Shown: piece by piece, positions 1-37,099 of the stretch | Numbering within the stretch: position 1 is the first letter of the stretch | Layout of the letters: the number at the start of each line of letters is the position of its first letter | Assembly (NCBI GenBank): GCA_030039675.1 | Contig: JASHVE010000342.1 | Coordinates: 1 to 37,099 of the forward strand | Direction: 5' to 3' | Source: Acidobacteriaceae bacterium | GTDB lineage: Bacteria; Acidobacteriota; Terriglobia; Terriglobales; Acidobacteriaceae | DNA length: 37,099 nucleotides | Made by a program: the position numbers and the translations under genes | Notes under the pieces: generated by a model | What the model was told of the DNA's origin: nothing | The model's input: the letters and a program-made list of their open reading frames with translations, nothing else | Databases searched by the model: none

Positions 1-195
<195 letters not shown>

Positions 196-220
196 TCAAC
201 GGAACCATGCAGCCAAAAGC

Positions 221-251
221 AAAAAACGCCGCAACTGAAGCGCTGCGGCGT
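221..251 (-). terminator. Intrinsic terminator of the 275-1330 gene
   Basis: An 8-bp perfect stem (226-233 ACGCCGCA pairing with 244-251 TGCGGCGT) is followed, on the minus strand, by a run of six T (complement of 221-226). It lies just past the stop of the 275-1330 gene and before murA. Confidence 0.85.
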
Positions 252-274
252 CCAAGAAACAGATTTGCGGTGAA

Positions 275-1330
275 TCAGTTTTGAGAAACTACTCCGGTAG
301 CCGGCTGGGCGCCCGTGTCTGCCTGCGTATCCGACGGCGCTTGTACCTCAGGAGCCGGCTGCGAGTTCGTGGCGGGTTGCGCAGCCGGCGCCTGTTGTCC
401 CGAGAGAACCAAGTTCAACGGCTCGGTCAGCGTGAAGAGCAGCGCTGTGCCGGAATCAAGAGTGGCCTGGGGATGGTCCACAAGCAGATGCACGGTGATG
501 GCGCCCGCGCCGATCAGTGTGCCTGCCAGAGCGCCAGCTGGTCCGCCCAAAACGGCGCCGGTAATGGCGCCTGCACCCACAGCACCGCCGTACTCGATGC
601 TGTCCTTCTTCAGGCGCGAGTCAGGAGAAACGGAACCTTCACTGCTTACGCGCGTATTCGAGCCGGGAGCTCCCATGAGCTGGGCGTAAAGATGGTAGCG
701 CGCACCGTCCGGCAAAATGACCGTCTCAGGTCGCAGGAGCATCGAGCCATGCCCTCCGGCGTGACCGCTGGAGACCTGTACGACGGTGCCATCGATCTCA
801 GCTCCGGCAGGAATCAGAATCTCGTTGCCCTGGAAGACATCCGAAGCGACACGCGTGCGAAAAGGCTCGCCGGGTTGGCTTTCTGCGCTCGAAAGAGTAT
901 CGAGCAGGCGAACGCGGATCTCAGTGCCTGCGGCAAGCATGCCGGGGGGCAGCGGAGCGGGATGCACAATGTCTCCATCGGGATCGCTTGCCTCTGTGCG
1001 TTCATTCAGCGTCGGCTGCGCCGGGGCCACATGCACGATGTCGTCATCCCCGCTGTCCTGGCTTGGGCCGCCAGTAAAGGTCTCGGCAGGAGCCGGCTGC
1101 GGCTGCGCTTGACCGGGCGCGGGAAGCGGTTGCGCAGGCGCCGCAGGCTGCGCATATTGCGCCGCCGGTGGTTTCGCGGCAGGCGCGGCGGGCGGCGGCG
1201 TGTTGTCGATAATCGTGTCGTCGGGCGGAGGGTTGGAGGTTCCCGAATAGGGATTCGACTGAGGATTCTGCGCCGCGAGCGAAATAGCAGCCGCAACCCA
1301 CAAGGCGCACACAAGAACTGGGCGATTCAT
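275..1330 (-). CDS. Exported proline-rich protein with a glycine-zipper segment
   Basis: This is a 351-residue protein of unknown function. Residues 1-20 are a signal peptide ending near SLAAQ. Residues about 25-125 are a proline/alanine/glutamine-rich linker. Residues about 130-230 form a compact domain containing a GTEIRVRLLDTLSS strand and an ILIPAGAEIDGTV segment, which loosely resembles the beta-rich domain of VirB10/TrbI proteins. Residues about 247-285 are a Gly/Ala-rich stretch with GxxxG spacing that could insert in or pack against a membrane. The C-terminus is again low complexity. The start is supported by AGGAG about 6 nt before the ATG. It stands alone, with a terminator directly downstream, so it is probably monocistronic. 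The VirB10 resemblance is a visual impression only; no other secretion gene is nearby. Confidence 0.8.
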   Translation of the reverse strand: MNRPVLVCALWVAAAISLAAQNPQSNPYSGTSNPPPDDTIIDNTPPPAAPAAKPPAAQYAQPAAPAQPLPAPGQAQPQPAPAETFTGGPSQDSGDDDIVHVAPAQPTLNERTEASDPDGDIVHPAPLPPGMLAAGTEIRVRLLDTLSSAESQPGEPFRTRVASDVFQGNEILIPAGAEIDGTVVQVSSGHAGGHGSMLLRPETVILPDGARYHLYAQLMGAPGSNTRVSSEGSVSPDSRLKKDSIEYGGAVGAGAITGAVLGGPAGALAGTLIGAGAITVHLLVDHPQATLDSGTALLFTLTEPLNLVLSGQQAPAAQPATNSQPAPEVQAPSDTQADTGAQPATGVVSQN

Positions 1331-3058
<1,728 letters not shown>

Positions 3059-3073
3059 TTCTGTGCAAACACA

Positions 3074-3113
3074 ACAAAGGGGAGGCGACACAATCGGCTC
3101 CCCTTTGTTTTTG
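3074..3113 (+). terminator. Intrinsic terminator of eno
   Basis: An 11-bp perfect stem (3074-3084 pairing with 3098-3108, core AAAGGGGAG/CTCCCCTTT) is followed by TTTTTGCTT on the plus strand. On the minus strand there is no T-run, so it acts mainly for eno and not for the convergent lipoprotein gene. Confidence 0.88.
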
Positions 3114-3127
3114 CTTGTCTCGATACT

Positions 3128-4060
3128 CTACCAGTAAGTCAAGCTGAGGTTATCGACGTATGTCGTGTTCGCCGACTGCTCGTAGTTGCCATCCATCTGG
3201 TAGTTCACCGAGACGCCGTACCAGCTCGCAGGTACGGTGTAAGGTGCGAACGTCTGGTTAATGGCGGACGTTGTGCCGTTCAGGGTGATGGTTTGGAAGA
3301 GCAGTGAGTTATCGCTTTCCAGCTGCATCTGGATGGTCACATGGTTCCAGCCGTTGTCGATCAAGTTGCACGGCACGCCGGTTGATATCCATCCAGAATT
3401 GACACTGATATCCCAATCGCCGTCGCCGAGATGATTGCACTGGTGGCCCCAGGTCATGCCCACGGAGTTCATGTACATGTTCACGTCGAACTCCAGCACT
3501 TGCGTTACAGCCGCGTCGGTGACGTAGAAATCTGCGTCATAAATGAAGTTGTGAATGGTGGGCAGCAGCGTGTGGGCATCGTCCGGCAGGCCCTGCGTAG
3601 AAAACTGGCCAATGACCGGATTCGTCCACAGTACGTCTGAGTACGGAGTGGTGCCGCCGATCTGAAACTGGGCGGCGTTGCCGCTCATGGAGGGTGACGT
3701 AATGCCCTGCGTCATGGACCAGGTCAAGCCCGGGCAGGGCGCGTCGCAGTCGGCATAGAGCGGAGCGAGCTGGCCCCAGCTTTGCCATCCTGGACTAGCT
3801 TGCAAGTTGGAAAGCGTTGTTGCGCCCGGCGGAGCCGACGATGGAGCTGTCGGCGAAGGGTTGGAGGGTGGCGCAGAGGGCGGATTTGACGGCGGTGTCG
3901 AAGGTGGGTCGGAAGGCGGTGTGGTCGGAGGTGCCGAAGGAGAGGTGGACGATGGATTCGAAGAAGAGGGTGCTACTGCGGTCGAAGCGAGCTGCGCGGC
4001 GCCGCACCCGGTGATCGCCAGCGCAAATATTGCCAAAAGAAACCAGAAGAACGTTTTCAT
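3128..4060 (-). CDS. Lipoprotein with proline-rich linker and C-terminal beta-rich domain
   Basis: A 310-residue predicted lipoprotein. Residues 1-18 are a signal sequence with lipobox ITGC, so Cys19 would be lipidated. Residues about 30-75 are a linker of repeated PPSxP units. Residues about 80-310 form a globular domain rich in Trp, Tyr, Asn and Thr with four cysteines, consistent with an extracellular beta-sandwich (lectin- or glucanase-like fold), although no catalytic motif is visible. ATG 4060 was chosen because it directly precedes the signal peptide; the frame is open for 16 codons upstream. The PPS-repeat linker is the kind of low-complexity spacer that tethers a domain away from the membrane. 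Function unknown. Confidence 0.75.
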   Translation of the reverse strand: MKTFFWFLLAIFALAITGCGAAQLASTAVAPSSSNPSSTSPSAPPTTPPSDPPSTPPSNPPSAPPSNPSPTAPSSAPPGATTLSNLQASPGWQSWGQLAPLYADCDAPCPGLTWSMTQGITSPSMSGNAAQFQIGGTTPYSDVLWTNPVIGQFSTQGLPDDAHTLLPTIHNFIYDADFYVTDAAVTQVLEFDVNMYMNSVGMTWGHQCNHLGDGDWDISVNSGWISTGVPCNLIDNGWNHVTIQMQLESDNSLLFQTITLNGTTSAINQTFAPYTVPASWYGVSVNYQMDGNYEQSANTTYVDNLSLTYW

Positions 4061-4314
4061 CTGCGAGAGGCCGGCCCTTCTTCGAGAGCAGACAGCCACT
4101 TTGCGCAATCCGGGCGGATACTCTCGAATGAGGCCTGCTTGCGGTACACAGACACCATGTGCCGGGCTCCACGGATCGATCTGCGTGATCTGCTTCCCTA
4201 AAGATGAGTCGAATCTAATTTAGAGTACCATTGAGATCGGTGACCAAAATCACTCAAATAGGTTACTTTGGGCCGCATCGCGGGTATGGACCTATGGCTG
4301 CAAAGCGGGACTGG

Positions 4315-5388
4315 TTACCCGTGCGATAGCCGTGCGACTGCGGCGTCCACTGACTGCTTCATGCTTCCGTTCGCGTCCGTCAATTCCTGCTGCAAGGCGC
4401 GGAACTTCGCCAGTGATCCCGCCTTGTCCCCGCTCACTTCCAGCAGGTTGGCCTGGATGAAGTCGTGGCTTACGTGATGGTCTTCGTGGTAAGGATTGTC
4501 GTCGAGCCAAAGATAGGTTTGCCATTCGTCGTCGGGAGGAACGGCAGAAAGCGACTCGACCAACTCATCGCGATCGGTGACGACTGGATCGAAGCAGAAG
4601 CTCAGGATGCGGCGCTTGTAGTCCCTGTCGAGCGGCTCACCGGCTCTGCGCATCTCGTTGGCGACTCTCACCTGCGCCGCCCGTGCACCTTTCCGATCGA
4701 GATACGTGAGGCCGCCCAATTCGAGCCCCCTCACGAATGGGCGCGCCTTGCCGGTGGCCACCGCTGCGTCGAAATGACGCATCGCATCGGCAAGGTCCCC
4801 ATTGTTCTGCAGAATCCAGTTGCCGAGCATCCCATTCGCATACACGTTTTGCGCATCGAGTTTCAGCGCCGCGTGCAGATTCTGCTCTGCGGCGTCTCCG
4901 AACTCTCTCTCCGCAATCCCCTGGTTGAGCCAGTGCGCCCAGCCGATATGCGCCAGGATGTCCGGCATCTGTGCCTTCTGCGCGCGCGTCAGGCCGGAGT
5001 CGAGGATAGGCATGATCTGGTCGAGCATGGCCGCCGCCGGGGCAGCGGTGCTCTGTCCTTCAGGAGCCGTAACGCGAAAGTCTTCAACCCACAGCTCATC
5101 TGTATTCAGTTGCATATCGAGAGCGGGACGGTAGGTTGGATCTTCTTTGAGGATCTCTGCATAGGTGGCAATGGAGCCCTGGTAGTCTCCCTGCTCTGCC
5201 TGCGCCTCGGCCAAGGCCATCTTTGCCTTGCGTTCAGCATCGACCATGTGGCGATGCACCAGCCAGGTGATACCGCCGGCCAGGCTGGCGAAGAGCCCGA
5301 GGAATGCAGTAGCGCGGCCTACCCAGTTCATCACTGTCGGCCATGCCTTGCTCTCACCGTTACCGGTGTTTTGCGCCTTGCTTTTCAT
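4315..5388 (-). CDS. Membrane-anchored tetratricopeptide-like protein
   Basis: About 357 residues. One N-terminal transmembrane segment (about residues 21-44, VGRATAFLGLFASLAGGITW) is followed by a long soluble part with TPR-like helices, for example AQAEQGDYQGSIATYAEILKEDPTY near 60-85, an NLHAALKLDAQNVYANGMLG repeat near 170-190, and a DNPYHEDHHVSHDFIQANL segment near the end. TPR repeats normally mediate protein-protein contacts, and with one N-terminal anchor the domain is expected in the periplasm. The frame is open far upstream (to 5985, inside the neighbouring gene), but that sequence is Arg/Pro-rich and out of frame with the real upstream gene, so ATG 5388 is preferred. No strong ribosome binding site is visible. 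It lies downstream of the FecR-type gene beyond a strong terminator. The specific role is unknown. Confidence 0.75.
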   Translation of the reverse strand: MKSKAQNTGNGESKAWPTVMNWVGRATAFLGLFASLAGGITWLVHRHMVDAERKAKMALAEAQAEQGDYQGSIATYAEILKEDPTYRPALDMQLNTDELWVEDFRVTAPEGQSTAAPAAAMLDQIMPILDSGLTRAQKAQMPDILAHIGWAHWLNQGIAEREFGDAAEQNLHAALKLDAQNVYANGMLGNWILQNNGDLADAMRHFDAAVATGKARPFVRGLELGGLTYLDRKGARAAQVRVANEMRRAGEPLDRDYKRRILSFCFDPVVTDRDELVESLSAVPPDDEWQTYLWLDDNPYHEDHHVSHDFIQANLLEVSGDKAGSLAKFRALQQELTDANGSMKQSVDAAVARLSHG

Positions 5389-5530
5389 AGGCCGCTCGTT
5401 GAAGCTGCGAGTCCCGGAAAGTCTGTAGCGGGATTGTACGACTAGGGAGCGGAGCTTGAAATAGCCAAGGCGGCAGGAATCGCAGAAATTTCCGGGGTCG
5501 GCACGCCGCAAAGTCTCCCGATCGGCAAAG

Positions 5531-5561
5531 AAAAACCCCGTCTTCGGAGGCGAAGACGGGG
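5531..5561 (-). terminator. Intrinsic terminator of the FecR-domain gene
   Basis: A perfect 11-bp stem (5536-5546 CCCCGTCTTCG with 5551-5561 CGAAGACGGGG) around a 4-nt loop, followed on the minus strand by TTTTT (complement of 5531-5535). It separates the FecR-type gene from the TPR gene. Confidence 0.92.
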
Positions 5562-5590
5562 CCTCATGTTGCAGATTGCGGCGTGGAGCT

Positions 5591-7201
5591 TTATTTGTGG
5601 CTGCCTCCACCGCCTCCGCCACCACCCCCACCACCGCCTCCACCGGCATGCCCTCCTCCACCGCCACCACCCGTGCTGGGAGCGCCGCCACCGTGGAAGC
5701 TTCCGCCAGCCGGTGCACCGCCGCTCGGATGGCTGGCCGGGGGTGAGTAACTCCTGGCCGCGGGAGCCGGAGCGCTATGATACTGCGGGCCGATAACGCC
5801 TGGCGCGGCGGTATAGCCTCCTCGAGGCGCAGTGTAGCTGGGCCGCCCGGTCGAGGTGAATCCGCGCGCAACGCTTCCGGCATTCGCGTAGATGTGCGCC
5901 TCGTGGTCCGCGAACTCCGCAGCCGGCCGCTGATAATCGGGCCGCATCGGCAACGGCCGTAATGCCTGCACGCTGTTGCCGGCAATGGTCACCGGAGTAT
6001 TCCGGTCCCGCGAGGGCAGAGCCCCCGCCGTTGCTGCGATGTGCCGATTGACGGCAATCATCGGAACGGGCGCTCCGCGCCCCGGCGCACGCGGCAATAT
6101 AGGCCGCTTGGGGGGGTGATATCCCGGCGGCAGGAAACCGCCGAACCTGGGACCTACGTACAAACCCGTCCCCCACCATGGCTGGCAGCCGCCTAATCCC
6201 GGCGCCCAGCCCCAACCGAAACCGTCATAGAAGTTCCAGAGTCCGCACTGGTACGGCAAATAGCCCCATGGATAGCCGGAAACCCAGAGGTAGCCGTAAC
6301 CCGGCGTATACATCCAGTTGCCGTACCCGTAGGGGTCCCATCCGGTGTTTGCGGCGTCGTAGGGGGACCAGACATAGCCTTGTCCAGGCACGTCGTACCA
6401 GTTGCCGTTGGCGTCCAAATCGTTCCAGGCGGGATTCTGGCTTTCGTTGGGAGAGAGGCTATTCGCTGCGCCGGTTTGCGTGGTCGCTTCGGCGGTCAGC
6501 GCCTGATCGCGATCGGAGTTCCACGCGTCCCAGGAGTCCGGCGCGATCGATTCGGCAACGACCGAGTGGCTTTCATCGCCGGCATTCAGCGCCACACTTT
6601 CGCCGCCGTGCAGGTCAAGCGCCAGTGCTCCGTTGGCTCCTTCCAGATGCGCATTACCAGAGAAGACGGCGATATCGCCCGGAGGCGTGTCCATCTTCAC
6701 GCGCACAACGGTAAAGCCGCTGGCTGCGGCGGCGGCATCGCCAAAGTGCACGCTCATCTGTCCGGACTGGCTTGAGCCCTGCAACTCAAAATAGCCAAGG
6801 CCGCTATTGAGGGTCATCTCGGCGTCGCCGTCGGGCCCTTGTCCGCGCAGCACATTCAACGTGAGCGTGCTGTCAGGCGAGATCCGGGCGACACTTCCGT
6901 CTTCGAACTCGACTTCGGCGCGGCCGTCGTCTCCCGTGCTTACCTGCATGCCTTCAAACAGCGGAGAGTTGGCAGTCGCCGGGTCAGCCAGGACCTGCCC
7001 CCCCTGGGTGACCCGCACCTTGCCCTCCACATAGCTCAGCCGGATCGCGCGCGTGCCGGGAGTCGCCCCACCTTGACCGGCATCATCATCCGCGCGCAGC
7101 GTCGGCGCCAGAAAGACGGCTACCAAGGCTACAGCCGCAAGTGCCGGGCGCCGTGCGGCCACCAGGCGTTCACTTAGATTTCTTTCTTCCATGCGATTCA
7201 T
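5591..7201 (-). CDS. Exported FecR-domain / DUF6600-type protein with glycine-rich tail
   Basis: A 536-residue exported protein. After a signal peptide (residues about 15-37, ending PTLRA) comes a FecR-like domain (about 50-150) with the typical EGKVRVTQGG, MQVSTGDDGRAEVEFEDGS and ARISPDSTL segments. A middle region (about 255-350) is unusually rich in Trp, Tyr and Gly in WYDVPGQGYVWSPY-type repeats, matching what is known as DUF6600. The tail is Pro/Ser/Gly-rich and ends in long glycine runs. The start at 7201 has AGGAAGG 8 nt upstream; an ATG nine bases later is a weaker alternative. Unlike canonical FecR there is no adjacent FecI sigma factor or TonB receptor gene, so a surface or envelope structural role is more likely than iron signalling. 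It is monocistronic with a strong terminator. Confidence 0.85.
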   Translation of the reverse strand: MNRMEERNLSERLVAARRPALAAVALVAVFLAPTLRADDDAGQGGATPGTRAIRLSYVEGKVRVTQGGQVLADPATANSPLFEGMQVSTGDDGRAEVEFEDGSVARISPDSTLTLNVLRGQGPDGDAEMTLNSGLGYFELQGSSQSGQMSVHFGDAAAAASGFTVVRVKMDTPPGDIAVFSGNAHLEGANGALALDLHGGESVALNAGDESHSVVAESIAPDSWDAWNSDRDQALTAEATTQTGAANSLSPNESQNPAWNDLDANGNWYDVPGQGYVWSPYDAANTGWDPYGYGNWMYTPGYGYLWVSGYPWGYLPYQCGLWNFYDGFGWGWAPGLGGCQPWWGTGLYVGPRFGGFLPPGYHPPKRPILPRAPGRGAPVPMIAVNRHIAATAGALPSRDRNTPVTIAGNSVQALRPLPMRPDYQRPAAEFADHEAHIYANAGSVARGFTSTGRPSYTAPRGGYTAAPGVIGPQYHSAPAPAARSYSPPASHPSGGAPAGGSFHGGGAPSTGGGGGGGHAGGGGGGGGGGGGGGSHK

Positions 7202-7350
7202 GCCGACCGCCTTCCTGTCGCCCCCTGGACGACCTAGTACATTCTTTTAATGGCAGCCTAACACTACACAATAATTGGACAGGTTCGAGAGGGAAAAAGT
7301 CGCGAAGATTCGATGGCGCGGCGCAATATCTACCTGAGATTCCGACATGT

Positions 7351-8016
7351 TTAGGTATTGCCCCCCTGCGCCAGAAGCAGCTTCGCCCGCTTTCTTACCC
7401 GTTCCAGCACCTCATCGTCCTCGGCCAGCCGCACCAGAATCTCCCGGATCGTGCAGATTTGCTGGGCACGTCCGTTACCGGCAGCATCCACCAGGAACTC
7501 CATCTCTTTATCGAGCCCCAAGCGGTCGTGCTGCAGCAGCATCTCCAGCCGCGCTCCCTCGAGAATGGTCTCAGCGACCGCGTTCAGAGAGTCGCCGAGT
7601 GCCTCAATCTCCTTGTCCTTGGAAAAATTGAATGTGCAGGACCCGCTGCCGCCGGGTCCGGTGTAACTGAGCTTCTTCCATCCCTGAAAAGCCACTTTGA
7701 GGTGACTGTCGCAGTCCTCGTTGAAGAACTTGTGGCGCTGGGCGGTCTCGAAGACGTGCGCGGCGAAGCTGGGGCTTAGTTGAACGTCCCGGTCTACGCT
7801 CGGTGCGTCGATCTCCGGTTGGTTGCCCTGCACTGGCTTGCCCATCTCAGAATGAAAATGACCGCTTCCATCCGGGTGCACTGTAAGCGTCCAGTGGGGA
7901 GGATTCAGGTCCGGATTGGAAAAGTCCACAACAAATACCTGACCCTCGGCAAACCCTGTCCGGCAGCCCGCACCAATGACAAGCGCGACGAGCGTCAGCG
8001 CCAACGACATCCTCAT
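7351..8016 (-). CDS. Small exported protein of unknown function, coupled to ruvC
   Basis: A 221-residue protein with a hydrophobic N-terminal signal (residues 2-23, MSLALTLVALVIGAGCRTGFA). The cysteine at 18 is preceded by IGAG, which is not a good lipobox, so it is probably secreted rather than lipidated. The mature part contains a possible beta-rich half (about 27-130) with WTLTVHPDGSGHFHSEMG and a charged helical C-terminal half. I do not recognise the family. Its ATG overlaps the ruvC stop by four bases (ATGA, 8013-8016), so the two are translationally coupled with ruvC upstream. A DNA-repair role is not implied, since the protein appears exported. Confidence 0.75.
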   Translation of the reverse strand: MRMSLALTLVALVIGAGCRTGFAEGQVFVVDFSNPDLNPPHWTLTVHPDGSGHFHSEMGKPVQGNQPEIDAPSVDRDVQLSPSFAAHVFETAQRHKFFNEDCDSHLKVAFQGWKKLSYTGPGGSGSCTFNFSKDKEIEALGDSLNAVAETILEGARLEMLLQHDRLGLDKEMEFLVDAAGNGRAQQICTIREILVRLAEDDEVLERVRKRAKLLLAQGGNT

Positions 8017-8522
8017 TGCGCCACCCCCTGAAGTGCCAATGTTTGCGCCGTGTGAATGTGGCAGATGGCGATTGCCAGCGCGTCCGCCGCATCGGTCGGC
8101 TCTGGCAATGCGTCCAAACCCAACAGCCGCGCCACCATGAACTGTACTTGCTCTTTCTTGGCGAGGCCATATCCCACGACGCTCGATTTAATCTTGAGCG
8201 GAGCGTATTCGGCTACCGGAATTCCCTTCTGTGCGGCAGCCAGTAACGCCACGCCTCTTACCTGCCCCAGCTTTAACGCCGACTTCGCATTGACGGAGTA
8301 GAAAACCTCTTCAATCGCGACTCTGTCAGGTTGCCAGCGATCGAGTTCCGCAGTCAGATCCCGGAAAACCTGGTCCAGGCGTGCAGGCAATGGTTTCGCT
8401 TTCGCCAGCCTCACGGCTCCCAGTGCCAGACACTCGAGCCGCGGCTGGCGCGCGCCGCCGTCCCAATCCACAACACCGAAACCGGTGATTTCGGTGCCGC
8501 AGTCGATCCCGAATACCCGCAT
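8013..8522 (-). CDS. ruvC: Crossover junction endodeoxyribonuclease RuvC
   Basis: A 169-residue Holliday-junction resolvase, normal length for RuvC. It works with RuvAB to cut four-way junctions in homologous recombination and repair. The four acidic catalytic positions are visible: Asp7 in FGIDCG, Glu71 in AIEEVF (aligned with E. coli Glu66), and Asp144 and Asp147 in PTDAADALA. NAKSALKLGQVRG and VVGYGLAKKEQVQFMV are also typical. The residue after Asp7 is Cys where many RuvC proteins have Pro. ATG 8522 was chosen because it gives the standard MRVFGID start; the frame is open for 16 more codons upstream. ruvA and ruvB are not in the window. It is divergent from the DUF2062 gene. Confidence 0.96.
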   Translation of the reverse strand: MRVFGIDCGTEITGFGVVDWDGGARQPRLECLALGAVRLAKAKPLPARLDQVFRDLTAELDRWQPDRVAIEEVFYSVNAKSALKLGQVRGVALLAAAQKGIPVAEYAPLKIKSSVVGYGLAKKEQVQFMVARLLGLDALPEPTDAADALAIAICHIHTAQTLALQGVAQ

Positions 8523-8743
8523 GCGTCCCTCAGTGTACCGCAGAAATACAAACTCTGGCTCCATCGCCAACCGAGCTTTCCAAGCCCCGTCAGAACCACC
8601 GCTCCAGGATGCAAATGCATCCTCGAAGATTCGCCCAGGCAGATGCTGCTTCTTTTGGTTCCTGCACCAAAGTTTTATTCGACCGCAACTATCGGAGTGT
8701 GGAGTGTATCCGTAACTATAGCGATAGTAGAAGGGGAAGACGC

Positions 8744-9196
8744 ATGCGGCTGGGCTCGATCAAACGCGACGTGGTCCGCTGGCTTCGCCAGGGCATGTCG
8801 CCGCGACGCCTCGCTCTCACGCTCGCGCTCGGGTTTGCCGTCGGATGCATTCCCGTGGTCGGCGTCCCAACCGTGCTTTGCGCAGCCCTGGCCTTCGGAC
8901 TGCGCTTGAATCTGCCCGCGATCCAGGCAGCCAACTACGCGGCGATGCCCTTCCAACTTGCGCTCATCGTGCCCTTTGTGCGGCTCGGTGGGCGGCTATT
9001 CTCCGCCGGCCCGCAACCTGGGGCGCTGCCGCATCTCGGAGCGGTGAACGTGCTGAACGATCTCGGGGCGCTCGCAGCCCATGCCCTGGTGGCCTGGCTG
9101 CTCGTGGCCGGCCCAGCGGTAGTGCTGATGACCGCGGCCTTCACCGCGATGCTGCGGCGGATTCCCGCCCTAGCCGCAGCCGAATCTGGCGACTGA
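8744..9196 (+). CDS. DUF2062-type small membrane protein
   Basis: About 150 residues. The N-terminal segment WLRQGMSPRRLALTLALGFAVGCIPVVGVPTV and the following AALAFGLRLNLPAIQAANYAAMPFQL are characteristic of DUF2062 proteins, small integral membrane proteins of unknown function that often occur near glycosyltransferases or envelope genes. Three to four hydrophobic segments are visible (about 26-48, 55-80, 115-140). The start at 8744 has a purine-rich AAGGGGAAG four to five bases upstream; the frame is open to 8609 but the upstream sequence has no protein character. It is divergent from ruvC and convergent with the nuclease gene. Confidence 0.83.
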   Translation: MRLGSIKRDVVRWLRQGMSPRRLALTLALGFAVGCIPVVGVPTVLCAALAFGLRLNLPAIQAANYAAMPFQLALIVPFVRLGGRLFSAGPQPGALPHLGAVNVLNDLGALAAHALVAWLLVAGPAVVLMTAAFTAMLRRIPALAAAESGD

Positions 9197-9209
9197 GCTC
9201 CGCGTTTTC

Positions 9210-10133
9210 CTACTTCCCGGTGTACGGGTCGGGCACCGGTTGTGCGCTGTCGAGCCAAGCGGTATAGATCATGTCCCGCAACATGCTGGCTCCGGCAGCC
9301 AGACGCTCCGCGGCAAAGTCGCGCGACTCCGCTGTTCCCGCGCCCACAAAGCCGCCCACCTTCTCAAGTTGATAGACCTTTTCGACAAACGTAGCCGTGT
9401 GGCGCAGGTAGGCAACGTAGGCGTCAAAGAGATCGCCCTCGACAGCCTTGACTGGCGTCATCTTGGCCCCGACCTCCGGCGCATGGATGTTCGCGGCGAC
9501 AAACTGGGTTTCAAACTGGGAATGAATCTGGTGGTCCGTAGTGTAGCCGTTGGGATTTGGGCCGGTCCAGCCGTTGTACTGCACGGTGACGTGCAACGGC
9601 TGCGAACCATCGCCTACATAATGGCCGAGCCAGCCTGCATAGAAGAGGATCGCCTGCTCCACCGGCTTGGTGTCCTGGTTGGCGGCCTTGATTTCGCGGT
9701 ACTGGCGCATAGCCGCCTTGAGCCGCTCCCACACCTCGTCGGTCTGCCAGGGCTGCAAGCCGATCTTCTCCGGTCTCTGGCCTGCGGCAAAGACCTTGGC
9801 TTCAAAGTCCAGACGCTTGCGGGGCAAGGGCCCCAGGGCATCGGCGAGTTCCAGGTCGATGAAGTGCTCCGGCGCCTGTGCCGCGCTCAGCTCCGGCTCG
9901 GCCGGAGAACGCCAGCGGTCAGGCTCAGGTCCCAGGTATTCGATCTCATCGACGGCCGCCGGGGAGCGCAGAAAGTCTGGAACCTCGGCCGGGAGCGTAC
10001 TGGCCGCGAGCTTGTTGATCATACGATGCCCTTCATTACCCCAGGCGTGCGCCAACGGGGTCTGCAGGGCAAGGCAGACTGCTCCGGTTACAGCCAGCGC
10101 CGGGAAACGACTTAAAGCAAAATTGCGCAGCAT
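9210..10133 (-). CDS. S1/P1-type nuclease, exported
   Basis: A 307-residue protein of the S1/P1 nuclease family, zinc-dependent phosphodiesterases that cleave single-stranded nucleic acid and often remove 3' phosphates. A signal peptide of about 30 residues ends in PLAHA, so the mature protein begins with Trp31 (WGNEGHRMI). That is the expected feature, since in P1 nuclease the N-terminal Trp itself binds zinc. Further metal-ligand motifs are GHR near 35, PEHFIDLEL, GWLGHYVGDGSQPLHV with its His-Asp-His pattern, and a late DHQIHSQFE. ATG 10133 fits the signal peptide; upstream starts to 10187 add no recognisable sequence. The protein should act in the periplasm or outside the cell, probably for nucleotide or phosphate scavenging. 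It ends 13 bases from the convergent DUF2062 gene. Confidence 0.9.
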   Translation of the reverse strand: MLRNFALSRFPALAVTGAVCLALQTPLAHAWGNEGHRMINKLAASTLPAEVPDFLRSPAAVDEIEYLGPEPDRWRSPAEPELSAAQAPEHFIDLELADALGPLPRKRLDFEAKVFAAGQRPEKIGLQPWQTDEVWERLKAAMRQYREIKAANQDTKPVEQAILFYAGWLGHYVGDGSQPLHVTVQYNGWTGPNPNGYTTDHQIHSQFETQFVAANIHAPEVGAKMTPVKAVEGDLFDAYVAYLRHTATFVEKVYQLEKVGGFVGAGTAESRDFAAERLAAGASMLRDMIYTAWLDSAQPVPDPYTGK

Positions 10134-10463
10134 GAGAGCCAGTATACGGACAGGGACCGCGCACCCCGAAGACTGCCCGAGTAGCACTGTTATTTCGCGG
10201 AGGATTGTGGCGTTGCGCCGCCGTTTTCACTAGTGGAATTCGAGCGTTCGAGCGGGCGCCGGGACGGAGCGTCGCGTGTAGAATCGTCGCGGACCATAGA
10301 ATCAGAACCTGTGCGCTCTTCGAGCAGTTCCCGAATTAACGTCGACTTTTTGAGAGCTGCGTAGGGTGGCCTTTTCTTGAGGAAAAGGCCACTTAAACAT
10401 CTCCGTTCGGTATACACAAATTCGGGAACTGCTATAGCCTTTCGTGTTCAGAAGGAGAATTAC
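10134..10463. other. Intergenic region carrying repeat copy A
   Basis: About 330 bases between the nuclease and the transglutaminase-like gene. The right third is repeat copy A (10323-10433). The remainder (10134-10322) shows no convincing gene; a short minus-strand frame from 10297 to 10190 would give a 35-residue Ser/Arg-rich peptide that looks like noise. Confidence 0.5.
10323..10433 (+). repeat. Dispersed MITE/REP-like element, copy A (inverted relative to copy B)
   Basis: A 111-bp unit bounded by perfect 15-bp terminal inverted repeats (AGCAGTTCCCGAATT at 10323-10337, its complement at 10419-10433). Inside is a hairpin at 10366-10392 with an 11-bp stem (GTGGCCTTTTC / GAAAAGGCCAC). The same unit occurs in reverse orientation at 27919-28028, with almost all differences confined to a short spacer left of the hairpin, a few bases right of it, the loop, and one base in a terminal repeat. 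No coding capacity and no clear target-site duplication. It ends 30 bases before the GTG start of the next gene, so it may contribute to that gene's leader. Confidence 0.88.
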
Positions 10464-11234
10464 GTGGCAAACATCTACATAAAATACCGAGACAGGATCG
10501 AGCGTTTTTTGGGCGAATTTGCAGAAGTGCAACCCGCAGATGCCATTCCTTTGGACCAGGCAGATCTTGCGGCGTTGCCTTCGACGATCGGCGGGCAGGT
10601 ACTAGCTTCCCGCCCGGGCGCTAACTTTCAGGCTCTGTTCACGAACTTTAACCTCCTGACCAATGGATTTAACTGGGACCCCTCGGGAAAGGGCTCCTTT
10701 ACAGTTGCGAAGACCCTCGAGACGCTGGATGGGACCAGGACATCAGGGGAATGCAAGGTGTTGGCCGCGGCGCTGTTGGGGTTATGGGTATTCCCGCCAC
10801 CTCTCGGTCTGGGACAGTCCCGTTCGACTCCGAAGGCTTCCCTGTACAGGTTCGAGAATTACTCCGACGATGATGGGTTCATCTCACACCACCCACTCCT
10901 GGGTGTTCGCAACCTTTCGCCGAACATTCTGCACCCGCACGGAAACCGCTCCGACCGGAACACATACCAGCCGCTTTACCAGTGGGGTGACCACAAGGTT
11001 GTCTTCTACGATGGCAAATTGTGGGATCCCTCTTACAAGGAGGTGTGGAACCACGAGGACGAAATGGTGGCGTTTGACTTTACCGGCCAGAAGCATCCCA
11101 AAGACCCAAATGCGTATCAAGTGAAAGTGGTAACTCCGAACCAGGCGAAGGGCTGGCTCGCTGGCCAAACGATGTACATAGTGCTCGATCTCAACGCAGG
11201 CGGCTGGAAGGGTCCGTATCGAGCGATCGGTTGA
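10464..11234 (+). CDS. Unknown protein, possible transglutaminase-like / papain-fold domain
   Basis: 256 residues from a GTG start that has AGAAGGAGA just upstream; the frame is open back to 10377 inside the repeat, but that part is repeat-derived. I do not recognise a named family. The order of motifs suggests a transglutaminase-like cysteine protease fold: Cys97 at the head of a helix (SGECKVLAAALLGLW), His177 on a strand (GDHKVVFYDG) and Asp188 in KLWDPSYKE, the classical Cys-His-Asp order with the 'xHxVxxYxGxxWDPS' look. There is no signal peptide or membrane segment, so it is probably cytoplasmic. The 11235-11675 gap separates it from the next gene on the same strand. The fold assignment is inference; a plain hypothetical protein is the fallback. 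Confidence 0.72.
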   Translation: MANIYIKYRDRIERFLGEFAEVQPADAIPLDQADLAALPSTIGGQVLASRPGANFQALFTNFNLLTNGFNWDPSGKGSFTVAKTLETLDGTRTSGECKVLAAALLGLWVFPPPLGLGQSRSTPKASLYRFENYSDDDGFISHHPLLGVRNLSPNILHPHGNRSDRNTYQPLYQWGDHKVVFYDGKLWDPSYKEVWNHEDEMVAFDFTGQKHPKDPNAYQVKVVTPNQAKGWLAGQTMYIVLDLNAGGWKGPYRAIG

Positions 11235-11675
11235 AGCCTCTACGTCCCGCGAACGACCATCCCCAGCCTGCGGGAAAAAAGGGGCGGCGGCGGGAAAGCA
11301 TAGATAGGAAACCGGAAACCGGGTTGCACCTTATTCGGCAACTATGCCCCTAAAATGCTATGGAGGCTCTCTGGCCAAGCCGTATACTACTTCCAAATCG
11401 CGCTCAGGAACCTTAAAACGGCTGCGATAGACTCCGAATATTTTCCCGGATCGGTGTTGTCGTAACTAAGGCAGATTTAGTCCTGCTCTTGTGAGAGAAG
11501 TGCTAGAACGCATCTGTCTCTTGAAGAGGACTGCGCCGTAGGTAGCGGTGTGATGAATACGTTGGGTTTTCCGTGGGTCCCAGGTGTTGCGGGGGCTGTG
11601 CCTGGCGAGTGACGGGGCTCGAACGTTAGTTAGCTCGCGGGTGAAGCAAGCGCTGAAAATGTGACGGGGGGCCCA
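11235..11675 (+). other. Long structured leader before the hybrid kinase
   Basis: About 440 bases without a confident gene. Visible items: a hairpin near 11309-11325 (AACCGG pairing with CCGGGTT with one bulge), a region 11468-11552 that partly resembles a c-di-GMP-I riboswitch (listed separately), and a 19-codon ATG frame at 11553-11612 that could be a leader peptide or chance. Confidence 0.5.
11468..11552 (+). ncRNA. Possible c-di-GMP-I (GEMM)-like leader element, tentative
   Basis: Three pieces occur in the order used by GEMM-I riboswitches: AAGGCAGA (11468-11475), a hairpin from 11476 with TTTAG pairing to CTAGA (outer part) and CTCT/AGAG at its tip, then ACGCA (11508-11512), then CCGTAGGTAGCGG (11536-11548). 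The last closely resembles the known CCGGTAGGTAGCGGGG segment. Against it: the conserved AAAGCC after ACGCA is missing and the hairpin loop is not GNRA. It lies about 120 bases before a signalling kinase, a sensible place for such an element. Treat as unproven. Confidence 0.2.
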
Positions 11676-14600
11676 ATGGCGGTCCGATCAGGGGAGATCG
11701 GGACAACAGAGAAAGAGCAACCCGCGGTCGGGATCGCACTGCGTCTCGCTTGGCCCATTCTCGCGGCTCTGGCTCTTGCCGCGGCGACGGGGGCCGTCAT
11801 CTTACGCATTACCGCGGGTGAGCGCTACGACGGCTTTCTGGTGCTCGGCGCCGTGCTCGCAGCCGCGGTCTTAGCTCTCCGTTTGCCCACTCGTTCCCGC
11901 TCCTCCGATACGCCTGCACTTGAATTGGGCAGCGGACTGCCCAAGGAACTTCTGGAATCGGCCGGACCGGCTGTTGTTGCGGTGGGTCTGGATGGCCGCC
12001 TGATGTACGTCAACCCCGCTGCCGAGCGGTTGCTCGGTTATCACGCGGCAGAGCTGACTGGCGAGTGGAATACGGCGGATATCCTGACCAAAGGCGAAGG
12101 AATGCGCCTTGTCGGGGAGATGCAAAAGCTCTGCGGCATCGAAAAGGCGCCGCAATCCACGCCGTCGGGCTTGTTTGCCGATTATCTCGACTGTGTGCGT
12201 GTGCTGCCTCCCAGCATGGTACCCAGCTTTGAAGCACAGGTGCTGCGCAAGGATGGCGTCGCCGTTCCTGCGACCCTGCACATCTCTGCCTTGCGCGACA
12301 GCGCCGGCGGACTTATCGGACTAGTGGCTGTCGCCGTGGACCAGAGTGCGACCCATCGCCAGGATCAGGCGTTGCGCGAATCGCAGGAGCGTTATCGGGA
12401 TCTGTTCGAGAACTCCAGCGAAATGATCGCCACGCTCAGCCCGGCGGGGCGATTCCTCTATGCCAATCCCGCATGGAAGCGGTGCTTTGGCTACGGGGAC
12501 GCTGCACTGCTGGCCCTCGATTCGTTTGAAGATCTCTTTGCTCCCAGTTGCCGCGGCGAGGTGGCTACGCTGTTCCGCCGGGCGCTGGATGGCGACACCG
12601 TTGATCGCGCCCAACTCCGCCACCACACATCCGATGGACGAATCCTGGATCTCGAACTGAGCCTGAGCCAGCGCCAAAAGTCTGGGAACCCGCTGGCCGT
12701 GCGTTGCCTGCTCCGTGACGTAACCCAGCAGAAGCAGCGCGAACATCGCCTGACGCTACAGCTCGTCGTCAGCCAGATCGTGGGTGAAAATATCTCCCCC
12801 GAGGCCGCGGCGCGGCGCATCCTCGAAGCCCTTTGCATCTCGCAAGGCTGGGATGCAGGCATCAAGTGGACGGTGGATGCACAGCAGAACCAGCTCGCGT
12901 TCAGCACCGCATGGGGAACTCCGGGCCGCCGGTCCGAGACGCTCATCCGTGAAAGCATGGCGATCGCCATTGACAGTGGTGCCGACCTCGCTGGTCGCGC
13001 CTGGAAAGACGCCCGGCCCGTGTGGGTGACTGACTTGACGGCACTGTCCCCTACGCCGCGTGTGCAATCGGTACTCCGCCAGGAGATGGCTTCAGGCTGG
13101 GCTGTGCCGGTACGGGTCGGCAACACAGTTCTCGCCATTCTCGAGTTCTACAGCCGGAACCGCCTTCGTGAAACCCGTGAGGCGCTGGCCACGGTGGAGA
13201 CGGTAGCCGCATCCCTGGGGCAGATGCTGGCCCGCTCCCAGGAACGCGGCCGCGCCGAGGAACTCTACCGGCGCCAGGAGGCATTGCTGGACTCCGTGGC
13301 AGACGGCATCTGCGGCCTGGACCAGAACGGCAGGGTCAGCTTTGCCAATCCTGCCGCGGCCCGCATGCTGGGAGCCGAGGCATCTGCCCTCACCGGCATG
13401 CTGGTGCATGAACTGCTCCACGGCTCTGCGCCGGCAGATCGCGCCTGCGGCGAGGACTGCCCGCTCCAGCGCAATGCATCGCTGCCGCGCGCCACGGCCG
13501 GCGAAGCCACGATCTTCCGCACCGACGGATCATCCTTTCCGGCCGAGTACGTCCTGACGCCGATCGCCGACCAGGGCCGCTCGTCCGGCTCTGTGCTGAG
13601 CTTCCGCGACATCAGCCAGCGGTACGCGCTGGACCGCTTGAAGGACGAGTTCATTTCCACCGTCAGCCACGAGCTGCGCACGCCGCTCACCTCGATCCGC
13701 GGCGCGCTGGGACTGCTCTCTTCCGGCATACTCAGCGATCTGAACGGCAAGGCCGCAAATCTTCTCCGCATCGCATTGACGAACTCCGACCGGCTGGTGC
13801 GGCTGATCAACGACATCCTCGATCTTGAGCGCATTCAGAGCGGCCGCGCCCCGCTGGCGTTCCGCACCGTGCAGTTGGCGGAGATCGTTCGCCAGGCGAT
13901 CGACGGCATGCAGCCGGTAGCCGACGCGGCCGGTGTGCAGCTGATTCACGATACGACGCAGGTGGAAATTGCCGCCGACCCCGATCGGCTGCTCCAGGTG
14001 CTTACCAACCTGCTTTCAAACGCCGTGAAATTCTCTCCACCGAATTCGGCTGTCTCTGTGATGCTGCGTCCAGGCATTACGGGCGTGACCATCTCCGTGA
14101 TCGATCATGGCCGCGGCATCCCTGCCGACAAGCTCGAAGCCATCTTTGGACGCTTCCAGCAGGTCGACGCGTCCGACTCGCGCCAGAAAGGCGGAAGCGG
14201 ACTCGGGCTGGCCATCTGCCGCACAATCGTTCTGCAGCACTCGGGCCGCATCTGGGCCGAGCGGAATCCTGTCCGCGGGTCGACATTCCGCGTCTTCCTG
14301 CCCTATCAACCCGTTCCGCTTGAGCCAGGCGAACCACTCGTAGAGGAGACTCGCACCGGGACGGTAATTTTGGCCGGCGCCGGCGCTGAGGCTCGCCCAC
14401 GCATCGCGGCGCAGCTGGTGCGCCACGGTTATCGCGTCATCGAATCTTGCACCGTGGAACAGACCCTTGCCGCTGCCGCGGAGAACGTGCAGGCGATCCT
14501 GCTGGACACGGCGCTGGACGGCATGAACGGCTGGGAGATTCTGCCGCTGTTGCGCCGCCTCGATCCCGAATCCCGCACGCCGATCGTTCTACTCTGCCTG

Positions 14601-15137
14601 GACAGCTCGCACACCCCCGTCGAGCTGCCTGTGGGAGCTGAGGGATGGGTCTCAAAGCCGTTGCAGGAGGACGCGCTACTCGGTGAGCTGGCCCGCGTTT
14701 TGTGCGGACCTGGCGAAAAAGCCCGCATCCTGGTAGTCGAAGACGACGAAGATCTCGCCCGCGTGATTAGCGAGGTTTTTTCTCGGGAGAGCATTGAAGT
14801 ACATCTGGCGCACTCGCTGCAAGAGGCCATCGACGCGTGCTTCGCGTTCCAACCTCATCTGATGGTGCTCGACATCGGCCTGCCGGATGGAAACGGTTTT
14901 AATGTCGTCGACTGGCTGCGGCAGAATGAAAATCTTTCCGGTTTACCGCTGGTGGTTTACTCGGGCCGCGAGCTTTCTCCTACGGAGCGGCGCCATCTTA
15001 CCCTCGGTCCCACGCACTTTCTCGCCAAAGCCCGCGTCCAGCCGCAGCAGCTCGAAGCACTGGTCCTCACCATGCTGCGCCGTTCGCGACTGATGGAAGA
15101 TGTGCCGTTTCCGGAATCCTCCGTGCCGAACTCGTAA
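11676..15137 (+). CDS. Hybrid sensor histidine kinase, PAS-PAS-GAF-PAS with two receiver domains
   Basis: About 1150 residues (numbers from an alternative GTG at 11661; ATG 11676 removes five). Domains in order: two transmembrane helices (about 31-50 and 58-75) with almost no periplasmic loop; PAS (95-230); PAS (240-355); GAF (365-525); PAS (535-650); HisKA with phospho-acceptor His670 in VSHELRTPL; HATPase (765-885) with N box NLLSNAVKFS, DHGRGIP and GGSGLGLAI; receiver 1 (900-1015); receiver 2 (1020-1140). Receiver 2 has the full acidic pocket (Asp1028, Asp1029, phospho-acceptor Asp1071, Lys1123). Receiver 1 keeps Asp949 and Lys999 but has AGAGAE where the acidic pair should be. Little extracytoplasmic sequence implies sensing in the cytoplasm or membrane. 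The next two genes encode a receiver and an Hpt protein, so a multi-step phosphorelay is likely. Confidence 0.95.
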   Translation: MAVRSGEIGTTEKEQPAVGIALRLAWPILAALALAAATGAVILRITAGERYDGFLVLGAVLAAAVLALRLPTRSRSSDTPALELGSGLPKELLESAGPAVVAVGLDGRLMYVNPAAERLLGYHAAELTGEWNTADILTKGEGMRLVGEMQKLCGIEKAPQSTPSGLFADYLDCVRVLPPSMVPSFEAQVLRKDGVAVPATLHISALRDSAGGLIGLVAVAVDQSATHRQDQALRESQERYRDLFENSSEMIATLSPAGRFLYANPAWKRCFGYGDAALLALDSFEDLFAPSCRGEVATLFRRALDGDTVDRAQLRHHTSDGRILDLELSLSQRQKSGNPLAVRCLLRDVTQQKQREHRLTLQLVVSQIVGENISPEAAARRILEALCISQGWDAGIKWTVDAQQNQLAFSTAWGTPGRRSETLIRESMAIAIDSGADLAGRAWKDARPVWVTDLTALSPTPRVQSVLRQEMASGWAVPVRVGNTVLAILEFYSRNRLRETREALATVETVAASLGQMLARSQERGRAEELYRRQEALLDSVADGICGLDQNGRVSFANPAAARMLGAEASALTGMLVHELLHGSAPADRACGEDCPLQRNASLPRATAGEATIFRTDGSSFPAEYVLTPIADQGRSSGSVLSFRDISQRYALDRLKDEFISTVSHELRTPLTSIRGALGLLSSGILSDLNGKAANLLRIALTNSDRLVRLINDILDLERIQSGRAPLAFRTVQLAEIVRQAIDGMQPVADAAGVQLIHDTTQVEIAADPDRLLQVLTNLLSNAVKFSPPNSAVSVMLRPGITGVTISVIDHGRGIPADKLEAIFGRFQQVDASDSRQKGGSGLGLAICRTIVLQHSGRIWAERNPVRGSTFRVFLPYQPVPLEPGEPLVEETRTGTVILAGAGAEARPRIAAQLVRHGYRVIESCTVEQTLAAAAENVQAILLDTALDGMNGWEILPLLRRLDPESRTPIVLLCLDSSHTPVELPVGAEGWVSKPLQEDALLGELARVLCGPGEKARILVVEDDEDLARVISEVFSRESIEVHLAHSLQEAIDACFAFQPHLMVLDIGLPDGNGFNVVDWLRQNENLSGLPLVVYSGRELSPTERRHLTLGPTHFLAKARVQPQQLEALVLTMLRRSRLMEDVPFPESSVPNS

Positions 15138-15211
15138 ACTGCCGTTGCCATCGCCGGCCATCGACAACTCCGTTCCGGCGCTTCACAATAATGATTCCGG
15201 AGGGTTTTTCT

Positions 15212-15586
15212 GTGGCACGCAGAATTCTGATCATCGATGATGAAGACGACATCCGCGAAGTGGCCGCGCTCAGCCTGGAGAGTGTCGCCGGCTGGGAGGT
15301 GATGGTGGCCAGCTCGGGCGCACAGGGGCTTGTGCGAGCCGCCGAGTACAAGCCGGATGCCATCTTGCTCGACGTGATGATGCCGGGAATGGACGGTCCC
15401 ACTACCTTCCGCGAACTGCGCAAAAACCCCATCACATCGCGCATTCCGGTCCTGCTGCTCACCGCAAAGGTGCAGAACACAGATCAGCGCCGCTTTGCCG
15501 ATCTCGGCGTCGAGGCGGTGCTCTTCAAACCTTTTGACCCGCTCACCCTATCCACACAGATTGCAGGCGTGCTCGGCTGGAGCTGA
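15212..15586 (+). CDS. Single-domain response regulator (CheY-like receiver)
   Basis: 124 residues made of one receiver domain and no output domain. The pocket is complete: Asp9 and Asp10 near the start (IIDDEDD), phospho-acceptor Asp54 in ILLDVMMPGMDG, Thr84 in LLLTAK and Lys106 in LFKPFDP. The GTG at 15212 is preferred over ATG 15191 because GGAGGG lies about 8 bases before it, inside the sequence the longer form would translate. It follows the hybrid kinase by 74 bases and precedes the Hpt gene by 15, so it probably accepts or relays phosphate within that phosphorelay. The effector it controls is not in the window. Confidence 0.93.
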   Translation: MARRILIIDDEDDIREVAALSLESVAGWEVMVASSGAQGLVRAAEYKPDAILLDVMMPGMDGPTTFRELRKNPITSRIPVLLLTAKVQNTDQRRFADLGVEAVLFKPFDPLTLSTQIAGVLGWS

Positions 15587-15601
15587 CGAACTCTCAACGC
15601 G

Positions 15602-15943
15602 ATGGAATTTGAAAACCAAACTGATCAACCCGATCTCTCCGCTGCGCTGGACCGCCTGTGGATGCGGTTTCTGCCGGAGATTCGCGAGCGGGTCGCAAAG
15701 ATCGAGTCGGCCGCTCAGTCACTGGGCAAGGGCGAACTCGACACGGAGCAGCGCGAGGCTGCGGCATCTGCGGCGCACAAGCTCGCGGGCGTGCTCGGCA
15801 CCTTCAATCTCGCGCACGGCACAGCACTGGCGCGCGAACTCGAGCTGGCTTTTTCCGGAGCTGAGGCTGCCCATCCCGACGCGGCAGCACGCCTTGTCAC
15901 GAAGACGAGCGAACTGCGCATGATGATCGACAGCCGCAAATAA
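15602..15943 (+). CDS. Histidine phosphotransfer (Hpt) domain protein
   Basis: A 113-residue helical protein. The segment ASAAHKLAGVLGTFNLAHGT fits the Hpt signature (AHxLxGxxxxxG), making His59 the predicted phospho-acceptor. Such proteins shuttle phosphate between receiver domains. The gene lies 15 bases after the single-domain regulator and downstream of a hybrid kinase with two receivers, so all three are expected to form one phosphorelay. No strong ribosome binding site precedes ATG 15602; the small gap suggests coupling with the upstream gene. xseA starts 29 bases later and may be cotranscribed although functionally unrelated. Confidence 0.88.
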   Translation: MEFENQTDQPDLSAALDRLWMRFLPEIRERVAKIESAAQSLGKGELDTEQREAAASAAHKLAGVLGTFNLAHGTALARELELAFSGAEAAHPDAAARLVTKTSELRMMIDSRK

Positions 15944-15972
15944 TCTCCGCACCAATTACACTTTGATGAGGA

Positions 15973-17421
15973 ATGGCCCCGCACAACCGATCGACGGCGC
16001 AGCTCGACCTCAGCCCCCAACTGGGCCTCAACTTTGACGAGCCGGCGCCTGCCCGCCGCATCTGGCCTGTTCACGAGTTGGTGGCGCAGGTGCGCGAGTT
16101 TGTTGAGCAGGCCTATGGCGACGTGTGGGTGGAGGGTGAGATCTCCAACTGCCGGCCTGCGCCCTCCGGACACATCTATTTCACGCTGAAGGACGCCGAC
16201 GCGCAGCTTCCGGTGGTTTTCTTCCGCCGTCAGGCCTTGCTACTGCGCTTTCGTCCCGAAGACGGGCTGCACGTACTGGTGCGCGGGCGGGTGAGCGTCT
16301 ACGAGCAGCGCGGCCAGGTGCAGCTCGTAGCCGAGACCATGGAACCCGTAGGAGCCGGATCGCTGCAGCTTGCGTTTGAGCAGCTCAGGGAACGGCTCAA
16401 AGCCGAAGGGCTCTTCGATGCGGAGCGCAAGCGCCCCCTGCCTGCCTTTCCGCGCACTGCCGCCATCGTCACTTCGCCGACAGGCGCGGTAATCCGCGAC
16501 TTTCTCAGTATCGTGGGCCGCCGGCACTCCGGCCTGAATGTCTTGCTGTATCCGGTTCCAGTGCAAGGCGAATCGGCTCCGGTTGAAATAGAAGCGGCGA
16601 TCGCCGATCTCAACAGATCCGGCTTAGCCGATCTCATCGTCCTCGCCCGCGGCGGTGGATCGCTCGAGGATCTGGCTGCCTTCAACAGCGAGCGCGTCGC
16701 CCGCGGGATTGCATCCAGCAGATTCCCTGTGGTTTCAGCAGTTGGTCATGAAACCGACTTCACCATCGCCGACTTCGTCGCCGACCTGCGCGCGCCCACT
16801 CCGTCCGCTGCGGCCGAACTAATTACCGAGGCGCAGCACAAAATCGCCGAGCACCTGGCCGCACAGACGCATCGTCTAGAGCGCGCCGCGCGCTTTCAGC
16901 TTCTGCATGCGCGCCAGCGCTTTGCCGATCTCACCTTCGACCGTGCTGAGTCGCGCATGGCCGCGCTACTGCATCGACTCGCGCAGCGGCTTGACGATCT
17001 CGCCTTCCGCGAGGAGTCTGCGATCACGGACCAGCTTCGCGCGCGCCAGAACCAAGTCACCGGTCTCGCGGCTGCGGTGCTGCGGCACGATCCGCGGCAG
17101 TCGATTGCCAGAGCGCGCGAAAACCTGCTCGCGTTGCGCGCACGGCTTGACCGTTCCGTCGAGCGGGCTCTCCAGTCGTCGGCTATTGCCGTGAACGCGC
17201 TCAGTGCGCGTCTTCAGTCGCTCTCGCCGCTCGCCGTTCTCGACCGCGGCTACGCACTGGTTCTTGCCGCGGACGGATCGCTCGTCCGGTCGGCCACGCG
17301 GCTCTCGCCCGGCGAAACCGTCACTACGCGCCTTGCAGATGGCGCTTTCACCAGCCGCGTGGAAACCACAACGCCTGACGCCGCTACAGGACGAAAGAAA
17401 GGCAATCGACCCAGATCATGA
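15973..17421 (+). CDS. xseA: Exodeoxyribonuclease VII large subunit
   Basis: A 482-residue XseA. With the small subunit XseB it degrades single-stranded DNA to oligonucleotides and assists mismatch and damage repair. An N-terminal OB-fold (about 28-125, with VWVEGEISNCRPAPSGHIYFTLKD) is followed by the catalytic core (about 140-300) with AIVTSPTGAVIRDFLSIVGRR, VLARGGGSLEDLAAFNSE and VSAVGHETDFTIADFVADLRAPTPSAAAE, then a long helical region. ATG 15973 is the first start possible, since an in-frame TGA lies two codons before it; GAGGA touches the ATG, so the ribosome site is unusually close. The stop overlaps glmM by four bases. No xseB is adjacent, so the partner must be elsewhere. Confidence 0.96.
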   Translation: MAPHNRSTAQLDLSPQLGLNFDEPAPARRIWPVHELVAQVREFVEQAYGDVWVEGEISNCRPAPSGHIYFTLKDADAQLPVVFFRRQALLLRFRPEDGLHVLVRGRVSVYEQRGQVQLVAETMEPVGAGSLQLAFEQLRERLKAEGLFDAERKRPLPAFPRTAAIVTSPTGAVIRDFLSIVGRRHSGLNVLLYPVPVQGESAPVEIEAAIADLNRSGLADLIVLARGGGSLEDLAAFNSERVARGIASSRFPVVSAVGHETDFTIADFVADLRAPTPSAAAELITEAQHKIAEHLAAQTHRLERAARFQLLHARQRFADLTFDRAESRMAALLHRLAQRLDDLAFREESAITDQLRARQNQVTGLAAAVLRHDPRQSIARARENLLALRARLDRSVERALQSSAIAVNALSARLQSLSPLAVLDRGYALVLAADGSLVRSATRLSPGETVTTRLADGAFTSRVETTTPDAATGRKKGNRPRS

Positions 17422-18794
17422 CCGCAACTGACTCCCGCAAGCTTTTCGGCACCGACGGCATTCGCGCGGTGGCCGGCGAATCTCCACTTGATCCGACGAC
17501 CATCTTTGCCACTGGTCTCGCGTTGGCGCACTCGCTGCGGAAAAACGGCAAGGAGCCGCGCGTTCTGCTCGGCCGCGATACGCGCGAGTCCAGCCCGTGG
17601 ATTGCTGCCACGCTCGCCGCCGCATTGCGCGAAGCAGGCGCGCACGTCGAGAGCGCGGGTGTCGTCACGACGCCGGCCGTTGCGTTCCTGACGCACACGC
17701 ATGGCTTTCATGCAGGCGTGGTTGTCTCCGCATCGCACAATCCGTGGCAGGATAACGGCATCAAGCTCTTCGGCGGCGACGGCTTCAAGCTTCCCGATGC
17801 GGTGGAACTGGCGATAGAAGAAGAGATTCTGCAGCAAGCCGCGCGGATTCAAGCGCCCGATCCTGGTTCCTTGCCGCCGGTCGAAGACAATCCCACGCTA
17901 CAGAGCGACTATATTCAGTTCCTCATTGACGCAGTGCCGGGGCTGTCGCTGGCTAGTCTCAAAATCGTCGCCGACTGCGCGAATGGCGCGGCAGCCGCCA
18001 TTGCGCCGGAGCTTTTCCGCCGTCTCAATCCGACTGACCGCGCCGACATGACACTGCTCAACATCGCGCCCAACGGCCGCAACATTAACGCAGGTTGCGG
18101 TGCGCTGCATCCCGAATACGTCGCGAAGGAGGTGAAAGCGCGGGGCGCGGACTTGGGCCTCACCTTCGACGGCGACGCCGACCGCTGCATGTTGGCCGGC
18201 GCGCCGGGCAACGTCATCAACGGCGACGCCATCCTGCTCATGGCCGGCCGCGATTTGAAGACACGCGGGCTGTTGAAGGGCAATCTCGTGGTGGCCACCA
18301 CCATGTCGAACATGGGGCTCGAGGCCGCGCTCAAGCGCAGCGGCATCGGCATGCTGCGCGCGCCTGTGGGCGACCGCTATGTGCTCGAAGAGATGCAAAA
18401 GCACGACGCAGCGCTCGGCGGCGAGCAATCCGGGCACATCCTTTTTCCGCACCTGGCCACAACAGGCGACGGACTGCTGACGGCTCTCGTCGTGCTCGAT
18501 CTCCTCGCCCGCAGCGGCAAGTCCATCGAAGAGTTAACGGCAGACCTCAAGGTGTTTCCGCAGACGATCATCAACGTGCGGGTAAGCGAGAAGAAGCCGC
18601 TTGCCGCTATTGCCGCGGTGCAGGCGGCGATACGTGTGGCCGAAGAAGCTCTCAAGGACACCGGCCGCGTGGTGATCCGTTACAGCGGCACTGAGCCGCT
18701 GGCCCGCGTGATGATCGAAGCCGAAGATGAAGCGGCAATGAAAAAGCACGCGGAGGCGATTGCGGAGGCGATCCGGACCGAGTTGGGCGGTTAG
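17418..18794 (+). CDS. glmM: Phosphoglucosamine mutase
   Basis: A 458-residue GlmM, which converts glucosamine-6-phosphate to glucosamine-1-phosphate on the way to UDP-GlcNAc for peptidoglycan and LPS. Motifs: LFGTDGIRAVAG at the N-terminus, the phosphoserine loop VSASHNPWQDNGIK (Ser106), the metal-binding DGDADR (251-256), the sugar-binding GGEQSGH, and the C-terminal phosphate loop RYSGTEPLARVM. Other alpha-phosphohexomutases share the fold, but the GTDGIR start and GEQSGH favour GlmM. Its ATG overlaps the xseA stop (ATGA), so translation is coupled. A short imperfect hairpin follows the stop (18795-18824) without a T-run. Confidence 0.96.
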   Translation: MTATDSRKLFGTDGIRAVAGESPLDPTTIFATGLALAHSLRKNGKEPRVLLGRDTRESSPWIAATLAAALREAGAHVESAGVVTTPAVAFLTHTHGFHAGVVVSASHNPWQDNGIKLFGGDGFKLPDAVELAIEEEILQQAARIQAPDPGSLPPVEDNPTLQSDYIQFLIDAVPGLSLASLKIVADCANGAAAAIAPELFRRLNPTDRADMTLLNIAPNGRNINAGCGALHPEYVAKEVKARGADLGLTFDGDADRCMLAGAPGNVINGDAILLMAGRDLKTRGLLKGNLVVATTMSNMGLEAALKRSGIGMLRAPVGDRYVLEEMQKHDAALGGEQSGHILFPHLATTGDGLLTALVVLDLLARSGKSIEELTADLKVFPQTIINVRVSEKKPLAAIAAVQAAIRVAEEALKDTGRVVIRYSGTEPLARVMIEAEDEAAMKKHAEAIAEAIRTELGG

Positions 18795-18865
18795 CAGCTT
18801 GTGCTCGATCCACGCACGAAGCTGTGCGCTGGCAGCGGAAAGCTGACAGCCTGTACCATCGACTC

Positions 18866-19570
18866 ATGCCGAAATTCTCCGCAGGCCAGACGCTGCTCAT
18901 CGACGCCGACGATACGCTATGGGAGAACAACATCTATTTCGAGCGCGCCATAGCAGCTTTTATCAGCTTCCTCAATCACCACGAGTACTCGCCGGCTGAA
19001 GTGCGGCAAATGTTGAATGCAGTGGAGCGCGAAACCATTCTGGCCCACGGCTACGGCCTGTCGAGCTTCACGCGCTCGCTGGTTAACTGCTTTGAGCGGC
19101 TCAGCCCGTACGAAGTAACGGAGGAAAACCGCGAGCGCATTCGCAGCTTTGCGAGCGCGATCTCTGAACAGGAGATCGAACTGCTGCCACAAGTGGCCGA
19201 AACGCTGGCCGATCTCACCCTGCGCCACCGGCTTATCCTGATGACCAAGGGCAACCACGCCGAACAGGCTGACAAGCTGGCGCGATCAGGGCTCGCCGGG
19301 CACTTTTCTGCGGTCGAGATCGTGGCCGAGAAGGATTCCGCCACGTACCGCCAAGTGATTGACCGCCACGAACTAGCGCCGCATACCGGCTGGATGGTCG
19401 GCAACAGCCCGAAGAGCGACATCAACCCCGCGCTCGCCGCCGGATTAAACGCCGTCTTTCTCTTCCACAAAGACACATGGGTGCTGGAACATGCTGAAGT
19501 GGACGCAGCACCAGACGGCCAGCATCTCATCGAGCTCGATGCCTTTGCGAAGCTTACCGATCTATTTTGA
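18866..19570 (+). CDS. HAD-superfamily hydrolase
   Basis: A 234-residue haloacid-dehalogenase-type phosphatase. Motif I is LLIDADDTLW (nucleophile Asp13, acid/base Asp15), motif II is the Thr in LILMTKGN, motif III is the Lys in VAEKD, and motif IV is GNSPKSDINPALAAG. A helical cap domain lies between motifs I and II (about 25-115). The substrate cannot be told from sequence; related proteins act on small phosphorylated metabolites or nucleotides. ATG 18866 is chosen because it begins 12 residues before motif I; an in-frame ATG at 18824 would add 14 residues with no family support. It lies 71 bases after glmM on the same strand. Confidence 0.9.
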   Translation: MPKFSAGQTLLIDADDTLWENNIYFERAIAAFISFLNHHEYSPAEVRQMLNAVERETILAHGYGLSSFTRSLVNCFERLSPYEVTEENRERIRSFASAISEQEIELLPQVAETLADLTLRHRLILMTKGNHAEQADKLARSGLAGHFSAVEIVAEKDSATYRQVIDRHELAPHTGWMVGNSPKSDINPALAAGLNAVFLFHKDTWVLEHAEVDAAPDGQHLIELDAFAKLTDLF

Positions 19571-19747
19571 CGCGTGCATTGCGCTGCTCTGCGGGCCCGT
19601 CTATGAGAAAATGAAGTTGCGGCAGTAAACAATTTCTTCGGAGCGGCGTGCTTTTCGCGCTCCACAATCTCTTCAACCTCAGTGGCATTCGGCCTGCGCA
19701 GCGTCAGCTCCGCCGCGGCAGGTTCGATCGCAGGAATCAGAACAGGA

Positions 19748-21346
19748 ATGATCAGCGTCAGCAACGTCACCATGCGCTACGGCTCTAAGGTGCTCTTTGA
19801 AGAAGTAAGCACTACGTTCACGGAGGGCCGCCGCTACGGATTGACCGGCCCCAACGGTGCCGGCAAGTCAACCTTCATGAAAGTCCTCACCGGCGAACTC
19901 GACCCGCAGAAGGGCACGGTGGTGCGACCGCGGAAGTTCGGCGTGCTGCGCCAGGATCAGTTCGCCTTCGACGCCTATCGCGTCATCGACACGGTCATCA
20001 TGGGCAACAGGCCGCTGTGGGCGGCTCTCGAAGAGCGCGACCGCATCTACGAGAAGTCCGAAATGACCGATGAGGATGGCATGCGCCTTGGTGAGCTCGA
20101 GGGCGTTATCGGCGATGAAGACGGCTACACAGCCGAGTCCGACGCCGCCGTGCTGCTGCAGGGCCTCGACATTCCCGATGAGCTACACGAGCGCAAGATG
20201 GGCGAATTGCAGGGCGGCCAGAAGGTGCGCGTACTGCTCGCGCAGGCGCTGTTTGGCAAGCCGGAAGCTCTGTTCCTCGATGAGCCTACAAACTACCTCG
20301 ATCTCGATTCGATCCACTGGCTGCAGGATTTTCTGCTCAATTATGACGGCACGCTGGTAGCCATCTCGCACGACCGGCATTTTCTCAACTCGGTCACCAC
20401 CCACACCGCCGATATCGATTACCAGACCATCATCACGTACACCGGCGGCTATGACGAGATGGTAATGGCCAAAACCCAGATCCGTTCGCGGCTCGAATCC
20501 GAAAACGCGCAGCGCGAAAAAAAGATTGCTCAACTCAATGAGTTCATCGCGCGCTTCGCTGCGGGCACGCGTTCTTCACAGGTCACCAGCAGGCGCAAAG
20601 AGGTTGAGCGCCTGCAGACCAACGAACTGGCTCGCTCGAACATTCAACGCCCGTTCATCAAGTTCGACCAGGTGCGCCCGAGCGGCAAGCACGTGCTCGA
20701 ATTCAAGCACCTCACCAAGCTCTATGGCGACCTGAAGGTGCTGGACGGCTTCACGGCCAACGTGCTGCGCGGCGAAAAGATCTGCCTGATGGGCCGCAAC
20801 GGCGCGGGCAAGACCACGCTGATCAAGAGCCTGCTGGCAAACTATCCGGGCCTCAGTGACTCGGAATTTACGCTGGATTCCGGGTCGGTCTTCTGGGGCC
20901 ACGAAGCGCAGGTGGGCTATTTTCCGCAGGATGTAGGCTCGACCATTGAGCATGGCCTCACCGTGGCCGAGTGGCTGCATCGCTGGGACCCGAAAGCCAC
21001 CGTCGAAGAGATTCGCGGCATTCTCGGCCAGATGCTCTTCAGCGGCGAAGAGGGCAGCAAGCCGACCAAGGCGCTTTCCGGCGGCGAGCAGGCGCGGCTG
21101 GCGTTCTGCAAGCTGATCCTCACCAAGCCCAACATCCTCATCTTCGACGAGCCGACCAACCACCTCGATCTCGAGTCGATCAATGCGCTTAACATTGCGC
21201 TGCAACGCTATGAGGGCACGGTGCTGCTGGTGACCCACGACCATGACCTGATCGACGAAGCCGCGACGCGGCTGTGGGTCTTTCACGAAGGCAGCATCGA
21301 GGACTTTCAGGGGCCGTATGCCGAATGGAAGGGCAAGCACAGCTGA
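19748..21346 (+). CDS. ybiT: ABC-F family ATPase, YbiT-like
   Basis: A 532-residue protein with two ABC ATPase domains and no membrane segment, the ABC-F layout of ribosome-associated translation factors. Domain 1 has Walker A GPNGAGKST, a variant signature ELQGGQKVR and Walker B ALFLDEPTNYLD; domain 2 has GRNGAGKTT, LSGGEQAR and LIFDEPTNHLD. A charged linker lies between them (about 240-310). The N-terminus ISVSNVTMRYGSKVLFEEVS, the KFGVLRQDQFAF segment and the total length match E. coli YbiT more closely than EttA or Uup. Such proteins bind the ribosomal E site. ATG 19748 gives the family start; the frame is open to 19682 without conserved sequence. It is not an antibiotic-resistance type by any feature I can see. 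Confidence 0.9.
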   Translation: MISVSNVTMRYGSKVLFEEVSTTFTEGRRYGLTGPNGAGKSTFMKVLTGELDPQKGTVVRPRKFGVLRQDQFAFDAYRVIDTVIMGNRPLWAALEERDRIYEKSEMTDEDGMRLGELEGVIGDEDGYTAESDAAVLLQGLDIPDELHERKMGELQGGQKVRVLLAQALFGKPEALFLDEPTNYLDLDSIHWLQDFLLNYDGTLVAISHDRHFLNSVTTHTADIDYQTIITYTGGYDEMVMAKTQIRSRLESENAQREKKIAQLNEFIARFAAGTRSSQVTSRRKEVERLQTNELARSNIQRPFIKFDQVRPSGKHVLEFKHLTKLYGDLKVLDGFTANVLRGEKICLMGRNGAGKTTLIKSLLANYPGLSDSEFTLDSGSVFWGHEAQVGYFPQDVGSTIEHGLTVAEWLHRWDPKATVEEIRGILGQMLFSGEEGSKPTKALSGGEQARLAFCKLILTKPNILIFDEPTNHLDLESINALNIALQRYEGTVLLVTHDHDLIDEAATRLWVFHEGSIEDFQGPYAEWKGKHS

Positions 21347-21394
21347 GCGGCGTTTCGCCCGCAGCTGCGGCCCAACGATTGGCGGGGGCAATCC

Positions 21395-21760
21395 ATGCTG
21401 TTCGACCGGCCAGACCCGGCAGCGACTACCAAGTCGCATACGTCACTCCTCCCGCCACGGGCGGGGCGCCTGCTCCGCTACATTGCGATTGTCGCGCTGA
21501 TCTCAGCCTCAACGGCTGTAATGATGTTTTGCCCCTGCGATTCCGTTGGCCTGCGCGACTATCACGCCATTTCCCTGGTCGCATTGGCCTTTTCTCTCGG
21601 CGCCGCAGCGGCATATCTGGTGTATCGCCGCATGCGGCGTGATTCCGGAGTCACCGGTTTCCTCAGAGCTTTCATCGCGATTATCATTGTCGGATTCGGT
21701 GTCTATTTAGAGCTCTTTGTAGCGATGGAGGTGGTTGCCTGGCTGGCCCGCCCACGCTAA
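21395..21760 (+). CDS. Small integral membrane protein, unknown
   Basis: 121 residues with three clear hydrophobic segments (about 28-48 YIAIVALISASTAVMMF, 59-77 ISLVALAFSLGAAAAYLVY, 90-115 AFIAIIIVGFGVYLELFVA). No family recognised. GGCGGGGG lies about six bases before ATG 21395, which supports it as a real gene. It follows the YbiT-like gene by 48 bases on the same strand and converges with the LacI-type gene. Confidence 0.6.
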   Translation: MLFDRPDPAATTKSHTSLLPPRAGRLLRYIAIVALISASTAVMMFCPCDSVGLRDYHAISLVALAFSLGAAAAYLVYRRMRRDSGVTGFLRAFIAIIIVGFGVYLELFVAMEVVAWLARPR

Positions 21761-21793
21761 CTTCGGAAGTCTCGTCGCTGGGTTGAGGATTAG

Positions 21794-21877
21794 GCGCCAA
21801 CTCGCCTCTCAAACCGCGTGTCTCCCACGCCGCCCCGGATCAAATCTTGTATCTAGCTGGCTCTAGCGAGTTGGCGC
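21794..21877. repeat. 12-bp inverted repeat flanking the end of the LacI-type gene
   Basis: GCGCCAACTCGC at 21794-21805 is perfectly complementary to GCGAGTTGGCGC at 21866-21877, with 60 bases between. It lies between the convergent membrane-protein and LacI-type genes. The loop is too long and there is no T-run for a standard terminator; it could still fold in either transcript. Confidence 0.45.
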
Positions 21878-21881
21878 AAGT

Positions 21882-22961
21882 TCATATACGTCGCTTCGCT
21901 GGTGCGGGGCCGGTCGACTCGCGCACCACTAGTTCCGGGCCCATTACTACTTCTGCCGGATACTCCTTCTCGCGGTTGGTAATGCGGTCGAGAAGAATCT
22001 GTGCACCCCGCTTGCCCATGTCTGTCAGCGGCTGGCGCACTGTCGTGAGCGAGGGAGTAGCGTAAGCCGCTGACAGAATATCGTCGAAGCCCACGACCGA
22101 TACGTCCTCTGGCACGCGCAGCCCGGCTTCCTTTAGTGCGCGAATCGCGCCGATGGCGGCGATGTCATTGAAGCAAAAGATGGCCGTGAAATCGCGCGTT
22201 CGTTCAAGAAGCGCCTGTACTGGCTTGTAGCCGATCTCTGGCGCCATGGGGTGGTATCCAGTTTTGATGGACCATCCGGCGGAGTCGATCCGGACGACGA
22301 GCGTGGGATCAAGCTTGAGTTCGATCTCTCGTGCCACCTCCTGGCAGCTTTCCCAGCGGAACTCGGAGTCGGGGATGGCGCGCGGTCCGCGCAAAATTGC
22401 GATGCGCCGGTGGCCCAGTCCGTACAAATGCGTGAGCGCCTGCTGGACGGCTTGGTGGTGATCGAGGATGATGTTGGTCACATTTTCAGCGAGGGTATGT
22501 GCTGAAATGGCCACCACCGGAATCGGTACTGCGAGGTGGTCTGCAGGCGTGTTTAGCAGCAGAAATCCGTCCACTGCTCGCTCAACCAGCATACGCGGAT
22601 ATTTTTCAATCAGTTCGCGCTTCCAATCGTGGCAAGCGGTGAAGTAGAAGTAGTGGGCCGCCGTCAGCTCTTCCACCACGCCACTCATGACGCGGGTGAA
22701 ATAACCCTCGCTCAAGTCGGGCGCAAGCACACCTACGCTCATGGAGCGGCTCTGGCGAAGCGATCGCGCAAAATAATTGGGCCGGTAATTCAGACGCTTG
22801 GCTGCCTCGATTACCCGGTTACGCGTCTCTTGCGGAATCGACTTTGCCGAGGGGGAATCGTTCAGCACAAGGGAAATAGTGGTCTGCGAAAGCTCCAGAT
22901 GTTCGGCGAGCGTGCGCAGATTGACGTGCCCTGGGGGAGTTGCCAGCTTTCCCTTTGCCAT
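21882..22961 (-). CDS. LacI-family transcriptional regulator
   Basis: A 359-residue regulator. The N-terminal helix-turn-helix (about 14-36, [20 protein letters not shown]) is followed by the LacI hinge segment ([17 protein letters not shown]) and a periplasmic-binding-protein-like sensor domain (about 73-345), including [29 protein letters not shown] and VSVVGFDDI. It should bind an operator as a dimer and respond to a small ligand, usually a sugar. No carbohydrate gene is adjacent: upstream is the divergent pst operon, downstream a small membrane protein. ATG 22961 gives the standard short lead before the HTH. An asymmetric ACACGTTT core at 22974-22981, directly upstream, might be part of an autoregulatory operator, but it is weak. 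Confidence 0.95.
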
Positions 22962-23264
22962 TATGGAGTTGTAACACGTTTCCCTGAACAGGCGGAACCC
23001 TGGTTCGCATCTCGTGGGCCCCTTCCTGACCAGCGTTGCCACGCGTCGCCGTCGGAAGAGGTAAGAAGCGCCAGATCGTGGCTTGACCGGCGTCCTTTCG
23101 GGAATCTTTATTAGACGATATTCAATAGGAATATAATTTATATAGAATTAAGGACGTTCAAAAAGAACTACCAGCGCGTACAGCGCGCCCCGTTATCCTG
23201 TGTATGCGCTTGATTTCGCACACTTGTAACCTGATATTCACATTCGCCCAGTAGCCTGAAGTCT
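22962..23264. other. Divergent intergenic region between the LacI-type gene and pstC
   Basis: About 300 bases. The part 23104-23165 is strikingly AT-rich for this window and holds a TATAAT at 23132-23137 on the plus strand, with TTATTA 18 bases upstream as a poor -35. It also offers TATAAA-type boxes on the minus strand. No classical Pho box was recognised. Nothing coding seen. Confidence 0.5.
23132..23137 (+). promoter_or_regulatory. Candidate -10 box of the pst operon
   Basis: An exact TATAAT in an AT-rich stretch, about 130 bases before the first candidate pstC start. The -35 match is poor (TTATTA, spacing 18), so activator-dependent transcription would be plausible. Confidence 0.35.
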
Positions 23265-24356
23265 GTGGAAGTCAAAGTGCCTGAAATCCGCGCATCCCAC
23301 CTGCAAAGAGAGCACCAACCCTCTTCCCGGAATGAGAAAGCCGTAATGGGCCCAGGCAAAGAAGGGCCTTCACCGGTCCGAGTATTTCTGCTTTCGCGCG
23401 GCAACTCGGCGATTGCCGACCGAGCCTTCCGGTGGTTGATGACGCTTTGTGCGTTCAGCATCTTCGGCATCGTAGGGCTCATCGCCTGGCGGCTCATGGT
23501 GAGCTCGCAGATGACCTGGAGCCAGTTCGGGCTGGGCTTCTTCTACAAGTCGTTCGTCGATCCGGTAAACCATCAGCCGATGTACTGGGATCCGGTCAAC
23601 GGATACTTCAGCGCGGTTCCTTTTATCTACGGAACGCTGGTTTCATCCTTCCTTTCGCTGCTGATCGCGGTGCCGCTGGGCGTGGGCCTGGCCATTTTTC
23701 TCACTGAAATGTGCCCCCGTGCGCTGCGCGGGCCGCTAGCCTTCCTTACCGAGTTGCTGGCGGCGATTCCGAGTATTGTGTACGGCTTATGGGCCATGTA
23801 CGCCCTGGTTCCGCTGCTCCGGGAGTACGTCAATCCTCTGCTGACGAGTCTGCTGGGATGGACCGGCCTGTTCAATAACGACAATCCTACCGGTCTGGGA
23901 TTTCTCGCCGGAGGCGTGATTCTCTCCATTATGATTCTGCCCATCATTTCGTCTTTGACTCGCGAGGTAATGACGGCCGTACCGCACTCGCAGCGCGAAG
24001 CCGTGCTGGCCCTCGGCGCCACGCGCTGGGAGATGATCCGCATGGGCGTTCTGCGCAATGCGCGCATCGGCATTGTGGGTGCTATTATTCTCGGCCTCGG
24101 CCGCGCGCTGGGCGAGACGATGGCGGTCACGATGGTGATCGGCAACACGCCGGAGATTCACAAGTCTCTCCTCGCCAATGGAACTTCGATGGCAGCCGTG
24201 ATCGCCAATGAGTTCTCTGAAGCGGTGAGCGACCTGCACCGGAGTGCACTGATTGAGATCGGCTTGGCGCTGTTTCTGGTGACGATTGTTGTGAATGCCT
24301 GTGCGCAGCTGCTCGTCTGGGTAGTGACGCGAGGAGCGCCGGCGCAAGCGAGGTAG
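23265..24356 (+). CDS. pstC: Phosphate ABC transporter permease PstC
   Basis: Up to 363 residues. An integral inner-membrane permease of the PstSCAB phosphate importer with about six transmembrane segments and the binding-protein-dependent-transport signature near residues 240-290 (REAVLALGATRWEMIRMGVLRNARIGIVGAIILGLGRALGE). The segment TELLAAIPSIVYGLWAMYALVP is typical of PstC. The start is uncertain: GTG 23265 is the longest form, but the first 27 residues look unconserved and ATG 23346 (336 residues, weak GAGAAAG upstream) may be the true one. It is the first gene of pstC-pstA-pstB-phoU. No periplasmic phosphate-binding protein gene (pstS) precedes it, so PstS must be encoded elsewhere. 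Confidence 0.95.
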   Translation: MEVKVPEIRASHLQREHQPSSRNEKAVMGPGKEGPSPVRVFLLSRGNSAIADRAFRWLMTLCAFSIFGIVGLIAWRLMVSSQMTWSQFGLGFFYKSFVDPVNHQPMYWDPVNGYFSAVPFIYGTLVSSFLSLLIAVPLGVGLAIFLTEMCPRALRGPLAFLTELLAAIPSIVYGLWAMYALVPLLREYVNPLLTSLLGWTGLFNNDNPTGLGFLAGGVILSIMILPIISSLTREVMTAVPHSQREAVLALGATRWEMIRMGVLRNARIGIVGAIILGLGRALGETMAVTMVIGNTPEIHKSLLANGTSMAAVIANEFSEAVSDLHRSALIEIGLALFLVTIVVNACAQLLVWVVTRGAPAQAR

Positions 24357-24411
24357 GAAATCAAATTGGTTGTCGATGTATCCAGAGTGGCGGACGGCGG
24401 GAGAATCTGAC

Positions 24412-25299
24412 GTGGCAGGCAACGAAAATCTGAGAACGCGCTGGCGGGCGTGGACCGATGCTGGAGTCACGGTGCTGGCGATTCTTGCTACGTTGATCGT
24501 GGTCACGCCCTTGGCTGCCATCTTCGGATACCTGATCTATAAGGGCGCCAGCTCGCTAAACCTGGCCTTTTTTATGCAGATTCCCAGGCCCGAAGGAGAG
24601 AGCGGCGGCGGCATGGCCAACGCCATTGTAGGCTCAGGTGTGCTGCTGCTGGTGGCGAGCCTGATCGGTGTTCCGATCGGCATTGGCGGCGGAGTTTTTC
24701 TGGCTGAGTTCGGGCGGGGAACCAAGCTGGCAAATGCAGTGCGGTTCACGGCAGACGTATTGAACGGCGTGCCGTCGATCGTGATGGGCCTGGCGATCTA
24801 CTCGCTCATCGTGAGCACGCACAGCGGCCTCATCCCGTTTTCAGGACATTTCTCGGCCTTTTCGGGCGGCGTGGCTCTGGGCATCATGATGATTCCCACG
24901 GTTTGCCGCACGACCGAAGAGATGCTGCTGATGGTGCCGCACGCAGTGCGCGAAGCCGCGCTTGGACTGGGCTTGCCGAATTGGCGCTCGGTTCTGTCGA
25001 TTACAGTGAAGACGGCGTCACCGGGCATCATTACCGGCTGCATGCTGGCTTTTGCCCGCGTGGCTGGCGAGACGGCGCCGCTGATCTTCACGGCATTCGG
25101 CAATGCGTTTATGAACACCAGTCTGAACCAGCCCATAGAAGCCCTGCCGCTGCAGATCTGGGTCTTCGCTATCTCGCCCTACGATGATCAGCACAGGCTG
25201 GCGTGGGCAGGAGCGCTGGTTCTGATTGCGCTCATTGTTTTGGCGGTTTCGCTGGTGCGCTATGTCACCAGCCGCGGCGTATTGAAAGGGGCCAGCTAA
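24412..25299 (+). CDS. pstA: Phosphate ABC transporter permease PstA
   Basis: A 295-residue permease, close to the usual PstA length. It pairs with PstC to form the membrane channel. Six hydrophobic segments and the conserved EAALGLGLPNWRSVLSITVKTASPGIITGCMLAFARVAGETAPL loop that docks PstB are present, as is TADVLNGVPSIVMGLAIYSL. The GTG at 24412 is chosen because GGGAG at 24399-24403 sits eight bases before it; ATG 24376 and TTG 24370 are possible but lack a site. It follows pstC by about 55 bases. Its TAA is immediately followed by the GTG of pstB, so the two are translated in tandem. Confidence 0.95.
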   Translation: MAGNENLRTRWRAWTDAGVTVLAILATLIVVTPLAAIFGYLIYKGASSLNLAFFMQIPRPEGESGGGMANAIVGSGVLLLVASLIGVPIGIGGGVFLAEFGRGTKLANAVRFTADVLNGVPSIVMGLAIYSLIVSTHSGLIPFSGHFSAFSGGVALGIMMIPTVCRTTEEMLLMVPHAVREAALGLGLPNWRSVLSITVKTASPGIITGCMLAFARVAGETAPLIFTAFGNAFMNTSLNQPIEALPLQIWVFAISPYDDQHRLAWAGALVLIALIVLAVSLVRYVTSRGVLKGAS

Positions 25300-26058
25300 G
25301 TGGGAGTCGGTATCGAAGTCTCCAACCTGAACGCGTGGTACGGTTCCAATCACACGCTGCAGGATATCAACCTGAATATTCCGGCGAATCACGCCACAGC
25401 GCTCATCGGTCCCTCCGGTTGCGGGAAGAGCACCTTTGTCCGCTGCCTGAACCGGATGCACGAGACCAATCCGATCGCGCGCGTCACCGGCATGGTCCGC
25501 ATCGGCGATCGCGATATCTACGCTGACGCCAAGCCGGTGGAGATTCGGCGTCGCGTGGGCATGGTCTTCCAGCGCCCGAATCCCTTCCCCACCATGTCGA
25601 TCTACGACAACGTGGCGGCGGGTCTGAAGTTGAATGGCTTCTCGAACCGCCGCGCGCTCGACGAGATTGTAGAGCACTCGCTCCGGAACTCGGCTTTGTG
25701 GGACGAAGTAAAGGACGATCTCAAGAAAAAATCCGGTGCGAGCCTCTCCGGCGGCCAGCAGCAGCGCCTTTGCATCGCCCGTGCGCTCGCCGTGGACCCG
25801 GAGGTGCTGCTCATGGACGAGCCTGCCTCGGCGCTTGATCCGGTCAGCACATCGAAGATCGAAGATCTCATCTTTCAGCTGAAATCGCAGTACACTATCG
25901 TCATCGTCACTCACAACATGCAGCAGGCAGCGCGTGTGGCGGAGAAAACGGGCTTCTTTTTGAACGGCCGGCTCGTCGAATTCGACTCGACGCACAAGAT
26001 CTTCACCAATCCGGCTGACAAGCGCACGGAAGATTACATCACGGGCAGGTTCGGATGA
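25300..26058 (+). CDS. pstB: Phosphate ABC transporter ATP-binding protein PstB
   Basis: A 252-residue ATPase that powers phosphate import through PstCA. Walker A is GPSGCGKST (37-45), the signature is LSGGQQQR, Walker B is [12 protein letters not shown], and the switch His is in [19 protein letters not shown]. The segment [23 protein letters not shown] is specific for PstB. The GTG start directly follows the pstA stop (TAAGTG), with AAAGGGG about ten bases upstream. The stop overlaps phoU by four bases. Confidence 0.97.
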
Positions 26059-26750
26059 CGCGCATACGCTTTCAACAGAGCCTGGAAGATTTGAAGGAGA
26101 ATCTGCTGATCATGGCCGGCCTCGCGGAACAGGCCATTCAGCGCGCCATTGAGGCTTACCGGGTGCGCGATCTCTCTATCTGCGACCTGGTGAGCCGCAG
26201 CGAGATCGCCATCAACCGCATGGAGCGCGACATCGATCAGGCGGCTCTGGATCTGCTGGCGATGGAGCAGCCTATGGCCATTGATCTGCGCTTTATTCTC
26301 TCGGTGATCAAGATCAACGCAGATCTGGAGCGCGTAGGCGACGCCGCAAAGAGCATCAGCGACCGCGTCCGCCACATGGTGGAGCAGATGGCCGTAGTCG
26401 ATCTGCCGGTGGACATTCCACGCATGGCTTCTCTTTCGGCAGACATGGTCCGCAAGGCCCTGCAAGCGTTCATCGAGGCCGACGCCGAACTGGCCCGCGG
26501 GGTCCTCACCATGGACGACGCTGTGGATTCCATGAACCGCGCAGCTTACAAAGCATTGACCAAGGTGATGGAGGAGCAGAGCCATCTGGCTCCACAGGCG
26601 TTGAATGCGCTGATGATCTGTCGCAGCCTGGAGCGCGTGGCCGATCACGCCACCAACATCGCCGAGGATGTGATCTTCTGGGTGCAGGGAGCCGACGTTC
26701 GCCACCACAAGAGCATTGCCAAGTCTGGAGACGTGCAAACCTTGCGTTGA
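26055..26750 (+). CDS. phoU: Phosphate signalling/transport regulator PhoU
   Basis: A 231-residue all-helical protein built of two similar three-helix bundles. Each carries a metal-binding Dxxx[12 protein letters not shown]-type motif: [15 protein letters not shown] near 90-105 and [18 protein letters not shown] near 190-210. PhoU restrains PstSCAB and signals phosphate sufficiency to a PhoR-type kinase. The ATG overlaps the end of pstB (ATGA), so it is translationally coupled. No phoB/phoR pair is in the window. It is the last gene of the operon and is followed by a hairpin. Confidence 0.97.
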
Positions 26751-26779
26751 GACGGGCCGTTGATTGCGGCAGCCACAAA

Positions 26780-26810
26780 CAAGAAGCCCCGCTCTCCGCG
26801 GGGCTTCTTG
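26780..26810. terminator. Hairpin between convergent phoU and cpoB, likely bidirectional terminator
   Basis: A perfect 13-bp stem (26780-26792 with 26798-26810, core AAGAAGCCCCGC/GCGGGGCTTCTT) around loop TCTCC. T-runs are weak on both sides (CTCTTCC on plus, TTTGT on minus). Its place between two convergent operon ends supports use in both directions. Confidence 0.75.
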
Positions 26811-26829
26811 CTCTTCCATCTGCTGAATT

Positions 26830-27801
26830 TCAGTGGGATGCAGAGGCTGAAATCCTCACGCCCATGCCGTTCAGCCTGCTGCGCGCGCGGGCTGCTTCCG
26901 GCGTCTGCGGATGGCGCTGAATGAGGGAGCGCAATTCATGGATACCCGCGTCGCGCTTGTTCTCGGCCAGCAGTGCCTCTCCCTTATGCAGCTGCGCAGC
27001 GGGCGCTTTGGCGTTGCCGCTGAATCCTTCCAGCACTCCGTTGTAGTAGTTGATCGCCTTGGCGTAGTCCTGCTGCTGGTAGGCAATCTCGCCCAGGTAG
27101 AACTGCGCCGTGCCGGCCAGATCGTCCAGCGGATAGTAATGCACGACGTCGCCGAATTCGCCGGCAGCCAACTGATACCGCGCGGCGTTATAGTCGCGCA
27201 CGCCAGCCTGAAAGGTCTCCTGGAGCGGTGGCGCCTGCGATGCGGCGGGCGCCGGTGGCGCATTCGCGGACTGGCCGCCGGGAGGCGGGAAGATTCCCGG
27301 CTGTTGCGGACTTCCCCCAGGCTGCTGCGGCGCATCGCCGCTTTGTGGGGAAGGTGTGCTTCCAGGCACTGCGCTGGGCGGCGAACTCTGAATATTCTGC
27401 AGCTGCGACTGTAGGTTCTGCACCGTCTGTTCGAGCTTGGCGATCCGCGTCTTCAACTCATCGACCGAATCGTTCAGCGATTGTGTTTGACCCGCGGCGG
27501 CATCCAGCTTGCCGTTCAATGCGTCACTTTGTGCGCTCAGTTTTTTCTGCAGATCATTGACCGCCGCAGTCATCTGGTTGGCTTCGTCGGCCGTCTGCTG
27601 CGACAGGTTCTGCAAAACGCCGAAGCGCGTGTCCAGCGTGGACTGTAGCCGCTGCACCATGTCCAGCAGTTGCTGCACTTGTGTCTGCAACTGGACAATC
27701 TCTTTGGAGACCGCGTGTGCGGGCACGCCGGTGGGAGCCAGTATGAGCACAAAGGCGGCCGCCGCCAAAAGACGATTGCGAATTGTGCGTGAACTTTGCA
27801 T
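26830..27801 (-). CDS. cpoB: Tol-Pal-associated periplasmic protein CpoB (YbgF)
   Basis: A 323-residue exported protein with the CpoB/YbgF design: signal peptide (to about residue 30, PAHA), a trimeric-type coiled coil (about 34-140, with heptads in VQQLLDMVQRLQSTLDTRF and LKTRIAKLEQTVQNLQSQL), a Pro/Gln/Ser-rich linker (141-190), and C-terminal TPR repeats (195-320; AGVRDYNAARYQLAAGEFGDVVHYYP, FYLGEIAYQQQDYAKAINYY). CpoB links the Tol machine to peptidoglycan synthesis at the division site. It is the last gene of the tol-pal cluster but is separated from pal by 308 bases that contain a repeat element, so it may be transcribed partly on its own. Confidence 0.9.
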   Translation of the reverse strand: MQSSRTIRNRLLAAAAFVLILAPTGVPAHAVSKEIVQLQTQVQQLLDMVQRLQSTLDTRFGVLQNLSQQTADEANQMTAAVNDLQKKLSAQSDALNGKLDAAAGQTQSLNDSVDELKTRIAKLEQTVQNLQSQLQNIQSSPPSAVPGSTPSPQSGDAPQQPGGSPQQPGIFPPPGGQSANAPPAPAASQAPPLQETFQAGVRDYNAARYQLAAGEFGDVVHYYPLDDLAGTAQFYLGEIAYQQQDYAKAINYYNGVLEGFSGNAKAPAAQLHKGEALLAENKRDAGIHELRSLIQRHPQTPEAARARSRLNGMGVRISASASH

Positions 27802-28109
27802 ACCTTAACAATTTTAGCAACTGCCGCCGCGTCATGTTCTGCAGGCACGCGCACTAACTAAGATGCAAGTCTGCCAAGTCGGATTCCGCGGTGCGATCGC
27901 CAGAATGTTGAGCTGACTAGCAGGTCCCGAATTTGTGTATACCGAAGGAGGATGTTTAAGTGGCCTTTTCTTCAAGAAAAGGCCACCTTGCACGGCCTCA
28001 AAAAGTCGACGTTAATTCGGGAACTGCTGTAAACCTCAATTTTCAGCCCACCCAGCCGCCGGTCCTCGTCGCTGGGTGAGCTGAGACCTGGAGCAACTCG
28101 TGCCGGTTT
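27802..28109. other. pal-cpoB spacer carrying repeat copy B
   Basis: About 310 bases within the tol-pal cluster. Repeat copy B fills 27919-28028; the flanks show no gene. The spacing here is much longer than within tolQ-tolR-tolA. Confidence 0.5.
27919..28028 (-). repeat. Dispersed MITE/REP-like element, copy B
   Basis: A 110-bp unit that is the reverse complement of copy A (10323-10433). Terminal repeats are 15 bp with one mismatch (AGCAGGTCCCGAATT at 27919-27933 against AATTCGGGAACTGCT at 28014-28028). The internal hairpin at 27960-27986 has a longer stem than in copy A (GTGGCCTTTTCTT / AAGAAAAGGCCAC, 13 bp around one central base). On the pal transcript it would form a strong stem-loop in the spacer before cpoB. 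Confidence 0.88.
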
Positions 28110-28853
28110 TTACTGCTGGTCCATTGAGAAGCCGGCGCGGCGGTTCAACTGCCAGCACTGTTCGTTAGACTCCGTGCAGAATGGCTTCTCTTTGCCGTAG
28201 CTCACGACCCGAATGCGGTCGGCCGCAACGCCCGCTGTCACCAGAGCCTTCTTGGTCGCGTCTGCGCGATTCTGCCCCAGTGCGAGGTTGTATTCGTCTG
28301 ATCCGCGCTCGTCGCAGTAACCACCGATCACGATCTTGATGTTCGGGTGGCTCACAAGATAGCTCGCATCCTTGGCCAGTGTCGTCTGCGCGTCGCTGCG
28401 GATGTCGTAAGTGTCGTAATCAAAGAAGATGTCCTGCACGTTGGCCTTGAACTCTTCTTCCGCACTCATCGTATTGGTGGGTACTGGCACCGCCGGTGGC
28501 TGATTCACCGATACGCGTGCCGAAGCCTCTGCCGTTCCGCCATCGCCGCGGGCGACGAGGTGATAGGTCGTCGACTCGGTTGGCGTTACAGACTTCACGC
28601 CCGAGGTGGGCACGTCACCAATACCGTCAATTGAAACCGACGTGGCGTCCGTCGTATGCCAAGAGAGCTGCACCTGCTGGCCGGCATCAACGACGGTCGG
28701 TGACGCCGTAAGTTGCGCGGTGGGTGCGGCTGCCGTCGCAGGCGGAGGCGTCGCCTGTGGCGCAGGCGCGGGCTGTTTCTTCTTGCAACCTGAAACAGCA
28801 GTCAAAGCAACAAGGAGAGCAACTGGAACAAAAATGCGAGCACGTAATTTCAA
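28110..28853 (-). CDS. pal: Peptidoglycan-associated lipoprotein Pal, with extra Ig-like domain
   Basis: A 247-residue outer-membrane lipoprotein. The signal sequence ends in lipobox AVSGC, giving lipidated Cys23 followed by KKK. Residues about 45-117 look like an Ig-like beta-sandwich (LTASPTVVDAGQQVQLSW, STTYHLVARGDGG), which E. coli Pal does not have. Residues about 133-247 are the OmpA/Pal domain with IFFDYDTYDIRSDAQ and the peptidoglycan-binding GGYCDERGSDEYNLALGQNRA (Asp and Arg ligands). Pal anchors the outer membrane to the cell wall and is recycled by TolB. Position after tolB and before cpoB confirms the identity. Confidence 0.95.
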   Translation of the reverse strand: MKLRARIFVPVALLVALTAVSGCKKKQPAPAPQATPPPATAAAPTAQLTASPTVVDAGQQVQLSWHTTDATSVSIDGIGDVPTSGVKSVTPTESTTYHLVARGDGGTAEASARVSVNQPPAVPVPTNTMSAEEEFKANVQDIFFDYDTYDIRSDAQTTLAKDASYLVSHPNIKIVIGGYCDERGSDEYNLALGQNRADATKKALVTAGVAADRIRVVSYGKEKPFCTESNEQCWQLNRRAGFSMDQQ

Positions 28854-29199
28854 TGGATTACTCCTTCCCCAGATTCAAAATTCTTCCGGACGTCTAAAGC
28901 CGTGCGCAACCGAGTGCAGCCGCTCGTGGCCGTACCTTTCGCGCCTCTCGCAAAGCTAGTCTTGCCTGGCGACGGAGTTTGAGCGGTGATCTTTCCGGCT
29001 CGCACCGTCCGGAGATGTTGTTGTCAAAATCCAGCCGAGTCCCCTCCAGTACTGCAGCAACTCAACCGGCATACCGATTCGAATAAACCCTGCGGCACAA
29101 ACCTCAGCCGAACTTTCGCAACGTTGAAAATGATAGAACAACGATTCGCGACGCCCGCAGGCCACCTTCCGCGACGAATCCTGCTTGTCAAGGCAGGAT
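28854..29199 (-). other. tolB-pal spacer
   Basis: About 346 bases with no convincing gene on either strand. A hairpin (29176-29184 GAATCCTGC with 29193-29201) overlaps the tolB stop codon but has no T-run. The length leaves room for a separate pal promoter, though no clear boxes stand out. Confidence 0.45.
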
Positions 29200-30546
29200 T
29201 CACTTCCAGCTCCAGTTCGGCATGGAGTTGTTGCCCGAGTGTGTCAGTTGGTGCTGCTGCGTGCCATCGGCCAGCATCGTCCAAACCTGTGTGCGTCCGC
29301 CGACAGTCCGCTGGAAGACGATGTGCCGCCCATCCGGCGACCACGAGGGGCAGTCGTTGTTGCCCGACTCATGCGTCACCTGCAGCCACTGCTTGCTTGC
29401 GATGTCCATCACGTAGATGTCCTGGCCGCCGGGATCGCCCGGGCCGTATTTGCGGTTCCATGCGAAGGTCAGCAGCCCTCCGTTCGGCGACCACGAGGGC
29501 GATACGGCGTAACCGCTGTCGGTCATACGCTGAATGTTCGAGCCGTCCTGGTCCATCACGTAAATCTGCGGCTCGCCCGTGCGTCCGCCCGTGAATGCGA
29601 TCTGCGCGTTGGTCTTGGGATTCCACGATGGTGAAATATCCGGGCCCTTGAGCGCCGTGATCCGGTGTGCGCTGCCGCCGCTCGCATCCGCCACCCAGAT
29701 CTCCGAGTCTCCTGACCGTGAGGATGAGAACGCAACCTTCGAACCGTCCGACGACCAGGCCGGCGTGAAATTACTTCCGCCTTCGGAGCCTGCCGAAAAG
29801 CTGACGGCTCGGTTCAGGTCGAAGGAGTACATGCGGACTGCCCATCCGTACTTGCCCAAAGTCGAAAACGCGAGGCGCGAATTATCGGGCGAGACGCGCG
29901 GTGAGACCGTGATGGTGCCGAAGTGGGTAACGGGGTGTTGATTCTCGCCGTCGTAATCCATCACCCAGATCTCTTTGCTTCCGGTCGCAGTGCTCACGTA
30001 GTAGATCTTCGTCTCCGCGATTCCGTTGATGCCTCCGCCAAGCCGCGCAATAATCTCATCAGCGAAGCGGTGCGCGATGGTGCGCGCCATGTCCTCGCTG
30101 GCAGCTTCGTTATACTGCTTGCCCAGCACCTGCGGGTTGGCGGCATTGCTCGTGTCAAAGAGCCATCCGTACACCACGAGCCTTCCATTGCTCACTGAGA
30201 GCGCACCGAAGGCCACCATGGCTGCATTGGCTGGCGCAGCAGACCACTGCGAGAGCACCATCTCCTGCGGCGAACCCGGCATCGCCTGCGGCGCCAGGCT
30301 TTTTGAAACCATCTGGAAGATGCCGGCGTTGTTCAGGTCGTTGTAGAGTGTGGAATCGAAGACGGCTTTCAGGGGTGTTGTCTGGGGATCAGCTCCCACC
30401 GGCTTGAAGTCCGCAACCGCCAGCCGGATGGTGTTATTGCCAAGATTGGTGCCGCTTCGGACCCAATCCTGGGCCTCGACTTGGAGCGCGGGAAAGAACG
30501 CAAACAAAAGCAAAGGGAGAGGCAAAAACCGGAAAATTGCCTTCAT
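29200..30546 (-). CDS. tolB: Tol-Pal system translocation protein TolB
   Basis: A 448-residue periplasmic protein. A signal peptide of about 25 residues (ending VEAQD) is followed by the TolB N-terminal domain (about 30-170, with TIRLAVADFKPVG) and a six-bladed beta-propeller of WD40-like repeats (about 180-448; repeated SPSWSPDG-type and IWVMDYDG-type segments). TolB shuttles between TolA and Pal to release Pal from peptidoglycan. ATG 30546 is selected at the signal peptide; the frame is open 27 codons further upstream. GGAGGAAGG precedes it at a rather long 12 bases. It lies 167 bases after tolA. Confidence 0.94.
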   Translation of the reverse strand: MKAIFRFLPLPLLLFAFFPALQVEAQDWVRSGTNLGNNTIRLAVADFKPVGADPQTTPLKAVFDSTLYNDLNNAGIFQMVSKSLAPQAMPGSPQEMVLSQWSAAPANAAMVAFGALSVSNGRLVVYGWLFDTSNAANPQVLGKQYNEAASEDMARTIAHRFADEIIARLGGGINGIAETKIYYVSTATGSKEIWVMDYDGENQHPVTHFGTITVSPRVSPDNSRLAFSTLGKYGWAVRMYSFDLNRAVSFSAGSEGGSNFTPAWSSDGSKVAFSSSRSGDSEIWVADASGGSAHRITALKGPDISPSWNPKTNAQIAFTGGRTGEPQIYVMDQDGSNIQRMTDSGYAVSPSWSPNGGLLTFAWNRKYGPGDPGGQDIYVMDIASKQWLQVTHESGNNDCPSWSPDGRHIVFQRTVGGRTQVWTMLADGTQQHQLTHSGNNSMPNWSWK

Positions 30547-30713
30547 GCGACGAGCAATCCTTCCTCCAGGGGTGACAAATGGTTGATCGCGCGCCCCGCG
30601 AAAGGGCTCATAGATTGCATGACGCAAATTCCGCCGAAAGGTTGCCTGAATTTGTCAACTAATTTTCTAGGTGGGGCCATCGCCACCACAACCGAACGGC
30701 CGGCAAATTGCTG

Positions 30714-31505
30714 TCAATACTCGCAGTAGTACGAAACCATCAACGTGCTTTGATTATACGCCGAAGGCAATGGCCCGAAGGTGTCGACACGCTGCGCGGC
30801 GCGCAGGCACGACGTATCCAAGGTCTGGCTGCCGCTCGAGTGGTCGAGCTGGACGCGGCCCGGGCTTCCGTCGCGGTTGATGGAGAAAACGATATAAACG
30901 CGCGAACCATGCGGCGTCCTCTGGTCCACTTCGTACTTGTTCCAGCTGCTGGACATCTTGGTGTTGATCTGGTTGACGTACCAGGCGAAGCGCGCGCCAA
31001 AACTGCTGTCGTTTACCGCGACAGGACCGCTGGATGAGACTTGCGGCTGGGTCGCGCGCGGAATGTTGGTGCCGTTCTGTTCGCCGTACTGGGCCAGATT
31101 CTGCTGCCGCGGCGGAGGCTGGTGCTGCTGCGTCTTCGGCGTGGTTTGCTTCTTGGGCTTGACCTGCTTGCCGGAAATGGGAATTGCCGTCTGATCGACC
31201 TCGTGCTGTTCCTTCGGGCTCGGTGGCGCCGGAGCGGGACTGGGTGTCTCGGTGGTCAGCACGTTTTTGTTCATCGGCTGATCGTTGGGCAGCGGAATTG
31301 CGGTCGAGATCGTCACCTCCATGGCTTGGCCGCCCCCCTGATTGCCCCACAGATTGTGCTTGAACAAACCGCTGATCAGGCCATAGGAAATCAGCGCGGC
31401 CAGCAACAGGCCATGCAACAGGAGCGCACCCGCCGCGGGCCCTCCCAATGGCTCCGGCGCAAGTTCCCGTTCCAGTTGCTCAGTTCTTTCAAGAACGCTA
31501 TTCAT
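30714..31505 (-). CDS. tolA: TolA/TonB-type energy transducer
   Basis: A 263-residue protein with one N-terminal membrane anchor (about 25-47, AGALLLHGLLLAALISYGLISG), a long Pro/Gln/Lys-rich periplasmic arm (about 70-160) and a C-terminal TonB/TolA-like domain (about 165-263) with FAWYVNQINTKMSSSWNKYEV and SRVYIVFSINRDGSPGRVQLDHSSG. The C-terminal domain resembles TonB more than E. coli TolA, but its position in a tolQ-R-A-B-pal cluster makes the TolA role most likely: it transmits energy from TolQR to the outer membrane. Its ATG overlaps the tolR stop by four bases. Confidence 0.88.
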   Translation of the reverse strand: MNSVLERTEQLERELAPEPLGGPAAGALLLHGLLLAALISYGLISGLFKHNLWGNQGGGQAMEVTISTAIPLPNDQPMNKNVLTTETPSPAPAPPSPKEQHEVDQTAIPISGKQVKPKKQTTPKTQQHQPPPRQQNLAQYGEQNGTNIPRATQPQVSSSGPVAVNDSSFGARFAWYVNQINTKMSSSWNKYEVDQRTPHGSRVYIVFSINRDGSPGRVQLDHSSGSQTLDTSCLRAAQRVDTFGPLPSAYNQSTLMVSYYCEY

Positions 31506-31945
31506 GGGCTTGACGTGCTGGTTCCGCCATTCTTGGCTTCAAGCGGTTGGGTCACGATCGACACGTTCGTGATCCCCGCCTGCTTCACCGCATCCATCAC
31601 ACTGGCGAAGAGGCCGAACGGCACCGTTTGGTCGGCGCGCAAATAGATTGCCTGGTGGGCTGGATCGACGCCCGGCTGGTGCAGCCTGACGGGCAAATCG
31701 TGAATGTTGATCGGCTGATCGTTGAGAAAGATCTGTCCAGCATGGTCAACCGCCACCACCATGCGCTGCTCGGTGATCTCCTTGACTGTCCGCGTCTTCG
31801 GCACGTTCACTTCAATGCCCGACTGCAAAACGGGCTCGGTGATCATGAAAATCACCAGCAGCACCAGCACTACGTCGACGAGCGGCGTGATGTTGATATC
31901 CGCCAGAGAAGTCCGTGTCTGGCCCGCGTTACTTGTAAACGCCAC
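31502..31945 (-). CDS. tolR: Biopolymer transport protein TolR (ExbD family)
   Basis: 147 residues. A single transmembrane helix carries the essential acidic residue, Asp24 in ITPLVDVVLVLLVIFMIT, part of the proton path with TolQ. The periplasmic domain follows, including ADQTVPFGLFASVMDAVKQAGITNVSIVTQ. The GTG at 31945 is chosen over an upstream start at 31993 because GGGAGG lies six bases before it. It overlaps the end of tolQ by 17 bases and the start of tolA by 4, so the three are tightly coupled. Confidence 0.94.
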   Translation of the reverse strand: MAFTSNAGQTRTSLADINITPLVDVVLVLLVIFMITEPVLQSGIEVNVPKTRTVKEITEQRMVVAVDHAGQIFLNDQPINIHDLPVRLHQPGVDPAHQAIYLRADQTVPFGLFASVMDAVKQAGITNVSIVTQPLEAKNGGTSTSSP

Positions 31946-32705
31946 GCTCGGCCTCCCGCGGGAAGTCCTCGGGTCCGTGCGATGCCGGTCCACGCGCTGG
32001 AATCTCTTCGAGCGAGTTCAGCAGCTCGCGGGCGAAATCGTCCACAGCCGAGGCAAACACCCGGATGCGCGCAGTGAACTGGTTGTAAGCCACCACGGCC
32101 GGTACGGCGACGAATAGGCCGGCGGCAGTGGTAACGAGCGCTTCGGCCATGCCAGGGGCAACGGCGCGCAGTGTCGCAGAACCCGCGGTGCCCAGGCCGT
32201 GAAATGCTTCGACGACGCCCATCACGGTGCCAAACAATCCAACAAACGGTGCGGTCTGTGCAGTCGTCGCCAGCCATGTGAGCCGCCGCTCCAGGCTGGT
32301 GATGGCTTCGCTCGCTGCGGTCTGCGCCGAGCGCTCCAGCGGTGCGAGGTTGCGCGGCGGGCCCGAGCCGCCCGTCTGCCGCCGGTAGGTCTCATAGACG
32401 TCCTCGAAGACCTGGGCCAGTGGACTGGCCGTGCTGTCGCTGGTGAGCACCGCGATTTCCTGCAGCCGCTTGGCGTTGCGGAAAGCTCGAATAAACCGTC
32501 GGCTTTCCCGGGTCGCCCGGCGGAAGGTCGACCACTTGGCCAGAATGATGGTCCAGGAGTAAAGGCTGGCGAAGAGCAGAATCGCAAGCACACCGATAGC
32601 GATGGGCCCGATATTGCCCATCATCTCAGTCAGTGCACCGATGGCCTGGGTACTCCCCGTCTGTACTGGCCCCGAGCCGCCATCAGCCTGCAATATGTAA
32701 GCCAA
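31929..32705 (-). CDS. tolQ: Proton channel protein TolQ (ExbB/MotA family)
   Basis: 258 residues. Three transmembrane helices are seen: about 34-55 (IAIGVLAILLFASLYSWTIIL), 145-170 (APFVGLFGTVMGVVEAFHGL) and 185-210 (EALVTTAAGLFVAVPAVVAYNQF), with the large cytoplasmic loop between the first two. Together with TolR it forms the proton-driven motor of the Tol system. The start is a TTG at 32705 without a visible ribosome site; a pair of in-frame ATG codons near 32624 would remove the first 27 residues. A 12-bp palindrome lies directly upstream. First gene of the cluster, divergent from recN. Confidence 0.94.
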   Translation of the reverse strand: MAYILQADGGSGPVQTGSTQAIGALTEMMGNIGPIAIGVLAILLFASLYSWTIILAKWSTFRRATRESRRFIRAFRNAKRLQEIAVLTSDSTASPLAQVFEDVYETYRRQTGGSGPPRNLAPLERSAQTAASEAITSLERRLTWLATTAQTAPFVGLFGTVMGVVEAFHGLGTAGSATLRAVAPGMAEALVTTAAGLFVAVPAVVAYNQFTARIRVFASAVDDFARELLNSLEEIPARGPASHGPEDFPREAERGVYK

Positions 32706-32716
32706 TGCAACAGTAA

Positions 32717-32728
32717 GAATCGCGATTC
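32717..32728. promoter_or_regulatory. Perfect 12-bp palindrome upstream of tolQ
   Basis: GAATCGCGATTC, centred about 17 bases before the tolQ start codon. It could be a protein-binding site in the tolQ-recN intergenic region or a chance palindrome. Confidence 0.3.
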
Positions 32729-32986
32729 ACCTCAATATCCACGGTATCAGACGCGGTTCCGTCGCCCAAGTCACAGTTTGGATGCCCCATTGCATGCCCG
32801 GTTGCGGTCTGCCGTTCGTCCACCTGCCATTCGTGCTATGCTGCGCTCGGATTCCCTGCGTCCTGGCCTGCTGGATTTTTGGATGCGCGGACGGGGCTCA
32901 ACAGCCCGCGATTCCAGGCTTTCGTCCGCTTTTTCGGCGAAGGAATGGGAAATCCTGACGGTTCAACAAGGACCTCGGACAGATTC

Positions 32987-34678
32987 ATGCTCGTCGAGCT
33001 GCGCGCCGAAAATTACGCCGTAATCGATCACGCCATCGCCTCTTTCGGCCCTGGCCTCAATCTGCTTACGGGTGAAACCGGGGCGGGCAAGTCGATTCTC
33101 GTCGATGCTCTCGCACTGCTGATGGGCGGCAAATCCTCGGCCGATGTAGTGCGCCACGGCGCGGAGAAGGCCGTCGTCTCCTGCGTTTTCGAGTCCACTT
33201 CGGGCGCCGAAGCGATTCTGGAAGAAAACGGTATTGATGCCGAGAGTAGCGAAATCATCCTGCGTCGCGAGATTCTCTCCACCGGCAAGGGCCGCGTCTT
33301 CGTCAACAATCAGCCGGCAACTGTCGTAGTGCTTAAACAGCTCGCGCCCGAGCTCGCGCTGGTACACGCGCAAAGCGAGACGCTTTCGAGCTTCGACCAG
33401 GCCCAGCAGCGCACCCTGCTGGACCGCTTCGGCGGGATATCCACTGATGCAGTAGCCGATGCGCACGCCCGCTGGCGCGCAGCCAACGGCAAGCTCAACG
33501 ACCTGCTCCAGGGCGAGCAGGACCGGCTGCGCATGGTCGATCTCTGGAGCTATCAGCGCAACGAAATCGAGTCTGCGCGGCTCGAAGCGGGCGAAGACGA
33601 AGCGCTGGAAACTGAAAAGCGCGTGCTCGCCAACGCGGAGAAGCTCTACACCGCGGCGATGAACGCCTTCGAGCAGCTTTACGAAGGCGGCTCGTCGGCC
33701 GAGTCGGCGCTGCGCGCGGCGCTGCGCAATGTGGAGGAACTGGCCCGCTACGATGAGCGCTTTGCCGAGGCCTCGCAGCAACTCGCCTCTGTGCGCGCTA
33801 CCGTCGGAGACATCAGTTCGGCGCTGCGCGACTATGCCGAGGCCATCGATGCCTCGCCTGAACGCCTGGCAGAGATCGAAGACCGGCTGGCGCTGCTCGA
33901 CCGGCTCAAGCGCAAGTACGGCAAGACCGTTGCCGAAGTCATCGCTTTTGGCCAGGAGGTTGCCCGCAAGCTCTCCGAAGTCGAAGACCGCGACGAGATC
34001 CTGAAGGCGCTACGCGTCGAACTTGCGCAGGCGGAGAGCGATTACCGCAAGGTTGCCGGCGCGCTGACCGTCGAGCGCGAGGCCGCTGCGGCGAAACTCG
34101 CTAAGCTGGCCGAGGCGCAGATCAACTCGCTGGCCATGAAGGTGCGCTTCGAGGTCGCTGTCAGGAACAGCGAGCAGGAATCCGCGTGGACAGCGGCCGG
34201 CTGGGATGAAGTAGAGTATTGCATCGCCACCAATGCGGGTGAGCCGCTGAAGCCGCTGGCTGAGATTGCCTCAGGCGGCGAGATGAGCCGCGTGATGCTG
34301 GCGCTGAAGGTCACGGTCGAAGAAAATGCCGCGAGGAACCTGTCGAGGGTTAGGAAAAAACCGACGCCGCGCACGCTCGTCTTCGACGAGATTGACATTG
34401 GCATCGGCGGCCGAGCGGCCGAAGCCGTGGGCCAGAAGCTCAAGGCCCTTGCACGAGCCCAACAGGTCCTGTGCGTCACCCACCTTCCGCAGATCGCAGC
34501 CTTCGCCGATCAGCATCTTGTCGTGGAAAAGCGCGAGGCCCAGGGTCGCACAAAAACGCAGATCCGCACCCTCGACGACCGCGCCCGCAACCACGAAGTC
34601 GCCCGCATGTTGAGCGGCGCCAAGGTGACTGAAACCAGCCTGCAGCACGCGGCGCAGATGATCGCGGCAAGCCGGTGA
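32987..34678 (+). CDS. recN: DNA repair protein RecN
   Basis: A 563-residue SMC-like ATPase that acts early in double-strand-break repair. Walker A is GETGAGKSI near residue 29, a coiled coil spans about 160-370 (LETEKRVLANAEKLYTAAMNAF, SRLDRLKRK-type heptads), and the C-terminal half has the signature LAEIASGGEMSRVMLALK and Walker B TLVFDEIDIGIGG. ATG 32987 gives the standard MLVELRAENYAVIDHA start; the frame is open to 32879. RecN is often SOS-controlled, but I found no clear LexA-type box upstream. It is divergent from tolQ. Confidence 0.96.
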   Translation: MLVELRAENYAVIDHAIASFGPGLNLLTGETGAGKSILVDALALLMGGKSSADVVRHGAEKAVVSCVFESTSGAEAILEENGIDAESSEIILRREILSTGKGRVFVNNQPATVVVLKQLAPELALVHAQSETLSSFDQAQQRTLLDRFGGISTDAVADAHARWRAANGKLNDLLQGEQDRLRMVDLWSYQRNEIESARLEAGEDEALETEKRVLANAEKLYTAAMNAFEQLYEGGSSAESALRAALRNVEELARYDERFAEASQQLASVRATVGDISSALRDYAEAIDASPERLAEIEDRLALLDRLKRKYGKTVAEVIAFGQEVARKLSEVEDRDEILKALRVELAQAESDYRKVAGALTVEREAAAAKLAKLAEAQINSLAMKVRFEVAVRNSEQESAWTAAGWDEVEYCIATNAGEPLKPLAEIASGGEMSRVMLALKVTVEENAARNLSRVRKKPTPRTLVFDEIDIGIGGRAAEAVGQKLKALARAQQVLCVTHLPQIAAFADQHLVVEKREAQGRTKTQIRTLDDRARNHEVARMLSGAKVTETSLQHAAQMIAASR

Positions 34679-34810
34679 GACAACGGTCTCGAAAACAGCC
34701 GCTCCGGTTCAAAGAAATTCCTGTTCAAAGAATTTCGTGCCGAACGCGTGCATAGCAGATAAGATAATCGCCACCGGGCTCATCACCGAAAATTCAGAGG
34801 AGAACGCTAG

Positions 34811-35485
34811 ATGATCTTCTCCGCCCGCATTGCCCCAGCCGCCGCGGCGTTGGCCTGCATAGCCGCATCCGCCTTTGTTTCCGCACAACAGGAGTTTCCA
34901 CCGCCGCAGGGCAAAGGCCGCGTCGTTGTGGTAGCCAGCGGCCTGTCCGGTCCTCCGCATTACACCACCGTTTCGCGCGAGATCGCGCAGCTCGGTTATG
35001 ACGTGGTGCTCTTCGACGGCAGTGCCATGGAGCACACTCATGGCGAGGCGGTAAAGTCAGCTATCCTGCAGGCGCAGCAGATGCCGCACGCACTTCCGGG
35101 CAAAGTGGCTCTGGTGGGATTTTCCGCCGGCGGCGGCGAATCACTCTATTACGCCACGCAGTGGCCCGATCTGGTGGTCGGCGTAGTGGTATGGTACCCG
35201 GCCACCTCGTTCATCAAGAACGTGCCCGGCTTTGTAGAGCGGCTGCAGGTGCCCGTGCTGATGTTTGCCGGCGAAAAGGACCACTACCGCGATGGCTGCT
35301 GCACGGCGGAGAATGCACGCTCCATCGCCGACGCGGCCAAAGCGGCGGGCAAGCCCTTCGATCTCTATACTTATCCCAAGACCGATCATGATTTCGTGAA
35401 AGACGGCGCGCACTACAATGCAGAGGCCTACGCCGATGCGTTGCAGCGCACATCCGCCACGCTCAAAGAGTATTTGCCCAATTAG
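34811..35485 (+). CDS. Exported alpha/beta hydrolase, dienelactone-hydrolase-like
   Basis: 224 residues. The first 25 form a signal peptide (ending AFVSA), unlike typical cytoplasmic dienelactone hydrolases. The catalytic triad is readable: Ser105 in the nucleophile elbow GFSAGGG, Asp157 in AGEKDHYRDG, His193 in PKTDHDFVKDGAHYN. A Cys-Cys pair (163-164) follows the Asp and could form a periplasmic disulfide. GAGGAGAA sits six bases before ATG 34811. Substrate unknown: an ester or lactone hydrolase in the periplasm. It is 132 bases downstream of recN and convergent with the orphan receiver gene. Confidence 0.88.
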   Translation: MIFSARIAPAAAALACIAASAFVSAQQEFPPPQGKGRVVVVASGLSGPPHYTTVSREIAQLGYDVVLFDGSAMEHTHGEAVKSAILQAQQMPHALPGKVALVGFSAGGGESLYYATQWPDLVVGVVVWYPATSFIKNVPGFVERLQVPVLMFAGEKDHYRDGCCTAENARSIADAAKAAGKPFDLYTYPKTDHDFVKDGAHYNAEAYADALQRTSATLKEYLPN

Positions 35486-35492
35486 CCGGCGA

Positions 35493-35507
35493 AAGTGGCC
35501 TTTTCTT
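35493..35507. repeat. Possible remnant of the MITE/REP-like element
   Basis: AAGTGGCCTTTTCTT is identical to the left half of the hairpin of copy B (27958-27972). The other half and the terminal repeats are absent. It lies in the convergent gap after the hydrolase gene. Confidence 0.4.
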
Positions 35508-35536
35508 TATCGACAATTTGCCGCGGATTTGGGTGC

Positions 35537-35941
35537 TTATGCCTGGGCGTGGTCTTTTGAGATCGGCAGCAGATGGGCCACAATATCCAGAATCAAGGCC
35601 GGATGAAGGGGCTTGGCCAGGATTTCAAAGTTGTGCCCCTGCTGTCTGGCCATTTCCAGGAGCTCTCCGGTGCCCGGATGGCCGGAGACCAGCAGGATGT
35701 GGCAAGCCGGGTAGTTGGCCTTCAGCACAGTTCCAAACTGAATACCGTTCATCTGGGGCAGCATCACATCCACGAGGGCCAGATCGGGCTGCCACTGGGC
35801 AATGGTCTCGATTGCATGCTCTGCAGAAAAGGCCGTGCGGACCTCATAGCCGCAGCTACGAAAGATCATCTCCAGCGTCTCGGCGACGCTGGTCTCGTCG
35901 TCGATGATCAGTATTCTGCGGCCTCCAGGCGTAATTGGCAT
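35537..35941 (-). CDS. Orphan single-domain response regulator
   Basis: 134 residues consisting only of a receiver domain. The phosphorylation pocket is complete: Asp14 and Asp15 (IIDDET), Asp58 in LALVDVMLPQMNG, Ser86 in LLVSGHP and Lys110 in ILAKPLHP. No output domain and no adjacent kinase, so it would act by protein-protein contact or within a relay whose kinase is elsewhere, possibly the hybrid kinase at 11.7 kb. No strong ribosome binding site is visible. It is divergent from the XRE-S24 regulator, with two palindromes in the shared upstream region. Confidence 0.92.
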   Translation of the reverse strand: MPITPGGRRILIIDDETSVAETLEMIFRSCGYEVRTAFSAEHAIETIAQWQPDLALVDVMLPQMNGIQFGTVLKANYPACHILLVSGHPGTGELLEMARQQGHNFEILAKPLHPALILDIVAHLLPISKDHAQA

Positions 35942-36012
35942 GACTGAGAGATTTCTTGAGTCAAGCTGCTTTTTAGATCAAGAGATCGTTGTAACGGCGT
36001 AGCGACACGGAC

Positions 36013-36026
36013 CTTCAAATTTGAAG
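36013..36026. promoter_or_regulatory. Perfect 14-bp palindrome between the receiver and XRE genes
   Basis: CTTCAAATTTGAAG, 72 bases upstream of the receiver gene start. A plausible operator position for that minus-strand gene; its sequence differs from the palindrome nearer the XRE gene. Confidence 0.4.
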
Positions 36027-36182
36027 TGGCATCGAGCATTTCAAAGAGATTTTTCTCTGCCTATCCACGAGCCACTCGCATCTGACGCCGCTGACATGCT
36101 GTCCGGCTGCTTAGTTACGATGCGCCAAAGTTCCTGCTAGTATACCTGCGGTGGTTGCTAAATTATTCATTTCATTGACGTA

Positions 36183-36198
36183 ATTTCATGCATGAAAT
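36183..36198. promoter_or_regulatory. Candidate operator: perfect 16-bp palindrome upstream of the XRE-S24 gene
   Basis: ATTTCATGCATGAAAT ends 27 bases before the ATG at 36226, and another ATTTCAT half-site lies at 36169-36175. Helix-turn-helix repressors of this type commonly bind such a dyad at their own promoter, so autoregulation is likely. Confidence 0.5.
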
Positions 36199-36225
36199 GC
36201 AGCAATCGGGAGCTGGGGAGAGCGC

Positions 36226-37041
36226 ATGGCGGCACAACGAGCGAATGAGTGGGCAGACCGGATCCGCCGTCTCCTTCGGGAACTGAATCTAAGCCAGGCA
36301 GGGCTGGCAGAGCGCCTCGGCGTCTCACCTCCAACTGTTTCGCGATGGCTCAAAGGCCGGCATGAACCAACGGCGGAAAGCTATATTGCGCTGGGCAATC
36401 TCTGTCATCCGCCTGAGGGCCTCTACTTCTGGGAGCGAGCAGGCCTGGATGCCTCCGGGTTGCTCGATGCCAGTTTTCAGCGAGCAGTTTCGTCGTTGCG
36501 CACCAGCCTGCGCGACTTCAAACTGATCGTTGGCAGGAAAATTTCCGGCAGCCTTACCGGGAAGGGCAATACAGTTGCCGTCGCAATTCCTCTCCTGAAT
36601 GCCACCGCGTACGGCGATCGGATTCCACCTCATGAAAATGTGAGTCTTTCAGAAGTGGAAGTCGAAAGTATCTTGCTCGCGCCCCTCGGCTGGTGCCCGC
36701 ACCCGGAAAACATGATCGGCATTCACCTTGAGGGTGATTCTATGTTGCCGGTGATTGCGCCCGGCTCCATCCTCTTCGTGGATACCGCAGCGAAGGATCG
36801 CGATCATCTCCATCAACGGATCACAGTGGTTACACATCGCGATCTGGGATTCAAGGTGGCCCGATTTCAGAGAATCGCCGGTTCGGATTTGCTCGTCTCC
36901 GCCAATCACAAATACGTGCCCGTCGATGTGAGCAATGCGTCGAAATGGAAGATCTTCGGCGAAGTTCTCTGGTGGGTGTCGCGGGATTCAAACCACCACC
37001 TCGATGCTGAGGTATCGCGCGATTCCTCGCCGAGTGAATGA
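36226..37041 (+). CDS. XRE-family regulator with C-terminal S24 (LexA/CI-like) peptidase domain
   Basis: 271 residues. Residues about 10-62 are an XRE helix-turn-helix (LRELNLSQAGLAERLGVSPPTVSRWLKGRHEPT). Residues about 150-250 resemble the S24 serine-lysine peptidase fold of LexA and CI: Ser172 in LEGDSMLPVIAPG and Lys210 in LGFKVARF are in the positions of the catalytic dyad. A clear Ala-Gly cleavage site is not seen in the linker (NATAYGDRI is the nearest), so self-cleavage on DNA damage is uncertain. The last 20 residues are Ser/Asp-rich. GGGGAG lies five bases before the ATG. No phage genes are visible in the window, so it could be a host regulator or the edge of a mobile island. Confidence 0.88.
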   Translation: MAAQRANEWADRIRRLLRELNLSQAGLAERLGVSPPTVSRWLKGRHEPTAESYIALGNLCHPPEGLYFWERAGLDASGLLDASFQRAVSSLRTSLRDFKLIVGRKISGSLTGKGNTVAVAIPLLNATAYGDRIPPHENVSLSEVEVESILLAPLGWCPHPENMIGIHLEGDSMLPVIAPGSILFVDTAAKDRDHLHQRITVVTHRDLGFKVARFQRIAGSDLLVSANHKYVPVDVSNASKWKIFGEVLWWVSRDSNHHLDAEVSRDSSPSE

Positions 37042-37099
37042 GTTCACCGCCGCAAGCGGCCTCGATCCGAGGCGTAACGTTCCTGCAGGGCAACACAGT

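What the first reader, a model, noticed from the sequence alone, without database searches (positions are those of the whole stretch)
10464..11234. Unrecognised protein with a transglutaminase-like Cys-His-Asp arrangement
Cys97 at a helix start, His177 on a strand and Asp188 in WDPSY follow the order and local look of transglutaminase-like or papain-fold enzymes, but the rest matches no family I know. It is next to a repeat and has an unusually long gap downstream, so it may be an accessory gene.
Basis: inference. Interest (0 to 1): 0.52.

Follow-up and report, generated by a model that had tools for sequence, protein, structure and literature searches.

The report
Rare orphan Cys-His-Asp enzyme family
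A small bacterial gene that matched no named family turns out to belong to a very rare, undescribed protein family in which the suspected cysteine, histidine and aspartate are always kept, so it is probably an enzyme related in style to papain and transglutaminases, though its fold and its job remain unproven.

Summary
The ORF at 10464-11234 is real: GTG start, AAGGAG six bases upstream, 256 codons. No Pfam or NCBIfam model matches the protein at E up to 10; its only PHROG hit (E 0.02) looks like chance. Genome searches found four relatives at 24-31% identity to it: two in another genus of the same family, two in a second family of the class. That supports the observation well and the interpretation in part: a Cys-His-Asp thiol enzyme, most likely papain/transglutaminase-like. 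The fold is untested: both AlphaFold models failed (mean pLDDT 36.5, 31.6). A rival set, Cys97-His143-Asn154, is equally invariant. The gene is accessory: 1 of 80 genus genomes has it, inserted with a ~111-bp repeat (at least 40 genome copies) between a conserved S1/P1-type nuclease gene and a histidine-kinase gene. The downstream gap is partly conserved kinase leader. In two of five loci a NucA/NucB DNase gene lies convergently beside it. The substrate is unknown.

The parts
10464..11234 (+). Coding sequence of the orphan protein, 256 aa, GTG start
   Evidence: relatives align from near residue 1 to the end
10452..10457 (+). AAGGAG, likely ribosome-binding site, 6 bases before the GTG
10752..10754 (+). 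Codon of Cys97, proposed nucleophile; only Cys of the protein and only invariant Cys column
10992..10994 (+). Codon of His177, proposed general base, invariant in 5 of 5
11025..11027 (+). Codon of Asp188, proposed third residue, invariant in 5 of 5
10890..10892 (+). Codon of His143, invariant in 5 of 5; rival catalytic His
10923..10925 (+). Codon of Asn154, invariant in 5 of 5; rival third residue
10323..10433 (.). Repeat element: 15-bp perfect inverted ends, inner hairpin GTGGCCTTTTC..GAAAAGGCCAC; at least 40 copies in the genome (83-100% identity)
10151..11336 (.). Stretch without counterpart in the empty-site relative G040 (about 95 bp there, about 1.19 kb here): holds the repeat and the gene
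   Evidence: limits approximate
11337..11458 (.). Part of the 'long gap': conserved leader region before the kinase gene (76% over 123 columns with G040)
9210..10187 (-). Left neighbour, S1/P1-nuclease-like protein (Pfam 1.6e-9), a gene of the conserved flank
11661..15137 (+). Right neighbour, multi-PAS hybrid histidine kinase, divergent from the nuclease gene in relatives

Best explanation
The gene encodes a small stand-alone thiol enzyme of a rare, undescribed family that works like papain-like/transglutaminase-like enzymes. Cys97, at the start of a helix, is the nucleophile and attacks a carbonyl carbon (a peptide bond or a Gln side chain) to form a thioester. His177, on a strand, activates it. 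Asp188, on the next strand across an Asp183-Gly184 turn, orients the histidine. The acyl group then passes to water (protease or deamidase) or to an amine (transglutaminase). Shown here: the gene, the family of five, invariance of C97/H177/D188, purifying selection in one pair of relatives, and patchy, inserted occurrence. Inferred: the fold, that these residues are the catalytic set, the reaction chemistry. Not known: substrate, location, role.
For: Four relatives: G593 and G672 (E 1.9e-15, 2.6e-15), G1033 (1.7e-29 by profile), G1130 (6.4e-33 by profile). Five-way alignment: 31 invariant columns, among them C97, H177, K178, D188 and Y191, and no second Cys column. dN/dS between the two closest relatives is 0.097/1.56 (dS is near saturation). 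Both AlphaFold runs put a helix at 94-109 and strands at 177-182 and 185-187 (low confidence). PMC10318531 (passages read) describes the papain-like core as a helix with Cys at its N terminus and strands beta2 and beta3 giving His and a polar residue, which is this order.
Against: No Pfam match for 4 of 4 members scanned, at E up to 10 (the fifth was not scanned); no PDB sequence match of note. His-Asp spacing of 11 is short: GtgE has 18 (Cys45/His151/Asp169, abstract in listing) and VASH1 has 17 (His204/Ser221, passages). His143 and Asn154 are as invariant as His177 and Asp188. The rest of the 'DPSY' box is not invariant (DVMY in G1033). Five sequences are few.
Confidence: 0.6

Rival explanations
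1. The same kind of enzyme with another catalytic set: Cys97 with His143 and Asn154, both invariant and also 11 apart; H177/D188 would then be structural.
For: H143 and N154 are invariant in 5 of 5, and the order Cys-His-Asn is that of papain (recalled).
Against: H143 stands in a segment with an HP pair in four members and a 4-residue insertion in G1130 just after it; H177/D188 sit in the longer conserved block W-x2-HK-x3-Y-x-G-x3-D-x2-Y.
Confidence: 0.12
2. Not an enzyme of this fold: the invariant Cys, His and Asp bind a metal or hold a fold of another kind.
For: No profile or structural link to any papain-like family was obtained; invariant C, H, H, D could bind a metal.
Against: One Cys only, helix-start Cys, strand-turn-strand His-Asp in both models (low confidence).
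Confidence: 0.2
3. The protein is a weapon: a toxin or effector of conflict between bacteria, carried as an accessory gene and delivered with or beside a NucA/NucB DNase. (A statement about role; it can hold together with the best explanation.)
For: NucA/NucB DNase gene (Pfam 4.9e-9 and 6e-9) convergent with it in G593 and G672; patchy occurrence; papain-like/transglutaminase domains and Tox-NucA are both listed as polymorphic toxin domains in PMC3482391 (passages).
Against: The pair is in 2 of 5 loci, those two being close kin; the genes are convergent, not an operon. The near neighbours scanned in the other loci are household or sugar/lipid enzymes. No immunity gene, secretion signal or carrier domain was found, though I ran no signal predictor.
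Confidence: 0.2

Closest known systems
Transglutaminase core (Pfam PF01841) and its kin in the papain-like 'cluster III' of PMC10318531
   Same: Order Cys-His-Asp, Cys at a helix start, His and Asp on neighbouring strands with an aromatic residue before Asp in most members (inference from sequence).
   Different: No sequence or profile match; shorter His-Asp hairpin; extra conserved block (P-x-P-x-G-L-G to G-F-x3-H) between Cys and His.
Tox-TGase / Tox-PL papain-like toxin domains (PMC3482391, passages read)
   Same: Papain-like set C, H, D; accessory occurrence; in two loci beside a NucA/NucB gene, a toxin kind in the same paper.
   Different: Stand-alone short protein with no carrier, repeats or immunity neighbour found; no PADLOC or Pfam match.
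Vasohibins and bacterial vasohibin-like proteins, some in Acidobacteria (PMC4866520, passages read)
   Same: Transglutaminase-like thiol enzymes missed by ordinary searches.
   Different: Cys-His-Ser/Thr set with spacing 35/17 (C169, H204, S221) against 80/11 with Asp here; no match.

Membership tests
Papain-like superfamily (clan CA-like fold) | Helix with Cys at its N terminus packed on a sheet whose strands carry His and a polar residue | tested here: inconclusive
   Two AlphaFold runs, mean pLDDT 36.5 and 31.6; elements in the right order but not trustworthy
Papain-like superfamily (clan CA-like fold) | Conserved Cys-His-(Asp/Asn/Glu) in that order | tested here: met
   C97, H177, D188 invariant in 5 of 5 members; catalytic role not tested
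Papain-like superfamily (clan CA-like fold) | Detectable homology to a known family of the fold | tested here: not met
   0 Pfam matches at E<=10 for 4 of 4 members scanned; PDB profile searches with 3, 4 and 5 members gave no papain-like match. No profile-profile search against known families could be run
Transglut_core (PF01841) | Match to the Pfam model above its cut-off | tested here: not met
Transglutaminase activity | Acyl transfer from Gln to an amine | not testable with these tools
   needs an enzyme assay
Polymorphic toxin with papain-like/TGase domain | Carrier or secretion domains and a neighbouring immunity gene | tested here: not met
   Stand-alone 238-278 aa proteins; Pfam scans of the nearer neighbours show no such domain; short or unnamed ORFs were not all scanned

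The most novel reading that the evidence does not exclude
The founding example of a new papain-fold enzyme family, confined so far to five genomes of one bacterial class, that modifies or cuts a protein in conflict between bacteria and travels as accessory cargo, in some genomes beside a NucA/NucB DNase.
Probability: 0.12. Interest if true: 0.55.

Novelty: new member of a known kind. Interest (0 to 1): 0.36.

Why it matters
It turns a one-sequence hunch into a small family with a sharp, testable signature (one invariant Cys, two invariant His, an invariant Asp in the His block). If the fold is confirmed, it adds a family to the papain-like superfamily that Pfam and NCBIfam do not hold. PMC10318531 itself notes that high diversity hinders finding new members of this superfamily. 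For the genome it shows an intergenic spot where a repeat element and cargo were gained between two conserved genes. It is of moderate interest until a substrate is known.

Tried and rejected
Searches that led nowhere: patterns from the single protein in genome contigs (22 stretches, none a relative) and viral contigs; plasmids and phages by tblastn at E 0.01 and 10; the same with relatives; viral contigs with alignments of 3, 4 and 5 members. PDB by sequence gave nothing of note.

phrog_19760 (E 0.02) covers the His177/Asp188 region, but when all three members then known were scanned it matched the window protein alone (1 of 3), and the family rang in 4 of 396 phylum genomes only at E 0.02-0.05. 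I read it as chance. Weak hits in G037, G496 and contig C507 of the own genome lie across other reading frames or in unrelated proteins, without the motifs. The Ensifer plasmid hit likewise. G320, G407, G851 hits: 3 of 3 checked with the five-member profile, best 0.047, no Cys or His/Asp motif. G1124 (E 0.0075) was not inspected beyond its row; it did not show in the part that I printed.

Error of mine: the degenerate motif pattern was one base short, so it was out of frame. The corrected pattern matches the window once and viral contigs nowhere. It could no longer be run on genome contigs.

The first AlphaFold model was sent to Foldseek: 157 matches at E<=10, none at E<=0.001, meaningless at that confidence.

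Full report
What is there. The ORF 10464-11234 codes for 256 aa from a GTG with AAGGAG six bases upstream. Its GC is 0.557, lower than the 15 other window genes I measured (0.588-0.651).

Family searches. Pfam, NCBIfam and PADLOC give nothing at E up to 10; PHROGs gives one weak hit judged chance. By single sequence the protein was alone among 99 relatives, 396 genomes of the phylum and 80 of the genus (45 other genomes show only weak hits, the places of two of them and one in the own genome inspected and rejected). The family-wide search found two relatives among 398 genomes (G593, G672; two further hits are the weak ones just named). A profile of three found G1033 among 399 genomes of the class (three further weak hits rejected), no more than G593 and G672 among 15 genomes of their genus, and a profile of four found G1130 among 155 genomes of G1033's family (one weak hit, G1124, not examined further). 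That makes five members. The genome samples overlap, so I give no overall frequency. The tools name no taxon for these genomes; I would guess Acidobacteriota (recalled impression, untested).

Residues. In the five-way alignment, 31 columns are invariant: A27 L58 F59 W71 L88 D89 C97 A101 L107 P111 P113 G115 L116 G117 G138 F139 H143 V148 L151 N154 Y172 W174 H177 K178 Y182 G184 D188 Y191 M201 G250 P251 (one search adds M1). Pairwise identity of the window protein to the others is 24-31%. For three random positions that has probability 0.0016; choosing one Cys, one His and one Asp at random, 0.034. The two closest relatives (85% identical) differ with dN 0.097 and dS 1.56, so this is a protein under selection. 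H143 and N154 are just as invariant, so the second and third members of the set are not settled by conservation alone.

Geometry, as inference. H177-K-V-V-F-Y182, turn D183-G184, K185-L-W-D188. If D183-G184 is a two-residue turn, 182 pairs with 185 and 179 with 188, which puts D188 on the same face as V179 and H177, one step off. A classical His-Asp pair is possible there in spite of the short spacing of 11. Both AlphaFold runs show helix 94-109 and strands 177-182 and 185-187, but at mean pLDDT 36.5 and 31.6 I give this little weight.

Place in the genome. The S1/P1-type nuclease gene on the left is in 53 of 59 genus genomes. Of the 29 loci from other genomes that I fetched, 24 show the kinase gene beside it, divergent as here, and 29 of 29 lack the target within about 1.5 kb either side, where the contig allows (five show no kinase in the fetched stretch, and one of the 24, L025, matches only an inner part of the kinase). 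Against G040 the window has about 1.19 kb where G040 has about 95 bp. This stretch holds the gene and, about 30 bases before its start codon, a ~111-bp element with perfect 15-bp inverted ends. The element has at least 40 copies at 83-100% identity in this genome, the one here included (only 40 of 169 first-look candidates were scored, so this is a lower bound). Whether element and gene arrived together is not known. The gap behind the gene is partly kinase leader: 11337-11458 is 76% identical to G040.

Neighbours of the relatives. In G593 and G672 the gene is convergent with a NucA/NucB DNase gene (Pfam 4.9e-9 and 6e-9); in G593 the pair sits between dnaN and parB, and G672 aligns along most of the same stretch. 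In G1033 the neighbours are a PI-PLC-like and an enolase-superfamily protein; in G1130 a 3-keto-disaccharide-hydrolase-like protein and an RRM protein. No neighbour is shared by all. No NucA/NucB relative was found in the window or the G1033 locus.

How it most likely works. A thiol enzyme of papain/transglutaminase style: Cys97 attacks a carbonyl, His177 activates it, Asp188 orients the histidine, and the acyl group goes to water or an amine. The residue set is supported; fold, chemistry, substrate and role are inferred or unknown. PMC10318531 (passages and its section 10 read) describes this core and the breadth of activities in its cluster III: deamidases, transglutaminases, peptidases, acetyltransferases. 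I therefore do not choose a substrate. A conflict role is a rival at about 0.2, resting on the NucA/NucB neighbour in two kindred loci, patchiness, and the presence of both kinds among polymorphic toxins (PMC3482391, passages).

Known or new. It works like, but has not been shown to be, a member of the papain-like superfamily: the ordered residue set is met, the homology test is not met, the fold test is inconclusive. It is not a member of PF01841 by the test made here. I found no account of it in three literature searches, which were not made on a name, as it has none.

Noticed in passing
window 10323-10433 and 27918-28028: A ~111-bp palindromic repeat (15-bp inverted ends, inner hairpin) with at least 40 genome copies; L037 also holds a second hairpin with similar core but different ends, perhaps a related family.
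   Followed up: partly
L103:717-1157 (+) and L104:2179-2628 (-): NucA/NucB DNase genes convergent with the relatives of the target in two genomes of one genus; in G593 between dnaN and parB.
   Followed up: partly
L104:299-1114: DUF3800-like ORF (Pfam 0.0014, just under its cut-off) overlapping an apparently broken transposase-like ORF (my reading), an insertion not seen at the G593 locus.
   Followed up: no
window 7351-8016 (-): ORF of 221 aa beside ruvC with no Pfam match.
   Followed up: no
window 275-1330 (-): ORF with a sub-threshold TrbI-like match (6.2e-6, under Pfam's cut-off).
   Followed up: no
window 5591-7201 (-): Protein of 536 aa with an extremely Gly-rich C-terminus and Trp/Tyr/Gly-rich middle; not scanned.
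   Followed up: no
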